Assembly (NCBI RefSeq): GCF_029542205.1
Contig: NZ_CP113783.1
Span: forward strand, 3,835,001 to 3,899,000
Source of the DNA: Pseudoxanthomonas sp. SE1
Lineage (GTDB): Bacteria; Pseudomonadota; Gammaproteobacteria; Xanthomonadales; Xanthomonadaceae
Direction of reading: 5' to 3'
DNA length: 64,000 nucleotides
Positions 1 through 64,000 of the stretch are shown piece by piece. The number at the start of each line of letters is the position of its first letter. Positions within the stretch are counted from its first letter, which is position 1. The translations under genes and the position numbers were made by a program. The notes under the pieces are model-generated. The model had not been told where the DNA came from, did no database searches, and was given only the letters and a program-made list of their open reading frames with translations.

Positions 1-1
1 G

Positions 2-784
2 CAGGAAACCCTGGTCAAGGACGTCAAGGCCGCCGAAGCCGCCGAGCAGGCCGCGCGCCACCGCGCAGTCGAACTGACGGTGCTGGCCGAGGCCGAACTG
101 CAGGCCGCCGGCAAGCAGGCCGAAGCCAAGCGCGTGATGGCGGACGGTGTACGTGCGGAGAGCGCTGCGCCCGGCCTGGCGCAGGCCCAGGTGCAGGAAG
201 CGAATGCCGTGGCGATGGAGAAGACCGGCCTGGCCGAAGCACGCGTGCTCGAAGCCAAGGCCGATGCCACCTACAAGCAGGGCAACGCGGATGCGCGCGT
301 GCTGAACGAACGCCTGACCGCCGAAGCCGAAGGTGCGCAGAAACTGGGGCTGGCCAACGCCAGTGCCAGCCAGGCCATGGGCGATGCCGAGGCCAGCAAC
401 ATCGCCAAGAAGATGTCCGCGGAAGCCGAAGGCCTGACCTCCAAGTTCGACGCGATGGGCAAGATGAGCCCGGATGCGCGCAGCCACGAGGAGTTCCGCA
501 TGCTGCTGGAAACGCAGCTGCGCCAGCTGCTGGCATCGATCGACGCGGGCAAGGCCATCTCCCGCGAGAACGCCGAAGTCCTCGCCAGCGCGCTGAAGAG
601 CGCCAACATCGAGTTGATCGGTGGCGACGGCGGCGTGTTCAACGCGTTGACCAGGGGCATTTCGCTGGGCAAGGCGCTGGAAGGCATCGTGGGCGAAAGC
701 CCGATCGCCTCGCAGCTACTGGGTCGCCTGGCGGGCGCCGGCCTGCCAGTGTCCGGCCGCGCGGCCGAAGCGAGCGACGCCTGA
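2..784 (+). CDS. Flotillin-family (SPFH) protein, C-terminal part
   Basis: The open frame runs in from the window edge, so the N-terminal SPFH domain is missing. The 260 visible residues are a long Ala/Glu/Lys-rich helix with repeated AEA-type heptads (roughly the first 150 residues), then a short globular tail ending in Gly/Ala-rich residues. This matches the coiled-coil half of flotillins, membrane-anchored scaffold proteins. An 86-base gap separates it from the giant ATPase gene on the same strand, and the next three genes overlap, so it is probably the first or second gene of a flotillin/AAA+/TelA operon. The family call rests on the heptad pattern and the context, because the diagnostic domain lies outside the window. 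Confidence 0.75.
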   Translation, partial: QETLVKDVKAAEAAEQAARHRAVELTVLAEAELQAAGKQAEAKRVMADGVRAESAAPGLAQAQVQEANAVAMEKTGLAEARVLEAKADATYKQGNADARVLNERLTAEAEGAQKLGLANASASQAMGDAEASNIAKKMSAEAEGLTSKFDAMGKMSPDARSHEEFRMLLETQLRQLLASIDAGKAISRENAEVLASALKSANIELIGGDGGVFNALTRGISLGKALEGIVGESPIASQLLGRLAGAGLPVSGRAAEASDA

Positions 785-870
785 CGCATCCTGCCTGAGC
801 CGGCCGGCGGCACCGTCCGCCGGCCCCGATTTCCGCATCGACCGCCCAGGACGGGCGAGGATGAGGTCCG

Positions 871-3800
871 ATGTCCGATACGCCGAACGCCGAAGTTCCT
901 TCCACCGACACGCAGGTCGATCAGGCGGTCGCCCAGGGCGGCGCCTACGACGTGCTGCGCCGTCGCCTTGACGAGCAGGGCGCGCGGCTGCGCGCCGTGA
1001 CGGAAGGGATCAACACACGCCGCCTGCAGGAATTCGGCGACAGCCGGATGGAGGCCATCGGCCGCCTGCGCATCCGCACCGACCACAATTCGGTCGGCCG
1101 CGACATCGTGCAGGTCGGAGACCTGCTGTTGTTCGGTTTCAACGTCTACATGGGATTGAAGGCGACCACGTCGGTGGCCGACGTGTTCGGCCTCTATCGT
1201 CTGGTGGAGACCGGCGAAGGCTACGACGTGGCGCCGGTCGACATCGCCGCGAGCTTCCTGGGCGAGGATGCCTTCCAACGCGACTTCCGCGAGTTGTACA
1301 GCTACTACAAGGACGCACGGCTGTTGCAGCTGATCGTCCGCGACAGCCGGCTGCTGATGGCGTTCCAGATCGGCCTGAAGAACACCGACGTGCGCGTGTT
1401 CCGCTGGACGCTCACCGCCGATGGCGAGGTGAACTACCTGGACGCGCGCGGCGAGCGCGACATCGTGCTGCCGCCGCCGTTCGACTTCGAGTGGACGCGG
1501 GCGACCAAGGACATGGAGGTCAGCGGCCGCCATCCGCACCTGAATATCCTCGACACGCTGTTCGTGGAGACCATCGGCGGCGACCTGACATTGAAGGTGG
1601 AGAACAACACCGAGAGCGGCGCGGGCGTCTACAGCGAGCCGGTCGAGGACCGGACGCAATCGCTGGACGACGCGCAGATCGAGTTCGCGCGCGTCGGTTC
1701 GCTGATCCTGCTCAAGGTGCTGCCGTACCGCGAGAGCGCGTGGCGCGGCCTTGTGTACAACACCCAGACCGGCAAGGTGACGCGGCTGGATGCCATCGTA
1801 CAGGCCTGCATCCAGTTACCCGAAGACCACGGCATCATTTTCCCGGGCGGCTACTACCTGCAGAACGGCGAGCACAAGGCCTTCGATGCCGCCGTGCAGG
1901 ACATGCAGTACAAGCGCACGATCCGATCGCCGAACGGCGAAGACGTGATGTACGTGTTCTATGAGCGCGAAACCGGCCAGGCCGCGCTGCTGGTCTACAA
2001 CCTGGTGCAGCGGCGCCTGCAGCCGCCCGTGCTCGCGCATGGCTACGCGCGACTGCACGACGGACGCATGGTGCTGTTCCGCGCCGAAAACGACGACCCC
2101 ACCCGCGTCCACCAGATGCAGCTCTGGCAGACGCCGTTCAGTTCGGACGAGTTCGCCGCGACGCGACCGGCCGGCACCTCGTTCATGGCGAAGCTGGGCA
2201 ATGCCGAACTGGTGCGCGCGGTGTCCAACCTGTTCGACCTCGCCCGCGAGATCGAGCGCCCGGATGTCTCCGCACAGCGCTACCAGTTGCTGACGCATGG
2301 AACCCGCCGCCTGTTCGACCTGCACCACTGGATCGACGACACGCAGTGCGACGGTCTGGCGACGCTGCTGCACGAGATCGCCGGCACCGGCGAGTCGGTG
2401 CTGGACGAATACGAGAAGGTGCTGGAGATCCGGCGCCAGTCCGAGACCTCGATGGCGCAGGCACAACGCGACCACCGCGCCCTGCTCGGCCGGCTGCAGC
2501 CGGAGGGATGGAACGGCATCGGCGAATTCGTCGACGCGCTCGGCGCGGTCTCGCGCCTGCGCGGCCATCTGCTGACGTTGCGAGACTATCGCTACATCGA
2601 TGTCCCGGCCATCGACGCGATGGTTGCCGCATTGCAGGAGGCGCACGAACGCGTCGGCGCGGCGACCGGCCAGTTTCTCGCCGACGAAAAAGCGTTGGCC
2701 CCGTTCCAGCAGCGCCTGGTCGTGCTGGATGCGCAGGCCCAGAAAGCCGCGAGTGCGCGCGAGCTGGCCGAGGCGATCGAGACCATGCAGGGCATGGCCG
2801 GCGAGCTGGACATGCTGTCCGAGCTGATGGCAACGCTGCGGATCGACGACGCCACCCAGCGCACCCGGGTGGTCGATGCGCTATCGAGCATCTACGCGAA
2901 ACTCAACCAGACCCGCGCACGCGCCACCCAGCGCCGCCGCGAACTGGGCTCCGCCGAGGCGGTGGCGCAGTTCGGTGCGCAGTTCACCCTGTTCGGCCAG
3001 GCCGTCAGCAACGCGCTGGCGATGGCCACCACGCCGGAGCGCGCCGACGAGCAACTGTCGCGCCTGATGGTGCAACTGGAAGAACTGGAGAGCCAGTTCG
3101 GCGAACACGAACAGTTCCTCGGCGACATCCTGTCCAAGCGCGAGGAGATGCTGGAGGCCTTCGAGGCCCACAAGCAGGCCCTTCTGGACGAGCGCCAGCG
3201 CAAGGCACAATCGGTGCAGGAAGCCGCCACCCGCATCCTGGAAGGCTTGGGGCGACGCACCGAACGCTTCACCACGCCGGACGAACTCAATGCCTTCTTC
3301 GCCGGCGATGCGCTGATCCTCAAGCTGCGCGAACTGGCCGGCCGCCTGCGCAAGCTGAAGGACTCGGTGAAGGCCGACGACATCGAGGCGCGCATCAAGG
3401 GCGCGCGCGACCAGGCCGTGCGCGGACTGCGCGATCGCAGCGACCTGTTCGAAGACGCCGGCAACGTCATCCGCCTGGGGCCGCGCCACCGCTTCAGCGT
3501 CAACACCCAGCCGCTGGACCTGACCCTGATTCCGCGCGGCGACACGCTGGCCGTACACCTGACCGGCACGGACTACCTGGAGCCGCTGCAGGAGCCGGCG
3601 CTGGACGCGCTGCGCCCCTACTGGGATGTCGCGCTCGCGTCGGAGTCGCCTTCGCTGTACCGCGGCGAGTACCTCGCTTGTCGCCTGCTGGACGACGCGC
3701 AAGCCGGCGAAGGTGGGCTCGACCTCGCGCGGCTCGACCACGCCCTGGCCGATCCGGAGGCGCTGGACCGGATCGTGCGCGAGTACGCCGCGCCGCGTTA

Positions 3801-6180
3801 CCGCGAAGGCTACGAGAAGGGCATCCACGACCACGATGCCGCGGCGATCCTGCATGCCTTCCTGCCTCTGCGGAACGCCGCCGGTTCACTGCGACATGCG
3901 CCCAGCGCGCGCGCGCTGGCGGTGGCGTGGTGGTGCCGCGACGGCGCCGCGCCGCAGGAGACGATCGACCGTATACGCGCTGCACGCGCGATCGACGCGA
4001 TGTCGCCGGCCGGCCGCGCCGTGCAGACGCTGCGCGACGAGCTGGCATCCACGATTGCGGCCTGGGTGGAGCACGACGCCCTGTCCTTCCCTGCGACCGA
4101 CACCCCGGCATCCGCCGCCTTCCTGATCGACACCGTCACAGGTGCGGTGCCGACGTTCCGCTTCACCCACTACGCGGACACATTGGTGACGACCCTCCGC
4201 GCGCGCCTGGCTGACGACGCGGCAGGCAGTGTGCTGGCCAGCGCCCTGCAGCGGCTGGAAGGCCGGTCCGCCGCGGCCTGGGCCTTGCTGCGGCAGGCGC
4301 TGGACGCACTGGCCACATTGCCGGAGCAGGCGCACCTGGCGCCGTACGTGTCCGAGGCGATCGCCCTGTTCCGGCATGGCGCGCAGCTGACGCATGTCGT
4401 CGAGCACGTGACACTGATCGGCCATGTCGAGGGACTGCTCGGCGAGCACCCGCGCATCCGCGACGGACGTCTGGCCCTGGCGGTGGACGACCTGCCGGCG
4501 CGCTATGGGACCCATCGCGATCAGTTCGTGCCCGCCTGGCAACGCTACCAGGCGCTGCGCAGCGAAGTGGCGCAGCGCGAACGCGCCGCGATGCGGCTGT
4601 CGGAGTTCAAGGCGCGCCCGCTGACCTCGTTCGTGCGCAACAAGCTGATCAACGACGTCTACCTGCCGGTGATCGGCGACAACCTCGCCAAGCAGATGGG
4701 CACCGTGGGCGAGAACAAGCGCAGCGACCTGATGGGCCTGCTGATGATGATTTCGCCCCCCGGCTACGGCAAGACCACGCTGATGGAGTACGTGGGGCAC
4801 CGACTGGGCCTGGTCTTCATGAAGATCAATGGGCCGGCGCTGGGCCACGAGGTGCGTTCGCTGGACCCCGCCCAGGCACCGGATGCCACGTCGCGGCAGG
4901 AACTGGAAAAACTCAACCTCGCGCTGGAGATGGGCAACAACGTGATGCTGTACCTGGACGACATCCAGCACACGCATCCGGAGTTCCTGCAGAAGTTCAT
5001 CTCGCTGTGCGATGGCACGCGCCGCATCGAAGGCGTCTGGCGCGGCAAGACCAAGACCTACGACATGCGCGGGCGCAAGTTCGCAGTGGTGATGGCGGGC
5101 AATCCGTATACCGAGTCCGGCGAGGTCTTCAAGATCCCGGACATGCTGGCCAACCGCGCCGACATCTACAACCTGGGCGATGTGCTCGGCGGCATGGAAG
5201 ATGCCTTCCTGCTGAGCTACGTGGAGAACTGCCTGACCTCCAATCCCGTGCTGGCACCGCTCGCCACCCGCGACATGGCGGACCTCTACCTGCTGGTCGA
5301 CAAGGCGCGCGGCAAGGAGGTCAGCACCAACCAGCTGTCGCACGCGTACAGCGGTGCGGAGATCGGCGAGATCGTCGCCGTGCTGCAGCGGTTGCTGACC
5401 GTGCGCGACGTGGTCTACCGCGTCAACCAGCAGTACATCGCCAGCGCCGCGCAAGCGGACAAGTACCGGGTGGAGCCGCCGTTCCGTCTGCAGGGCAGCT
5501 ACCGCAACATGAACAAGCTGGCGGAGAAGATCTCGCCGGTGATGAACGCCGCCGAGCTCCAGCAGCTGATCGCCGACCACTACCTGGGCGAAGCGCAACT
5601 GCTGACCACCGGTGCCGAGGAGAACCTGCTGAAGCTGGGCGAGTTGCGCGGCACGCTGACCGACGACGAACAGGCACGCTGGCAGCAGATCAAGGCGGAC
5701 TTCCTGCGCAACAAGGCGATGGGGGCGGACGATGCCGATGTCGGCGGCCGCGTGGTCGCGCAGTTGGCCGACATCGCGGTCGGCCTGCAGCGACTGGGCG
5801 AGCCGGCCCCGGTTCCGGCCCCTCAGCCGGCGCCCTGGGAAGCGCTGTTGTCGGCGCTGCACTCATTGCGGGCGCCAGAACGGGTCGCAGCTGCCACGCC
5901 CACGCCCGCCGTCGACACCGCCCCGGTGTTGCAGGCCCTGCAGCATACGATGGCGCGCCAGGACCAGCTCAATGGAGCGCTGGTGGCGCTGGCCCAGGCG
6001 CTTCGAAACGGTGCATCCCCCGCCGCAGCCGCCGGCACGCGCAAGCCCAAGCCACGCTCCCCGCGTGAAGCGGAGTTCGACCAGGTCATCGCCAGCCTGG
6101 AATTCAGGGAGGAACGGCCGACGCCCACCCTCGACGTATCACCGGCGCGCGTGCGCGACGAAGGGGATGATCCACAATGA
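871..6180 (+). CDS. Giant AAA+ ATPase (DNA-repair-ATPase/DUF3686-like), TelA-associated
   Basis: A 1769-residue protein. The N-terminal ~430 residues look globular. Residues ~505-860 are long charged heptads likely to form coiled coils. A C-terminal AAA+ module spans ~1235-1560 with Walker A GYGKTT at 1298-1303, Walker B LYLDD at 1360-1364, and a sensor-1-like MAGN at 1408-1411. The tail (~1650-1769) is Pro/Ala-rich and likely disordered. No signal peptide or membrane segment is seen, so it is probably cytosolic. Large ATPases of this kind are often labelled DNA repair ATPase, without much biochemical support. It starts after a GAGG-like ribosome site and its stop overlaps the next start (ATGA). 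The flotillin before it and TelA after it suggest a membrane-associated stress machine. The exact role is unknown. Confidence 0.8.
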   Translation: MSDTPNAEVPSTDTQVDQAVAQGGAYDVLRRRLDEQGARLRAVTEGINTRRLQEFGDSRMEAIGRLRIRTDHNSVGRDIVQVGDLLLFGFNVYMGLKATTSVADVFGLYRLVETGEGYDVAPVDIAASFLGEDAFQRDFRELYSYYKDARLLQLIVRDSRLLMAFQIGLKNTDVRVFRWTLTADGEVNYLDARGERDIVLPPPFDFEWTRATKDMEVSGRHPHLNILDTLFVETIGGDLTLKVENNTESGAGVYSEPVEDRTQSLDDAQIEFARVGSLILLKVLPYRESAWRGLVYNTQTGKVTRLDAIVQACIQLPEDHGIIFPGGYYLQNGEHKAFDAAVQDMQYKRTIRSPNGEDVMYVFYERETGQAALLVYNLVQRRLQPPVLAHGYARLHDGRMVLFRAENDDPTRVHQMQLWQTPFSSDEFAATRPAGTSFMAKLGNAELVRAVSNLFDLAREIERPDVSAQRYQLLTHGTRRLFDLHHWIDDTQCDGLATLLHEIAGTGESVLDEYEKVLEIRRQSETSMAQAQRDHRALLGRLQPEGWNGIGEFVDALGAVSRLRGHLLTLRDYRYIDVPAIDAMVAALQEAHERVGAATGQFLADEKALAPFQQRLVVLDAQAQKAASARELAEAIETMQGMAGELDMLSELMATLRIDDATQRTRVVDALSSIYAKLNQTRARATQRRRELGSAEAVAQFGAQFTLFGQAVSNALAMATTPERADEQLSRLMVQLEELESQFGEHEQFLGDILSKREEMLEAFEAHKQALLDERQRKAQSVQEAATRILEGLGRRTERFTTPDELNAFFAGDALILKLRELAGRLRKLKDSVKADDIEARIKGARDQAVRGLRDRSDLFEDAGNVIRLGPRHRFSVNTQPLDLTLIPRGDTLAVHLTGTDYLEPLQEPALDALRPYWDVALASESPSLYRGEYLACRLLDDAQAGEGGLDLARLDHALADPEALDRIVREYAAPRYREGYEKGIHDHDAAAILHAFLPLRNAAGSLRHAPSARALAVAWWCRDGAAPQETIDRIRAARAIDAMSPAGRAVQTLRDELASTIAAWVEHDALSFPATDTPASAAFLIDTVTGAVPTFRFTHYADTLVTTLRARLADDAAGSVLASALQRLEGRSAAAWALLRQALDALATLPEQAHLAPYVSEAIALFRHGAQLTHVVEHVTLIGHVEGLLGEHPRIRDGRLALAVDDLPARYGTHRDQFVPAWQRYQALRSEVAQRERAAMRLSEFKARPLTSFVRNKLINDVYLPVIGDNLAKQMGTVGENKRSDLMGLLMMISPPGYGKTTLMEYVGHRLGLVFMKINGPALGHEVRSLDPAQAPDATSRQELEKLNLALEMGNNVMLYLDDIQHTHPEFLQKFISLCDGTRRIEGVWRGKTKTYDMRGRKFAVVMAGNPYTESGEVFKIPDMLANRADIYNLGDVLGGMEDAFLLSYVENCLTSNPVLAPLATRDMADLYLLVDKARGKEVSTNQLSHAYSGAEIGEIVAVLQRLLTVRDVVYRVNQQYIASAAQADKYRVEPPFRLQGSYRNMNKLAEKISPVMNAAELQQLIADHYLGEAQLLTTGAEENLLKLGELRGTLTDDEQARWQQIKADFLRNKAMGADDADVGGRVVAQLADIAVGLQRLGEPAPVPAPQPAPWEALLSALHSLRAPERVAAATPTPAVDTAPVLQALQHTMARQDQLNGALVALAQALRNGASPAAAAGTRKPKPRSPREAEFDQVIASLEFREERPTPTLDVSPARVRDEGDDPQ

Positions 6181-6881
6181 GCCAGGACGCCATCGGCGGG
6201 ACCAAGGCCCCGGGCCTGGCCACGCATGCCGCCGCCATCCAGGCGCTGGCACAATCCAGCGCCGATGACCTGCAGGCGACACTGCGCGATCTGCGCACCG
6301 TATTGCTGTCGGCTGATCCGCGTGCGCTGCGGCGCAGCGTGGGTTTCTGGGGACGGCTGATCGGCCGTGACATCCGTCTTGCCGCCGAGGCGCGCTCGTT
6401 GCGGGAACGCAGCGGCATCCTGCTGCGGCAGGCTGGTTTCGAAGCATCTAGGCTGCGCAACCAGCACGCGACGCTCGCCACGCACGCGCGGCAATTGCGC
6501 GAAGCCTGTGCGCAGCTGCAACAAGAGATCGACGGACTCGCGCGCCAGCAGGCGATGGAGGAAGGCGACACGCCTGCCGGGTCGTCGCGTCTCGCGCACC
6601 TCATCACGCTGCGCAGCGCGTACGAGATCACGGCCAGCCAGCTGGACCTCGTCGCCGCAAACGCGCTCGCCATCGCCGAGCGCCACGCGCAGCAACTGCC
6701 CCGGCTCACCGTGCTGCTGGACCAGCAGCTGGGCGTCGCCGCCGGTGCCGATCACGGAATGCAGCTATCCTCCGCCATGCGGACGATAGACGCACTGGAA
6801 GCCCATATCGAACACCTGCCCGCGCCGTCCGTCGTACCCGCGACACCAGCGCGTGCCACCCCAGCCCAGGAGGCCCCATGA
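6177..6881 (+). CDS. Coiled-coil protein between giant ATPase and TelA
   Basis: A 234-residue protein whose ATG overlaps the stop of the ATPase gene (ATGA) and whose own stop overlaps the TelA start in the same way, so the three are very probably translationally coupled. Residues ~15-200 are Ala/Leu/Arg/Gln-rich helices without membrane segments. The last ~25 residues are Pro/Ala-rich. I do not recognise a named domain. From its position it is likely a partner or adaptor linking the ATPase with TelA; that is inference. Confidence 0.7.
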   Translation: MSQDAIGGTKAPGLATHAAAIQALAQSSADDLQATLRDLRTVLLSADPRALRRSVGFWGRLIGRDIRLAAEARSLRERSGILLRQAGFEASRLRNQHATLATHARQLREACAQLQQEIDGLARQQAMEEGDTPAGSSRLAHLITLRSAYEITASQLDLVAANALAIAERHAQQLPRLTVLLDQQLGVAAGADHGMQLSSAMRTIDALEAHIEHLPAPSVVPATPARATPAQEAP

Positions 6882-7981
6882 CGACGACGAACCCCGAACA
6901 GACGCTGGTGCCCGCGGCGCTGTCGCCGCAGCTACTGACCGACCTGGGCCTGGAAAACGCTGATATCCCGCGCATCCAGGAGGCGACGAAAGCGCTGCAG
7001 GACATCGCGCCCGGCAATCTGCACACCTACGGCCGGGAGGCGACCACCAAGACCAGTGCCTTCAGCACGCAGCTGCTGGACAAGGTCCGCAACGCCGATC
7101 TGGACAGCAGCGGCGACAAGCTGGGTGAAGTCGTGCGCATTGCGCGCTCGCTGAACCTTGAGTCTTTCCATGGCCGCTCCAAGTTGCCGATTCTCGGCCC
7201 GCTGATCGACAAGATGCGCGCGACCAAGGACGACCTGGTCCAGCGCTACAGCTCGACCAACCGCCAGATCGACCAGCTGATGAGCGACGTGGGCAAGACG
7301 CAGCAGATCCAGCAGCAGCGCGTGCGCGAGTACGACCAGATGCACGACATCGTGCTGGACGAGCGCCGCGAGCTGGGCGTGCACGTGGCGGCCGGCCGCG
7401 TCCGCATTGCCGAGCTGGAAGCGGAACTGGCCTCGCTGTCGGGCCAGGAAGATCCCGAGTCGCGCACCCGTCGCGCCGCCCTCGACACGGCGCTTCGCCT
7501 GATCGACAAGCGCGTGTCCGACCTGCAGGTGCTGCAGCACGCCGCCGACCAGACGCTGCCGATGATCCGCCTGATCCAGGCCAATGCCATCCAGCTGATC
7601 GAGAAGTTCAGCGCGGTACGCGACATCACCATCCCGATGTGGCGCAACCAGTTCGCCATCCAGTTGTCGCTGGCAGACCAGCGCAATGCGGTCGAGCTGG
7701 CCAACGCCATCGACGACGCCAGCAACGAACTGATGCGCAAGAATGCCGAACTTGTGCATTCCACCGCGGTCGGCACCGCGCGCGCCAACCAGCGCTCGGT
7801 GATCGACATCGAGACCCTGCGCACCGTCAACGAGACCCTGATCCGCACGGTGGAGGAAGTCCGCGAGATCCACCGCGAGGGCATGGCTAAGCGCAAGCAG
7901 CTGTCCACCGAACTGGTCGACATGCGCGAAGACCTAGAGAAGCGGCTGGCGCTGCCGACCGGGGGCGGCGCGAGCTCCTGA
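6878..7981 (+). CDS. TelA-family toxic anion resistance protein
   Basis: A 367-residue, almost wholly helical soluble protein whose length and pattern match the TelA family (Pfam PF05816). Recognisable blocks are a central segment around RSKLPILGPLIDKM (about residues 107-120), the conserved region around PMWRNQFAIQ (about 251-260), and the C-terminal ETLIRTVEEVREI block. TelA-type proteins are linked to tellurite, colicin and envelope-stress resistance, but their activity is not settled. The gene is last in a chain with ATGA overlaps and is followed by an intrinsic terminator, so the operon ends here. No ter genes (TerC/D/E/Z) are visible in the window. Confidence 0.9.
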   Translation: MTTTNPEQTLVPAALSPQLLTDLGLENADIPRIQEATKALQDIAPGNLHTYGREATTKTSAFSTQLLDKVRNADLDSSGDKLGEVVRIARSLNLESFHGRSKLPILGPLIDKMRATKDDLVQRYSSTNRQIDQLMSDVGKTQQIQQQRVREYDQMHDIVLDERRELGVHVAAGRVRIAELEAELASLSGQEDPESRTRRAALDTALRLIDKRVSDLQVLQHAADQTLPMIRLIQANAIQLIEKFSAVRDITIPMWRNQFAIQLSLADQRNAVELANAIDDASNELMRKNAELVHSTAVGTARANQRSVIDIETLRTVNETLIRTVEEVREIHREGMAKRKQLSTELVDMREDLEKRLALPTGGGASS

Positions 7982-8016
7982 CCTCCGATATCGCTTTCAC
8001 AACGCCTCGAAAGCAA

Positions 8017-8045
8017 CGGGCCGCCTTGGGGCGGCCCGATTCGTT
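8017..8045. terminator. Bidirectional terminator between telA-like gene and glmS
   Basis: A perfect 9-bp stem (CGGGCCGCC with GGCGGCCCG) around a TTGG loop lies between two convergent genes. Short T-rich stretches follow on both strands (GATTCGTTT on +, TTGCTTTC on -). Confidence 0.75.
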
Positions 8046-8063
8046 TCCGGCGTCCGGAGCAGC

Positions 8064-9890
8064 TTACTCCACCGTCACCGACTTCGCCAGATTGCGCGGC
8101 TTGTCCACGTCGGTGCCGCGCGCGAGCGCGGTGTGGTACGCCAGCAACTGCACGGGAATCGTGTGCACGATGGGGCTGAGCACGCCGACATGGCGCGGGG
8201 TGCGGATGACGTGCACGCCTTCGGATTCGCTGAAGTGGCTGTCCTGGTCGGTGAACACGAACAGCTCGCCGCCGCGCGCGCGCACTTCCTGCATGTTGGA
8301 CTTCACCTTCTCCAGCAGCACGTCGTTGGGTGCGATCACCACCACCGGCATGTCCGCATCCACCAACGCGAGCGGGCCGTGCTTCAGCTCGCCGGCCGGG
8401 TAGGCCTCGGCATGGATGTAGGAGATTTCCTTCAGCTTGAGCGCGCCTTCCAGCGCGATCGGGTAGTGCAGGCCGCGGCCGAGGAACAGGGCGTCGGACT
8501 TCGGCGCGAAGCGCTCGGCCCATGCGGCGATCTGAGGCTCCAGGTTCAACGCATGCTGCACGCTGCCCGGCAGGTGGCGCAGCTGCTCCAGGTAATCGGC
8601 TTCGTGCTCGGGCGTGACCTTGCCGCGCAGCTTGCCCAGCACGACGGTCAACTGGAACAGCGCCGCCAGCTGGGTGGTGAAGGCCTTGGTGGAGGCCACG
8701 CCGATCTCGGCGCCGGCGCGTGTGTAGCAGACCAGCTCGCTGGCGCGCGGGATGGCGCTTTCGGGCACGTTGCAGATCGACAGCGTGTGCTCATGGCCCA
8801 GCGACTTGGCGTATTTCAGCGCTTCCATCGTGTCCAGCGTTTCGCCGGATTGCGAGATGGTGACGATCAGGTGCTTCGGGTTCGCGTACGCGGCGCGGTA
8901 GCGGTACTCGCTGGCGATCTCGACATTGCACGGCACACCGGCGATGGCTTCCATCCAGTAGCGCGCGGTCATGCCGGCGTAATAGCTGGTGCCGCACGCG
9001 AGGATCTGCACGCCTTCGATGTCGCGCAACGCGGCTTCGGCATTGACGCCGAACAGCGCCGGCGAGAAACCGCCGTCGACCACCGCCTCGATGGTGTCGG
9101 CGATCGCGCGCGGCTGCTCGTGGATTTCCTTCTGCATGAAGTGGCGGTACGGGCCCAGCTCCAGCGACGCGAGCGACACGTCGGACACATGCACGTCGCG
9201 CTGCACGGGTGCGTTCTGGCCGTCGAACACCTTGACGCCTTCGCGCGTCACTTCGGCGGTGTCGCCCTCTTCCAGGAAGATCACGCGGCGCGTCGCCTGG
9301 ATGATCGCCGAGACGTCGGAGGCGATGAAGTTCTCGCCTTCGCCCAGACCGATCAGCAGCGGACACCCCATGCGCGCGCAGACCATGCGGTCCGGCTCCT
9401 GGCGGCTGACCACGGCCAGTGCGTAGGCGCCGGTGAGTTCCTTCACGGTACGCTGCAGCGCGGCCAGCAGGTCGTCGCCGCCCTTCAGGTGGTGGTGCAT
9501 CAGGTGCGCGATGACCTCGGTGTCGGTCTGCGACTCGAACACATAGCCCAGCGCGCGCAGTTTCTCGCGCTGCTCCTCGTGGTTCTCGATGATGCCGTTG
9601 TGCACCAGCGCCACGCCGTGGCTGATGTGCGGATGTGCGTTGGCTTCGGTGACGCCACCATGGGTGGCCCAGCGGGTGTGCCCGATGCCGAGGCTGGCGT
9701 TGAACCCCTCGGCGGCGGCGGCGCCCTCCATCTCGGCCACGCGGCCGGTGCGGCGCACGCGACGCACGTCCTGCTGGTCGACCACCGCGATGCCCGCGGA
9801 ATCGTAGCCCCGGTATTCCAGCCGCTTCAGTCCTTCGATCAGTACCGGCACCACGTCGCGACCGGCGATCGCGCCCACAATTCCGCACAT
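8064..9890 (-). CDS. glmS: Glutamine-fructose-6-phosphate aminotransferase (isomerizing)
   Basis: A 608-residue cytosolic enzyme that makes glucosamine 6-phosphate from fructose 6-phosphate and glutamine, the first step to UDP-GlcNAc for peptidoglycan and LPS. It begins MCGIVGA, so Cys2 is the glutaminase nucleophile once Met is removed. The N-terminal half is the Ntn glutaminase domain ([19 protein letters not shown]). The C-terminal half has two SIS domains ([25 protein letters not shown]). It ends in KSVTVE, as expected for the family. A GGAAGA ribosome site precedes the start. A possible -10 box (TAGAAT on the minus strand, 9927-9932) lies inside the half-site array shared with the divergent efflux operon, so the two may be co-regulated. 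Confidence 0.98.
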
Positions 9891-9921
9891 AAGCGTGTGT
9901 CTTCCATCTGAGTGAAACGAG

Positions 9922-10004
9922 CGGACATTCTACGTGTCCGGCACTGGACAGGCCCTGTCCGCACGGTGTCCGCGGACACCCGGACAGTCACCCGCACCGG
10001 ACAA
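9922..10004. promoter_or_regulatory. Array of TGTCC/GGACA half-sites (putative enhancer for the NtrC-type regulator)
   Basis: Eight copies of TGTCC or GGACA lie within about 80 bases of the glmS/adaptor intergenic region. They include CGGACA-N7-TGTCCG (9922-9940), TGGACA-N5-TGTCCG (9945-9961), the perfect palindrome GTGTCCGCGGACAC (9966-9979), and single GGACA sites at 9982 and 9999. The array lies about 40-125 bases upstream of the sigma-54 -12 element, a usual place for enhancer-binding-protein sites. The likely ligand is the response regulator encoded downstream (inferred). Confidence 0.7.
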
Positions 10005-10030
10005 CCCCCTTTAAAATCAATCGCTTGTGT

Positions 10031-10047
10031 TTGGCACGCATCCTGCT
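10031..10047 (+). promoter_or_regulatory. Sigma-54 (-24/-12) promoter of the efflux operon
   Basis: TTGGCACG-N4-CTGCT matches the sigma-54 consensus (TGGCACG-N4-TTGCW) at all but one position, with exactly 12 bases from the GG to the GC element. Transcription would start near 10058. This rules out upstream start codons for the adaptor gene and fits the GAYTGA-bearing activator in the same cluster. Confidence 0.75.
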
Positions 10048-10075
10048 GAGACATGCAGGTCATTCCACAGAACGC

Positions 10076-11353
10076 ATGCCGCCGATGATTCGGGACACCT
10101 CCGCCCAAGACCGAGTGCTCAGTTCCACCCAGGCCCGACCGGCATGGCGCCGTTGGGTGTGGCCTGCCGTTGGCGGCGCGCTGCTGCTGACGGGCATCGT
10201 GTTCGCCGCCCGCGGCTGGCTGGCGGGCACCACCTCCATCGACGGTGCGCGCCTGCGCATCGCCGAAGTCACCCGCGGCGACCTGGTGCGCGACATCGCC
10301 GCCGATGGCCGCGTGATCGCCGCCAACAGCCCCACGCTGTACGCCGTGGCCGGGGGCGTCGTGACGCTGAAGGTGGTCGCGGGCGACCAGGTGAAGCAGG
10401 GCCAGCCGCTGGCCGAGATCGACAGCCCCGAGCTGCGCAGCAAGCTGGCGCAGGAACAGACCACGCTGGCCGGCCTGGAAGCCGAAGCCAGCCGCGCCAC
10501 GCTGGATGCCAGCGTCACCCGCGCCAATGCGCAGAAGGCGCTGGACCAGGCCGAGATCGAGCGCCAGGCGGCCGAGCGGACCCTGCAGCGCTACGAGCGC
10601 GGCTTCGAAGGCGGCGCGGTGCCGCAGGTCGACGTGCTGGAGGCGCAGGACAACCTGCGCAAGGCCGAGATCGCACTGTCCCACGCGCGCAAGGACGCCG
10701 GCCTGCAGGGCCAGGGCGCCGGCCTGGATGCGCGCAACAAGCAGTTGCTGGCCCAACGCCAGCGGGCGGTGGTGACCGAAGTGCAGCGCCAGGTCGATGC
10801 ACTGACCCTGCGCGCGCCGTTCGATGGCCAGGTCGGCCAGATCCAGGCGGTGCAACGCTCCAACGTGGCGATCAATGCCCCGGTGCTGAGCGTGGTGGAC
10901 CTGTCGGTGTTCGAAGTCGAGATCAAGGTGCCGGAAAGCTTCGCCCGCGACCTCGCCATCGGCATGCCGGCCACGCTGACCAGCGCTGGCCAGCCGTATC
11001 CCGGCGAGATCTCCGCGGTGTCGCCGGAAGTGGTGAACGGCGAAGTCGTCACCCGCCTGCGCTTTTCCGACAAGCAGCCGCCCGGCCTGCGCCAGAACCA
11101 GCGCCTGTCCGCACGCATCCTGATGGAGACGCGCCGCAACGTGCTGATGGTCGAACGCGGGCCGTTCCTCGAACAGGACGGCGGCCGCCAGGCCTATGTC
11201 ATGGACGGCAACTCCGCCGTGCGCCGCCCGGTGCAGCTGGGCGTCAGCAGCCTGAGCAATGTTGAAGTGCTCAGCGGCCTGCAGCCCGGCGACAAGGTCG
11301 TCGTCTCCGGCAGCGACCTGTTCGGCGATGCCGAGCGTGTCTCGGTCAACTGA
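10076..11353 (+). CDS. Periplasmic adaptor (HlyD/MacA-type) of an ABC efflux system
   Basis: About 425 residues. One N-terminal membrane anchor (WPAVGGALLLTGIVFAA) is followed by a split lipoyl/barrel-sandwich domain, a coiled-coil hairpin (~120-245), and beta-barrel and membrane-proximal domains. Adaptors of this type bridge a MacB-like inner-membrane transporter to an outer-membrane channel. The frame is open from 10025, but the sigma-54 promoter at 10031-10047 makes starts before ~10058 unlikely. I chose the ATG at 10076; ATG 10085 is also possible, and neither has a strong ribosome site. It is the first gene of an operon with the ATPase and three permeases. No TolC-type outer-membrane gene is seen nearby. 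Confidence 0.9.
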   Translation: MPPMIRDTSAQDRVLSSTQARPAWRRWVWPAVGGALLLTGIVFAARGWLAGTTSIDGARLRIAEVTRGDLVRDIAADGRVIAANSPTLYAVAGGVVTLKVVAGDQVKQGQPLAEIDSPELRSKLAQEQTTLAGLEAEASRATLDASVTRANAQKALDQAEIERQAAERTLQRYERGFEGGAVPQVDVLEAQDNLRKAEIALSHARKDAGLQGQGAGLDARNKQLLAQRQRAVVTEVQRQVDALTLRAPFDGQVGQIQAVQRSNVAINAPVLSVVDLSVFEVEIKVPESFARDLAIGMPATLTSAGQPYPGEISAVSPEVVNGEVVTRLRFSDKQPPGLRQNQRLSARILMETRRNVLMVERGPFLEQDGGRQAYVMDGNSAVRRPVQLGVSSLSNVEVLSGLQPGDKVVVSGSDLFGDAERVSVN

Positions 11354-11424
11354 TCCGCATCACCCGCCTTCCCCACGCGTCCTCCCCCACGTCATCCACT
11401 CCGAACCCGAAGAAGGAACCCGCC

Positions 11425-12147
11425 ATGCTTGAGATGCGCCAAGTCGCCAAGGTCTACCGCACCGAACAGGTGGAAACGCACGCGCTGCGTTCGCTCGACC
11501 TGCATGTCCGCGAGGGCGAGTTCGTCGCGGTCACCGGCCCGTCGGGCTCGGGCAAGACCACCTTCCTCAACATCGCGGGCCTGCTGGAAACCTTCACCGG
11601 CGGGCAATTCCTGCTCGACGGCCAGGACGTCAGCGGCCTGGGCGATGACGCACGCTCGCGCCTGCGCAACCACAAGATCGGCTTCATCTTCCAGGGCTTC
11701 AACCTGATTCCCGATCTCAACCTGTTCGACAACGTCGATGTCCCGCTGCGCTACCGCGGCATGCCCGCGGCCGAGCGCAAGCAGCGCATCGAGGACGCCC
11801 TGGGCCGGGTCGGCCTGGGTTCGCGCATGAAGCACTATCCCGCCGAACTTTCCGGCGGCCAGCAACAGCGCACCGCGATCGCGCGCGCTCTGGCCGGCAG
11901 CCCGCGCCTGCTGCTGGCGGACGAACCCACCGGCAACCTGGACTCTCAGATGGCCCGCGGCGTGATGGAACTGCTGGAGGAGATCAACCGGCAGGGTACG
12001 ACCATCATCATGGTTACCCACGACCCTGAACTCGCCGCGCGCGCGCAGCGCAACGTGCACATCGTGGACGGCATGGCCACGGACCTGTCGGTGGAGCCCG
12101 CCCTGATCCGCGCGGCGCACGCCGCCGAAGCCAACGCCTCGGCCTGA
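11425..12147 (+). CDS. ABC transporter ATP-binding protein (MacB/LolD type)
   Basis: A 240-residue cytosolic nucleotide-binding subunit. It has Walker [10 protein letters not shown] (~residues 36-44), the signature LSGGQQQR, Walker [14 protein letters not shown], and an H-loop in MVTHDPE. The compact length and the sequence around the Q-loop ([12 protein letters not shown]) are typical of ATPases paired with MacB/FtsX-type permeases. A GAAGGA ribosome site lies just before the ATG. It follows the adaptor gene by 71 bases and precedes the first permease by 10, so it powers this efflux system, whose substrate is unknown. Confidence 0.95.
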
Positions 12148-12157
12148 GGAGACCGCC

Positions 12158-13468
12158 ATGTTCGGTTACTACTTCACCCTCGCGCTGCGCAGCTTCAAAC
12201 GCAACAAGGCGCTGACGTTCCTGATGGTGCTCGCCATCGCGCTGGGCATCGGCGCCAGCATGACCACGCTGACCGTGTTCTACGTGCTCTCGGGCGATCC
12301 GATCCCACAGAAGAGCGACAAGCTCTTCTACCCGCGTCTCGATCCGCGCTCGATGAACGGCTTCACCCCCGGCGACGAGCCGGAAGACCAGTTCACCCGT
12401 TACGACGCCGAACGCCTGCTGCGCGACAAGAAGGGCGATCGCCAGGCCTTCATGACAGGCGGCGCGTCGTCGATCGAATCGGAAGATGGCAAGATCGAAC
12501 CGTTCCGCATCGAATCGCGGTACACCACCGCCGATTTCTTCCCGATGTTCGACGTGCCGTTCCGCTACGGCAACGGGTGGTCGGCGGCCGACGATGAATC
12601 GCGCGCGCGCGTTGCCGTGATCTCCAAGGCGCTCAACGAGAAGCTGTTCGGCGGCGCCAACAGCGTGGGGCGCGACATCAAGGCCTCCGGTGCGACGTTC
12701 CGCGTGATCGGCGTGCTCGACGAGTGGCGTCCCGCGCCGAAGTTCTACGACATGACGCAGGATCGCTTCACCGAAGTGGAGCAGTTGTTCGTGCCGTTCT
12801 GGACGGCGCTCAGCCTGAAGATGGGCACCCAGGGCAACATGAACTGCTGGGGCGACTCCAGCGGCGATGAAGAAGGCTCGCGCGGACCCAATGCCCCGTG
12901 TTCGTGGCTGCAGTACTGGGTGGAGCTGGGATCAGCGGAGAAGGTGAGCGCGTACAAGCAGTACCTGGCCAACTATTCCGATCAGCAGCGTGCGGCGGGC
13001 CGTTTCGAGCGCCCGAACAACGTAGACCTGCACAACGTGATGCAGTGGCTGGACAAGCAGGGTGCGGTGCCCGGCGATGTGCGCCTGCAGGTGTGGCTGG
13101 CGTTCGGCTTCCTCGCCGTCTGCCTGCTCAACACGGTCGGCCTGTTGCTGGCGAAATTCCTGGGCCGCGCATCGCAGATCGGCGTACGACGCGCATTGGG
13201 CGCTACGCGCAAGGCCATCTTCGCGCAATGCCTGGTCGAAGCCGGCACCGTCGGACTGGTCGGCGGTGTGCTCGGCCTCATCCTGGCGTGGCTGGGGCTG
13301 TGGGCCGTCCGTCACCAGCCGGCCGGCTACGCCGACCTGGCGCACATGGACGTGAAGATGCTGCTGGCCACCTTTGCGCTGGCCATCGTCGCCAGCCTGC
13401 TCGCCGGGATGCTGCCTGCCTGGCGCGCCATGCAGGTGACGCCCGCCATCCAGCTCAAGAGCCAGTGA
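12158..13468 (+). CDS. ABC efflux permease 1 (MacB-PCD/FtsX type)
   Basis: A 436-residue inner-membrane protein. It has one N-terminal transmembrane helix (~18-42), a large periplasmic MacB-PCD-like domain (~45-300), and three C-terminal helices (~315-425) with the FtsX block RASQIGVRRALGATR in the first cytoplasmic loop. It begins 10 bases after the ATPase stop behind a GAGGAG ribosome site. MacB-type permeases do not carry substrate through the membrane; they drive extrusion from the periplasm by mechanotransmission. A TGNMNCWGDSSGDEEG-like acidic insert with Cys residues in the periplasmic domain is unusual and might be a metal or disulfide site (inference). Confidence 0.9.
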   Translation: MFGYYFTLALRSFKRNKALTFLMVLAIALGIGASMTTLTVFYVLSGDPIPQKSDKLFYPRLDPRSMNGFTPGDEPEDQFTRYDAERLLRDKKGDRQAFMTGGASSIESEDGKIEPFRIESRYTTADFFPMFDVPFRYGNGWSAADDESRARVAVISKALNEKLFGGANSVGRDIKASGATFRVIGVLDEWRPAPKFYDMTQDRFTEVEQLFVPFWTALSLKMGTQGNMNCWGDSSGDEEGSRGPNAPCSWLQYWVELGSAEKVSAYKQYLANYSDQQRAAGRFERPNNVDLHNVMQWLDKQGAVPGDVRLQVWLAFGFLAVCLLNTVGLLLAKFLGRASQIGVRRALGATRKAIFAQCLVEAGTVGLVGGVLGLILAWLGLWAVRHQPAGYADLAHMDVKMLLATFALAIVASLLAGMLPAWRAMQVTPAIQLKSQ

Positions 13469-13491
13469 CCCATCCATCCAAGAGGCACGCC

Positions 13492-14715
13492 ATGGACATC
13501 CGCCCCATTCTTTCCACTCTGTCCCGCCACAAGACGGCCGCCGCGCTGATCGTGCTGGAAGTCGCGCTGTCGTGCGCCATCATCTGCAACGCCGTCTTCC
13601 TCATCACCCAGCGACTGGAGCGCATCGACCGCCCCACCGGCCTGGCCAACGAGGAGATCGTGCGCATCAGCATGGGCAACATCGGCGATAACCCCGAAGC
13701 CGATGCGCTGGTGAAACAGGACGTCGCCAGCCTGCGCGCGCTGCCGGGCGTGCAGGCCGCCGGCAGCATCAACCATGTGCCGTTCGACAACTCATCGTGG
13801 AACAGCTCCATCCAGCTAGCCCCCGAGCAGGAGCGCCCGAGCGCGCAGGCGAACGTCTATCTTGGCGATGCCGTCATCGACACGCTGGGACTGAAGCTGG
13901 CCGAAGGCCGCGATTTCACGCCCGACGAGTACGTCAACTGGACCGAGATCAACAAGCAGAACGCGAAGTACGTGATGCCGGCGGTGATCCTGAGCCGCGA
14001 ACTGGCCAACAAGCTGTTCCCCGGCGAGAGTGCGGTCGGCAAGAACATCTATGCCTGGAACACCGACAATGCGCCGCACAGGGTGGTCGGCGTGGTCGAT
14101 CGGCTGATCCGCACCAACGACAACGGCGGTCCGGCCGAAGGCGGCTTCAGCATGATCCTGCCTGCGAAGGACCTGACCATGGGCACCTTCGTGCTGCGCA
14201 CCACGCCCGAGCGCCGAACGGAAGTGCAGAAGGCGGCGATCGCCGCGCTGGAGAAGAACAGTTCGCGCCGGCTGATCCTGCGCGAGGGCACGTTCACCGA
14301 CATCATGAGCGACTACTACCGCGGCGACCGCGCGATGGCCTGGCTGCTGATCACCGTGATCATCTCGCTGCTGGTGGTGACCGCGTTGGGCATCGTCGGC
14401 CTGGCCAGCTTCTGGGTGCAGCAGCGTACCAAGCAGATCGGCATCCGCCGCGCGCTGGGCGCGACCAAGGGGCAGATCCTGCGCTACTTCCAGACCGAGA
14501 ACTTCCTGCTGGCGACCATCGGCATCGTGATCGGCATGATGCTCGCCTACGGCATCAACCAGTTGCTGATGGGCAAGTACGAACTGCCCCGCCTGCCGCT
14601 GCTGTACCTGCCGGTCGGTGCGGTGCTGCTGTGGCTGCTGGGCCAGATCGCCGTGTACGGGCCGGCGCGCAAGGCCGCGTCGGTGCCGCCAGCGGTGGCG
14701 ACGCGTACCGCCTGA
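13492..14715 (+). CDS. ABC efflux permease 2 (MacB-PCD/FtsX type)
   Basis: About 407 residues. The frame is open further upstream, but the ATG at 13492 has an AGAGG ribosome site and gives the normal layout: one N-terminal helix (~17-40), a periplasmic domain (~45-280), and three C-terminal helices with the FtsX block RTKQIGIRRALGATKGQI. It is related to permease 1 and lies 23 bases after it. Together they could form the heterodimeric membrane part with the shared ATPase. Confidence 0.9.
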   Translation: MDIRPILSTLSRHKTAAALIVLEVALSCAIICNAVFLITQRLERIDRPTGLANEEIVRISMGNIGDNPEADALVKQDVASLRALPGVQAAGSINHVPFDNSSWNSSIQLAPEQERPSAQANVYLGDAVIDTLGLKLAEGRDFTPDEYVNWTEINKQNAKYVMPAVILSRELANKLFPGESAVGKNIYAWNTDNAPHRVVGVVDRLIRTNDNGGPAEGGFSMILPAKDLTMGTFVLRTTPERRTEVQKAAIAALEKNSSRRLILREGTFTDIMSDYYRGDRAMAWLLITVIISLLVVTALGIVGLASFWVQQRTKQIGIRRALGATKGQILRYFQTENFLLATIGIVIGMMLAYGINQLLMGKYELPRLPLLYLPVGAVLLWLLGQIAVYGPARKAASVPPAVATRTA

Positions 14716-14740
14716 GGCTGCGCGGGCCCGCAGACCCGCC

Positions 14741-15958
14741 ATGGTCCGCTCCCGTCTGCTGATGCTCGGTCGACATCCATGGCTGAGCGTCCTGCTGGTG
14801 TCGGAGGTCGTGGCCTTGGTCGTGCTGGCAACCCTGGCATGGTCCGCATGGCGGACCATGCCTTCGCTGCCCTCGCTGCTGCCGGAGGACGAGATCACGG
14901 TCTTCCCCCGCCTGGACACCGCCGACAACACGCCGCTCCCATCGGCCGAGTTGCTGCGACGGGTCAAGGCCGTCCCGGGTGTACGTCATGCGGCGATCGG
15001 AAACCAGTCGCCCTACTCGCCCGACGTATCGTGGACGGCCCGCGTATGGACGGACGACGCACACGGCGGCGACGTGGTGGTTGCGACGTACTTTGGATCG
15101 GAGGCGATGCTGCAGACATTGGGACTTCGCGTTGTCGAAGGCCGGGACTTCATGCCCGTCGATTTCACGTCCTACACCGGCGACCAGACCCGCATGCACG
15201 CGACCGGCGCCCCGGCCATCATCAGCGCGAGCCTGGCCAAGCACCTGTCCCCCACCGCACCTGTCATCGGTCGACGTCTCTACATCCATGGCGACGCGCC
15301 GCTGACCGTCGTAGGCGTCGTCTCCGCACTGCCTGCGGCAACAAACGGATTCGCACAGAATCCAGAAGGCTTCTCCATCCTGCTGCCAACGGTGCCGGCG
15401 GACGCACGGCTTGGGCCTCTGCTGGTCCGCAGCGGGATCGGGAACCGTGTCCGCGTTGCCAGTGGCGTGGAGCAGGCATTGAGGACCTCCTTTCCGCGCG
15501 GGATCCTGGGCACGTCGCGATCCCTCGCCGCAGACCGCACCGCATCGCTGGACTCCCTGTATCCCGAGCGGCAGCGAGCACTGTGGACAGCGGCCGGCCT
15601 CTGCGCGCTGTGCCTGCTCGCGACCCTGCTGCTCGCGACCGACTGGATGGCGCGACACCACCGGCTGGAACTCAGCTTGCGCATGGCGTTCGGCGCACGC
15701 CGCAACCAGCTGGTACGGGAGTGGAGCCTGGAACTCGCGGCGGTGACCGGTCTGGGCGCGACCCTCGGCTGGCTCCTGCTGCACTCACCCGTGGCCGCGC
15801 GACTTGCCAGCGGCGCGCTCGCCGTCCACCCAGTCGAAACCGCATCGCTGGCGCTCGCTTGCGCGATCGTGCTTCCGGTCATCGCGACTTGGGCGGCGTC
15901 GCACGCGTTCAGCATCCCGCCGCACCTCGTCAGCCGCAGTCCTTCGGTTAGGCTATAG
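14741..15958 (+). CDS. ABC efflux permease 3, divergent FtsX-like paralog
   Basis: About 405 residues with the same layout as the two permeases before it: an N-terminal helix (~15-40), a periplasmic domain and three C-terminal helices. The FtsX block is degenerate (HHRLELSLRMAFGARRNQL in place of the usual IGIRRALGA). No ribosome site is obvious before ATG 14741; ATG 14762 is an alternative. It ends three bases before the response-regulator gene. A third permease is more than a standard adaptor/ATPase/permease system needs. It may have become a sensor or coupling partner for the adjacent two-component system, or it may simply be a diverging duplicate. Confidence 0.8.
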   Translation: MVRSRLLMLGRHPWLSVLLVSEVVALVVLATLAWSAWRTMPSLPSLLPEDEITVFPRLDTADNTPLPSAELLRRVKAVPGVRHAAIGNQSPYSPDVSWTARVWTDDAHGGDVVVATYFGSEAMLQTLGLRVVEGRDFMPVDFTSYTGDQTRMHATGAPAIISASLAKHLSPTAPVIGRRLYIHGDAPLTVVGVVSALPAATNGFAQNPEGFSILLPTVPADARLGPLLVRSGIGNRVRVASGVEQALRTSFPRGILGTSRSLAADRTASLDSLYPERQRALWTAAGLCALCLLATLLLATDWMARHHRLELSLRMAFGARRNQLVREWSLELAAVTGLGATLGWLLLHSPVAARLASGALAVHPVETASLALACAIVLPVIATWAASHAFSIPPHLVSRSPSVRL

Positions 15959-15961
15959 CGC

Positions 15962-17299
15962 ATGCCCACCATCCTCGTCATCGACGACAACCTGGCCGTC
16001 AGCACGGCACTGGAAGTCCTCTTCTCGCTGCACGACATCGACACGCTGCATGCCGAATCGCCGGAAGCAGGCCTGGCCCTGCTGCGCGAGCAAGCGGTCG
16101 ACCTGGTCATCCAGGACATGAACTTCACCGAGGACACCACGTCCGGCGTGGAAGGCGAGCAGCTGTTCACCGCAATCCGAGCGCAGTGGCCCGACCTTCC
16201 CGTGATCCTGCTCACGGCGTGGACGCATCTGGAAGCGGCGGTGAACCTGGTCAAGGCCGGCGCAACGGACTATCTGGCCAAACCCTGGGACGACCGCAAG
16301 CTGCTGGCGACCGTCAACACGCTGCTGGAACTCGCTGAAACGCGCAATGAGCTCGATCGCCGCCGCAGCCGCGAACGCCGCAGCCGCGACCAGCTGTCCA
16401 GCAAGTACGATCTGCGCAACCTCGTGTTCGAAGATCCTGCGAGCGAACGCGTCGTCGCACTCGCCTGCCAGGTGGCGCGTTCGGACTTGCCGGTGCTGAT
16501 CACCGGCCCGAATGGCGCGGGCAAGGAGAAGATCGCCGAGATCATCCAGGCCAACTCCAGCGTGAAGTCGGGCGCCTTCGTGACGCTCAACTGCGGCGCC
16601 CTGCCCTCCGAACTGATCGAAGCCGAATTGTTCGGTGCCGATGCCGGCGCCTACACCGGTGCCAACAAGGCGCGCGAGGGCAAGTTCGAGGCGGCCGATG
16701 GCGGCACGCTCTTCCTCGATGAGATCGGGAACCTACCGTTGACGGGCCAGATGAAACTGCTGCGCGTGCTGGAGACCGGGCGCTTCGAGCGCCTCGGCTC
16801 CAATCGCGAACGCCAGGTCACGGTGCGCGTGATCAGCGCTACCAACGCCGACCTGCCGACGATGATCCGCGAGGGCTCCTTTCGCGAGGATCTGTATTAC
16901 CGCCTCAACGCGATCGAACTCGCGCTGCCCCCCCTGGCCGAACGTCCCGGCGACATCCTGCCGCTGGCCGAGCGCTTCCGTCCCGCGGACAAGCCGCTGG
17001 GCGAAAGCGCCCGCGCCGCACTGCTCCGGCATGCTTGGCCGGGCAACGTGCGCGAACTACGCAACGTCATCCAGCGCGCCGGACTGTTGGCAATGGGTGA
17101 CCGCATCGAAGCGGCCGACCTCAACCTGCCCCGGCCTGCACCGGCACGCAGCACGGTCGTGGCGGAACCGGAGCGCGCCGACATCGAAGCCGCGCTCGCG
17201 CGTGCGGGAGGCATCATCGCCCAGGCCGCCGCCGATCTCGGCATGAGCCGGCAGGCGCTGTACCGGCGCATGGAACGCTTCGGCATCAAGACGCCATGA
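15962..17299 (+). CDS. NtrC-family sigma-54-dependent response regulator
   Basis: A 445-residue cytosolic activator. The receiver domain (1-~120) has the acidic pair D8/D9, phospho-acceptor D52, T85 and K107. The AAA+ domain (~145-370) has a slightly unusual Walker A (GPNGAGKE), the sigma-54 contact loop GAYTGA (a GAFTGA variant) and Walker B GGTLFLDEIGN. The C-terminal Fis-type helix-turn-helix includes AAADLGMSRQALYRRM. The GAYTGA loop predicts a sigma-54 promoter as target, and one lies in front of the adaptor gene of the same cluster. It is probably the direct activator of the efflux operon and autoregulated with it. Its stop overlaps the kinase start (ATGA). Confidence 0.95.
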   Translation: MPTILVIDDNLAVSTALEVLFSLHDIDTLHAESPEAGLALLREQAVDLVIQDMNFTEDTTSGVEGEQLFTAIRAQWPDLPVILLTAWTHLEAAVNLVKAGATDYLAKPWDDRKLLATVNTLLELAETRNELDRRRSRERRSRDQLSSKYDLRNLVFEDPASERVVALACQVARSDLPVLITGPNGAGKEKIAEIIQANSSVKSGAFVTLNCGALPSELIEAELFGADAGAYTGANKAREGKFEAADGGTLFLDEIGNLPLTGQMKLLRVLETGRFERLGSNRERQVTVRVISATNADLPTMIREGSFREDLYYRLNAIELALPPLAERPGDILPLAERFRPADKPLGESARAALLRHAWPGNVRELRNVIQRAGLLAMGDRIEAADLNLPRPAPARSTVVAEPERADIEAALARAGGIIAQAAADLGMSRQALYRRMERFGIKTP

Positions 17300-18624
17300 T
17301 CCGTCGCTCCCTCGCCGGCCGCGTGCTGTCCTGGCTGCTGCCCTTGCTGGCGCTGGCGCTGGTGCTGCCGGTCGCACTGTCGCACTGGTTCGGCGACGAC
17401 ATCATCGCGGTGCTGGTCTCGGCCATCGTGGTGCTGCCGCTGGCGATGTGGGCGATCCATCGCGGACTGCGCAGCACCTACTCGCTGTTCCGCGCGCTGG
17501 CCGGCAGCGTCAACAGCTATCGCGATGGCGAATACAACTTCGGCATCCATTGGCGCGGGAACGACGAGCTCGCCGAGCTGGTGCAGTCGCATGCCGCGCT
17601 GGGCGAGGTGTTGCGCGAACAGCGCCTGAGCCTGGTCCAGCGCGAACTGCTGCTGGACACCATGGTGCAGAACACGCCCGTGGCCATGCTGTTGATCGCG
17701 CCCGGCGGCGACGGCATCCGGCGGGTGATCTTCGCCAACGTGGCCGCGCGCAAACTGCTGCACAGCGGCTGGAAACTCGAAGGCCAGGACTACGACGCAC
17801 TGATCGGATCCGCACCGGTCGAGATGCGCGAAGCCCTCGCACGCGGTGGCGACAGTCTGTTCGCCATCGGCAGTGAGGAAGAGGACGGCGAGGAGCAGGT
17901 CTATCACCTGGCGCGCCGGAACTTCCGCCTGAATGGCCGGGCACACGAGTTGCTGCTGTTGCGTCTGTTGACCAGCGAACTGCGGCGACAGGAGGTGATG
18001 ACATGGAAGAAGGTCATCCGCGTGATCAGCCATGAACTCAACAACTCGCTGGCGCCCGTGGCTTCGCTCGCACACTCGGGTGCGGAGCTCGTGCGTCGCG
18101 GTCGTCACGACCGCCTCGAAGAAGTCTTCGGCACCATCGAGGAGCGTGCGCGCCACCTGGAAGGCTTCATCCGCGGCTATGCACGCTTCGCCAAGTTGCC
18201 TCAGCCGCAACTTCAGACGGTGCATTGGCGCGCCTTCTTCGAAGGGCTGCAACGGCAGATCGCTTTCGATCTCACGATGCCGGAGGCCGAGATCGATGGC
18301 CGCATCGATGTGGCGCAGCTCGAACAGGCGCTGCTCAACCTGCTGAAGAACGCGCACGAATCGGGCACCACTCCGGATGGCGTATCGGTCCGTGTTACGC
18401 GCCTTCCCGACTGGCTGCGCATCGAGGTGATGGATCGCGGCACCGGCATGAACGACGCCGTGCTGCAGAACGCGCTGGTGCCGTTCTATTCGACCAAGCG
18501 CAACGGCACCGGGCTGGGACTCGCGCTGACGCGCGAGATCATCGAAGCGCACGGGGGCCGGCTTTCGCTGCACAACCGCGATGGCGGCGGCCTGTGCGTG
18601 TCCATACAGCTGCCCGAAAATTGA
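17296..18624 (+). CDS. Sensor histidine kinase without a periplasmic domain
   Basis: A 442-residue inner-membrane kinase. Two transmembrane helices (~10-29 and ~35-54) are joined by only about six residues, so there is no extracytoplasmic sensor. A HAMP-like stretch and a PAS-like segment (~110-200) follow. The H-box is VISHELNNSLAP, the N-box NLLKNAHES, with DRGTGM and GTGLGLA in the ATP site. Kinases with this short loop often sense through or inside the membrane, as BceS does with its transporter. Here the partner could be the permeases in the same operon (inference). It pairs with the regulator it overlaps. Confidence 0.93.
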   Translation: MIRRSLAGRVLSWLLPLLALALVLPVALSHWFGDDIIAVLVSAIVVLPLAMWAIHRGLRSTYSLFRALAGSVNSYRDGEYNFGIHWRGNDELAELVQSHAALGEVLREQRLSLVQRELLLDTMVQNTPVAMLLIAPGGDGIRRVIFANVAARKLLHSGWKLEGQDYDALIGSAPVEMREALARGGDSLFAIGSEEEDGEEQVYHLARRNFRLNGRAHELLLLRLLTSELRRQEVMTWKKVIRVISHELNNSLAPVASLAHSGAELVRRGRHDRLEEVFGTIEERARHLEGFIRGYARFAKLPQPQLQTVHWRAFFEGLQRQIAFDLTMPEAEIDGRIDVAQLEQALLNLLKNAHESGTTPDGVSVRVTRLPDWLRIEVMDRGTGMNDAVLQNALVPFYSTKRNGTGLGLALTREIIEAHGGRLSLHNRDGGGLCVSIQLPEN

Positions 18625-18788
18625 TCTCTTCGGGAACAGGATATCGATGACATCCGCCTGCAACCGAAGCCGAAACCGTATGGCACCGACTCCCTCTCTC
18701 CCTCCGGGAGAGGGTAATGGGTGAGGGCGGGCCACCGCGATCCCGCTCAATGTACTTCCGCAAATGGCGGGCTTGAGCCCGCCCTACG
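18625..18788. repeat. Palindromic intergenic repeat after glmU
   Basis: This 164-base gap between convergent genes holds two hairpins: CCCTCTCC/GGGAGAGGG near 18691-18715, and GGCGGGCT-TG-AGCCCGCC at 18766-18783 followed by CTACG. The second is the same motif as the GTAGGG...CCCTAC elements inside the atp and lpdA-aceF operons. It starts directly after the glmU stop and may act as its terminator. Confidence 0.6.
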
Positions 18789-20156
18789 CTACTTCGGTTT
18801 CTTCACCGGTCGGTGCCAGCCTTCGATCGTCACCTGCCGTGCGCGTGCGACCGTCAACTGATCGGCGGGCGCGTTCTTCGAGATCACCGAGCCCGCACCG
18901 ATGGTCGCACCATCGGCCAGCGTCACCGGCGCGACCAGCGACGCGTTGGAGCCCACGAACACGCGGTCGCCGATGGTCGTCGTCGACTTGTTCACGCCGT
19001 CGTAGTTGCAGGTGATGGTGCCGGCGCCGATGTTCGTGCCGGTGCCGATGACCGTGTCGCCGAGATAGGTCAGGTGGTTGGCCTTGCTGCCCACGCCGAT
19101 GCGCGCGTTCTTCGTCTCGACGAAGTTGCCGACATGCACGCCGTCGGCGAGCACCGTGCCCGGACGCAGGCGCGCGTAGGGACCGATCAGCGCGGCGCCT
19201 TCGCTGGCCACGCCTTCCAGGTCGCAATGCGCGCGCACCTGCGTGCCAGCGCCGAGTTTCACGTCCTTCAGGCGCGTGAACGGGCCGATGACGACGCCGT
19301 CGCCCAGTTCCACCGTGCCCTCCAGGATCACGTCCACGTCGACATGCACGTCGCGCCCGACCGTCACCGTGCCGCGCTGGTCGAAGCGCGCCGGATCGAC
19401 CAGACGCGCGCCCTGCACGCACAGCGCACGCGCGGCGCGCAGCTGGTAGGCACGCTCGAGCTGCGACAGCTGCCAGGGATCGTTGGCGCCCTCGGCCTCG
19501 ATGGGCTCGCCGACGAGGACCATTTCCGCCGGGGTGAATTCCTCGGCCGCCATCGCGAAGACATCGGTCAGGTAGTACTCGCCCTGGGCGTTCTCGTTCG
19601 ACAGTCGTGCCAGCCAGCCCTTCAGCGCGCTGCCGTCGGCGGCGATGATGCCGGTATTGATGGTGCGGATGCGGCGCTGTTCGTCGTCGGCATCCTTGTG
19701 CTCGACGATCGCGGCCACGCGCCCTTCCTGGTCGCGCACGATGCGGCCGTAGCCGGTGGGATCGACCGGCTCGGCGACCAGCACGGCAAGGCGGCCTGGC
19801 GCGTCCAGCAGGCGTTGCAGCGTCTCGCTGCGTGTCAGCGGCACGTCACCGTACAACACCAGCACACGCGCGCCGTCCGGCACGTCCGGCATGGCCTGCG
19901 CCACCGCATGGCCCGTACCGAGCTGCTGCGCCTGGTGCGCCCAGTGCAGATCGGACTGATCGGCGAAGGCGGCCTGCACCTGGTCGCCGCCGTGGCCATG
20001 GACCACGTGCACCCCGGCCGGAGACAGCGCGCGTGCCGCGTCGATCACATGCGCGAGCATCGGCTGTCCCGCGATCGGCTGCAGCACCTTGGGCAGCGCG
20101 GACTTCATGCGCTTGCCTTCACCGGCGGCGAGGATGACGACGTGTAGTGGCTTCAT
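18789..20156 (-). CDS. glmU: Bifunctional GlmU: glucosamine-1-P acetyltransferase / UDP-GlcNAc pyrophosphorylase
   Basis: About 455 residues, cytosolic, making UDP-GlcNAc from glucosamine 1-phosphate, acetyl-CoA and UTP. The N-terminal uridylyltransferase domain opens with the [11 protein letters not shown] loop and carries LYGDVPL and NTGI. The C-terminal half is a left-handed beta-helix of hexapeptide repeats, ending with the acetyltransferase site. The frame extends to an ATG at 20168, but MKPLHVV at 20156 fits the family start and has a GGGAAA sequence before it. In E. coli glmU and glmS follow the atp operon directly. Here the order atp, glmU, glmS is kept but other genes lie between. 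Confidence 0.97.
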
Positions 20157-20233
20157 GTGGTTTCCCATTACGATGACGGCGGCCTTCGACCTGGTGCGAT
20201 GGTATCAATTCAGTCCGTCACAAGACCCTGCCC

Positions 20234-21811
20234 ATGACCCTGCACTCCCCCTCCACCACCGCCCGCGACAGAAGGCTTGTCCTGGCCGTGTCGTTGCTGC
20301 TGGTGCTGCTCGCGTTGCTCAGGCAGGGACAGGATGCGAACTGGGACCTGCGCAACTATCACTTCTATACGCCATCTGCACTGCTGGACGGCCGCTTCGG
20401 CGATGACATCGCGGCGGCGCAGCTCCAGACATGGCACAACCCTGCGCTCGATATCCCCTTCGCCTGGATGGTGAAAGCGGGCTTGCCCGGATGGCTCGTG
20501 TCGCTGTGGCTGGCACTGCCTGCAATCGTCGCGATCCTGTTCGCACTGCGCCTGCTCGACCTGCTGTGGCCTGCAGGACGCAGCGCCACCCGGACCGTGA
20601 TGGCCGGCCTGGCGGCCGTCACGGGTGCGGCGGTGATGCCCAGCATCGGGACCACGTTCAACGATGCATTCGTGGCGGCCGGGGTGATGGCGACGCTTTG
20701 GTGGATAGCGGACTCGCAGGGTCGCCGTCACGCCTGGGCGACCTGGCTGCCGGCGGGCCTGATGGCAGGCGCGTGCGCGGGCCTGAAGCTCACCGGTGCG
20801 CTGTACTGCATCGGCTTCATCGCCGCCGCACTGGTCTGCGGACCGATGCGTGGCATCCCATCCCGGATCCTGGCACTCGCGGTGGGCGGCCTCGCCGGCG
20901 CTACGCTGACGGCCGGGCCCTGGGCACTCCATCTCTGGCAGGAGCATGGCAACCCGCTGTTTCCCTACTTCAACGACTGGTTCGGATCGCCCGATGCCCT
21001 GCCGCATGCACACAAGGACGGTCGCTTCATTCCGCACGGGATCGATGCCCTGCTGGTCCCCTTCCATCTGCTGACCGACAGCAGCCGCTTCTCGGAAGGG
21101 AAGCTTTCCGACCCCCGCGTACTGCTCGGCTTCGCTTCGCTCGGCGCGTGGTGGGTGTCGGTGTGGCGGCGACGGCGGCGGGAGGGCGCCGCGATGCCCC
21201 TCACCCATGCCCTGCTCGCGTTCGCGCTGGTCAGCTTTGCCGTGTGGGTAATGCTCTATGGCATCTACCGCTACCTGTTCGCGCTGGAGCTGATCTGCTC
21301 CATCGCCATCTTCGGCATCGCGTCGACGTGGCTGCCGGCGCGCTACGTGCGACCCGCCATGGTGGCGCTCGCCGTCCTGCTGGTCGTCGCCACCAATCGA
21401 CCGAGCTGGGGTCGCACGCCCTTCGCCACGCCCATGATGTCGGTGCAGATGCCGGCGCTGCCGGCTGCCAGCCTCGTGGTGCTGGCGGACGATGATCCGA
21501 TGGCATACGCCGTCGCCTACCTGCCGCGGAATGTCGCCGCGGTATCGATCCACAACAATTTCATGGCGCCCACGCGCTGCACGGGGTTGCAGGCCGCTGC
21601 AGAACAGCGCGTGCGGGCGCATGAGGGACCGGTCCACCTGCTGCGCCTGGCCTCCGCCCCGGTGGCGAACGAGGCCGTGAGCACCTACGGCCTGGTCGCG
21701 CAGGGGGCTTGCCTTCCCGTGCCGACGAGCCTGGGCGAACTGGCGCTCTGCCCGCTCGTGCGCGGCGCGCCTACACCGACGGTCTGCGCTGCGACAGCAC
21801 CTGATCGGTGA
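20234..21811 (+). CDS. Polytopic membrane protein, GT-C-like (possible sugar transferase)
   Basis: A 525-residue inner-membrane protein with about ten hydrophobic helices. The first periplasmic loop carries NWDLRNYHFY, a pattern seen in a family of uncharacterised membrane proteins that resemble GT-C glycosyltransferases. The acidic residues in this loop could be catalytic. Its 3' end overlaps the convergent GT2 gene by 41 bases. With GT2 and GtrA next door it fits the third member of a Gtr-like cassette, which transfers a sugar from undecaprenyl phosphate to a surface glycan. No enzymatic residue is proven, so the function is inferred from context. Confidence 0.6.
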   Translation: MTLHSPSTTARDRRLVLAVSLLLVLLALLRQGQDANWDLRNYHFYTPSALLDGRFGDDIAAAQLQTWHNPALDIPFAWMVKAGLPGWLVSLWLALPAIVAILFALRLLDLLWPAGRSATRTVMAGLAAVTGAAVMPSIGTTFNDAFVAAGVMATLWWIADSQGRRHAWATWLPAGLMAGACAGLKLTGALYCIGFIAAALVCGPMRGIPSRILALAVGGLAGATLTAGPWALHLWQEHGNPLFPYFNDWFGSPDALPHAHKDGRFIPHGIDALLVPFHLLTDSSRFSEGKLSDPRVLLGFASLGAWWVSVWRRRRREGAAMPLTHALLAFALVSFAVWVMLYGIYRYLFALELICSIAIFGIASTWLPARYVRPAMVALAVLLVVATNRPSWGRTPFATPMMSVQMPALPAASLVVLADDDPMAYAVAYLPRNVAAVSIHNNFMAPTRCTGLQAAAEQRVRAHEGPVHLLRLASAPVANEAVSTYGLVAQGACLPVPTSLGELALCPLVRGAPTPTVCAATAPDR

Positions 21812-22700
21812 TCAGCCGCTGGATCTCGTTGGTGCGCCGGTTGACAGTATCCAGGATCAGTCCGGTCGCCATCGACACCACCCCGACCAGGGCGAACGCC
21901 ACCGCCAGCACCGCGGTGGACGGATGGGTGACCAGGCCCGTGCGCGCGAACTCATGGATGACGATGGCGCCGAATCCGAGGCTGGACACCATGCACGCCG
22001 TCGCCAGCACACCGAAGAACAGCAGCGGCCGCATGTCCTTGAACAGGAACAGGATCGTCTTCAGGACCCGCATGCCGTCGCGGTAGGTGTTGAGCTTGGA
22101 CTCACTGCCATCGGGGCGCGTGCCGTACTCGATGACCCGTTCGGACAGCACGAAGCCATTGGCCAGCGCGAAAACGGTCATCTCGGTCTCGATCTCGAAG
22201 CCGCGGGAAAGAACAGGCATGGATTTCACGAAACGACGCGAGAACACGCGGTAGCCGGACAGCACGTCGCGGACCGGGTGGCCGAACAGGGCACTGATGC
22301 AACCACGCACCAGGCGATTGCCGAATCCATGGAAGCGACGGAATGAGGCACGGTCGTGCGACTCCAGCCGCGTGCCCACGACCATGTCGGCCCGCCCCGC
22401 CGCGATGTCCTCGATAAGCATGCGCACCGCGGATGCGGGATACGTGTCGTCGCCATCCACCATGACGTAGATGTCCGCATCGACGTCACGGAACATCGCG
22501 CGCACCACATTGCCTTTGCCTTTCGCCAGGACATGCCTTACATGTGCGCCGGCCTGCGTCGCGAGCAGGGCGGTGGCATCGACGCTGGCGTTGTCGAAGA
22601 CCCACACGCTGGCCTCCGGCAACGCCTCGCGGAAATCGGCGACGACCTTCTGCACGGTGGGCGCTTCGTTGTGGCAGGGAATCAATATGGCGATACGCAA
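21771..22700 (-). CDS. GT2 glycosyltransferase, GtrB/DPM1-like
   Basis: A 309-residue protein. The N-terminal GT-A domain begins MRIAILIPCHNE and has the metal-binding MVDGDDTYP (about residues 80-88) and a SGYRVFSRRF motif. Two C-terminal transmembrane helices (~225-245 and ~262-285) anchor it. This is the layout of polyprenyl-phosphate sugar transferases (GtrB, ArnC, DPM1), which load a hexose from a nucleotide sugar onto undecaprenyl phosphate on the cytoplasmic face. It is divergent from the gtrA-like gene (76 bases apart) and convergent with the GT-C-like gene. Confidence 0.88.
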   Translation of the reverse strand: MRIAILIPCHNEAPTVQKVVADFREALPEASVWVFDNASVDATALLATQAGAHVRHVLAKGKGNVVRAMFRDVDADIYVMVDGDDTYPASAVRMLIEDIAAGRADMVVGTRLESHDRASFRRFHGFGNRLVRGCISALFGHPVRDVLSGYRVFSRRFVKSMPVLSRGFEIETEMTVFALANGFVLSERVIEYGTRPDGSESKLNTYRDGMRVLKTILFLFKDMRPLLFFGVLATACMVSSLGFGAIVIHEFARTGLVTHPSTAVLAVAFALVGVVSMATGLILDTVNRRTNEIQRLITDQVLSQRRPSV

Positions 22701-22776
22701 GGCGACGGTCCGGGTCGATGACGTGCGCCGGCATCTTACACGGCAACCTGCGCACGGCCGGGGTTACCATCGCGGC

Positions 22777-23181
22777 ATGGCACCTCCCTCTTCCAGGTAC
22801 GTCCTGCTGCGCCAGGGCGGCAGTTTCCTCGTCATCGGCGCGCTCCAGCTGCTGGTGGACTGGGCGCTGTTCGTGGCGTTCACTGCGCTGGGCGTGCCAG
22901 CAGCGCCGGCCAATCTCGCCAGCCGCGTGGGCGGCGCGCTGCTCGGCTTCTGGTTGAACGGGCGCGTGACCTTCGCGCACGACGGCAGCGCCCGACTCGG
23001 CTGGTGGCGCTTCGCCAAGTTCCTGTTGGTGTGGATACCGCTGACGATCGCGAGCACGCTGGCGGTGACCTGGGTCGCGACCTCACTGGGGCTAGCGTAT
23101 GCCTGGCTGGCCAAGCCACTGGTGGAAGGCGTGCTCGCGGTGGTCGCGTTCTTCCTGTGGCGGCACGTCGTCTATCGCTGA
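22777..23181 (+). CDS. GtrA-family small membrane protein (lipid-linked sugar flippase)
   Basis: A 134-residue protein with four transmembrane helices. The start ATG at 22777 was chosen over a longer frame because it gives the normal GtrA size and the N-terminal RYVLLRQGGSFLVIGALQ block. GtrA proteins are thought to flip polyprenyl-phosphate-linked sugars across the inner membrane. It sits next to the GtrB-like gene, supporting a joint role in modifying a surface polysaccharide. Confidence 0.87.
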   Translation: MAPPSSRYVLLRQGGSFLVIGALQLLVDWALFVAFTALGVPAAPANLASRVGGALLGFWLNGRVTFAHDGSARLGWWRFAKFLLVWIPLTIASTLAVTWVATSLGLAYAWLAKPLVEGVLAVVAFFLWRHVVYR

Positions 23182-23315
23182 CGCCGGCGGGGCCGATCGG
23201 CCAACGGAGGCAGGATGGAGTGCCGGTAACACAACGTCGGGCGCATGGCGCACGCGACGAAACGAAAACGCCGGCACGAGGCCGGCGTTTCCGATGAAGC
23301 GTGTGCGCTTGGACC

Positions 23316-23738
23316 TCAGTGCTTGAGGTTCTTGCGCAGGCGCTCCAGCGCGCTGAGCTGGGCGATGCTCATGGCCAGCTGGGCCTGGGCTTCTTCCACG
23401 CTCATCTTCGGGTCCTTGTGGGACAGCACGCGCTCGGCTTCTTCCTTGGCCTTGCGGACCTGCGCTTCGTCGATGTCGGTCGCGCGCACGGCGGTGTCCG
23501 CCAGTACGGTGACGACCTGCGGCTGCACTTCCAGGATGCCGCCGGAGATGGCGAAGTCCAGCTGCTCGCCGCTGGCCAGCGTTACCACCACCTTGCCCGG
23601 CTTCAGGCGGGTGATCAGCGGCGCGTGCTTCGGCGCGATGCCCAGCTCGCCCAGTTCGCCGGTGGCCACGACCAGGGTGGCTTCACCGTGGAAGATTTCC
23701 TGCTCGGCGCTGACGATGTCGCAACGGATGGTGCTCAT
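23316..23738 (-). CDS. atpC: ATP synthase F1 epsilon subunit
   Basis: A 140-residue central-stalk subunit. The N-terminal beta-sandwich (~1-88, [16 protein letters not shown]) is followed by two C-terminal helices that can inhibit ATP hydrolysis. It is the last gene of the atp operon and is separated from atpD by about 80 bases, most of it a palindromic REP-like element. Confidence 0.97.
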
Positions 23739-23755
23739 GGAACTCTCTTTGCCGT

Positions 23756-23814
23756 GTAGGGCGGGCCTTGGCCCGCCGCCGGTTGCCGCGAAGGTGGGCC
23801 GGGGCCCACCCTAC
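23756..23814. repeat. REP-like double hairpin between atpD and atpC
   Basis: The element starts GTAGGGCGGGCC and ends GGCCCACCCTAC, with two internal hairpins (GGCGGGCC-TT-GGCCCGCC and GGTGGGCC-GG-GGCCCACC). It begins 4 bases after the atpD stop. Related copies lie at 26153 and 34433. Confidence 0.8.
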
Positions 23815-23818
23815 GTGC

Positions 23819-25237
<1,419 letters not shown>

Positions 25238-25264
25238 CTAGATGAATTCTTGTGACGAAGCGCG

Positions 25265-26128
25265 TCAGACTGCCGCCGCGCCGCCGACGATTTCGGAAAT
25301 TTCCTGGGTGATCGCCGCCTGGCGGGCCTTGTTGTAGACCAGCTGCAGGGTACCGATGAGCTTGTTGGCGTTGTCGCTGGCGGCCTTCATGGCCACCATG
25401 CGCGCCGCGTGTTCCGACGCGATGTTCTCCAGCACCGCCTGGTACACCAGCGATTCGATGTAGCGCGTGATCACGTGGTCGAGCACGGTCGCGGCATCGG
25501 GTTCGTAGATGTAGTCCCAGTCGTGGTGCGCGACCTGCGTCTCCGCCGCCGGCAGCGGCAGCAGCTGGTCGAATGCGGCACGCTGGGTCATCGTGTTGAC
25601 GAAGTCGTTGTAGACGACGAACACGCGGTCCAGCTTGCCTTCCGTGTAGGCGTCCAGCATCACCTTGATCACGCCGATCAGCTGGTCGAGCTTGGGCGAA
25701 TCGCCCAGGTGCGACACGCTGGCCAGCATGTCGACCTTGACCCGGCGGAAGTACACCGAAGCCTTCTGGCCGATGGTGACCACATCGACCTCGACGCCCT
25801 TCTCGTTCCACTGGCGGATCTCGCCGAGCATCTTGCGGAACAGGTTGTTGTTCAGGCCGCCGGCCAGGCCGCGGTCGGACGACACGATGATGAAGCCGAC
25901 GCGCTTGACGTCCTTGCGCTCCACCATGAAGGGATGCTGGTAATCGGTGTTGGCCTGGGCCAGGTGGCCGATCACCTGCTTCATCGCGCGTGCGTACGGG
26001 CGCGAGGTCTTCATGCGCTCCTGCGCCTTGCGGATCTTGGAGGCCGAGACCATCTCGAGCGCGCGCGTCACCTTGCGGGTGTTCTGCACGCTCTTGATCT
26101 TGGTTTTGATTTCGCGTCCGCCTGCCAT
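25265..26128 (-). CDS. atpG: ATP synthase F1 gamma subunit
   Basis: A 287-residue central rotor subunit. The start was set at 26128 ([17 protein letters not shown]), because the upstream extension is only the translated REP-like element between atpA and atpG. The N- and C-terminal coiled-coil helices ([14 protein letters not shown] and the terminal [14 protein letters not shown]) are intact. Confidence 0.98.
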
Positions 26129-26152
26129 GCTCTGCTCGCTTGATTCGTCTTC

Positions 26153-26208
26153 GTAGGGCGGGCCTGACCCGCCGCCTTCACGAAATGGTGGGCCGGGGCC
26201 CACCCTAC
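26153..26208. repeat. REP-like double hairpin between atpA and atpG
   Basis: GTAGGGCGGGCC...GGCCCACCCTAC with two hairpins, starting 2 bases after the atpA stop. It is the same family as the elements at 23756 and 34433, so two of the eight atp gene junctions carry it. Confidence 0.8.
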
Positions 26209-26210
26209 GC

Positions 26211-27758
<1,548 letters not shown>

Positions 27759-27804
27759 GGGTAAGTCCTGTGTGCCGGCTTGCGCGCGGCGGTTCAATGG
27801 GAAT

Positions 27805-28332
27805 TCAGTGCGTCAGGGCCGACTGCAGGCGCGCCAGCTTGCCCTTCAGCGAGCCGTCGATCACCACGCTGCCGGCATCGATCACGGCGCCGCCGATCAG
27901 CGATGCGTCGATGGCCGTTTCGACCTCGACCTCGCGGCCGAAGCGCTTCTTCAATGCCGCCTTGATCACGTCCAGCTCGCCGGCCGGCAGCGTCGTGGCG
28001 GACGTCACCTTCGCCTTGACGATGTGCTCGGCCTCGGCACGCAGCTCCTCGAACAGGCCGGCGATCTCCGGCAACTGCTGCAGGCGGCGCGCGTCGGCGA
28101 GGATGCCGAGGAAGCGGATGAACGCCTCGCTCGCACCCTCGGGCGCGAGCAGCGTCACCGCATCGGCGTGCAGCAGCTGCGGATTGGGCAGCAGCGCGGC
28201 CACGCGCGGATCCGCCGCGACGTGCGCGGCAAAACCCAGCGCCTGCGACCAGGCGGCGAAGTTGCCTTCGTCGCGCGCCGTCGCAAAGGCGGCGCGGGCG
28301 TAGGGACGGGCGACGGTAAGGGCCTGGCTCAT
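27805..28332 (-). CDS. atpH: ATP synthase F1 delta subunit
   Basis: A 175-residue peripheral-stalk subunit joining F1 alpha to the b dimer. It opens with the typical ARPYARAAF and ends with a conserved domain ([21 protein letters not shown], split here by eye as the OSCP C-terminal motif). It lies between atpF and atpA with short gaps. Confidence 0.97.
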
Positions 28333-28349
28333 CGATCAGATCGTCCGGA

Positions 28350-28820
28350 TCAGATTTCGGCGGCGAGTTCGTCGAGCAACGCCTTGTGGGCGTTGGCGTC
28401 GATCTCGCGCTTCAACAGCTTCTCGGCACCGCTGACGGCCAGCGCGGACACCTGCTTGCGCAGGTCCTCGCGGGCACGCGTGGCGGCGGCATCGATCTCG
28501 GCCTGCGCCAGTTCTTTCTGGCGGTTGGCTTCGGTGATCGCTTCGTTCTTGGCCGCGTCGACGATCTGGTTGGCGCGCGCGTGGGCCTGGTCGATGATCT
28601 CGTTGGCCTTGACGCGGGCTTCCTTCAGCGCTTCGTTGACCTTTTCCTGCGCCTGCGCCAGATCCTTCTGGCTGCGGTCTGCCGCGGCCAGGCCTTCGGC
28701 GATCTTCTGCTGGCGTTCTTCGATGGCAGCCAGCAGCGGCGGCCAGATTTTGGTCGCAATGATCCAGATCAGGCCGGCGAAGGCCAGCGCCTGGGCAAAC
28801 AGAGTGAGATTGATATTCAT
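28350..28820 (-). CDS. atpF: ATP synthase F0 b subunit
   Basis: A 156-residue stator subunit. One N-terminal transmembrane helix (~5-26) precedes a long charged helix that dimerises as the peripheral stalk. The start [10 protein letters not shown] at 28820 matches the family and follows an AGGT site; the upstream frame extension is non-homologous. Confidence 0.97.
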
Positions 28821-28925
28821 CGTAAACCTGCCGGTGATGAAGGGCCTGCGCACATCGCGCCGGCCCAGCTACGCCTGGTGACTGACCGCGGACGAAAGCC
28901 CGTGGTCAGGCGTGCACGCGACGGA

Positions 28926-29240
<315 letters not shown>

Positions 29241-29289
29241 TTAAGTGCTTGAAAGGTGATGGTACGAAGGAAACGGTGAAGCGGAAACG

Positions 29290-30087
29290 TTAGTGGCTGT
29301 CTTCCGACAGGCTCAGGTAGACGATCGACAGCATCATGAAGATGAATGCCTGCAGCGGGATGACCAGCAGGTGGAACAGCATCCAGCCCAGGCCGAACGT
29401 CGCGCCACCGAGCATGCCGAGGATGCCCGCGCCGCCCAGCACCCAGATCAGCAGGAAGACGATCTCGCCGCCGAACATGTTGCCGAACAGTCGCATCGCC
29501 AGCGAAATGGGCTTGCTGACCCATTCGACGATGTTGAGGATCAGGTTGAACGGCATCATCCACTTGCCGAACGGCGCCGTCAGGAATTCCTTGGCGAAAC
29601 CGCCCAGGCCCTTGGAGCGGAACGCGAACACCAGCATCAGGAAGAACACGCTAATCGACATGCCCAGCGTGGCGTTGACGTCGGCGGTGGGGACCGGCTT
29701 CCAGTAGTGCACGCCCATCAGCTCGAGCGGCTTGGCGATGAAGTCCGCCGGAATCATCTTCAGCAGGTTCATCATCAGGATCCAGAAGAAGATGGTGATC
29801 GCGATGGGCGTCACCAGCTTGCTGGTCCCGTGGTAGGTGTCGCGGGCCTGCTTGTCGACGAACTCCAGCATGATCTCGACGAACGCCTGCCACTTGCCCG
29901 GCACGCCGGCCGTGGCCTTGCGCGTCGCCATCCAGAAGGCGAATACGATGACCAGGCCCATCAGCACGGCGGTCACGAAAGTGTCGACGTTGATCGTCCA
30001 GAAAGGACCTTCACCGCCCACCTGGGCCGTGAGGTTCTTCAGGTGGTGCTGGATGTAACTGGTGGGAGTCAGAGCTTCGCCCGCCAT
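29290..30087 (-). CDS. atpB: ATP synthase F0 a subunit
   Basis: A 265-residue polytopic subunit providing the proton half-channels. The essential Arg lies in the SLAMRLFGNMFGGE motif (helix 4). It precedes atpE by 64 bases. Confidence 0.98.
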   Translation of the reverse strand: MAGEALTPTSYIQHHLKNLTAQVGGEGPFWTINVDTFVTAVLMGLVIVFAFWMATRKATAGVPGKWQAFVEIMLEFVDKQARDTYHGTSKLVTPIAITIFFWILMMNLLKMIPADFIAKPLELMGVHYWKPVPTADVNATLGMSISVFFLMLVFAFRSKGLGGFAKEFLTAPFGKWMMPFNLILNIVEWVSKPISLAMRLFGNMFGGEIVFLLIWVLGGAGILGMLGGATFGLGWMLFHLLVIPLQAFIFMMLSIVYLSLSEDSH

Positions 30088-30115
30088 GAGTCGGAAACCT
30101 TTCGTCTAGATTGGG

Positions 30116-30487
30116 TTATCGCTGCTTGCCGGTCGCGACCAGCACCTGTGCCACCAGTCCGGTGATCACGCCCGCCAGGAGAGGCAGCGGGGGCAGCTTG
30201 TACAGCCCCGCGCCAACGACCAGCACGCCGATCACCACGACCCACTTCACCACCATCCCCGCGACCAGCCTCAGCACCGCCGAGACGGCGCCGAGCACGC
30301 CACCACCGAAGGCCATCCAGGCCGCCAGCAGCGCGCCGGCCACGATCGCCAACCCTCCGATGGCCGCCGCGACCGCATGGGGCACGCCCCCGAGCAGGAA
30401 CAGCAGCGCGACCAGCAGTACCGCTGCCGTCTGCCAGACGGCGGCGCGCAACACCAGCCGCCGGCCCGCAGCGACGGAATTCAGCAC
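30116..30487 (-). CDS. atpI: ATP synthase accessory subunit I
   Basis: A 123-residue protein with about four hydrophobic helices and a GTG start at 30487. Position as first gene of the atp operon and size match AtpI, which helps assemble the c ring. Sequence conservation in AtpI is low, so context carries most weight. Confidence 0.88.
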   Translation of the reverse strand: MLNSVAAGRRLVLRAAVWQTAAVLLVALLFLLGGVPHAVAAAIGGLAIVAGALLAAWMAFGGGVLGAVSAVLRLVAGMVVKWVVVIGVLVVGAGLYKLPPLPLLAGVITGLVAQVLVATGKQR

Positions 30488-30547
30488 ACGAAAGCCCTAC
30501 GGAATTGGCGGGGTACAAGGCGGTAAAGCGCCTCGCCGAGCCGCAAA

Positions 30548-30577
30548 AGTATAGCAGCGGGACAATTTCCGGGACAA
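30548..30577 (-). promoter_or_regulatory. Promoter of the atp operon
   Basis: On the minus strand TTGTCC (-35, 30572-30577) and TATACT (-10, 30548-30553) are separated by 18 bases. Transcription would start near 30541, giving a leader of about 54 bases before atpI. Confidence 0.6.
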
Positions 30578-30765
30578 CCGCCAAAGGTCGAAATCGCGAG
30601 TTCGGCGCCGGATTCCGCCAAAGCCAGCGGGGACAAGGCTGTAACCGTTTCCCCTGTTCAGAATTTTCCGCAGGATTTCCCGGAACTTTGACGAAAACCG
30701 TCTGTCAGTCCCTCCGAGGCCTGCCGCTCAACTTCCTCGTCCGATGCTCCGTCGCAGGTCCTCCA

Positions 30766-30797
30766 GAAGCCCCGGTTGCCCCCGGGGCTTCCTTTTT
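30766..30797 (+). terminator. Orphan rho-independent terminator
   Basis: A perfect 10-bp stem (GAAGCCCCGG with CCGGGGCTTC) with a six-base loop is followed by CTTTTT on the plus strand only. No gene reads into it from the left, so it marks a small RNA or attenuates the gene at 30894. Confidence 0.8.
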
Positions 30798-30893
30798 CCA
30801 GCGGGAAATGAGGCGGAAGCCGCCACTCGTTCAGTCAATTCACCCCCTGTCGACCCGGGGATGGCGAACGTTGGGCTCCCCACACCCCACCGC

Positions 30894-31841
30894 ATGGACC
30901 CCATGAGCCGCCACCTTGCCCCCCACCGCACCGCCGCATCGGTCTTCTGCTGCCTGTCCCTGGCCATCGCCGCCTCCACCGCGTCCGCACAGGAGGTTTC
31001 CGACGACGCCCGCTTCGAACTGAGGCTCTCCGCCTTCAATCCCGAGGCGAACATCCGCTTCACCGGTGATGCCGTGGCCACCAATGGCGAACGCTCGGAG
31101 GCGTTGAGCGCGGCAGGCGAGATCCATGCCGACGGCCGCTGGCGCCCACGCGGCGAGCTCGCCTTCAACATGACGCCTCGCCAGTCGCTCCGCCTCAACT
31201 ACTACGACTATCGACGGGATCAATCGTGGGGCTTCGAAGGCGACTGGGTCGATCCTGGCACGATCTTCGACGAGGTCGAGATCCCGGGCGAGCCGGTGGA
31301 AGTGCCTGCCGTCGACGTGTCGGGCCGCATCAGCTTCGAACTGGCCAACCTCAACTACGAGTTCGCGATGATCGATACGCCACGTTTCCAGTGGGGTCTC
31401 GGTGCAGGCATCACCCACGCGACGCTGGCGGCGCGCGGTACCGCGACCAGTGCCGGTACCGGCGACATCGACCCGCAATGGGAGGAGCTGGACTGGAAAC
31501 GCGATGGCACCTCGCCGAACCTGCACACCCGCGTGGCGTGGTCGCCGACGCCGCGCCTGCGCATCGAGGCGCAGGGACAGTACCTGGACACGCGCTGGGG
31601 CGACTTCATCGATGAACGCGGGCATTTCGAGCGCGGCGGCTTGCTGGTCGAGTACCGGGTGACCGAGCGGATCGGCGTGCATGTGGGCTACGACTGGTTC
31701 CGCCTGAAGCTCAGCGACGACTATCGCGGTTCGTTCGAGGCGCCGGCGGAGTCGGGGATCGGCACGGTGGACGTCGCGGGCAAGGCCACGGGCGAGTTCA
31801 AGGTGCATGGCCCGATGGCGGGCGTGTCGGTCCGGTTCTGA
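30894..31841 (+). CDS. Outer-membrane beta-barrel protein, function unknown
   Basis: About 315 residues with a signal peptide ending ...STASA-QEV (cleavage ~residue 32). The mature part has alternating hydrophobic strands and ends in aromatic Phe (SVRF), typical of outer-membrane barrels. Starts at ATG 30894 and 30903 are both possible. A strong terminator hairpin 100 bases upstream may attenuate transcription. I do not recognise a specific family; it is likely a porin-like or surface protein. Confidence 0.75.
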   Translation: MDPMSRHLAPHRTAASVFCCLSLAIAASTASAQEVSDDARFELRLSAFNPEANIRFTGDAVATNGERSEALSAAGEIHADGRWRPRGELAFNMTPRQSLRLNYYDYRRDQSWGFEGDWVDPGTIFDEVEIPGEPVEVPAVDVSGRISFELANLNYEFAMIDTPRFQWGLGAGITHATLAARGTATSAGTGDIDPQWEELDWKRDGTSPNLHTRVAWSPTPRLRIEAQGQYLDTRWGDFIDERGHFERGGLLVEYRVTERIGVHVGYDWFRLKLSDDYRGSFEAPAESGIGTVDVAGKATGEFKVHGPMAGVSVRF

Positions 31842-31909
31842 CCCGGCGGCAGCGCGCGAACGGCCGCAGGCGCCGACCCGCCGGGCGGGAGCCCATCGCC
31901 CTTCAATTG

Positions 31910-31933
31910 ATAGTCAAAGCCTATCGCTGATAG
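31910..31933 (+). promoter_or_regulatory. OxyR-like operator
   Basis: ATAG-N7-CTAT-N5-ATAG lies just upstream of the -35 box of the DUF2061 gene. The first ATAG-N7-CTAT equals half of the OxyR consensus. The second half is incomplete (spacing 5 in place of 7 and no final CTAT). Confidence 0.45.
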
Positions 31934-31945
31934 CGGATCATTCCA

Positions 31946-31974
31946 TTGGACAGCGTCAGCTCGGCCCCCATAAT
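31946..31974 (+). promoter_or_regulatory. Sigma-70 promoter of the DUF2061 gene
   Basis: TTGGAC (31946-31951) and CATAAT (31969-31974) are separated by 17 bases. Predicted start of transcription is near 31981. Confidence 0.65.
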
Positions 31975-31989
31975 GAGATCAATTCTCAT
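31973..31989 (+). promoter_or_regulatory. Fur-box-like inverted repeat
   Basis: ATGAGA-TCAAT-TCTCAT resembles the xanthomonad Fur site (TGAGAAT-N-ATTCTCA type) and overlaps the -10 box and start point, a repressing position. Confidence 0.5.
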
Positions 31990-32001
31990 CTGGAGCCCGT
32001 C

Positions 32002-32205
32002 GTGAACAAGACCCTGAGCTTCGCGATCCTGCACTTCTCGGTGGCCTTCACCCTGGGCTACCTGTTCACCGGCAGCCTGCTGGTGGGCGGCATGTTGGCG
32101 TTGATCGAACCGGCGACCAATACGGTGGTGTTCCACTTCCACGAAAAGGTCTGGAAGCGGATCGAAGCCCGGCGGGCGTCCAGGGCAATGCCACTGCCCG
32201 CCTGA
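32002..32205 (+). CDS. DUF2061 small membrane protein
   Basis: A 67-residue protein with two hydrophobic helices separated by a short loop, with GTG start at 32002 and GGAG before it. The blocks HFSVAFTLGYLFTG and ALIEPATNTVVFHFHEKVW are the DUF2061 pattern. The function of the family is unknown. Its promoter carries an OxyR-like and a Fur-like site, suggesting regulation by peroxide or iron. Confidence 0.85.
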   Translation: MNKTLSFAILHFSVAFTLGYLFTGSLLVGGMLALIEPATNTVVFHFHEKVWKRIEARRASRAMPLPA

Positions 32206-32221
32206 CAGGCCCGACACCGGA

Positions 32222-32257
32222 AACGGAAAGGCCGCACATCCGCGCGGCCCTTCCGTT
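32222..32257. terminator. Bidirectional terminator between DUF2061 gene and lpdA
   Basis: A 14-base stem with one mismatch (AACGGAAAGGCCGC with GCGGCCCTTCCGTT) and an 8-base loop lies between the convergent genes. Confidence 0.75.
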
Positions 32258-32277
32258 CCTGCGACATCCGGTGTCGC

Positions 32278-34419
32278 TTATTTCTTCTTCGGGATGTACA
32301 GGTCGGTGATGGTGCCTTCGTAGACCTCGGCCGCCATCGCCACCGATTCGCTGAGCGTCGGGTGCGGATGGATGGTCGCGCCGATGTCGCCGGCTTCCGC
32401 GCCCATCTCGATCGCCAGCGCGAGTTCGCTGATCAGGTCCCCGGCGTGCACGCCGACGATGCCGGCGCCGATGATGCGGTGGGTGTGTTCGTCGAAGATC
32501 AGCTTGGTCGAGCCTTCGCCGCGGCCGATGCCGACCGCACGCGCCGACGCCACCCACGGGAACTTGCCCACGCCGATCTTCAGGCCCTTGGCCTTGGCTT
32601 CGGTCTCGGTCACGCCGACCCACGCGATTTCCGGATCGGTATAGGCCACGGACGGAATCACGCGGGCCACCCACTCCTTCTTCTCGCCGGCCGCCACTTC
32701 TGCGGCCAGCTTGCCTTCGTGCGTGGCCTTGTGCGCCAGCATCGGCTGGCCCACCAGGTCGCCGATGGCGAAGATGTGCGGCACGTTGGTGCGCATCTGC
32801 GCATCGACCGGGATGAAGCCGCGGTCGGTGACGGTGACGCCGGCCTTGTCGGCATCGAGCTTGCCACCGTTGGGCGAACGGCCCACGGCCACCAGCACGC
32901 GATCGAACGTCCCCGACTCCAGTTCCGGCTTCTGGCCTTCGGTGGCGCTTTCGAAGCCGACGGTGATGCCCTTCTTCGACGCTTCGACCTTGGCGGCCTT
33001 GGTCTTCAGGTGCACGGCCACGCCCTGCTTCTTCAGGCGGTCGGCGAGCGGCTTCACCAGGTCCTTGTCGGCGCCCGGCATCAGCTGGTCCATGAACTCG
33101 ACCACGGTGACTTCGGCGCCCAGCGCGCGGTACACCGTCGCCATTTCCAGGCCGATGATGCCGCCGCCGACGACGAGCAGCTTCTTCGGCACTTCCTGCA
33201 GCTGCAGCGCATCGGTGGAATCCATCACGCGCGGATCGTCCCACGGGAAATTGGGCAGCTTCACCGCCTGCGAACCGGCGGCGATGATGCACTGCTCGAA
33301 GCGCAGGAGCTGCGTCTTGCCGTCGCTGCCGGCGATCTCCAGTTCGTTCGGCGAGACGAACTTCGCCACACCGGTCACCGTGCGCACCTTGCGCTGCTTG
33401 GCCATGCCGGCCAGGCCCTTGGTGAACTGGCCGACCACCTTGTCCTGCTTGAAGCCGCGCAGCTTGTCGAGGTCGATCTTCGGCTTGCCGAAACTGATGC
33501 CGATGTCGTCGGAATGCGAGGCTTCATCGATCAGCGCCGCCGCGTGCAGCAGCGCCTTTGACGGGATGCAGCCCACGTTGAGGCAGACGCCGCCGAGCGT
33601 GTCGTAGCGTTCGATGAGGACGGTGTCCAGACCGAGGTCGGCGGCGCGGAACGCGGCCGTGTAGCCGCCGGGACCGGAGCCGATCACGACGATGCGGCAT
33701 TCGATATCGGCGGGCTTGCCGGTGCCAAGCGCAGGCTTCGGCGCCGAGGTCGCGGGGACCGCCGGAGCCGCGGGCGATGGTGTCACCGGGGCGGCCTTGG
33801 CGGGCGCGGACGCGGCGCCCTCACCTTCCAGGATCGCGACCAGGCTGCCTTCGGCGAGTTCGTCGCCCAGCTTGACCTTGATTTCCTTGATCACGCCCGC
33901 GGCAGGCGACGGCACTTCCATCGTCGCCTTGTCGGATTCCAGCGTCACCAGACCCTGGTCCTTCTTCACCGTGTCGCCGACGGCGACCAGGATCTCGATG
34001 ACCGGAACGCCGTCGTAGTCGCCGATGTCGGGCACTTTGGCTTCGATCAATCCGCCACCGCCGGACGGCGCGGGTGCCGCGGCCGGTGCTGCAGGAGCGG
34101 GCGCCGACGCGGCAGGCGCCGCCGGTGCGGGCGCAGGCTTGGCGGGAGCTGCGGGCGCGGGCGCGGATGCCGCGGCGCCTTCAGCTTCCAGTACGGCCAC
34201 CACGCTGCCTTCGGACAGCGAATCGCCCAGCTTGACCTTGATTTCCTTCACCACGCCGGCGGCCGAGGACGGCACTTCCAGCGTGGCCTTGTCCGATTCC
34301 AGCGTGACCAGGCCCTGGTCCTTCTTCACCGTGTCGCCGACGGCGACGAGGATCTCGATGACCGGCACATCGCTGTAATCGCCGATGTCGGGGACTTTGA
34401 CTTCAATCGTGTTCGCCAT
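32278..34419 (-). CDS. lpdA: Dihydrolipoamide dehydrogenase (E3) with two N-terminal lipoyl domains
   Basis: A 713-residue FAD enzyme of the pyruvate dehydrogenase complex that reoxidises dihydrolipoamide with NAD+. Residues 1-80 and ~123-205 are two lipoyl domains with lipoyl-lysines K44 and K164 (ESDKATxEV), joined by Ala/Pro-rich linkers. The E3 core (~240-713) has GSGPGGYTAAFRAADLG, the redox disulfide CLNVGCIPSK, and the C-terminal HPHPTLSE with the catalytic His. One lipoyl domain on E3 is known in several proteobacteria; two is uncommon. It lies after aceF behind a REP-like element, and aceE is not in the window. It probably serves as E3 for pyruvate dehydrogenase. Confidence 0.97.
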   Translation of the reverse strand: MANTIEVKVPDIGDYSDVPVIEILVAVGDTVKKDQGLVTLESDKATLEVPSSAAGVVKEIKVKLGDSLSEGSVVAVLEAEGAAASAPAPAAPAKPAPAPAAPAASAPAPAAPAAAPAPSGGGGLIEAKVPDIGDYDGVPVIEILVAVGDTVKKDQGLVTLESDKATMEVPSPAAGVIKEIKVKLGDELAEGSLVAILEGEGAASAPAKAAPVTPSPAAPAVPATSAPKPALGTGKPADIECRIVVIGSGPGGYTAAFRAADLGLDTVLIERYDTLGGVCLNVGCIPSKALLHAAALIDEASHSDDIGISFGKPKIDLDKLRGFKQDKVVGQFTKGLAGMAKQRKVRTVTGVAKFVSPNELEIAGSDGKTQLLRFEQCIIAAGSQAVKLPNFPWDDPRVMDSTDALQLQEVPKKLLVVGGGIIGLEMATVYRALGAEVTVVEFMDQLMPGADKDLVKPLADRLKKQGVAVHLKTKAAKVEASKKGITVGFESATEGQKPELESGTFDRVLVAVGRSPNGGKLDADKAGVTVTDRGFIPVDAQMRTNVPHIFAIGDLVGQPMLAHKATHEGKLAAEVAAGEKKEWVARVIPSVAYTDPEIAWVGVTETEAKAKGLKIGVGKFPWVASARAVGIGRGEGSTKLIFDEHTHRIIGAGIVGVHAGDLISELALAIEMGAEAGDIGATIHPHPTLSESVAMAAEVYEGTITDLYIPKKK

Positions 34420-34432
34420 ACCACTCTCTTTC

Positions 34433-34492
34433 GTAGGGTGGGCCTTGGCCCACCGTGGTGTGTTCGGGTCGGTGGGCCAGGGCCCACCCTAC
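34433..34492. repeat. REP-like double hairpin between aceF and lpdA
   Basis: GTAGGGTGGGCC...GGGCCCACCCTAC, two hairpins, starting 4 bases after the aceF stop; same family as the elements in the atp operon. Confidence 0.8.
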
Positions 34493-34496
34493 GGAC

Positions 34497-35924
34497 TTAC
34501 AGCAGCACGCGACGCATGTCGCCGAGCAACTGGGCGAGATAGGCCGTGAAGCGCGCCGCGGAGGCGCCGTCGATCACGCGGTGGTCGTAGCTCAGCGACA
34601 GCGGCAGCATCAGGCGCGGCTGGAACTGCTTGCCGTCCCACACCGGCTGGATCGAGGACTTGGACACGCCCAGGATGGCCACTTCCGGTGCGTTGACGAT
34701 GGGCGTGAACGCCACGCCGCCGATGCCGCCCAGCGAGGAGATCGAGAAGCAGCCGCCGGACATTTCGGCCGGGCCCAGCTTGCCGTCGCGCGCTTTCTTG
34801 GCCAGCTCACCGGTTTCCTGCGCGATCTCGTTGACGCCCTTCTTGTCGACGTCGCGAATCACCGGCACGACCAGGCCGTTCGGCGTGTCGGCGGCGAAGC
34901 CGACGTGGAAGTATTTCTTCAGCGTGAGGTTCTCGCCGCTGGCATCCAGCGACGCATTGAAGTCGGGGAACTTCTTCAGCGCGGACACGCTGGCCTTCAT
35001 CAGGAAGGCGAGCATGGTCAGCTTGATGCCGGCCTTTTCGTTTTCCTTGTTCAGCGCCACGCGCAGCGCTTCCAGGTCGGTGATGTCGGCGTGGTCGTGC
35101 TGGGTGACGTGCGGGATCATCGCCCAGTTGCGCGCCAGGTTGGCGCCGGAAATCTTCTTGATGCGCGACAGCGCGACAGTTTCGGTCTCGCCGAACTTGC
35201 TGAAGTCCACCTTCGGCCATGGCAGCAGGTTGAGCCCGCCCCCCGCGGCCACCGGCGCACCGGCGGATGCCGGGGCGGCCACGCCACCGGCCAGCGCGCC
35301 CTTGACGTACTTCTGCACGTCTTCCTTGCTGATCCGGCCACCACGCTCGCTGCCCTTCACCTGGTTGAGGTCCACGCCCAGTTCACGCGCGAACAGGCGC
35401 ACGGCGGGACTGGCGTAGGCGACCTTCTCCGGCAGCACGCGGTCGGCGTTGAACTCGACCGGCGGCGAGCGCGGCGGGGAGGCCTCCGGGTCGATGCCCG
35501 GCTTGTCGTCCAGCACGCGCGAGGCCACGGGCGCCACAGCCGGCGCGGCGCGTTCCTGCGCAATCTCGCGCTGGGTGATCTTGTCGGGGGTCGGCGATAC
35601 CGCGACCGGCTCGACCTTCGCGCCGGTCTCGGCGGTGGCGGTCTGCGCGGGTGCGGCGGCGGGCTTCGCCTCGGCGGCGCCTTCGCTCACTTCGATCAGC
35701 GCCACCACCGCGCCTTCCGCGATTTCGTCGCCCAGCTTGACCTTGATCTCCTTCACCACGCCGGAGAAGGCGGACGGTACTTCCATCGTGGCCTTGTCCG
35801 ATTCCAGCGTGACCAGGCCCTGGTCCTTCTTCACCGTGTCGCCCACGGCCACCAGGATCTCGATCACCGGTACGCCGTCGTAGTCACCGATGTCGGGGAC
35901 TTTGGCTTCCTTGATGTCGGACAT
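34497..35924 (-). CDS. aceF: Dihydrolipoamide acetyltransferase (E2) of pyruvate dehydrogenase
   Basis: A 475-residue core subunit. One lipoyl domain (1-~80, K44), an Ala/Pro linker, a peripheral-subunit-binding domain around ASPAVRLFARELGVDLNQV, and the catalytic domain ending with SYDHRVIDGASAARF (the active-site His-Asp motif). Many gammaproteobacterial E2 proteins carry three lipoyl domains. Here there is one, and two are on E3. The lipoyl domain is nearly identical to the second one in LpdA. GGAG lies before the ATG. Confidence 0.97.
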   Translation of the reverse strand: MSDIKEAKVPDIGDYDGVPVIEILVAVGDTVKKDQGLVTLESDKATMEVPSAFSGVVKEIKVKLGDEIAEGAVVALIEVSEGAAEAKPAAAPAQTATAETGAKVEPVAVSPTPDKITQREIAQERAAPAVAPVASRVLDDKPGIDPEASPPRSPPVEFNADRVLPEKVAYASPAVRLFARELGVDLNQVKGSERGGRISKEDVQKYVKGALAGGVAAPASAGAPVAAGGGLNLLPWPKVDFSKFGETETVALSRIKKISGANLARNWAMIPHVTQHDHADITDLEALRVALNKENEKAGIKLTMLAFLMKASVSALKKFPDFNASLDASGENLTLKKYFHVGFAADTPNGLVVPVIRDVDKKGVNEIAQETGELAKKARDGKLGPAEMSGGCFSISSLGGIGGVAFTPIVNAPEVAILGVSKSSIQPVWDGKQFQPRLMLPLSLSYDHRVIDGASAARFTAYLAQLLGDMRRVLL

Positions 35925-35962
35925 GGCGTTACTCCGGTATGGGCGTGAAGAAGGGAACCCCT

Positions 35963-35991
35963 ATTGTGTCCGCAGTGGCGCGATGCGCCAA
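35963..35991 (-). promoter_or_regulatory. Candidate promoter of aceF-lpdA
   Basis: On the minus strand TTGGCG (35986-35991) and CACAAT (35963-35968) are 17 bases apart, 39 bases before the aceF start. Each box matches consensus at four of six positions. The remaining ~140 bases to the next gene show nothing else. Confidence 0.4.
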
Positions 35992-36130
35992 CCATTCCTT
36001 CGGACTAATTGCTGTCCACATCAGGACATTGCGCGTCGTCGTGGAGGAAACGACGACACCACGCAAGCCTGCGGCCGCAGTGGTATCGCTTTGGTTCGAC
36101 GCTCGGCTCACACGATACGCCGCCGCATTG

Positions 36131-36652
36131 TCAGGCGGGTACGCGCAGCAACGGCGAGATCGCAGCCCACGCGTCCCGCAAGGCGTCGTGGCGGATCGCC
36201 GCGTTGGCAGGGCTGGTGGATGGCAAGGCGAACAGGGCTGGTATGCGGATTCCCTGCAGCCGCGGCTGTACATGGCGACGGAAGGCCTCCGCCGCTTTCC
36301 CACCGTTGAGCGCGATCGCCACGATACTGCGGTGCGCCATCAGCACCTCATCCAGGGGATTGGCGATCTCGCTGCCGCGCACGATGGCCGCATCCAGGCT
36401 GCCACGCCGCTCGCACTGGCCAATGACATCCCACAGCCCCACGCCGGCCTGATGCAGGCAACTGATGCGGTGCTCGTACGAAGCGACGGGATCGAACCCG
36501 CAGATCGATGCCATCACCGGCCAGAACCGGTTGCGTGGATGGGCGTAGTAACGCACTGCCTGCAGCGAGGCGTCGCCCGGCATCGACCCCAGCACAAGCA
36601 CGCGACAGTCTGCCCCGATGCTCGGCGGCAGACCGGTGAGCACGTCCGCCAC
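36131..36652 (-). CDS. Mug/hypoxanthine-DNA-glycosylase-type (UDG superfamily) protein
   Basis: A 173-residue cytosolic protein. Its GSMPG motif (residues ~22-26), YYAHPRNRFWPVM block and C-terminal LPSTSPAN motif match the uracil-DNA-glycosylase superfamily, closest to family 6 (hypoxanthine-DNA glycosylase) and the Mug branch. It would remove deaminated or mismatched bases. The start is GTG at 36652, three bases after the stop of the DMT gene, so both are probably one transcript. Confidence 0.85.
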   Translation of the reverse strand: MADVLTGLPPSIGADCRVLVLGSMPGDASLQAVRYYAHPRNRFWPVMASICGFDPVASYEHRISCLHQAGVGLWDVIGQCERRGSLDAAIVRGSEIANPLDEVLMAHRSIVAIALNGGKAAEAFRRHVQPRLQGIRIPALFALPSTSPANAAIRHDALRDAWAAISPLLRVPA

Positions 36653-36655
36653 GGA

Positions 36656-37111
36656 TCAGCCGCCCGCCGACTGCCAGGGCTTCACCACCAGCAGCGCGCC
36701 GGCGACCACCAGCAGCAGGCCGACGACGCGCAGCGCATCCACGGGTTGCCGTGCATGCAGCACGCCGAAGTGGTCGAGTACGACCGAGCCCGCCAGTTGT
36801 CCCGCCACCACCAGGCAGATCAGCGAGGCCGCTCCCAGGCGGGGCACCAGCAACGTGGCCGAGGCGACGAACAGCGCCCCGATCACGCCCCCGGTCCATG
36901 CCCACCACGGCACCTTGGCCAGCGCGGCGGGCACGAACACCGGCCGGCTGAGCCACCACCACGCCAACAGCACCCCGGTTCCGACCATGAAGGACGCCAA
37001 CGAGGCGAACACGGGACCGAAGGTCTGTTTGCCGAGCGATGCATTGATCAGCGCCTGCAGCGGCAGCAGCATGCCGATGAAGAGGGCCAGGGCCACGCCG
37101 GTCGCGTTCAT
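36656..37111 (-). CDS. DMT-family small transporter (DUF606/YdcZ type)
   Basis: A 151-residue protein with five hydrophobic helices. The start at 37111 has a GGAGG site six bases before it; the upstream extension is unlikely to be translated. The pattern ALFIGMLLPLQALINASLG is typical of the DUF606/YdcZ group of the drug/metabolite transporter superfamily. Substrate unknown. Confidence 0.85.
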   Translation of the reverse strand: MNATGVALALFIGMLLPLQALINASLGKQTFGPVFASLASFMVGTGVLLAWWWLSRPVFVPAALAKVPWWAWTGGVIGALFVASATLLVPRLGAASLICLVVAGQLAGSVVLDHFGVLHARQPVDALRVVGLLLVVAGALLVVKPWQSAGG

Positions 37112-37203
37112 GCGCGCCTCCGCTGTCATGTCGAAGGCATCACGATACCCGAGGTGCCCGCCCATGCTTCGTGACGGCACCGAAGCAACGGTGGCGATGC
37201 TTC

Positions 37204-39828
37204 TCAGCGTCCAAGGTGACGATCGAAGAACGCCGCTGTCACCGCGTACGCTTCCTGCGATTCGGGCAGCTCCGGGTCCGAAAAGAACGCGTGCCACATG
37301 CCGTCCCAGACGTGCAGGTCCGCCTGCACGCCGGCCCTGGTCAGCAGCCGATGGCTCTGCAGCACCGAGCTCATCGCGAAATCGCGCGTGCCGGAGAGCA
37401 ACAGGGTCGGCGGGAAACGGGCGAGCAGCGCCGGATCATTCGCTGGCACCACCATCGGATCATCGGCGCGCGCACCCTTGAAGTACGGCAGGCGTTCGAC
37501 GATGGACACGGGGCCGTTGCCGATCGGATCGCCACTGAGCAGGGGGCCGACATAGGCGGAATCGCCACCCAGCGCCGCGACCGAACCGCAGAATGTGCCG
37601 ATCGCGCCCGGCAACGGAATCGCATCACGGACCAGGCGCGCCACGACCTGGCCGGTGAGCATGCCGCCTGCCGAACAGCCGTAGATACCGATGTTCGCCG
37701 CCGGATGGCGCTGCATGAGCGCCTTGTAGACGGCCACCACGTCGTCGGTCGCGGCGGGGAAGACATGCTCCGGCCCCTGCCGGTAGTCGACACCGACCAC
37801 CCGCACGCCGCCGAGCGCGGCAACCGGGATCGCCTCAACGAGCGCACCGCTGTGTTCGCCCCACAGGAAAGCGCCGCCGTGCAGCGCGATCAGTACCCGG
37901 TTGCGGTTGGCCGGCGCGATGCCATCCGCAGGCTCGACGATGTCGACGTCCACGCCCGCCACGGTATCGGTGGACAGCGTGACCGGATAGCGGGCACGCA
38001 TCCGCGCGACCCGGTCGCGGTTGATGCGATCGTAGAACGCGCGCGGGGCCTCGATGCCGCTGGAGAGGCCGGGCGCGGCGCGCCCCTCGGCCAGCACTCC
38101 ACTGAACCGTGCCTGCGCTTCCGGCGAGGCGTAGCGGGAGAACGGCACCGCGAACGCGGGCAGCTCCATCGTACCCGCGGAACCGCCTGCATCGACGGGC
38201 GCCCGCAGCAGTTCCTGCATCTTCAGATAGACGCCATTGCTCCAGCCGAACCCGACCACGTTGTCGGCATAACCCATGGTCACCTGCACGTCGGCATCGC
38301 CGCTCACCATGTTGTACTTCTCGCGGATGGTGCCGTCATGCGCGATGGCACGGTCGATGGTGGCGGTAAAGGCCCGCGCGATGCGGATGGCGTCGTCGCG
38401 CTTGCCATAACGGTCCAACCCCGCCACCACCAGCCAGTTGACCGGCGCCCATCCGAACGGCGCATCCCACTGCGCACCGCTGCGGTCGCGGCTCATCGCC
38501 AGGCCGCCCGGGTGCTCGAACAGCGCGAGCTTGCCGCGCAACGCATCGGCCTGCGCCGGTGATGCCGCCCCCGCCCACAGCGGGTAGAACGTGGTCACGT
38601 AGGGCTCGTCTGCGTGCCGGCCGGCGACAAAATCATAGTCGGCGTACATGCCTGCAGCGGGCCGCCACAGATGGCGATCCATGGCCGCCCGCCGCGTCGT
38701 CGCCGCCTGTTCGTAGACGACCGCGTCGCCGGGCTTTCCCAACCGTCGAGCGAACGCGGCCAGATCGCGCTCGTAGGCGTACAGCAGGCTGTTGAGGCAG
38801 ACCGGCGCGTAGTGGTGAGTCGCGCCGGCGAACGGGCCGAAGTGGAAGTTCACGTCGAACCCCGATTCGCGCATCGCGCGGTCGCCCAGGTAGAAGTCGG
38901 CGCGCAACCGGTAACCATCGACCCAGGCATCCCGGCATACCTGCGAGGCGACGACATCGCAGCTTTCCCGCTTCAGGCGCGCGGCTTCCGCTGCATCAGG
39001 GTGCTCGGACGCCGCGAGCAGCCAACCCGGATCGCGTGCCGGATGCGCGCGCAGCCAGGCGATCACCTTGCGCAGGTAGTCCGCCGTGCGCATCTCCAGC
39101 ACCGGTCCGCTGCCATAGTCGAAATAGCGAGCGAGTCCGGTGTCGCCCGCCAGGTGCTCGGGACGGGTCCAGGTGGCGTGGTCGCGCACCGCCAGCGGCC
39201 AGGCATGCGCCAGCCAGGCATCCGCTTCGGCGGTACTGCCGAAGGCCGAACCGTCATCGAGCATCGCGCGGATCATCGCCCCCAGGAACGGCGGCTGCGA
39301 GCGGGTGAGGTAATAGCTGCGGTTGGCGTTGAGCACGCCGCCGTAGTGCTCGACCTGGTACAGGAAATTGTCGACCATGTCGCGCGCCAGCGCGGCACGC
39401 CCGTCGGCCAGCAGGCCCAGCACGATGAAATAGCTGTCCCAGCCGTACATTTCGTTGAAGAAGCCGCCCGGCACCACATAGGGCTTGGGCAGGTACAACA
39501 GGCCTTGCTGCGCGAGCGTGTGCGGGTCGATGTCGCCGATCCGCGAAATCGTGCGTGGCAGCGCTCGCAGTTCCACGCCGCAGCGGCGGGCGGTGGCCAC
39601 AAGCGCGGCATCGGCCGGTGCGTCCGCCGGCACGTAGACCACCGGATGCGTCCCGACCTTGGGATCGGCGAGCGCCGAACAGTCCTCGACGCGGCGCGTG
39701 AGCGTGTCCCACCCCCGGTCGATGTACGCCTCCGTGCGCGCCGGATCGGGAGCAGCGGCGTGGGCCACGACCGGCGCGAACAGCAGCGACAGCAACAGGC
39801 AACCGAAGGTGGAAGCGGAACGCCTCAT
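37204..39828 (-). CDS. Secreted trehalase (GH37) fused to an HSL-type esterase
   Basis: An 874-residue protein with an N-terminal signal peptide (cleavage near AHA-A, ~residue 24). Residues ~30-545 are a GH37 trehalase with both family signatures: PGGFFNEMYGWDSYF at 120-134 and QWDAPFGWAP at 453-462. Residues ~570-874 are an alpha/beta hydrolase of the hormone-sensitive-lipase family: oxyanion motif HGGAF at 650-654, nucleophile S719 in GCSAG, D816, H846. Both catalytic sets look intact, so one periplasmic chain could both hydrolyse trehalose and cleave esters, possibly acylated trehalose. I do not recall this fusion from described enzymes. The start overlaps the previous stop (ATGA). It is the last gene of the sugar locus. 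Confidence 0.93.
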   Translation of the reverse strand: MRRSASTFGCLLLSLLFAPVVAHAAAPDPARTEAYIDRGWDTLTRRVEDCSALADPKVGTHPVVYVPADAPADAALVATARRCGVELRALPRTISRIGDIDPHTLAQQGLLYLPKPYVVPGGFFNEMYGWDSYFIVLGLLADGRAALARDMVDNFLYQVEHYGGVLNANRSYYLTRSQPPFLGAMIRAMLDDGSAFGSTAEADAWLAHAWPLAVRDHATWTRPEHLAGDTGLARYFDYGSGPVLEMRTADYLRKVIAWLRAHPARDPGWLLAASEHPDAAEAARLKRESCDVVASQVCRDAWVDGYRLRADFYLGDRAMRESGFDVNFHFGPFAGATHHYAPVCLNSLLYAYERDLAAFARRLGKPGDAVVYEQAATTRRAAMDRHLWRPAAGMYADYDFVAGRHADEPYVTTFYPLWAGAASPAQADALRGKLALFEHPGGLAMSRDRSGAQWDAPFGWAPVNWLVVAGLDRYGKRDDAIRIARAFTATIDRAIAHDGTIREKYNMVSGDADVQVTMGYADNVVGFGWSNGVYLKMQELLRAPVDAGGSAGTMELPAFAVPFSRYASPEAQARFSGVLAEGRAAPGLSSGIEAPRAFYDRINRDRVARMRARYPVTLSTDTVAGVDVDIVEPADGIAPANRNRVLIALHGGAFLWGEHSGALVEAIPVAALGGVRVVGVDYRQGPEHVFPAATDDVVAVYKALMQRHPAANIGIYGCSAGGMLTGQVVARLVRDAIPLPGAIGTFCGSVAALGGDSAYVGPLLSGDPIGNGPVSIVERLPYFKGARADDPMVVPANDPALLARFPPTLLLSGTRDFAMSSVLQSHRLLTRAGVQADLHVWDGMWHAFFSDPELPESQEAYAVTAAFFDRHLGR

Positions 39829-41891
39829 GGCTCGTCCACCGCCAGATAGACCGTGCTCCACAACTGCGCGGCGTTGGACTCATCCTCATGCGCGCCCTGC
39901 GCACCGAATGGCTCCAGGCGGTAGCGCCCATCGCCATATGACCACGACCACAACTCTGAAGTGCGGACGTCGTCGGTGGCGCGGATCGCCTGCCAGAGTC
40001 GCGCCTGCGCCTCCTGCAGCGCCTCGCGCGTGGAGGCAGGCAGGTCGTCGCGCGCCAGTTGCCGCCGCAGGCCTGCGGCCAGCACCGCCTGCTGCCACGC
40101 CCATACCACCGTGCCGTGGTAGGCGGCGTTGCCAAGCCGCGGCCATACCGCGCGATCGGCGTACGCGGGATTGGCGACGAGCAGGCCCACGTCCGTCATC
40201 AGGCCCGCGGGAAATGGCCGCATCATCGCAGCGACCTCCGTGTCCAGCGCGCGCGCATCGGGATGCCCGAACAGCAGGCGGAATCCCTCATCCGAATGCA
40301 ACACCGCCACCGGACGACCTTCCGCATCAAGCGCGATCGCCGGGAACGTCACCCCCGCTGCATCCAGCGATGCCAGCGCCGCGGTGTCGGGCACGCCGGC
40401 CTGCGCGGCATAAGCGCGCACCTGGGCCGCCGCCTGCGCGTGCGGGATCTTCACCGCGAACAGACCGACCGCCTCGCGCTCCCAGATGCCGGCGCGATCC
40501 GCCGCCGCCCTCAGCGTGCGCTGCTGCACATCGCTCATGTACGGCGCCAGCAGGCCGCTGTCGAGGAATCCACCGATCGCGCGCAGGGCCGCCGGCATCC
40601 AGACGGCATTGACGTCGTAGGGATAGCGGCCACGTCCGATGCCTTCGTTGCTGTCGCGCCACTGGCCGACCGGCTTGCCCTCCTTCAGCGCGACAAGGTT
40701 CGCTGGGACCGGCGACTCGGCGAAGGCGGCACTCTGCCCCGCCACGAACAGCAGGTTGCGCACCATCGCATCGCCGTTGCGCAGTCCACCCGCCCCGGAC
40801 CGCAGGAAATCGACGGCGCGCGCACGGCCGCGCGCGTCCTCCAGCAGCCATGCCGCGGCGACCGGCGGCAGCATATAGTCGTCGTCGATCATCACGTAGT
40901 CGTAAACCGGCGCGGCGGACGACGTGCCGTGTTCCTTGCGGTGGCGCAGCACCGCGAACTCGCCGATGTCCTCTTCGTGCGCCACTTCGCCGCCCGGCGA
41001 AAGCCGCGACAGCACCGCACCCAACCCGGCCTCCACCGCCGCCGGCTGCAGGGCCGGCATCAGCAGGCGCACCGACATCAGGGTGTCGCGGCCGAAGTAG
41101 GTGTTGAAGCGCCATGAGCCGGCCAGGAACTTCTCGCGGTAGCTGAGGAACTGCAGCGCCTGCCGGCTGCGCGGGTCGGTGGCGGCATGCGCGTTCAACA
41201 ACTCGTCCGCGGTGAACGGCGTCAGCGGGGTCTCGCCCGTCGTCGCGGTGATGCGCAGACGTAGCGGACCATCCGCACCGTCCGCCTGCAGCACGATCCT
41301 GCCATCGTCGCGGGTGAAGCGTCCGTTCTGCGCGTCCAGTGTGATCGCGTAGCCGGGCGCGCCGTCCAGGCGATCGCGCTGCCACGTCACCTTGTGGTCG
41401 CTCACCGCCGCCGTCGCGCGGGTGTCCTCGGGATAGGGCAGGCCAAGCTGGTAGTCGCGCAGCACGCGCACGCTGCCGAGCACGGCATCCTTCAGTACCA
41501 GGCGGCGCGCATCGACGCTCGCCTCGGCGGTGATGCCATGCCAGGCGTGCCCCTCGCGCAGGCGGCGTTCGCCGGTCACCGTTCCAAGCATCCAGTGGAC
41601 AGGTGTGGCCGTGTTTTCGAACCAGACACCGACGCCGCTGTTGCCGGCCGGGAATGCCACCAGCACGCGCGGCCGCGTGCCCGAGCTGAGCAGCAGGTGG
41701 GCGGCGACCGGTCCGTCCTGATGGAACGCGTTCTCGATGCGCCCCTCGGTGATGCGGAACTGCAATGGCGCCGGCGCGGACTCCTTCGCCAGCGCGGGCA
41801 TCAGCGCGCCGGCGGATGACAGGACGACGGCCGCCAGGAGGATGACGCTGGCGCGGCGCACGCGCGGAACAGAGAGCATGCGATCGATCAT
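39825..41891 (-). CDS. Secreted debranching-enzyme-like (six-hairpin) glycosidase, specificity unknown
   Basis: A 688-residue protein starting MIDRML at 41891, where the ATG overlaps the MFS stop (ATGA). A signal peptide (~1-36) is followed by a beta-sandwich-like N-terminal part and an all-helical C-terminal domain. The motif YFGRDTLMS at 265-273 resembles the GRDTxIS motif of glycogen-debranching amylo-alpha-1,6-glucosidases (GH133). The WRDSNEGIG...YDVNAVW stretch also fits. It is probably a glycoside hydrolase of the (alpha/alpha)6-barrel type acting in the periplasm. The substrate and catalytic residues are not known; a lipoprotein-like or binding role cannot be excluded. Confidence 0.6.
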   Translation of the reverse strand: MIDRMLSVPRVRRASVILLAAVVLSSAGALMPALAKESAPAPLQFRITEGRIENAFHQDGPVAAHLLLSSGTRPRVLVAFPAGNSGVGVWFENTATPVHWMLGTVTGERRLREGHAWHGITAEASVDARRLVLKDAVLGSVRVLRDYQLGLPYPEDTRATAAVSDHKVTWQRDRLDGAPGYAITLDAQNGRFTRDDGRIVLQADGADGPLRLRITATTGETPLTPFTADELLNAHAATDPRSRQALQFLSYREKFLAGSWRFNTYFGRDTLMSVRLLMPALQPAAVEAGLGAVLSRLSPGGEVAHEEDIGEFAVLRHRKEHGTSSAAPVYDYVMIDDDYMLPPVAAAWLLEDARGRARAVDFLRSGAGGLRNGDAMVRNLLFVAGQSAAFAESPVPANLVALKEGKPVGQWRDSNEGIGRGRYPYDVNAVWMPAALRAIGGFLDSGLLAPYMSDVQQRTLRAAADRAGIWEREAVGLFAVKIPHAQAAAQVRAYAAQAGVPDTAALASLDAAGVTFPAIALDAEGRPVAVLHSDEGFRLLFGHPDARALDTEVAAMMRPFPAGLMTDVGLLVANPAYADRAVWPRLGNAAYHGTVVWAWQQAVLAAGLRRQLARDDLPASTREALQEAQARLWQAIRATDDVRTSELWSWSYGDGRYRLEPFGAQGAHEDESNAAQLWSTVYLAVDEP

Positions 41892-43138
41892 TCTTGTCCT
41901 CCCACCGCCGCGGCGGTATCGGGTGTATGGGCACTGCGGTTCAGCAGGGTCAGCGACACCAGCAGCATCGTCATCGGCACCAGCAGCAGGTAGAAGGCGC
42001 GGGAGCCATCGAAGTGCGCGAACAGCTGGCCGGTGATGAGCGATCCGGTGGTGCCGCCCAATGCGGAGAACACCACGATAAGCCCGGTCATCGCGGCGTG
42101 CCGCGTTTTCGGCAGCGCGCTGAGAACCACCGAATTGATCGTGGGATAGATCGGCGCCATGAGTAGTCCGATCAGCGGGAAAACGTAGGCTGCGGCGGGC
42201 GCATTCCACCAGGTCTGGTCGGGCCGCGCCTGTACGTCCGCCGCCAGCGGCAGCGCCACCAGCACCAGCGCCGCCATCGCCATCACGCAGGCACCCAGCA
42301 CCCAGAACCAGCGCACGCGGCGCAACACGAAACCGCCGCCCAATCGCCCCAGCGCCAGCGACCCGGCGAAGATGCTGGCCGCCTGCACGCTCAACGTGGT
42401 CGGCAGATGCAGGATCTCGCGATTGAAGGTGGGCAACCAGGTGTTGATGGCCTGTTCCATCAGCACGTACAGGAAGGCCGACACCAGGAACACCACCACC
42501 AGCGGCCGACCCAGCAGGCGCAGCATGTCGGCAAAGGACTCGCCGACGGCGTGGCCGTCATGTGCTGCGGACTCGTCCATCTCCGCGCTGGCGAGCAGCG
42601 CAATCACCGCCACGCAGAGGCCGGCGATCACCCAGTACACATCCAGCCAGACCGGGTCGCCGGGTGCTTCCGGATTGATGAAGGCCGCGAACAGCCAGGC
42701 ACTGCCCAGGATGCCGACCATGAACCAGCCCTCGACCGTACTGGTCAGGCCTGCATGCGCTTTAGGGTCATCGGTCAGCAGACCTATGCTCGAATAGACC
42801 GAGACCTTCACCAGCGCGAAGCAGACGCCTACCGTGGCGAACAGCAGCTTGGTCGCCCAGAACGTCTGCAGCAACGGCATGGATGCGCATGCCAACGCCA
42901 CCAGCAGCAGGCCCAGCATCATCGCGCGGCGGTAGCCCAGTCGTGGCAGCGTCGACGCCACCAGGAACGAGGCGATGGCGATGGGCAGGTCCTTGAACGC
43001 CTCCAGCGTCGCCGCGCCCGACTTGCTGACGCCGAAGCCCTGCATCACCTGCAGGATCACCGCGCCAACGGAATTGAGCAGCATGGCGAAGATCATGTAG
43101 GTCAGGATCAACGCCAGCACCATGCGGCTTCGCTTCAT
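41888..43138 (-). CDS. MFS sugar transporter of the trehalose-type locus
   Basis: A 416-residue protein with 12 predicted transmembrane helices. The start MKRSRM at 43138 has GGAG six bases before it; three more Met codons lie upstream. A central charged loop (~ASAEMDESAAHDGH) separates the halves. It resembles the fucose/glucose permease-type MFS members that occur beside TonB-dependent receptors. It probably imports the disaccharide or glucose released in the periplasm. Its stop is coupled to the next gene by ATGA. Confidence 0.9.
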   Translation of the reverse strand: MKRSRMVLALILTYMIFAMLLNSVGAVILQVMQGFGVSKSGAATLEAFKDLPIAIASFLVASTLPRLGYRRAMMLGLLLVALACASMPLLQTFWATKLLFATVGVCFALVKVSVYSSIGLLTDDPKAHAGLTSTVEGWFMVGILGSAWLFAAFINPEAPGDPVWLDVYWVIAGLCVAVIALLASAEMDESAAHDGHAVGESFADMLRLLGRPLVVVFLVSAFLYVLMEQAINTWLPTFNREILHLPTTLSVQAASIFAGSLALGRLGGGFVLRRVRWFWVLGACVMAMAALVLVALPLAADVQARPDQTWWNAPAAAYVFPLIGLLMAPIYPTINSVVLSALPKTRHAAMTGLIVVFSALGGTTGSLITGQLFAHFDGSRAFYLLLVPMTMLLVSLTLLNRSAHTPDTAAAVGGQE

Positions 43139-43248
43139 CATCCACTCCGTGCGCGCCATGCTCGGCACGCATCACTGTGTGATCGCCAGCATGACGACGC
43201 AAGAGGCCGCATGCCATGTATCGCCGCGCGCATGCGCCGCAGCCGCAA

Positions 43249-43283
43249 GGGGACGCCTCCCGGGAGAGGAGGGAGGCGCCCCC
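43249..43283. other. Strong hairpin between TonB receptor and MFS genes
   Basis: A 13-base stem with one mismatch (GGGGACGCCTCCC with GGGAGGCGCCCCC) and a 9-base loop, without a T-tract, lies just after the receptor stop. It may stabilise the receptor mRNA end or reduce read-through into the MFS gene. Confidence 0.6.
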
Positions 43284-43291
43284 GACCGCAC

Positions 43292-45793
43292 TTACCAGCT
43301 GTATTTCGCCTGTACGTTGATCTCACGGCCTTCCAGCGGACGCGCCAGCAGTACGCCACCGGCGGTGGTCGCCGACCCGAAGATGCGCGAGTTGCTCTCG
43401 GTCAGTCCCAGCTCGTTGGTCATGTTGGTGCCGCGCAGGTTGAACTGCCAGTTGTCGCCCACGTTCGCGGTCACGCCGAAGTCCAGCGTCTGGTACGAGC
43501 CCAACTGCTGCAGGCCCGACTGGTCCTGCGTGTGGTCACCCACGTAGGTGTAGGTGATGTACGGCGTCACGTCGCCCCAGCCAGCCTCGATGCGATAGCT
43601 CGGCGTGAACATGGCACGGAACTTCGGCTGGCGCTGCAGCTGCTGGCCCTCGATCGTGGCGCATTGGGAGGTACCGTTGATATCCGTATACGGCACGCAG
43701 GCGTCGTAGTCGGTGTATTCGCCGTCCAGGTAGTTGGCCACCAGCTGCAGGCGCAGGTTGTCGACCGGGGTCAGTGCACCGATGAAGTTCACGCCCACCG
43801 ATTCCGATCCGTAGATCGCCGGCGAACCCACCGGGGTACCAAGGCCATTGGTAGGCTGGTACTGCAGGCCCGTGAACACCCGACGATACGCACTGATGTC
43901 CGCATACAGCAGCGGAGATTGGTACTTGAAGCCAACCTCGTAGTTGCGGATCTTCTGCATCGGCGGGTAGTTGTCGTTCGTCGTACCGCGGATGCCGTTG
44001 TCGAAGTCGAGGAAGTGGCCGCCGGTGTTGACGCGGCCGTAGGCCGACATGTGGTTGGTGAAGGCATAGTTCGCGCCGGCAGTGAAGGCCGGATGGGTCT
44101 TGTCGTAGGTGTTGCGCGCGAACGTGCCGTTGCAGGTTTCCACATTGTTGTCGTACAGCGTGTTGGGATTGCCATCCAGTCCGCCTGGGCCCGACGAGCT
44201 GCGGTTGCAGACATTGCTGGTGGCGTCCTGGTTCTCGACGCGGCCGGACAGGTCCAGCAGCCACTTGCCGACGCGCCACATGTCGGACACGTACAGCGCG
44301 GTGTTGGTGGCGCGGCCGTTCTGGGCGATGTGGTAGCCACCGAAGTCCGCGAAGCCCTGGCTGTCGGTGCGCTGGTAGGTCTGGCCGCCGTCGACGTAGC
44401 TGACGGTGATCGGCGTGGCGTTGGGCTCGTTGGTCATCAGCATCTGGTTGCCGAGGGACCACTTGTCGCTCATCGAATAGTGGTTGACATATACGCCGAC
44501 CGTCAGCGTATTGCCCTCGAACAGATCCTTGCTCAGGCGGAAGTCGTTGTTGAACGCCTTCAGTTCCTTGTGGATGTACCACCAGCCCTGCTGGATGACG
44601 CTCTGCGTCAGCGGCACCGCACCGCCGCCGACATAGGTCGCCGTCGCCGAACCCGCCGGCAGCTGGAAGCCACCCGGCGTACCGGCCGTGTACAGCATGT
44701 CCTGCAGCGTCGCCGGATTGTTGCCGGAGAACAGTGCGTTGGTGTCCATGTCGCCCTGGGTGAACAGGAACTTGTCGCTGATCGACCACCCGTTGCCGAA
44801 CGAATAGTCGAAGTTGCCGCCAGCGAACACCACATCGGCACCGCGTCCGTTGGCCAAGTCCGCGTCGACCGGACTGCCCGGATAGTTCGGCAGGCGCACA
44901 TGACGGATGGCCTGGCTGTAGTACGTATCCTTCAGCGGATCGAAGCCCGGATATGCGCTGAAGTCGTCCTCGCCCCGCTGGATCAGCGGGATGGGCGTGA
45001 TGAACTGGTTCTTGTCGTTGAGGTAGCGCGCGTACAGCGTGAGGCGACCGCTGTCGAAATCGCGCGACAGGGTACCGGTCAGCTGTCCGCCCTTGTCGGC
45101 CTTGAAGCCGGGATCGCGCACGCCGTCTGACTCGCGCCAGAAACCGCCGACGCTGCCGTACCAGTTCTCGGAGACCTTGAAGCCAGCGAAGCCGTCGAGC
45201 CGCCACAGTCCTTCATTGCCGTATGTCAGACCCACGCTGCCGGAGGGTTCGTCGGTGCCGGTCTTCAGGAAGAAGTTGGCACTGGCACCCATCTGGCCGT
45301 CAGCGAACACCACCGAGGGTCCGCCCTGCAGGATCTCCACCGCTTCCACCGTATCGTCCAGGCGGAACATCGAGGTGGTTTCGAAGAACGACAGCGTCGG
45401 CATGCCGTACAGCGGCGAGCCCATCAGCAACGTGGAGAAGTACGGCGCGTCGCCCCCCCCGGGGAAGCCGGCGATCTCGATGTTGGCGCCCGTCTGGCCA
45501 CCGGTGGATTCCGGCCACATGCCGGGTGAGATCTTCAACAGGTCGGCCGTGCTCTTCGGATTGGCCTGTTTGATCTGTTCGGCATTGGCGGTGACGATGT
45601 TGAAGCTGGCTTCCAGCTTGCGCACGCCGCCGGCAGAGGCGGAACCGGACACCACCACGGCGTCCAGGGTGGTGGCATCCGCCTGCTTCTCGGTGGGCGC
45701 GGCGTCCTGCGCCAGGACGGCGCCGGGCGCCAGCGCCGCGGCGATGGCGGCGGACAGGGCATAACGGATCAAGTGTGGCTTGCGGTACTGCAT
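43292..45793 (-). CDS. TonB-dependent receptor for sugar uptake
   Basis: An 833-residue outer-membrane receptor. A signal peptide ending APGAVLA-QDA (~residue 28) is followed by a TonB-box-like TLDAVVVSGSA, a plug domain (~55-170) and a 22-strand barrel ending KYSW (terminal aromatic residue). Two Cys pairs in extracellular loops (CNRSS...ETCNG, ACVPY...SQCA) could form disulfides. It lies between GH65 and MFS genes, so the ligand is probably an alpha-glucoside rather than a siderophore (inference). Confidence 0.93.
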   Translation of the reverse strand: MQYRKPHLIRYALSAAIAAALAPGAVLAQDAAPTEKQADATTLDAVVVSGSASAGGVRKLEASFNIVTANAEQIKQANPKSTADLLKISPGMWPESTGGQTGANIEIAGFPGGGDAPYFSTLLMGSPLYGMPTLSFFETTSMFRLDDTVEAVEILQGGPSVVFADGQMGASANFFLKTGTDEPSGSVGLTYGNEGLWRLDGFAGFKVSENWYGSVGGFWRESDGVRDPGFKADKGGQLTGTLSRDFDSGRLTLYARYLNDKNQFITPIPLIQRGEDDFSAYPGFDPLKDTYYSQAIRHVRLPNYPGSPVDADLANGRGADVVFAGGNFDYSFGNGWSISDKFLFTQGDMDTNALFSGNNPATLQDMLYTAGTPGGFQLPAGSATATYVGGGAVPLTQSVIQQGWWYIHKELKAFNNDFRLSKDLFEGNTLTVGVYVNHYSMSDKWSLGNQMLMTNEPNATPITVSYVDGGQTYQRTDSQGFADFGGYHIAQNGRATNTALYVSDMWRVGKWLLDLSGRVENQDATSNVCNRSSSGPGGLDGNPNTLYDNNVETCNGTFARNTYDKTHPAFTAGANYAFTNHMSAYGRVNTGGHFLDFDNGIRGTTNDNYPPMQKIRNYEVGFKYQSPLLYADISAYRRVFTGLQYQPTNGLGTPVGSPAIYGSESVGVNFIGALTPVDNLRLQLVANYLDGEYTDYDACVPYTDINGTSQCATIEGQQLQRQPKFRAMFTPSYRIEAGWGDVTPYITYTYVGDHTQDQSGLQQLGSYQTLDFGVTANVGDNWQFNLRGTNMTNELGLTESNSRIFGSATTAGGVLLARPLEGREINVQAKYSW

Positions 45794-45866
45794 GGTCTCT
45801 CCCTCCGGGGTACTGCATGTTGTGATGGTGGTGGTCTGCCGCCGCGGCTTCTGTGGCCAGGTGCGG

Positions 45867-48800
45867 TCAAGGCGAAACGAACGTCCTCAGGTCGAACTCG
45901 GCGATGCGGGGAATCACGGCGTCGGCGTGGCGCAGCGCGCGCGCATCGCCGATGCCCACGGCGGCCATGCCGGCGGCGTGGATGGCCTCGATGCCGGCGG
46001 CGGCGTCCTCCACCCCGATGCACAGGTGCGCGGGCACGCCCAGCGCGGCCGCGACATCCAGGAAAATGGCCGGGTCGGGCTTGGCGCGGACGATGCGGCC
46101 GGCGTCGGCGATGTAGTCGAAGCAGTCGGCGATGCCGAGCTTTTCCAGCAATGCCGGCGCGTTGCGGCTGGCGGACGCCAGCCCGAGCTTCAGACCCGCG
46201 GCACGCGCGGCATCCAGCACCTCGCGCACGCCGTCGAACAGGTCCTGCGGTCCGACGTTGGCGATCTCCTGCACGTAGTAGCCGTTCTTGGTGTCGGCCA
46301 GCGCGCGCTTCTCGTCCGCGCTGTAGGCACGGGATGCGCGCTCCAGGATGATCTCCAGCGATGCCATCCGGTCCACGCCTTTCAGGCGCTCGTTGACCTG
46401 CAGGTCGAACGGCACGCCGATCTCGTCGGCCAGCCGCTTCCATGCCCGGTAGTGCGTGTGCGCGGTGTCGGTCAGCACGCCATCCAGGTCGAAGACCAGG
46501 GCACGGCAGGCGCGTGGGAACGCGGCTTTCGGCGGCGACGGTACGGCAAGCGGCAATGTGGCTTCCCGCCCTGGCTTCAGCACCACCTCGCTCCCCACAT
46601 GCGTGAAGGCGAGCAGGTCGCCCTCGTCCAGCCGATAGCGCACGCCCCGCGCATCCACGTCCACCCGCAGTGCGCAACCGCGCCAACGCAGGTTGAAGCC
46701 ATAGCCCTTCCAGGCAGCCGGCAGCGTCGGCGCGAACTGCAGGCGACCGCCCACGATGCGCAGTCCGCCGAAACCCTGCACCAGCCCCAGCCAGCTGCCC
46801 GCCATCGCCGCCATGTGCACGCCGTGGTCGGTGTTGCCATGCAGGTCATCCAGGTCCACGCGCAGGCTGGCGTCGAAGTAGCGCCATGCCTTTTCATCGT
46901 GTCCGACTTCGCTGGCGAGGATGCCGTACACGGGCGCCGACAGCGTGGAATCGTGGGTGGTGACCGCCTCGTAGTAGTCGAAGTCGCGACGCTTCGTTCC
47001 CAGCGGGATGCCGTCACCTGCCAGCACCAGCGCCATCGCCACGTCGGCCTGCTTGCAGACCTGGTGGCGGTACAGCGTGAGCGGGTGGTAGTCGAGCAGC
47101 AGCGGACGATGCGGCCCTTCGCGCTTCGGGAACGGCCAACGCGGCTTGGCGAGGAAGTCGTCGTCCTGCGGGTGGATGCCGAGCGCGGCATCGACCGGCA
47201 GATGCATCGCATCGGCGGCGCGTTGCCACAGCGCGACTTCGTCGGCGTCCAGTCCGATGCGGGCCGCCAGCACGCGCAGCGCCTCCGGGCGGTCGACCGA
47301 CAACCGGTTCCATGCCTCGACGGCGCGCTGCAGGTGCCGCTGCGCCATGCGGTTGGTGTACCAGTTGTTGTTGACCAGCGTGGTGTACTCGTCGGGCCCG
47401 GTCACTTCATGGATGCAGAACGCGCCATCGAGGCGCGGATTGAAATGCCCGGCCTGCGGCCAGATGCGCGCGGTCTCGAAAAGAATCTCGGCGCCAGCCT
47501 CGCTGAGGAAGTCGAGATCATCGCTGGCGTCGAGATAAAGCCCGATCCCGTAGGCGATGGCGGCGTTGATGTGGTACGCCGCCGAGCCACTGGGATAGTG
47601 CGCGGAACATTCGCGGCCGGCGATGGTGCGCCACGGGTACAGCGCGCCGCGGGGATGGTTCATCGCGCGCGCGGTGTCGCGCGCGCCGTCGAGCGTGCGG
47701 AAGCGGTACATCAGCATCGCGCGCGCCACGTCCGGCGCGGTGAATGCCATGACGGGCAGCACGAAGGCTTCGGTATCCCAGAAGCAGTGGCCTTCGTAGC
47801 CTTCGCCGGTGATGCCCTTGGCCGCCGTCCCGGTGATGCCATCGCGGCCGGCCGACTGCAGCAGGTGGAACAGGTTGAAGCGCAGCGCCAGCTCCGCGGC
47901 CGGATCGCCGTCCACCGACAGGCCGGCGCGCTGCCAGAAGGCCTGCATCGCGTCGGCCTGCGCGCCGGCGATGCCGTCGAACCCTTCGCGCAGCGCCCGC
48001 GCCAGCACGGCGTCCACCCCGTCCTGCGCATGGCCATTGCCGTCGTCGTAGGCCACGAATTTCTCGACCACCACCGATGCGCCAGGCGTCAGCGTCGCCG
48101 TGTAGCGCTGTTCGACACGACCCGCAGTGGCGGCGGCACTCTCGAAGACGAGGCCGGGCGACAGGCGATGGTGCTGCGCGCACACCAGCGCCACGCCACT
48201 GTGATGGGTGCGCTGGGTCAGCCGCGCGCCATCGGCATCGGCGTGTTCGTCCGACACCTGCAGATCCTTGCCGCCATGCACGCCGATGCGGGGATCGTCG
48301 CCCTGCTCCACCGCCTGGCGCCCGGTCTCGATCGACGAGCGCAGCGTCAGCGGACCGGCGTAGTCGATGGAGGCGACTTCGAAGCGGATTGCCAGCAGCG
48401 CCCGCTCGGCCAACGGCACTACGCGACGCGCGCGGATTTCCAGGGTGTGGCCCTGCGCGGTCTTCAGGCGCAGGCGGCGGACCAGTGCGCCGGCAGCGAG
48501 ATCGAGCGTGCGTTCGAAGTCCAGCCATTCGGCCTCCAGCAGGCGCAGGGGCACGTCACCGAGCTGCAGGCGGATGTGCTTGCCCTCGGCCACCGGCACG
48601 CGCGTATCGGTGCTGCGGGTGAAGCCGGGGAAGCGCTCGTGGTAGTGGATCGGGTTCTGTTCGAACACGCTGGACAGGAACGTGCCGTCGCTGGCGCTGT
48701 CGCCTTCCTCCAGCGCGCCACGCACGCCCAGCGTGCCGTTGGCCAGGGCGAACAGCGTTTCATCGCGCGCGGCACGCGCGGTGTCGATCCCGCGGTGTGT

Positions 48801-48890
48801 GAGCCGCCAAGGATCCTGTCGCGCCAGGCCGACATCGCCGGCTTCGCCGACGGTGACCGCTGCTTCTTTCCTGCCCTGTTCCACCGACAT
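45867..48890 (-). CDS. GH65 alpha-glucoside phosphorylase fused to beta-phosphoglucomutase
   Basis: About 1007 residues, cytosolic. Residues ~30-760 are GH65: an N-terminal beta-sandwich, a helical barrel with general acid E501 in GPDEY, and a small C-terminal sheet. Residues ~795-1007 are a HAD-type beta-phosphoglucomutase with D801 and D803 in DLDGV. GH65 phosphorylases cleave trehalose, maltose, kojibiose or nigerose with inversion to beta-glucose 1-phosphate, which the fused mutase turns into glucose 6-phosphate. The specificity is not readable here, but the trehalase in the operon favours trehalose. The frame runs up to a TTG at 48968 inside the operator; ATG 48890 is preferred. First gene of the operon after lacI. 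Confidence 0.93.
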   Translation of the reverse strand: MSVEQGRKEAAVTVGEAGDVGLARQDPWRLTHRGIDTARAARDETLFALANGTLGVRGALEEGDSASDGTFLSSVFEQNPIHYHERFPGFTRSTDTRVPVAEGKHIRLQLGDVPLRLLEAEWLDFERTLDLAAGALVRRLRLKTAQGHTLEIRARRVVPLAERALLAIRFEVASIDYAGPLTLRSSIETGRQAVEQGDDPRIGVHGGKDLQVSDEHADADGARLTQRTHHSGVALVCAQHHRLSPGLVFESAAATAGRVEQRYTATLTPGASVVVEKFVAYDDGNGHAQDGVDAVLARALREGFDGIAGAQADAMQAFWQRAGLSVDGDPAAELALRFNLFHLLQSAGRDGITGTAAKGITGEGYEGHCFWDTEAFVLPVMAFTAPDVARAMLMYRFRTLDGARDTARAMNHPRGALYPWRTIAGRECSAHYPSGSAAYHINAAIAYGIGLYLDASDDLDFLSEAGAEILFETARIWPQAGHFNPRLDGAFCIHEVTGPDEYTTLVNNNWYTNRMAQRHLQRAVEAWNRLSVDRPEALRVLAARIGLDADEVALWQRAADAMHLPVDAALGIHPQDDDFLAKPRWPFPKREGPHRPLLLDYHPLTLYRHQVCKQADVAMALVLAGDGIPLGTKRRDFDYYEAVTTHDSTLSAPVYGILASEVGHDEKAWRYFDASLRVDLDDLHGNTDHGVHMAAMAGSWLGLVQGFGGLRIVGGRLQFAPTLPAAWKGYGFNLRWRGCALRVDVDARGVRYRLDEGDLLAFTHVGSEVVLKPGREATLPLAVPSPPKAAFPRACRALVFDLDGVLTDTAHTHYRAWKRLADEIGVPFDLQVNERLKGVDRMASLEIILERASRAYSADEKRALADTKNGYYVQEIANVGPQDLFDGVREVLDAARAAGLKLGLASASRNAPALLEKLGIADCFDYIADAGRIVRAKPDPAIFLDVAAALGVPAHLCIGVEDAAAGIEAIHAAGMAAVGIGDARALRHADAVIPRIAEFDLRTFVSP

Positions 48891-48952
48891 TCCCGCGCTG
48901 GCCTCTGGTCCCTGCCGGGCTGGCAGCCCGGGCGGAGGCACGCTAGGAGTCG

Positions 48953-48982
48953 TTGTTATCGATGTCAAGTTATCGATGTCAA
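48953..48982 (-). promoter_or_regulatory. Tandem LacI-type operators overlapping the GH65 promoter
   Basis: Two direct copies of GTTATCGATGTCAA (48955-48968 and 48969-48982), each centred on ATCGAT as in LacI-family operators, lie at exactly one 14-base period. On the minus strand TTGACA (-35, 48977-48982) and GATAAC (-10, 48955-48960) with a 16-base spacer fall inside them, so binding would block RNA polymerase. The likely repressor is the LacI protein encoded just upstream. Confidence 0.7.
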
Positions 48983-49132
48983 TTCACATGAGCGGCAGGG
49001 TCCGGCGCGCGACGACGTGCCACGCAGGCACCCTTAAATCCAGCAGATTCAATGCGTTGCATATAGCTTCCGCTGCTGCGACCGCGCAGAATGTCTACCG
49101 GGTAGCCGCTGCAATGCAACAGCGCCCTGCGC

Positions 49133-50158
49133 TCAGGTCGTGCGGACCACCAGGTGGGTCGGCAGGGTCTCGGATCCGGCCGCTTCGCCCTCGATCAGGG
49201 CACGGACCTTGCGCGCCAGCAGCACGCCGGCGTCGATGAAGTTCTGGTGCACGGACGTCAGCGGCGGCACGTAGGTGGCGCCCAGCGGCGTGTCGTCGTA
49301 CCCGATCACCGACACGTCCTCCGGTACGCGACGGCCGCGCTCGATCAGCGCGCGGATCGCGCCAATGGCGAGCAGGTCGCTGGCGGCGAACAGCGCGTCG
49401 ACCTGGGCATGCGTGTCCAGCAACGCATGCACGGCTTCCGCCCCTGCTCCGACGGTGAAACTGGCAACGGTCGGGGTCAGGGGCGTGATGCCATGTTCGG
49501 CCAATGTGGCGATGAAGCCTTCGAGGCGCTCGGCGAACTCGCCGTGCGCGGGATCGCCGAGAAACGCCGGCCGGCGGCGACCGAGTGCGATGAAGCGCTC
49601 CGCCGCCAGCGCGCCGCCGCGACGGTTGTCACTGCCGACGACGACCTGCGACTCGTGCCGGCTGACCGCACCCCAGACCACCATGGGCCGGCCCCAGCGC
49701 TGCACCGTGTGCATCGCATCCTCGTGCGCGCCCTGCCCCAGCAGGATCACACCGTCAGCCGCCTGCACATTCGGCAACGCGCCGCCCTGCAGCGAGGTCA
49801 GCAGGACGCTGTAGCCGGTCGTTGTGAGTTCCTGTGTGATGCCGCCGAGCAGGTCGAGCGGATAGGGACCGGACATCTGGCGCTCGACGGTGGGCTTCAT
49901 CTCCACCACCACGGCCACGGTCATGCTGCGGCGGAGCTTGAGGTTGCGTGCGCTCACGTTGAACGCATAGCCGTACTGCTTCGCGATCTGGCGCACGCGT
50001 TCGCGCGTTTCGGTGTTCACCAGCGGGCTGTCGCGCAACGCGCGGGAGACGGTGATGGCCGAAACGCCGGCCACCTTCGCCAGATCCGCCATCGTCAGGT
50101 GGCCGCCCGGCGTCGGCAGGTCGGTCCCGGACCGTGGCTTGCGCTTGGAAGGGGGCAT
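49133..50158 (-). CDS. LacI-family transcriptional regulator
   Basis: A 341-residue cytosolic repressor. The N-terminal helix-turn-helix ADLAKVAGVSAITVSRAL (residues ~24-41) and hinge are followed by a periplasmic-binding-protein-like sugar domain, ending with the typical LTSVHQNF segment. The start at 50158 has GGAAG upstream. It lies 242 bases before the GH65 gene in the same direction and presumably controls the locus, with a sugar of the pathway as inducer. Confidence 0.93.
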   Translation of the reverse strand: MPPSKRKPRSGTDLPTPGGHLTMADLAKVAGVSAITVSRALRDSPLVNTETRERVRQIAKQYGYAFNVSARNLKLRRSMTVAVVVEMKPTVERQMSGPYPLDLLGGITQELTTTGYSVLLTSLQGGALPNVQAADGVILLGQGAHEDAMHTVQRWGRPMVVWGAVSRHESQVVVGSDNRRGGALAAERFIALGRRRPAFLGDPAHGEFAERLEGFIATLAEHGITPLTPTVASFTVGAGAEAVHALLDTHAQVDALFAASDLLAIGAIRALIERGRRVPEDVSVIGYDDTPLGATYVPPLTSVHQNFIDAGVLLARKVRALIEGEAAGSETLPTHLVVRTT

Positions 50159-50163
50159 ACGGG

Positions 50164-50613
50164 TCACTTCCGTGCGCGACCTGCTTCGTGGTGTGCAATG
50201 CGCGCCTCCACCGGCGTCGAGGCGATCACCGCGCCGATCACCTGGGGCAACAGGTCGTCCAACACCTTGAAGCGCAGGCAGCTCTTGCCCATGTCCAGCT
50301 TCATGCCGGCATCCGCATAGGCGTTGCGGAGCGCAACGTCCTGGGCGGAGTTTTCGTGGCACAGCGTCAGGTACAGCGCGTAGTACTGCTTCTGCGCCGC
50401 CAGTGCGACATACGACAGCGGCTGCTTGTTGTAGGTGGTCGGATAGCGCGACAGCGGGATCTCCCAGCTCACCATGCCCCAGTTCATCGCCTCGACGTAG
50501 CCGGCAGGCAGGTGCCGGTTGACCAGGTCGCGTACCGCCGACATGACGGCCCGCCGCTCCTCCGGCAGTTCCGCCAGGTATTCATCGACCGTCTTCGCCT
50601 TGCTGCTGGCCAT
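50164..50613 (-). CDS. DUF1801 (YdhG-like) protein
   Basis: A 149-residue cytosolic protein. The start at 50613 follows GAGGAG. The blocks VDEYLAELPEERRA, MNWGMVSW and MGKSCLRFK are those of the DUF1801 family, whose biochemical role is not established. It ends five bases before lacI begins, so a shared transcript is possible though the functions look unrelated. Confidence 0.85.
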   Translation of the reverse strand: MASSKAKTVDEYLAELPEERRAVMSAVRDLVNRHLPAGYVEAMNWGMVSWEIPLSRYPTTYNKQPLSYVALAAQKQYYALYLTLCHENSAQDVALRNAYADAGMKLDMGKSCLRFKVLDDLLPQVIGAVIASTPVEARIAHHEAGRARK

Positions 50614-50941
50614 GGGCATCGCTCCTCGTCGCGCCGAGATTAACGCAACCACGCGACCGGTGTCGTGGACCGCCGCACCTTGAGCGACGCGTGACCGGAC
50701 AACGCTACCTCCGCACGGCGTGGTGGGATATGACGTACTTCTTCCGGTCAGCGACATGCACGCGCGGTGAAATGCACATGAATCGAGCGCGATATTCGAA
50801 CGGATTCGCCATTCGTTCACGTCGCGACGTGGGAGACGTTCATGCGCGAATGGTTACGGTGCGCTCGCCCTGATGGCGACGACGCAGCACATGCGCATCG
50901 CACGGAAGGGACATAAGAAAACACCAACAGGAGATGCCTGC
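50614..50941. other. 328-base intergenic region between divergent genes
   Basis: The gap holds the promoters of the DUF1801 gene (-) and the OmpW-like gene (+). A perfect palindrome CACGTCGCGACGTG lies at 50818-50831, and the GGAG ribosome site of the OmpW-like gene at 50930-50933. No convincing coding frame is visible. Confidence 0.55.
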
Positions 50942-51577
50942 ATGATGTCCATTCGAACCCTCACGATTGCCCTTGCTGCCCTGGTCGCCGCCCCTGCGGC
51001 GTTCGCGCAGGACGCCACCACCGATACCGCGTCCACGTCCTACGGCAAGCGCTTCGCTGTCGTCGGCGGTGCCGCCATCCTCAAGCCGGACAGCGATCCG
51101 GCACCCGGTCTGGAGATCGATGGCGATGTCGCGCCGGTCATCAGTGCCAGTTGGTACGCCACCGACAACATCGCGGTGGAGCTGTGGGGCGCGGCCGACA
51201 AGTTCAACCATCGCGTGAAGGCCGATGGCGCTGGCAAGATCGGCACCGTCGACCAGCAGCCGATCGCGCTGAGCGGCCAGTACCACTTCGGTACGCCCGA
51301 CAAGGTGATGCGTCCGTTCGTGGGACTGGGCTACTACGAGTCCAACTTCAGTGACGAGACCATTGGCGGCGACGGTGCGCACGTGGGCCTGGAGACCGCC
51401 AAGGGCGCCATCGCCACGGCCGGCATGGACTTCAACATCAACGAGCACTGGTTCGCGCGTGCGGATGCCCGCTACATGAAGGGCGATGCCGGCGTGCGTG
51501 TCGCTGGCCAGGGCACCGGTGAAGAACTGACGATCGACCCCTGGGTCGTGGGCGTGGGTATCGGCGCGCGCTTCTGA
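50942..51577 (+). CDS. OmpW-family outer-membrane protein
   Basis: A 211-residue protein with signal peptide (cleavage AFA-QDA at ~23/24) and an eight-stranded barrel ending GARF. The start at 50942 has GGAG eight bases upstream. The pattern of strands and the YATDNIAVELWG and MRPFVGLGYY segments match OmpW/AlkL-like small channels for hydrophobic compounds. A UUCG-capped terminator follows. Confidence 0.87.
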   Translation: MMSIRTLTIALAALVAAPAAFAQDATTDTASTSYGKRFAVVGGAAILKPDSDPAPGLEIDGDVAPVISASWYATDNIAVELWGAADKFNHRVKADGAGKIGTVDQQPIALSGQYHFGTPDKVMRPFVGLGYYESNFSDETIGGDGAHVGLETAKGAIATAGMDFNINEHWFARADARYMKGDAGVRVAGQGTGEELTIDPWVVGVGIGARF

Positions 51578-51601
51578 TCCATTGCTCCAACGCGTCGATA
51601 C

Positions 51602-51631
51602 GGCGGCGGGCCTTCGGGTCCGCCGCCTTTT
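51602..51631 (+). terminator. Rho-independent terminator of the OmpW-like gene
   Basis: An 11-bp stem (GGCGGCGGGCC with GGTCCGCCGCC) capped by TTCG and followed by TTTT. Confidence 0.85.
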
Positions 51632-51647
51632 CATGTCGCAGAGAAGA

Positions 51648-52205
51648 TCACCGCAGGACGCGGCCGCGCAGGCGTTGCAGACGCGCGACGCGCCACTTCA
51701 CACCCCACGCATAGACCAGGTAATAACCCAGCAGCAGGCCGGCTACCGCCAGCAGGCTGCCGTGCCCGCTCAGCAGCGCATGGGTCGCCGGCACACCGCC
51801 GCTTTGCCAGTACTGCGCCATCTGCACGAATCCCAGCACGATGCGACCGGCCACGATGGCGACCAGCAGCAACGCCAGCCAGGCATTGGGCTGATAGAAC
51901 ACGCCCTGCGGCGCGACGTCCCAGCGCGTGAGCCATACGCCGAGCAGGCCGAGCAGGCTGCCGGCAGCCAGTCCCATGCCGGCGCCGACCAGGCTGTCCG
52001 GCCACCAGAACAGGCCGAACGCGCTGACCGCGACGAAGATCGCGACCGACAGCAACAGGCCCCATGCGTTGAGCGTCAGCAGCCAGCTGCGTGCCATGCG
52101 GCGCGCACGGCCGTAGCGGTAACGCTGCCACAAGGAGACAGGCAGCAGCACCGCCCACAAGGCCAGCAGCAGGAAGACGAAAAGCAGGACGAGGACAATG
52201 GGCAT
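51648..52205 (-). CDS. Membrane protein of unknown function (DUF1453-like)
   Basis: A 185-residue protein with about five transmembrane helices and Arg-rich cytoplasmic loops (RYRYGRARRMARSW). The family call is tentative. It follows the metallo-hydrolase gene by 33 bases on the same strand and may be co-transcribed. Confidence 0.6.
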   Translation of the reverse strand: MPIVLVLLFVFLLLALWAVLLPVSLWQRYRYGRARRMARSWLLTLNAWGLLLSVAIFVAVSAFGLFWWPDSLVGAGMGLAAGSLLGLLGVWLTRWDVAPQGVFYQPNAWLALLLVAIVAGRIVLGFVQMAQYWQSGGVPATHALLSGHGSLLAVAGLLLGYYLVYAWGVKWRVARLQRLRGRVLR

Positions 52206-52238
52206 GCGTGCATCATGCCCGAAGGCGGACGAACGGCT

Positions 52239-53234
52239 TCACGGCGGACAGTACGCCGGACGCACGGGTCGGCCACGCAGCTGCTGCGGCAGGTAGTAGC
52301 CCTGCAACACCTGCCGTGCATGGGCGTGCTGGGCCGCGGGTACCAGATCGCCGACATCGGCGAGCCAGGCATCGGTGCAGGCGGCATCACTGCCGGGGCC
52401 TGCTGCGCATGCCAGCAGGCCCCGGAAGGCGGTGCGATACCGCTCGAAACCGGCCCGACCCATCGGCTCGCCGTGGCCAGGCACCAGCACCTCGAACGGA
52501 ACACCCTCGAGCGACGCCAGTCCTTCCGCCCACGCCCCGGGACAGGCAGTGTCCAGCAGCGGCACGGGCAACGTCACCAGGTCGCCGGCGACCAGCACAC
52601 GCGTACCCGGATCGAACACCCACACATCACCGCCGCTGACCGCCTCGCGCTGAAGTCCGAAACGTAGCGGCCGTCCATCCAGGGTCCGCATGCCATCCGT
52701 GTCCACCGGATGGGTCGGCTCGAAGGCACGGGCACCGTCGATGCGCGCGACTTCATCGCGCCATGCCGGCACCTGCGGATCGTCCACGCGCTCGCGCAGC
52801 AGCGCCTCAAGTTGGGTCCGGTAGCGCGCGAGGAATCCATTCCGCTCGGTGATTACCTGCGTGCTCGCATGCACCTCGGCCCGCGGATGCGCCGCCCGCA
52901 ACGGAACGTTGCCACTCACGTGATCGAGGTGCCAGTGCGTGTTGACCAGTGCGACAAGCGGCGCGCCCCTGCCTCCCACGAAGGCTTCAATGGCCTCCGC
53001 ATGGACGGGATGCCTGCCGGTGTCGATGACGATCCAGCCCGTCCTGCCACGCAGCAGCACACTGTTGCCATCGGGCTGCTCCCCTGCGACGAAGCGTCCG
53101 GGAATGAGGTACACGTCCCTGGCGATGCGCCTGGCACTCCTGTCGGTCGCCGCCGGCGCATCCTTCGGCGGCGGCGGCACGCACGCGCAGAGCAGGCACA
53201 GCACGGCGGCGAGACAGCGCCCTCGCAAGCGCAT
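52239..53234 (-). CDS. Lipoprotein metallo-beta-lactamase-fold hydrolase
   Basis: A 331-residue protein. The start at 53234 was chosen because of a strong AGGAGG site. The N-terminal signal ends in a lipobox-like LCAC, so it is probably lipid-anchored in the periplasm. The MBL metal motif is HWHLDH (about residues 101-106), with a second metal ligand region further on (GHGEP). Such periplasmic MBL proteins can be lactamases, lactonases or quinoprotein-relay-like proteins; the substrate is not known. Confidence 0.82.
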   Translation of the reverse strand: MRLRGRCLAAVLCLLCACVPPPPKDAPAATDRSARRIARDVYLIPGRFVAGEQPDGNSVLLRGRTGWIVIDTGRHPVHAEAIEAFVGGRGAPLVALVNTHWHLDHVSGNVPLRAAHPRAEVHASTQVITERNGFLARYRTQLEALLRERVDDPQVPAWRDEVARIDGARAFEPTHPVDTDGMRTLDGRPLRFGLQREAVSGGDVWVFDPGTRVLVAGDLVTLPVPLLDTACPGAWAEGLASLEGVPFEVLVPGHGEPMGRAGFERYRTAFRGLLACAAGPGSDAACTDAWLADVGDLVPAAQHAHARQVLQGYYLPQQLRGRPVRPAYCPP

Positions 53235-53303
53235 CGCGGATCCTCCTGGCGGGACAGCACGTCCAGTGTCGTGACTTCCCGCGTGCATCCCACGGGCCAA
53301 AGG

Positions 53304-54188
53304 TCACGGATGCTCGGCTTCCACGTGCACCTTCTCCCGCCGCAGCAGGTACATCCCGCTCGCCACGATGATGCCCGCACCGATCCAGGTGACGCCGTCC
53401 GGCAACACCGACCACAGGGCGACGTCAAGGATCACGCCCCACACCAGCGCGGTGTATTCCAGCGGCGCAATCAGCGAGGCCTCGCCACGGCGGAAGGCCT
53501 CGGTCAACGCTACCTGTGCCAGCGAACCGGAGACACCGACACCGGCGATGATCCAGCCGTGCGCGGGCTGCAACGGCTCCCAAGCGGGAAGCGCAAGCAG
53601 CCACGCGCCCAATGACAGCAACACGACGAACCAGAACACCATCGCCTGCGTGCTGTCGCGCTGCGCCAGCATGCGCACGGTGACCGCACCCAGCGCGTAG
53701 CAGATCGCGGCCAGCAGGATCGCCAGCCCACCCCGGGTCAGCATCCCCTCGCCAGTGGGGCGCAGGATCACCAGCACGCCCACCAGGCCGATGAAGATCG
53801 CCACCCAGCGCGCAGGTCCCACGCGCTCCTTGAGCAAAGGACCCGCCATCGCCGTGACCAGCAGCGGCGCGACGAAGGTGATCGCGTAGGCCGTGGACAA
53901 CGGCATCGTCCGCAGGCCATAGACGAACCCCGCCATCATCGCGATGCCCAGCACGCCGCGCAGCAGGTGCAGCGGCCAGTACACGCGCAACAGCGACCGC
54001 GCAGGTACCGTCGCCAGCACCCAGAGCGTCACCAGCGGCAGCGAGGAGAGCCCGCGCAGCGCAGCGACCTGCAAGGGCGGGTACTCGGCCGAGAGCAGCT
54101 TCAGCCCCGCATCCATCAACGCGAACATCAGCACGGCCGCCAGCATCAGCAGGATGGCGGAAGCGAGGGAGGGACGGGGGACGGGCAT
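53304..54188 (-). CDS. EamA-family DMT transporter
   Basis: A 294-residue inner-membrane protein with ten helices in two EamA repeats (the first ~10-140, the second ~150-285; loop motif PLxKERVGPARWVA). RhaT/YdcZ-like exporters of amino acids or metabolites belong here. It is divergent from yajQ with a 78-base gap. Confidence 0.9.
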   Translation of the reverse strand: MPVPRPSLASAILLMLAAVLMFALMDAGLKLLSAEYPPLQVAALRGLSSLPLVTLWVLATVPARSLLRVYWPLHLLRGVLGIAMMAGFVYGLRTMPLSTAYAITFVAPLLVTAMAGPLLKERVGPARWVAIFIGLVGVLVILRPTGEGMLTRGGLAILLAAICYALGAVTVRMLAQRDSTQAMVFWFVVLLSLGAWLLALPAWEPLQPAHGWIIAGVGVSGSLAQVALTEAFRRGEASLIAPLEYTALVWGVILDVALWSVLPDGVTWIGAGIIVASGMYLLRREKVHVEAEHP

Positions 54189-54266
54189 GCGCCATTATCG
54201 CCCGCCGGTGCTCGGCGGCGAAGGTGGCACGCTAGAATGGCGGTGCATCACGCAGGAAGAACCCCC

Positions 54267-54749
54267 ATGCCCTCTTTCGACGTCGTTTCCGAAGTCAACG
54301 CCCACGAACTGACCAACGCCGTGGACCAGGCCAACCGCGAACTCTCCACCCGCTTCGACTTCAAGGGCGTGGAAGCGAAGTTCGAGCTGGAAGACAAACT
54401 CATCACCCAGTCCGCGCCGAGCGACTTCCAGCTCAAGCAGATGACCGACATCCTGCGCGCGCGCCTGATCGCCCGCCAGATCGACGTACGCTGCCTCGAG
54501 TTCGGCGACGTGGACACCAACCTGGCCGGCGCGCGCCAGAAGATCACCGTCAAGCAGGGCATCGAACAGAAGCTGGCCAAGAAGATCGTCTCCACCATCA
54601 AGGACGCCAAGCTCAAGGTGGAAGCGCAGATCAACGGCGAGAAGCTGCGCGTGACCGGCAAGAAGCGCGACGACCTGCAGGATGTCATCGCCCTGCTGAA
54701 GAAGACCGAGTTCGAGCTGCCGCTGCAGTTCGACAACTTCCGTGACTGA
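54267..54749 (+). CDS. yajQ: YajQ-family nucleotide-binding protein
   Basis: A 160-residue cytosolic protein of the YajQ (DUF520) family, opening MPSFDVVSEVNAHELTNAVD and ending in the ELPLQFxNFRD block. In Xanthomonas campestris a YajQ homologue binds cyclic di-GMP and regulates virulence genes. An AGGAAGA site precedes the ATG at 54267. Its stop overlaps the next start by 8 bases. Confidence 0.95.
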   Translation: MPSFDVVSEVNAHELTNAVDQANRELSTRFDFKGVEAKFELEDKLITQSAPSDFQLKQMTDILRARLIARQIDVRCLEFGDVDTNLAGARQKITVKQGIEQKLAKKIVSTIKDAKLKVEAQINGEKLRVTGKKRDDLQDVIALLKKTEFELPLQFDNFRD

Positions 54750-55305
54750 CTCGCCCGCCGCAGCCGGCGACACGTCCGATCCCCTCGACGCCACTCGTCG
54801 CTGGGTGGAGCGCGCGGTGATCGGCCTGAACCTGTGCCCGTTCGCGAAAGCGGTGTACGTGAAGCAGCAGGTCCGTTTCGTGCTCAGCGATGCGAGCACC
54901 CCGGAAGCACTGCTGGAGGAACTGGCGGAGGAACTGGTGCTGCTGCGCGATGCGGACCCCGACCAGGTCGACACCACGCTGATCATCCATCCCGACGTGC
55001 TGACGGACTTCCTCGACTACAACGATTTCCTAGACAACGCCGACGCCGCCGTCGAGGCGCTGGACCTGCAGGGCATCATCCAGGTGGCCAGCTTCCACCC
55101 GGACTACCAGTTCGCCGGCACCATGCCGGACGACATCAGCAACTACACCAACCGTTCGCCCTACCCCACCCTGCACCTGCTGCGCGAAGCCAGCATCGAC
55201 CGCGCGGTGGAAGCCTTCCCCGATGCCGATGTCATCGTGGAGCGCAACGTGAAGACGCTGGATGCGCTGGGTCATGCGGGGTGGGCGAAGCTGTTCGCGG
55301 AGTGA
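54742..55305 (+). CDS. DUF1415 protein
   Basis: A 187-residue cytosolic protein with a GTG start inside the end of yajQ, so the two are co-translated. The RWVERAVIGLNLCPFA and HPDYQF blocks are typical of DUF1415. Conserved Cys and His residues suggest a redox or metal role, but none is established. Confidence 0.87.
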   Translation: MTDSPAAAGDTSDPLDATRRWVERAVIGLNLCPFAKAVYVKQQVRFVLSDASTPEALLEELAEELVLLRDADPDQVDTTLIIHPDVLTDFLDYNDFLDNADAAVEALDLQGIIQVASFHPDYQFAGTMPDDISNYTNRSPYPTLHLLREASIDRAVEAFPDADVIVERNVKTLDALGHAGWAKLFAE

Positions 55306-55323
55306 GCGAGGTCAGGCTCTTCC

Positions 55324-55347
55324 GTAGGAGCGACGTAAGTCGCGACC
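55324..55347 (+). repeat. REP copy (GTAGGAGC family), left of the RAYT gene
   Basis: GTAGGAGCGAC-GTAA-GTCGC forms a small hairpin with the GTAGGAGC head. It is in inverted orientation to the copy at 55942-55965, on the other side of the transposase gene. Confidence 0.8.
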
Positions 55348-55383
55348 GCCGACCGTCCGCCCCGTAGCGCCGTCATCGCTCTT

Positions 55384-55878
55384 CTAGGACTGGACCCACA
55401 CCGCATCCCAGTATGGGTAGCTTCCGATCCGATCAACCAATCCAGCGCGCAATGGATTGGCGACCAGGTAACGCGCGGCGGCCCGCACGCCATCATCCGA
55501 ACGGATCGCGCGATCATGGAAGCCAGGTGCCCACACACGTCGCGGACCTTCGGGCCTGGCCGTCGCGCGTGACGTATTGGTCTTCAGGCGCTGCACGCAG
55601 ACGGACAGCGATTCCATAGCGCCCAACTCGATCAGCCCATGCCAGTGATCCGGCATGAGCACCCACGCCAACAGCCGGGAGCGATACCAGAGCCGCTTGT
55701 CGGTGGCCGCACGCGCGGCATCGTAGGCCAGAGTGGGATCGGAGAAAAGTGGTCGGCGGTCATCCGTGACGAAGGTGACCAGGTAGACCTGTCCTTCCGC
55801 TGATATGCGTCCGTGACGCAAAGCGGCGTGACCTCCAGTTCGTCGCAGGCAGTCGGCGTTATCCATGCCGGCGAGCAT
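55384..55878 (-). CDS. REP-associated tyrosine transposase (RAYT, IS200/TnpA_REP type)
   Basis: A 164-residue single-domain transposase. The metal motif is H78-W-H80 in MPDHWHG (an HUH-type pair), and the catalytic Tyr is Y137 in RYLVANPLRAGLV. The protein is flanked by inverted REP copies at 55324 and 55942, as expected for RAYTs, which are domesticated enzymes thought to spread REP hairpins. ATG 55878 or 55866 could be the start. Confidence 0.9.
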   Translation of the reverse strand: MLAGMDNADCLRRTGGHAALRHGRISAEGQVYLVTFVTDDRRPLFSDPTLAYDAARAATDKRLWYRSRLLAWVLMPDHWHGLIELGAMESLSVCVQRLKTNTSRATARPEGPRRVWAPGFHDRAIRSDDGVRAAARYLVANPLRAGLVDRIGSYPYWDAVWVQS

Positions 55879-55941
55879 GGAATCACCGCAAGGGCCGCCA
55901 TATCAGGAGACCTCGCGCATTCGAGTGGGAATTTGCCGTGC

Positions 55942-55965
55942 GGTCGCGACTCACGTCGCTCCTAC
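55942..55965 (-). repeat. REP copy (GTAGGAGC family), right of the RAYT gene
   Basis: Inverted copy reading GGTCGCGACTCACGTCGCTCCTAC on the plus strand in two short parts (GGTCGCGAC and CGTCGCTCCTAC). Its last four bases (CTAC) contain the stop codon (TAG on the minus strand) of the HAD phosphatase gene. Confidence 0.8.
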
Positions 55966-56648
55966 AAGAGCTCTCCAGGTACGCCTCGCTCCAACAACAT
56001 GCGGGCATCGTCAAGCGACCGCAGGATGGTGTGCCCCAGCGCACGCACGGCGTCGTCCGGTTCCAGCAAGTCGGGGATCTGGATCGGATGCATGCCGGCG
56101 GCGAGCGCGGCGCGCACGCCGGTGGGCGAATCCTCCAGCACCAGGCACCGCACCGGCTCGATGCCCAGCGTGCGTGCCGCCAGAAGATAGACATCGGGCG
56201 CGGGCTTGGGGTGTTGGACGTCACTGCTGGTGCAGACCGCGTCGAAGTACGGCAACAGCTGCGAGGCTTCCAGCTTGCGCACTGCCAGCGGCCGTCGGGT
56301 GGACGTTGCAACGGCGCGCGGAATGCCGCGCGACCGCAGGAAATCCAGCATCTCGATGATGCCGGGCCGATGCGGCACTCCTGCGGCCACGACGGCGTCG
56401 TACAACGCATGCGAGCGCTGCAGGACCAGGTCGCGCTGCGCTTCGCCCACCGCTTCATCCAGCAGGTGCCGGCAGACGGCCTCGCTGTGGCCCACCATGG
56501 ACAGCCACAGCACGTCGGGAAGATCATGACCTTGTTCGCGTGCAGCCGCTGCCAGGCAACCGATGATCGCGCGTTCACTGTCCAGCATCAGGCCGTCCAT
56601 GTCGAAGATCACCGCCTCGGGCACGAACGGCAGGTGTACGGGGCTCAC
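55962..56648 (-). CDS. HAD-superfamily phosphatase (beta-PGM-like)
   Basis: A 228-residue cytosolic enzyme. The GTG start at 56648 overlaps the stop of the rsuA-like gene (GTGA). Motif I DMDGLMLDSE, motif II (ATSTRRP) and motif IV (VLEDSPTG) are intact, with the four-helix cap of subfamily IA. Substrate unknown, small sugar phosphates are usual. Its stop codon falls in a REP element. Confidence 0.9.
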   Translation of the reverse strand: MSPVHLPFVPEAVIFDMDGLMLDSERAIIGCLAAAAREQGHDLPDVLWLSMVGHSEAVCRHLLDEAVGEAQRDLVLQRSHALYDAVVAAGVPHRPGIIEMLDFLRSRGIPRAVATSTRRPLAVRKLEASQLLPYFDAVCTSSDVQHPKPAPDVYLLAARTLGIEPVRCLVLEDSPTGVRAALAAGMHPIQIPDLLEPDDAVRALGHTILRSLDDARMLLERGVPGELL

Positions 56649-57352
56649 GCGTTCCCCTCGAACAGCTGGCGGAGATCGTCCTCGTCCAGGAGACGCCATT
56701 GCCCCGGCTCGAGGTCGCCCAGCGTCAGTCCTCCGATGCGACTGCGATGCAATGCCTCCACATGGTTGCCGACGGCGGCGAACATGCGGCGCACCTGGTG
56801 GTACCGACCTTCGGTAAGCGTGACCTGCGCATGGCGCGGGTCGGTCACGTGCAACCCGGCCGGTGCCAGCGGCGTCTGCTCGGATTCCAGCATCAACGTA
56901 CCGCTGGCGAAGACCGCGCCTTCATCGCCGCGCAGGTCCTGCGCCAGCGTGACGTCATAGACCTTGGGCAGGTTGGCCTTCGGCGAGATGATCCGGTGCA
57001 GCAGTCCACCGTCGTCGGTGAGCAGCAGCAGGCCGCTGGTCTCGCGGTCGAGTCGCCCGACCGTGGACAGCACCGGCGAGCGATCGCGGAAGCGCGACGG
57101 GAACAGGTCGTAGACGATGCGGCCGGTGTCCTTGGTGGAGCAGGTGTAGCCGACGGGCTTGTGCAACAGGATCGCCAGCCCCGGCGCGGGATCGAGCGGC
57201 TCGCCATCCACGCGGATGGTGTCGTGGTCGACCGGATCATCGGCATACAGCACCTCGCCCGCGGCGTCGGTGATGCGTCCCTCGCGGAACATCCACTGCA
57301 CCTGTTTGCGGCTGCCGTAGCCGAGGTTGGCGATGTGCTTGACGATCTTCAT
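56645..57352 (-). CDS. Pseudouridine synthase, RsuA family
   Basis: A 235-residue cytosolic enzyme with N-terminal S4 domain (1-~60) and catalytic domain with GRLDRETSGLLLLTDDG (active Asp). RsuA modifies U516 of 16S rRNA, RluF-type members act on 23S; the subfamily is not certain. GAGG precedes the start at 57352. It overlaps the HAD gene by GTGA and follows the RsmC-like gene by four bases, forming an rRNA-modification operon. Confidence 0.92.
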   Translation of the reverse strand: MKIVKHIANLGYGSRKQVQWMFREGRITDAAGEVLYADDPVDHDTIRVDGEPLDPAPGLAILLHKPVGYTCSTKDTGRIVYDLFPSRFRDRSPVLSTVGRLDRETSGLLLLTDDGGLLHRIISPKANLPKVYDVTLAQDLRGDEGAVFASGTLMLESEQTPLAPAGLHVTDPRHAQVTLTEGRYHQVRRMFAAVGNHVEALHRSRIGGLTLGDLEPGQWRLLDEDDLRQLFEGNA

Positions 57353-57356
57353 GCCC

Positions 57357-58439
57357 TCACCGCCTCGCCTTGACCGCGGCGATGACCTTGAAACCGTCAC
57401 GCTCGCCGGCCACGCGCACGTCGCCGAAACGCTCGTTCAAGGTCTGCTCGTAAGGCAGATGACGGTTGGCGACCAGCCACAGGCGGCCGCCCGGCTTCAA
57501 CGCTTCCGCCGCTGCCGCGATGAAGCGCTGGCCAATGTCGGGACGGTCTGCGCGGCTCTGCGTGTGGAAGGGCGGATTGCTGACGATGAAGTCGTAGCGC
57601 TCCGGCAGCCCACCGGTCACGTCGTGCCAGCGAAAGTCGAGGCGCGCGGTAGTAGCGGTATTGCCCAGGTTCTCCTTCGCCAACGCCAGCGCACGCGCCT
57701 CGGCCTCGTAGAGATCCAGGGCGGTGATGCCGGGGTTGCGTTCGAGCAGAGCGAGCGACAGGAATCCCCAGCCCGCGCCAAGGTCGGCGCCATGCCCGAT
57801 GATGTCGGCAGGCAGGCATTCGACGAGCAGCGCTGATGCCGGATCGATCCGGTTCCAGGCGAACACGCCCGGACGACTCAGGAAGCGCCCCCCTTCGAGG
57901 CGGCGTGGTGCGTCGAGTGACGACCACTGGCGCAGCAGCGATCCGTCCGTACCTTCGCCCAGCGGGCGTGTCCAGAACGTGCGGCAATGGAACTTGGTCA
58001 AGGTGCCGCCGATGCCCGTGAGTTGCTTCAGATCGGCTTCGCCTGACTTCGCACCCTCATTGTTCGTCATTGCGGCGACAACGACACCGCCAGGCGCCGC
58101 AAGCTGCACCGCACGCGCCAGCAGCGCACGCGCTTCTTCGCGCTGGCGGGGGGGCAACACCAGCACCAGCGGATAACGCGCGTCGTCCGCGGCGGCATTG
58201 GCGACCACACGCAGTCCCGCGCGCTCCAGAAGTTCGGCGTCCGGGCGGAAACTCTGCTCGCACACCAGTCGGGCGAGCGAAACCTGGCGCAGCGCGGCGC
58301 CATCGCGCGCGCGCAGGAACAACACGGGTCCGGACGGCCAGGCAAGCAGTCCCTGCGTGAAGGGCAACATCAATGCGTCGAGCGCGGGATCGGAGAATCG
58401 GGAGGCCACGGCGGCACGCATGAGGAAGGGAGGCGTCAT
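57357..58439 (-). CDS. rsmC: 16S rRNA guanine-N2 methyltransferase, RsmC-like
   Basis: A 360-residue enzyme. The N-terminal half is a catalytically silent methyltransferase-like domain; the C-terminal half has the AdoMet-binding HGADLGAGWGFLSL and the catalytic FIVSNPPFH motif. RsmC methylates G1207 of 16S rRNA. The start at 58439 is chosen by fit to the family; the frame is open further upstream. Confidence 0.9.
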   Translation of the reverse strand: MTPPFLMRAAVASRFSDPALDALMLPFTQGLLAWPSGPVLFLRARDGAALRQVSLARLVCEQSFRPDAELLERAGLRVVANAAADDARYPLVLVLPPRQREEARALLARAVQLAAPGGVVVAAMTNNEGAKSGEADLKQLTGIGGTLTKFHCRTFWTRPLGEGTDGSLLRQWSSLDAPRRLEGGRFLSRPGVFAWNRIDPASALLVECLPADIIGHGADLGAGWGFLSLALLERNPGITALDLYEAEARALALAKENLGNTATTARLDFRWHDVTGGLPERYDFIVSNPPFHTQSRADRPDIGQRFIAAAAEALKPGGRLWLVANRHLPYEQTLNERFGDVRVAGERDGFKVIAAVKARR

Positions 58440-58586
58440 TCTACCGGCTGGCCGCTGGCTACCGTTTCCGACACCGCCCGTCGGCCACGGAAAACAAAGT
58501 GAAAAAAATGTTGCACGAACAAAACAACCGGCGTATCGTGCGCGGCCTTCGGCCCCTGCGGCTGTTTTTTCACCAGAACGAATTCC
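58440..58586 (+). promoter_or_regulatory. Intergenic leader with a candidate promoter
   Basis: TTGCAC (58511-58516) and TATCGT (58534-58539) are separated by 17 bases; transcription would start near 58546. An A-rich stretch (GAAAAAAATG) and TTTTTT lie in between, unusual for this GC-rich DNA. Confidence 0.35.
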
Positions 58587-58712
58587 ATGAAGCCCGCGTA
58601 CGACATCGCCAACACGCTCGACCTGCAGCCATCGCGCTGCGGCCTGCGCGTGCATGCGTATGCCTTCGCTGCCAAGCGCGGCAGCGAATCCGCACGGCGC
58701 CTGGACACCTGA
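58587..58712 (+). CDS. Small ORF, 41 residues, function unknown
   Basis: ATG 58587 to TGA 58710-58712. About 85% of third positions are G or C, as in the real genes of the window, which supports coding. The peptide is Ala/Arg-rich without a membrane segment. There is no clear ribosome site. No run of one amino acid suggests a classical attenuator leader. A 10-bp hairpin and a strong terminator follow directly, so this is a short independent transcript or a leader. Confidence 0.4.
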   Translation: MKPAYDIANTLDLQPSRCGLRVHAYAFAAKRGSESARRLDT

Positions 58713-58729
58713 CATCCGGCTGACTCCCT

Positions 58730-58754
58730 GGGAGATCGGCCACCCCGATCTCCC
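58730..58754 (+). other. Hairpin in the leader of the RNA-repair locus
   Basis: A perfect 10-bp stem (GGGAGATCGG with CCGATCTCCC) and a 5-base loop, 18 bases after the small ORF. Confidence 0.7.
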
Positions 58755-58764
58755 GAGGAACGCG

Positions 58765-58803
58765 AACGCCCTCGGGTCGCCATACCCGGGGGCGTTTTGT
58801 TTT
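58765..58803 (+). terminator. Rho-independent terminator after the small ORF
   Basis: A 13-bp stem (AACGCCCTCGGGT with ACCCGGGGGCGTT) with a 6-base loop, followed by TTGTTTT. It would end a transcript of about 255 bases starting near 58546. Confidence 0.8.
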
Positions 58804-58988
58804 CAGCGTTCGCGGAGGATGCGCATGCATCGAGGTTCGTTTCTTTCCATCACGGAAATCCTTTTCCGCCCTGGGGCATCCGGGTAGCGCGCGTGCGCGT
58901 CCCGAGGCAGGGGCGCGGCTGCGACCGGCGCATGTGCGCTGCGTCGTGATGCCCCGACGCGGGCTGCACGTGGGAAGAACATCAACAA

Positions 58989-59083
58989 GGGCGCATGGCG
59001 CCCGAACGGATTGCCGGTTGGCGACAGCCGGCAATGGGGAGCATCGATCAAACACGCTACAGCGGTACGGGTTTGTATCCCGT
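58989..59083 (+). ncRNA. Structured RNA upstream of the tRNA-like sequences
   Basis: In 95 bases lie GGGCGC-ATG-GCGCCC (58989-59003), an 11-bp stem with a GCGA (GNRA) loop (59010-59035), and a T-arm-like hairpin ACGGG-TTTGTAT-CCCGT (59067-59083) with a 5-bp stem and 7-base loop. The section 58804-58988 before it shows no gene. These are likely parts of one noncoding RNA in front of slipin-rtcB; the ends are unknown. Confidence 0.5.
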
Positions 59084-59143
59084 CCGGTGCGCGCGGCGCT
59101 GCCGTGGCGTATGCCGAAGCGTGGGAGGCGGTGTTCCTCGAGC

Positions 59144-59215
59144 GGACGATAGCTCAGCTTGGGAGAGCAGCGGCGCATGCCGTTGGCCACCGGTTCAAAT
59201 CCGGTTCGTCCACCA
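59144..59215 (+). ncRNA. tRNA-like RNA lacking an anticodon loop
   Basis: A 72-base tRNA fold: acceptor GGACGA/TCGTCC (6 bp), T8, D-stem GCTC/GAGC, T-arm ACCGG-TTCAAAT-CCGGT, discriminator A and encoded CCA. The anticodon arm is only 16 bases: a stem AGCGGC/GCCGTT closed by a GCAT tetraloop. The span between D-stem and T-stem is about three bases too short for a real anticodon loop, so it cannot decode. It resembles tRNA mimics known beside Ro/RtcB genes (YrlA-type) but may be unrelated to them. It directly abuts the next tRNA-like sequence. Confidence 0.7.
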
Positions 59216-59288
59216 CTGGATAGCTCAGATGGTTAGAGCATCGGACTGTTAATCCGACTGTCGCGGGTTCGATTCCCGCTCCAACGCC
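59216..59288 (+). ncRNA. tRNA-Asn(GTT)-like RNA with a broken acceptor stem
   Basis: D-stem GCTC/GAGC, anticodon stem TCGGA/TCCGA with loop CTGTTAA (anticodon GTT), and T-arm GCGGG-TTCGATT-CCCGC are intact. The acceptor stem pairs only over TGGA/TCCA, and no CCA is encoded (CGCC follows). It begins at the base after the CCA of the previous tRNA-like sequence. A functional tRNA-Asn is unlikely. Confidence 0.65.
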
Positions 59289-59655
59289 TGCAAGGGCACA
59301 TGACCTTTCACGTCATGACACCGGGACGCAAGTCCCACCCAGGAAACGCCCCGTGTGGCGCGACGTTCTCCCGCGATGGATTGCAGGAAGACGGCATGTC
59401 GCAGCGAGGATGGTGCCGGCACCGCGCCCTCGACGCGGATGCGCGCGGCCTTTGATGCGATCTGCGGATCGCCTCAGCGCCACGATGCTTCCGCCAACAG
59501 CGCCGGCCGCCCGCACCGTCTCCGTCCAGGGGCGTTTCCACCCTTCTCCGCCATCCGCATGTCGCGGACGGCACGTCATCGTCGCGGGACTCGATCCGCC
59601 GCGACGGTGTTGCAACCCGGATCGAACCACCAGAGCCAACAAGGAGAACAACGCC
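59289..59655 (+). other. 367-base 5' region of slipin with two hairpins
   Basis: CATGAC-N7-GTCATG (59299-59317) and GGGAC-GCAA-GTCCC (59323-59336, a GNRA loop) continue the structured region. The remaining ~300 bases show no convincing gene. The slipin ribosome site (AAGGAG) is at 59641-59646. Confidence 0.55.
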
Positions 59656-60774
59656 ATGTTCTGGACCAAGAGGGTCGTGATCGGTGACGGCGAGCGCGGC
59701 CTGGTGTATCGCAACCGTCGGTTCGAGCAGCTGCTCGTGCCGGGCGTGTACCGCTGGTTCGACCCGATGGGTCGCATCGAGGTACGCACGTTCAACATCG
59801 CTACGCCGGAATACGCCGGCCATGACGTCGACGCGCTGATCGCGCGCCTGGGCGAAGGCCTGGGCGAGGTCTTCGTGCTCGCCGACATCGGCGTGGACCA
59901 GGTCGGCCTGGTGCTGAAGAACGGCAAGCTGGAAGACGTGCTGCCGCCCGGCACGCGGCGCCTGTACTGGATCGGCCTGGTGAAGGTCGAGGTGCAGACG
60001 GTGTCGCTCGCCACGCCGGACGTGGACGTCGCCGTGGCGCGACGCCTGCGCCAGCTGGGCGCGCTGTCGAAGCTGGCGGTGGTGGCCGATGTGCCGGCGG
60101 AGTTCGCCGGCCTGGTGTTCATCGACGGCAAGCTCGAGCGCACGCTCGCCCCGGGCAGCTACGCCTTCTGGAATTTCCAGAAGAACGTGGTCGTGGACAT
60201 CGTGGATCTGCGCGTGCAGACGATCGAAGTGTCGGGCCAGGAGCTGCTGACCCGTGACAAGGTCAGCCTGCGCGTGAACCTGGCCGCCAGCACCCGCGTC
60301 ACCGACGTGGTGGCCGCGCGCACCAAGGTCGCGAAGGTCGGCGACTTCGTCTACCGCGAGCTGCAGTACGGCCTGCGCAAGGCGGTTTCCGCCAAGACGC
60401 TGGACGAACTGCTGGGCGACAAGGCTTCGCTGGATGCCGACATCTTCGCGTACGTGCGCGGCCAGTTGACCGGGCTCGGCGTGGAGGTGCTGGGCGTGGG
60501 CGTGAAGGACGTGATCCTGCCGGGCGAGATGAAGGAGATCCTCAACGGGGTGGTGCAGGCGGAGAAGACGGCGCAAGCCAACGTGATCCGCCGCCGCGAG
60601 GAGGCGAACGCCACGCGTTCCCTGCTCAACACCGCGAAGCTGATCGACGAGTCGCCGGTGCTGATGCGCCTGAAGGAGCTCGAGGCCCTGGAGAAGGTCA
60701 CCGAGAAGATCGACAAGCTCACCGTGTTCGGCGGCCTGGATGGCGTGCTGAAGCAACTGGTGACGTTGAAGTAG
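59656..60774 (+). CDS. Slipin-type SPFH protein
   Basis: A 372-residue protein. The start at 59656 has AAGGAG 9 bases upstream; the frame opens further up in the noncoding part. Both SPFH-like (stomatin) segments are visible, with a C-terminal helical stretch (AEKTAQANVIRRREEANATR). Slipins/stomatins assemble at membranes, though no clear transmembrane helix is seen here. Slipins are recurrent neighbours of RtcB in RNA-repair operons, and rtcB follows here. Role in repair is unknown. Confidence 0.85.
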   Translation: MFWTKRVVIGDGERGLVYRNRRFEQLLVPGVYRWFDPMGRIEVRTFNIATPEYAGHDVDALIARLGEGLGEVFVLADIGVDQVGLVLKNGKLEDVLPPGTRRLYWIGLVKVEVQTVSLATPDVDVAVARRLRQLGALSKLAVVADVPAEFAGLVFIDGKLERTLAPGSYAFWNFQKNVVVDIVDLRVQTIEVSGQELLTRDKVSLRVNLAASTRVTDVVAARTKVAKVGDFVYRELQYGLRKAVSAKTLDELLGDKASLDADIFAYVRGQLTGLGVEVLGVGVKDVILPGEMKEILNGVVQAEKTAQANVIRRREEANATRSLLNTAKLIDESPVLMRLKELEALEKVTEKIDKLTVFGGLDGVLKQLVTLK

Positions 60775-60817
60775 TACGACCCCGCGTGGTGGACGGATCC
60801 GCCGCGCCGGGCTTCAT

Positions 60818-60895
60818 GTAGGAGCGCCCCATGGGCGCGATGCTTTTCATGGAAGAAGCGAAAGCAGGAGCATCGCGCCCATGGGGCGCTCCTAC
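60818..60895. repeat. 78-base REP palindrome between slipin and rtcB
   Basis: A perfect 27-base inverted repeat (GTAGGAGCGCCCC... and ...GGGGCGCTCCTAC) around a 24-base centre. The same length and arms recur at 62182-62259. Family of the RAYT-flanking REPs. Confidence 0.85.
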
Positions 60896-60912
60896 AAGGC
60901 CAAGGACATCAC

Positions 60913-62136
60913 ATGAACATGCAAACACACTTCGAACTGCTGCACGCCGAGGGCAGCGCCACGCCGATCAAGGGCTGGGTGCGCGGCGTGCCCCTGGACC
61001 AGGGCGCCCACGAGCAGCTGCGGAACATCGCGGCGATTCCCTTCGTCGGCCCGTGGGTCGCGGTGATGCCCGACGTGCACCTGGGCAAGGGCGCGACCGT
61101 GGGCTCGGTCATTCCGACGCGCGGTGCCATCATTCCTGCGGCGGTCGGCGTGGACATCGGCTGCGGCATGGCCGCGGTGCGGACCACGCTGCGCGCGAAG
61201 GACCTGCCTGACAACCTGGCGCAACTGCGTTCGAGCATCGAGCGCAGCGTGCCGGTGGGCAACGGCCGCGGCGGTGAGCACTGGAAGCTGCCGGACAGCA
61301 TCCGCACGCGCATCACCCAGTCGGGGCTGGAGCCGCGCCTGGAGGCGATCAAGCAGAAGCACCGCAAGATCCGCACCGACAAGCTGGACCGCCAGATCGG
61401 CACGCTGGGCGGCGGCAACCACTTCATCGAGATCTGCCTGGACGAGGCCGACGCGGTGTGGGTGATGCTGCACAGCGGTTCGCGCGGTACCGGCAACCTG
61501 ATCGGCACGTACTTCATCGAGCGCGCACGCGAGCAGTTGGCGCACCGCGTGCTCGGCTTCCATCTGCCGGACAAGGACCTGGCCTTCTTCATGGAAGGCG
61601 AGTCCCTGTTCGACGACTACGTGGAAGCGGTGTCGTGGGCGCAGGACTACGCGCGCGAGAACCGCGAGGCCATGATGTCGCGCGTGCTGGCCGAGATGCG
61701 TCACCGCCTGCCGAAGTTCCAGTTGGAGAAGATGGCGGTCAACTGCCACCACAACTACGTGCAGAAGGAAACGCATGGCGGCGTGGACCTGCTGGTCACC
61801 CGCAAGGGTGCGGTGAGTGCGCGTGCCGGTGAGCTGGGGATCATCCCCGGCAGCATGGGCGCGAAGAGCTTCATCGTGCGCGGCAAGGGCAACGCGGACA
61901 GCTTCCACAGCTGCAGCCACGGGGCCGGCCGCGTGCTGAGCCGTACCGCCGCGCGCCAGCAGATCACGCTGTCGCAGCACCGCGAGGCCACCGCGCACGT
62001 CGAATGCCGCAAGGACGCCGGCGTGATCGACGAATCGCCGGCGGCCTACAAGGACATCGATGCGGTCATGGCCGCGCAGTCCGACCTGGTGGAGGTGGTC
62101 CACACGCTGCGCCAGGTGGTGTGCATCAAGGGGTGA
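60913..62136 (+). CDS. rtcB: RNA ligase RtcB
   Basis: A 407-residue cytosolic enzyme that joins 2',3'-cyclic-phosphate or 3'-phosphate ends to 5'-OH RNA ends using GTP and Mn2+. The metal ligands and guanylation site line up with E. coli RtcB: C84 (GVDIGCGM), H170 (GGGNHF), H187 (HSGSRG), the CHH at 278-280, and guanylated H336 (SHGAGR). A 78-base REP element separates it from slipin. Its stop lies within an intrinsic terminator. No rtcA or rtcR gene is in the window. Probably repairs tRNA or other RNA cut by toxins or stress. Confidence 0.97.
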   Translation: MNMQTHFELLHAEGSATPIKGWVRGVPLDQGAHEQLRNIAAIPFVGPWVAVMPDVHLGKGATVGSVIPTRGAIIPAAVGVDIGCGMAAVRTTLRAKDLPDNLAQLRSSIERSVPVGNGRGGEHWKLPDSIRTRITQSGLEPRLEAIKQKHRKIRTDKLDRQIGTLGGGNHFIEICLDEADAVWVMLHSGSRGTGNLIGTYFIERAREQLAHRVLGFHLPDKDLAFFMEGESLFDDYVEAVSWAQDYARENREAMMSRVLAEMRHRLPKFQLEKMAVNCHHNYVQKETHGGVDLLVTRKGAVSARAGELGIIPGSMGAKSFIVRGKGNADSFHSCSHGAGRVLSRTAARQQITLSQHREATAHVECRKDAGVIDESPAAYKDIDAVMAAQSDLVEVVHTLRQVVCIKG

Positions 62137-62159
62137 GCTTCGGCTCGCCCCTTTTTTTC
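62129..62159 (+). terminator. Rho-independent terminator overlapping the rtcB stop
   Basis: A 10-bp stem (AGGGGTGAGC with GCTCGCCCCT) with a TTCG loop and TTTTTTT follows; the TGA stop at 62134-62136 is in the stem. Confidence 0.85.
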
Positions 62160-62181
62160 TTGGGCTCACCCTTTCTTTTAT

Positions 62182-62259
62182 GTAGGAGCGCCCTCGGGCG
62201 CGACGCTCTTCCTTGGCCCGCAGCGAGGGCAAGAGCATCGCGCCCGAGGGCGCTCCTAC
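62182..62259. repeat. 78-base REP palindrome after rtcB
   Basis: Inverted arms GTAGGAGCGCCC... and ...GGGCGCTCCTAC of about 29 bases with one mismatch; the same size as the element at 60818-60895. Confidence 0.85.
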
Positions 62260-62272
62260 AACAACCGCAGCG

Positions 62273-64000
62273 TTAGCCTTGCAACTCGCGCAACGTCACC
62301 GACGGCGGCGCATCCAGCACCTTGCGCGTGGCGAACAGGCCGGCGCCGAGCGCCGCGAGCATGCCCAGCCCGCCACCGATGGCGGCCAGCTGCCAGTTCG
62401 CCTTCCACGGCAGATCGAACACCTGCGTGGCAACGACGCCCGACAACACGGATGCGGCGATCGCCGCGACCAGTCCCGCCAGCAGGCCGATGGCGGCGAA
62501 CTCCGATGCCTGCGCCAGGCGCAGCTGGCGACGACTCCCGCCGAGCACGCGCATCACGCCGCCCTCCAGCAGGCGTTCGTCCTGGCTCGCGCTCACGGCC
62601 GCCATCAGCACCAGCAGGCCGGCCGCCAACGAGAACCAGAACACCACCTGCACCACCTGCGAGACCTGCTCGGCCGTGCTGCGCACCTGGTTCAGCACCG
62701 CCTCCACGTCGATCACCGACAGGTTGGGGAACTGGTTGACCAGCTCGCGCGTGAACGCGGCATCGCCCGACGGCACGCTGACGGCGGTGATGTAGCTGGC
62801 CGAATAGCCATCCAGTGCGCCCGGCGAGGCGACCACGAAGAAGTTCGGCCGGAAGCTTTCCCAGTCCACGCTGCGCAGACTGGTGATGCGACCCTCGAAG
62901 CGCTGGCCGGCGATATCGAAGGCGACCTGGTCGCCAAGCTTCCAGCCCAGGTCTTCGGCGAAGCCTTCTTCCACCGACAGCTCCGGCGACGAAGGCGTGC
63001 GTCCGTTCCAGAACTCGCCCGCGGTGACCTTGTTGTCGTCGCGCAACGTCGCCGACATCGACAGGTTGAACTCGCGCTCGGCACGTCGCTGTGCGCGCTC
63101 GTCGGCGCCTTCATAATCGGCGCCGCTGGCGGGCTTGCCGTTGAGTTGCACCAGGCGCCCACGGATCATCGGGTACAGATCGACCGCAGACAGACCACGC
63201 GCCTGCATGAAGCTCTTCACCGGATCGACCTGGTCCGGCTGCACGTTGACGATGAAGCGGTTCGGCGCATTGGCCGACAGCGCCAGCTGCCAGCGATCGA
63301 GCAGGTCGGTGCGTACGAAGGTCAGCAGCAGCAGCGCCATCAACCCGAGGCCGAGGGCCGAGACCTGCGCGATCGAGGTGCCGGCGCGACGGCTGACATT
63401 CGCCAGTCCGTAGCGCAGGCTGCCGCGCAGTCGCGAGCGCACGCGGCGCACCAGCAGGATCAGCAGCCACGCCAGCAACGCCAGCACGGCGAGCGTGCCG
63501 ACGATGCCGACCAGCATCGCCGTGCCCAGCGTGGGCGAACCCGCCTTCCACCACAGCAGCGCACCCAGGCCAACGAAGCCCGTCAATGCGACCAGCCACG
63601 CGCTGGGCTCGGTGCGGTCCAGGTCGCGACGCAGCACGCGCAATGCCGGCACGCGACGCAGCGCCAGCACCGGCGGCGCGCCGAAGGCGAGCAGTACGAT
63701 CATGCCCACCCCATAACCTTGCAGCGCCGGCATCAGGCCCGCCGGCGGAATGTCGATCTTCAGCGACTGCTGCAGCCAGCTGCCGATGCCCCATTGCAGG
63801 CCGAAGGCGATCAGTACGCCCACCGTGCAGGCCGCCAGGCCCAGCAACACAAGCTCACCGACATGGATGCCGACCAGCGTGCGCTGCTGCGCCCCCAGAC
63901 AGCGCATCACCGCCGTGCCGGACAGATGGCGCTCGCTGTGGCGACGCGCGGCCATCGCGACGGCGACGGCGGCAAGCACCACGGAGACCAAGGCAGCCAA
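62273..64000 (-). CDS. ABC transporter permease, FtsX type (partial)
   Basis: Only the C-terminal 575 residues are in the window; the start lies beyond base 64000. Two FtsX units are visible, each with helices and a cytoplasmic ...MRxLGxxxRxL motif (MRCLGAQQRTL near the window edge and MRVLGGSRRQLRL). The periplasmic domain lies between. The layout with ~10 helices resembles the YbbP-type permease of the YbbA/YbbP transporter. The ATPase partner is not visible. Confidence 0.85.
   Translation of the reverse strand: MAALVSVVLAAVAVAMAARRHSERHLSGTAVMRCLGAQQRTLVGIHVGELVLLGLAACTVGVLIAFGLQWGIGSWLQQSLKIDIPPAGLMPALQGYGVGMIVLLAFGAPPVLALRRVPALRVLRRDLDRTEPSAWLVALTGFVGLGALLWWKAGSPTLGTAMLVGIVGTLAVLALLAWLLILLVRRVRSRLRGSLRYGLANVSRRAGTSIAQVSALGLGLMALLLLTFVRTDLLDRWQLALSANAPNRFIVNVQPDQVDPVKSFMQARGLSAVDLYPMIRGRLVQLNGKPASGADYEGADERAQRRAEREFNLSMSATLRDDNKVTAGEFWNGRTPSSPELSVEEGFAEDLGWKLGDQVAFDIAGQRFEGRITSLRSVDWESFRPNFFVVASPGALDGYSASYITAVSVPSGDAAFTRELVNQFPNLSVIDVEAVLNQVRSTAEQVSQVVQVVFWFSLAAGLLVLMAAVSASQDERLLEGGVMRVLGGSRRQLRLAQASEFAAIGLLAGLVAAIAASVLSGVVATQVFDLPWKANWQLAAIGGGLGMLAALGAGLFATRKVLDAPPSVTLRELQG

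Follow-up and report, generated by a model that had tools for sequence, protein, structure and literature searches.

A conserved slipin-linked RNA with two tRNA-like domains and variable anticodon loops at an RNA-repair locus of Pseudoxanthomonas sp. SE1

Bacteria and phages are in conflict over tRNA through the cutting of anticodon loops, and known repair enzymes include RtcB, RlaP and Pnkp-Rnl. SPFH/Band-7 modules found in RNA-repair neighbourhoods were reportedly linked by Burroughs and Aravind, in 2016, to a predicted cognate tRNA-like RNA; the role of the bacterial slipins is poorly known. GOLLD, ROOL and OLE are large, ornate bacterial RNAs, noncoding and highly structured. In YrlA the arm order is permuted, with the T arm before the D arm, which agrees with the Rfam alignment used here. 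According to PMC7790460, YrlA is the tRNA-like partner in the Salmonella Rsr-RtcBA repair locus, and has been suggested to be a competitive inhibitor acting against an anticodon nuclease. The Anabaena repressor TrcR silences a slipin gene, rtcB and a tRNA operon (PMC10272220). A literature search that took in the accessible parts of these two papers and of PMC7824862, PMC7159879 and PMC9650030 returned no description of the slipin-linked RNA presented here.

The RNA lies in a window of 64,000 nucleotides of the Pseudoxanthomonas sp. SE1 genome, where, as the initial annotation had stated, it is followed on the same strand by slipin (Band_7 profile match, E 5.2e-31) and, 3' of it, by rtcB (RtcB match, E 1.2e-124). 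Relatives were collected with the model R1, which also detects ordinary tRNAs and so gives some match in all 395 genomes searched. Among the matches listed, 129 loci were obtained and 8 were dropped as not being the RNA (tRNA-Phe by ARAGORN, 75.9-81.7 bits); slipin lies downstream in 119 of the 129, and two have a contig end some 300-350 nt beyond the second tRNA-like domain. Scores of true loci reach as low as 78.9 bits, within the tRNA-Phe range, so that lower-scoring loci may be missed. Removal of 31 exact duplicates from 162 loci left 131 distinct ones (the R1-derived part being among the matches listed), in which close relatives remain, and sequence counts are therefore not independent events. 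The features are given below, with z values from a 131-locus covariation scan which has no tree-based null and in which 190 of the 277 column pairs above z 6 lie off the pairing register.

58764-58797, + strand: terminator-like hairpin of the preceding unit, present in the 131-locus consensus and forming the 5' limit of the conserved RNA region
about 58870-59552, + strand: conserved structured RNA of ~680 nt, from the 131-locus alignment and covarying helices, ends approximate
58873-58955, + strand: outer helix, 58873-58879 with 58949-58955, covarying pairs (z up to 9.1)
59010-59035, + strand: hairpin with a GCGA (GNRA) tetraloop, seen in the sequence, covarying pairs (z up to 25)
59054-59122, + strand: helix 59054-59058 with 59118-59122 around hairpin A, covarying pairs (z up to 22)
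59067-59083, + strand: hairpin A, 5-bp covarying stem and 7-nt loop (59072-59078)
59143-59214, + strand: tRNA-like domain 1 (T1), with D arm, T arm, 6-bp acceptor and encoded CCA, a GCAT loop replacing the 7-nt anticodon loop
59214-59288, + strand: tRNA-like domain 2 (T2), with both D and T arms, an acceptor of 4 bp without CCA, and an intact 7-nt anticodon loop, CTGTTAA, at 59246-59252
59299-59317, + strand: detached anticodon stem-loop (ASL-B), CATGAC-CTTTCAC-GTCATG, its loop being that of this genome's tRNA-Glu(UUC)
59323-59336, + strand: hairpin with a GCAA (GNRA) tetraloop, covarying in the 22-locus (A2) and 131-locus alignments
59408-59521, + strand: 3' domain helices 59408-59414/59515-59521, 59420-59421/59508-59509 and 59438-59439/59490-59491, covarying pairs
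59656-60774, + strand: slipin, SPFH/Band-7 protein of 372 aa
60913-62136, + strand: rtcB, RNA ligase of 407 aa
62128-62153, + strand: terminator-like hairpin 3' of rtcB

That the structured RNA 5' of slipin is real, and not a product of chance, is confirmed by its covariation. In alignment A2 (22 loci), 96.9% of the cells pair, versus 28-45% with slid partners, and double-sided changes are found in 17 of the 28 pairs, versus 2-9 with slid partners, a value reached in 0 of 500 shuffles; additional helices covary in the 131-locus alignment. The folding energy of 59051-59345 has a z-score of only -1.51, so that stability alone would miss the RNA. The initial annotation, which had staked its proposal on conservation and covariation of the hairpins among relatives, was right on this point and on the GNRA hairpins, whereas its 'T-arm-like' stem-loop (hairpin A) turns out to be a genuine covarying hairpin but not a T arm, the loop TTTGTAT lacking the T-loop signature TTCRANY. 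Hairpin A was also rejected as an anticodon mimic, its loop across loci being unlike tRNA anticodon loops.

The two abutting tRNA-like folds proposed from the sequence are recovered by ARAGORN at the coordinates given above and by the Rfam tRNA model, at 45.0 bits for T1 and 58.9 bits for T2 (gathering score 29). In both, the order is D arm, anticodon arm, T arm, and the acceptor, D and T arms of T1 covary over the 131 loci. Neither domain combines the 7-bp acceptor, CCA end and 7-nt anticodon loop with U33 of a functional tRNA: CCA occupies the T1 slot in 83 of 131 loci, and the T1 anticodon loop is often replaced by a tetraloop, being 7 nt long in 13 of the 79 loci with a parsable arm. Since the genome carries its own tRNA-Asn, T2 is dispensable for decoding. 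A permuted tRNA across the T1/T2 junction, suggested by a TCCA-CCAC-TGGA hairpin, was discarded: T1 forms an acceptor stem of its own, which covaries, and several relatives (e.g. L040, L057) lack the junction pairing.

Like YrlA and the Y RNAs, the RNA is tRNA-like and adjoins rtcB in an RNA-repair locus; it differs from YrlA in its normal arm order, its two domains and the presence of slipin in place of Rsr. It scores 25.2 bits with the Rfam YrlA model (gathering score 69), and TROVE (PF05731) has no match in the genome (one of 14 control genomes, Deinobacterium, was positive), so both the absence of Rsr and the distinctness of the RNAs had been judged correctly. With GOLLD, ROOL and OLE it has in common being large, structured and noncoding, yet tRNA was the sole family reaching the cut-off in the Rfam scan of the window, with no known large RNA at gathering score. 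The enterobacterial slipin locus (E. coli, yjbD - leader - slipin - RlaP) has a conserved leader with a T-arm motif and a slipin of the same family, but a single T-arm motif, a sigma-54-like promoter and RlaP in place of rtcB. With the SPFH/Band-7-associated RNA of 2016 the locus shares an SPFH/Band-7 gene adjoining a tRNA-like RNA and an RNA-repair gene (rtcB). Set against that description, what appears to be new here is the tandem arrangement within a covarying RNA of this size, the division of labour between tetraloop and anticodon loop, the hypervariable tRNA-like loops, the detached anticodon stem-loops and the tie with slipin, not with the ligase. The anticodon display appears to be novel, while the link between slipin and a tRNA-like RNA had reportedly already been predicted, and the 'new system' proposed initially was too strong a term.

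The T2 anticodon loop is hypervariable and yet tRNA-like. Loop lengths range from 4 to 8 nt; the 7-nt loops, present at 108 of the 131 loci, comprise 63 distinct sequences and 32 different anticodon triplets. The count of distinct loops, and the tests on distinct loops below, include some loci (e.g. L040, L048, L055, L068, L163) where the parser took the wrong hairpin. Up to 6 different loops occur among loci whose T2 sequence flanking the loop is identical. Among 15 close relatives the loop differs by 0.373 per pair; the corresponding values are 0.027 and 0.053 for the two strands of its stem and 0.126 for slipin 4-fold sites (14 of the 15). When the leader is scanned in this clade by overlapping seven-column windows, 19 of 683 are as variable as the T2 loop, which is itself one of the 19. 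Over distinct loops, the mutual information between positions 36 and 38 is 0.50 versus 0.11 after shuffling (p 0.0002; real tRNAs, 0.46), and the nearest real loop lies at a mean distance of 1.37 versus 1.70 after column shuffling (p 0.0005), these shuffles ignoring shared descent. Exact matches to real loops, each distinct loop counted once, are not significant (8 versus 5.0, p 0.096). A37 is found in 96 of the 108 loops, U33 in only 57.

The detached hairpin after T2 often copies a real tRNA's anticodon loop exactly, and which loop it displays changes between species. Loops identical to one of a real tRNA were seen at 81 of the 131 loci from Lysobacterales and at 9 of 33 others (the 33 with a T-arm). 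The reference set comprised 41 distinct tRNA loops of this genome and 7 from tRNAs of L078, L080, L082, L098 and L109. Counted by hairpin, exact matches to a reference loop within 120 nt after T2 number 81/243 in Lysobacterales and 10/59 in others, versus 5/3,199 and 3/659 (8/3,858 in total) for control hairpins elsewhere in the same leaders, on both strands. Two common loops, those of Asp and Glu, supply much of this signal; when distinct loops are counted, exact matches are 5 versus 2.2 (p 0.044, a weak result, from shuffles that ignore shared descent), and the distance of distinct loops to real ones gives a null result (p 0.58). A37 is present in 100 of 118 detached loops from Lysobacterales, of which 65 are of the G34-U35 type (the Asp/Asn/Tyr/His class) and 26 carry UUC (Glu); the anticodon types recorded among detached hairpins include Asp, Glu, Tyr, Gly, Lys, Asn, Ile, Leu, Cys and Ser.

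The presence of the RNA follows that of slipin and not that of rtcB. The model matches 40 of the 43 rtcB loci with slipin and, at true-locus level, none of the 37 without (of 80 rtcB loci in all), where 'without slipin' means no tblastn match at 1e-8 in the fetched stretch with two slipin queries. The exceptions among the 43 are L049 (41.7 bits, 383 nt 5' of slipin), L056 (a contig end) and L111 (Enterobacter, with a single T-arm). In the 37 slipin-less loci the best score, 45.3 bits, belongs to L098, a locus with ordinary tRNAs, followed by lower-scoring matches at L102 (30.3 bits) and L112 (21.0 bits); isolated T-arm motifs lie 5' of rtcB in 6 of them, none in tandem. At other slipin loci of the phylum, an upstream T-arm is found in 33 of 36 and is tandem in 22, the search having found none at L270, L281 and L286; this set is of 37 loci less L264 (91 nt upstream), with L268 (the same place as L261), L245, L246 and L248-L250 not entered. 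Several slipin loci, mainly alphaproteobacterial, have the RNA with no rtcB match within about 1.5 kb downstream. At the E. coli locus and at L257, slipin is followed by RlaP, a family of RNA-repair polymerases. A protein of ~261 aa encoded between slipin and rtcB at some loci gave no clear family in Pfam and NCBIfam (searched with the L057 copy only). The data thus do not bear out an RNA primarily meant for RtcB; of the original proposal that it serves RtcB as decoy, sensor or substrate, the decoy or sensor part fits the anticodon data.

How these observations are best explained has to be weighed among several readings. That ordinary or decaying tRNA genes came to lie at the locus by chance would agree with the degenerate acceptors, the frequent loss of U33 and the spread of T2 loop lengths, but is contradicted by covariation across genera, and conservation between genera and a constant position 5' of slipin also make it scarcely credible. 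A lure for tRNA-modifying enzymes, acting for instance on positions 34 or 37, with the RNA as a sponge or itself modified for folding, would account for the prevalence of A37 in both kinds of loop and of G34-U35 in the detached ones; the many anticodons in use, and a link to repair genes which it leaves unexplained, render it very improbable. A cis-acting sensor, in which the slipin (and rtcB) mRNA would carry the RNA as its 5' leader and cuts made in the anticodon loops by stress nucleases would alter mRNA stability or translation to switch repair on, is rather unlikely. A terminator-like site precedes the RNA, from the RNA to slipin the + strand shows none, and some other control is required, because the rtcR gene is missing (PF06956, no match in the genome, E. 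coli control positive) and no sigma-54-like site is seen in 130 of 131 loci (strict pattern 0/131, relaxed 1/131, within 700 nt 5' of T2), which rules out sigma-54/RtcR control in Pseudoxanthomonas sp. SE1. Against such a sensor, the RNA is far bigger than a cleavage switch requires, and rtcB may be off the slipin transcript since a terminator-like site (60824-60838) separates the two genes.

Somewhat better placed, if still unlikely, is a scaffold RNA resembling Y RNA/Ro-Rsr, which would organize slipin and repair enzymes round broken tRNAs, its loops holding or aligning tRNA halves instead of drawing in nucleases: the tight association with slipin, the large conserved fold with GNRA loops and the precedent of YrlA as tRNA-like partner in another repair operon (PMC7790460) speak for it, but neither hypervariable loops obeying tRNA rules nor the copying of entire anticodon loops in a species-specific manner is predicted by a pure scaffold. 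The mechanism that we favour, tentatively and with rather less than even confidence, is that slipin holds the RNA as a bait for, or a sensor of, anticodon nucleases. It would be transcribed together with slipin, and perhaps rtcB, and bound by a slipin assembly at the membrane; its anticodon loops would be shown as baits to anticodon-cutting ribonucleases such as rivals' toxins and phage-triggered tRNases. Cleavage of the bait may spare the real tRNAs and/or signal the attack, and both bait and tRNAs could be resealed by RtcB, a ligase for 2',3'-cyclic-phosphate and 5'-OH ends. Each lineage would face different nucleases, and this would drive the turnover of the loop sequences on a scaffold that itself stays constant. 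The covariation, the T2 loop statistics, the detached-hairpin matches, the genome's own tRNA-Asn, the adjoining RtcB or RlaP and the Anabaena TrcR case argue for a bait; U33 loss, the non-significant T2 exact matches, the weak and null tests on distinct detached loops, shuffles that ignore shared descent, the leader windows as variable as the T2 loop, hairpin A without mimicry and the rtcB-less loci argue against it.

More generally, and with slightly greater reserve, the RNA may be a slipin-bound, fast-evolving anticodon-loop display, acting against anticodon nucleases as a decoy or sensor that can be renewed: the tRNA-like scaffold would stay constant while the attacked anticodons are copied onto it species by species, repair by RtcB or RlaP being an add-on. 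The minimal unit, across Pseudomonadota, would then consist of the RNA and slipin. An RNA displaying anticodon loops would differ from the known repair as a line of defence, and, if the loops serve as baits, reading them in many genomes would list the tRNAs attacked in each lineage. Bacterial slipins would thereby gain a suggested function, and the presence of slipin alongside RNA-repair genes an explanation.

What relatives of the window share before slipin is a folded RNA that carries tRNA-like, fast-changing loops. In the window itself the locus is laid out as follows, with all features on the forward strand.

58764-58797, +, terminator-like hairpin upstream of the conserved stretch, kept in relatives (131-locus alignment)
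59143-59214, +, tRNA-like domain 1 (Rfam, ARAGORN)
59214-59288, +, tRNA-like domain 2, anticodon GUU (Rfam, ARAGORN)
59656-60774, +, slipin, 3' of the conserved stretch
60824-60838, +, weaker terminator-like site between slipin and rtcB
60913-62136, +, rtcB, 3' of slipin
62128-62153, +, terminator-like hairpin after rtcB

The two abutting tRNA-like sequences that the initial annotation placed before slipin are called by both programs. Since a normal tRNA-Asn(GUU) is found among the 44 further Rfam tRNA matches in the genome, decoding does not require domain 2. Two long palindromes with TGTAGGAGCGCCC arms, resembling dispersed REP-type repeats, lie either side of rtcB (60817-60896, overlapping the terminator-like site at 60824, and 62181-62260), and a possible short peptide gene (58587-58712, 41 codons and a stop) stands just 5' of the hairpin at 58764.

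Loci for comparison came from an RtcB scan, of which the best 80 of 587 were taken; among these, ARAGORN finds abutting tRNA-like pairs with differing ‘anticodons’ before slipin in Pseudoxanthomonas, Luteimonas, Lysobacter, Rhodanobacter, Dyella and others. Domain 2 and the two hairpins after it were aligned over 22 loci, a covariance model (R1) was run on 395 genomes of the family and on the 80 rtcB loci, and 131 distinct loci were assembled from the R1 matches listed.

The conserved RNA goes with slipin. Slipin is present in 43 of these best 80 rtcB loci, 40 of them with an R1 match; the exceptions are L049, where a 41.7-bit match lies 383 nt upstream of slipin, L056, at a contig end, and L111, an Enterobacter locus with a single T-arm. 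The 37 loci without slipin hold no match at true-locus level (top score 45.3 bits, at L098, a locus with ordinary tRNAs); isolated T-arm motifs occur upstream of rtcB in six of them, tandem ones in none. Motifs of this kind, with no slipin match, lie at L096:1342-1880, L102:1418 and L112:1938 (coordinates within the fetched stretches), the latter two coinciding with weak R1 matches. Of 129 loci taken from the R1 matches listed in genomes, 119 have slipin downstream, eight are ordinary tRNA-Phe genes and two reach the contig end before slipin could lie.

Across the phylum, slipin relatives were found in 23/398 genomes in one scan, in 5/289 in a scan of another class and in 18/321 in a scan of the window's own class. 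With a T-arm defined as a 5-bp stem and a TTCRANY loop, 33 of the 36 phylum slipin loci with enough sequence carry at least one upstream on the slipin strand, 22 carry two that are 60-85 nt apart, and the reverse strand upstream of slipin carries none; at L265:1087-1301 three tRNA-like domains stand in tandem before slipin. Some phylum loci have no rtcB match within the approximately 1.5 kb examined downstream; a ligase may lie farther off. Ten proteins 3' of slipin, from 10 of 20 listed loci, comprise one each of RlaP (L257), ketoacyl synthase, signal peptidase and STAS protein, two aldolases and four that no family matched. In some Lysobacterales a conserved protein of approximately 260 residues (‘M(R)KDMYKVIVERPRRGG...’) lies between slipin and rtcB (L033:2693-3451, L057:2680-3462, L061 near 2640), the L057 copy having no clear Pfam or NCBIfam family.

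That the hairpins would covary among relatives, as the initial annotation proposed to check, is borne out by the 22-locus alignment, in which 96.9% of cells are paired (28-45% with partners slid) and 17 of 28 pairs show double changes (2-9 when slid). The leader alignment (131 loci, 789 consensus columns) was scanned by mutual information with average-product correction, a pairing register being more than 75% standard pairs; 277 column pairs exceed z > 6 without a tree-based null, 87 of them in register. The nested in-register pairs form, on the 5' side, an outer helix, a GNRA hairpin, hairpin A (59067-59083) and a helix enclosing it; in the middle, the acceptor, D and T arms of domain 1 and the anticodon arm of domain 2; and, on the 3' side, a detached anticodon-like hairpin (59299-59317), another GNRA hairpin and a 3' domain with several helices. 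Because these helices cover approximately 58870-59552, the RNA is taken to extend over that stretch, its folding energy by itself being unremarkable.

The two domains differ in their parts. Domain 1 has a covarying acceptor and, in 83/131 loci, CCA in its slot; its anticodon arm, parsed in 79/131, bears loops of 4 nt (41), 5 nt (15) or 7 nt (13), the 4-nt ones including at least 17 GNRA (GCAA 8, GAAA 5, GCGA 4) and 13 GCAT. Domain 2 has an acceptor of 4 bp only and a 7-nt anticodon loop in 108/131 loci.

These 108 loops comprise 63 distinct sequences with 32 triplets, and their positions 36 and 38 are linked as they are in tRNAs (mutual information 0.50; shuffles give 0.11, p 0.0002, and real tRNAs of the window's genome 0.46). 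Mean mismatches to the nearest real loop are 1.37, compared with 1.70 after column shuffling (p 0.0005). Exact matches number 14 over all loci (8.0 expected, p 0.017) and 8 per distinct loop (5.0 expected, p 0.096, not significant); by eye, the loop equals a reference tRNA loop in 8 of the 22 tandem phylum loci. U33 is often lost (kept in 57/108). Pairwise differences among 15 close relatives are 0.373 in the loop, a variability equalled by 19 of 683 overlapping seven-column leader windows, the loop included, against 0.027 and 0.053 for its stem strands, 0.031 for the T arm and 0.126 for slipin 4-fold sites (14 of the 15); position 37 is constant and 33-36 variable.

Shortly 3' of domain 2, the detached hairpin (5-6 bp stem, 7-nt loop) bears in the window CTTTCAC, the loop of its own genome's tRNA-Glu(UUC). 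In Lysobacterales, 80 of 118 parsed 7-nt detached loops are identical to a real loop of the window's genome (Asp 43, Glu 25, Tyr 9, Gly 2, Lys 1), where column shuffles give 38 ± 4; with each distinct loop counted once the excess is weak (5, with 2.2 expected, p 0.044), and the distance of distinct loops to real ones does not differ from shuffles (p 0.58). An independent test is offered by phylum loci beyond Lysobacterales, within 120 nt 3' of the last T-arm. There, 10/59 hairpins with 7-nt loops, in 9/33 loci, equal a reference loop (Asn, Ile, Leu, Tyr, Cys, Ser), against 3/659 elsewhere in the same leaders; a stricter single-hairpin pick gives 5/24, against 1/624 elsewhere and 2/1,198 in shuffled zones. 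The Lysobacterales zone gives 81/243 (81/131 loci), against 5/3,199 elsewhere. L261 has a second detached hairpin (1117-1135, gacacc-TTCAGGT-ggtgtt, a Leu(CAG) loop) 3' of its first, Ile-type one.

With 60-80% identity, an L111-like leader with slipin (Enterobacter query) occurs in 1,624/5,426 complete E. coli genomes. Whereas the window has tandem domains and rtcB, the enterobacterial locus has one T-arm motif, a sigma-54-like site (in E. coli TGGCACGCTTCTCGCA, read from the sequence; L111:2056-2071 by pattern match; L243:4504-4519) and a nucleotidyltransferase 3' of slipin in both E. coli regions opened, the one scanned being RlaP (PF10127). It appears to be a pared-down version of the layout in the window, and the sites suggest RtcR control at the enterobacterial slipin leader, not in the window's genome.

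In 2016 Burroughs and Aravind reportedly announced a tRNA-like non-coding RNA that partners the SPFH/Band-7 modules of RNA-repair systems, so that this association is probably already known. Rfam has no family for the RNA other than tRNA, and the literature search found no description of the window's RNA; as far as the literature was searched, neither the anticodon display nor the slipin-centred unit has been described.

RtcB ligates 2',3'-cyclic-phosphate (or 3'-phosphate) to 5'-OH ends. The Salmonella rtc operon responds to cyclic-phosphate tRNA fragments, and YrlA has been suggested to inhibit an anticodon nuclease there by competition (PMC7790460). RlaP is predicted to put back missing nucleotides ahead of ligation (PMC7824862), and in Anabaena a single repressor silences a slipin gene, rtcB and a tRNA operon together (PMC10272220). 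The RNA might be a simple scaffold or a simple leader, yet neither predicts that the body stays the same while the loops change. The anticodon loops may instead be displayed, on a scaffold that slipin would hold, as bait or sensor for anticodon nucleases; a conflict of this sort would leave just such a pattern.
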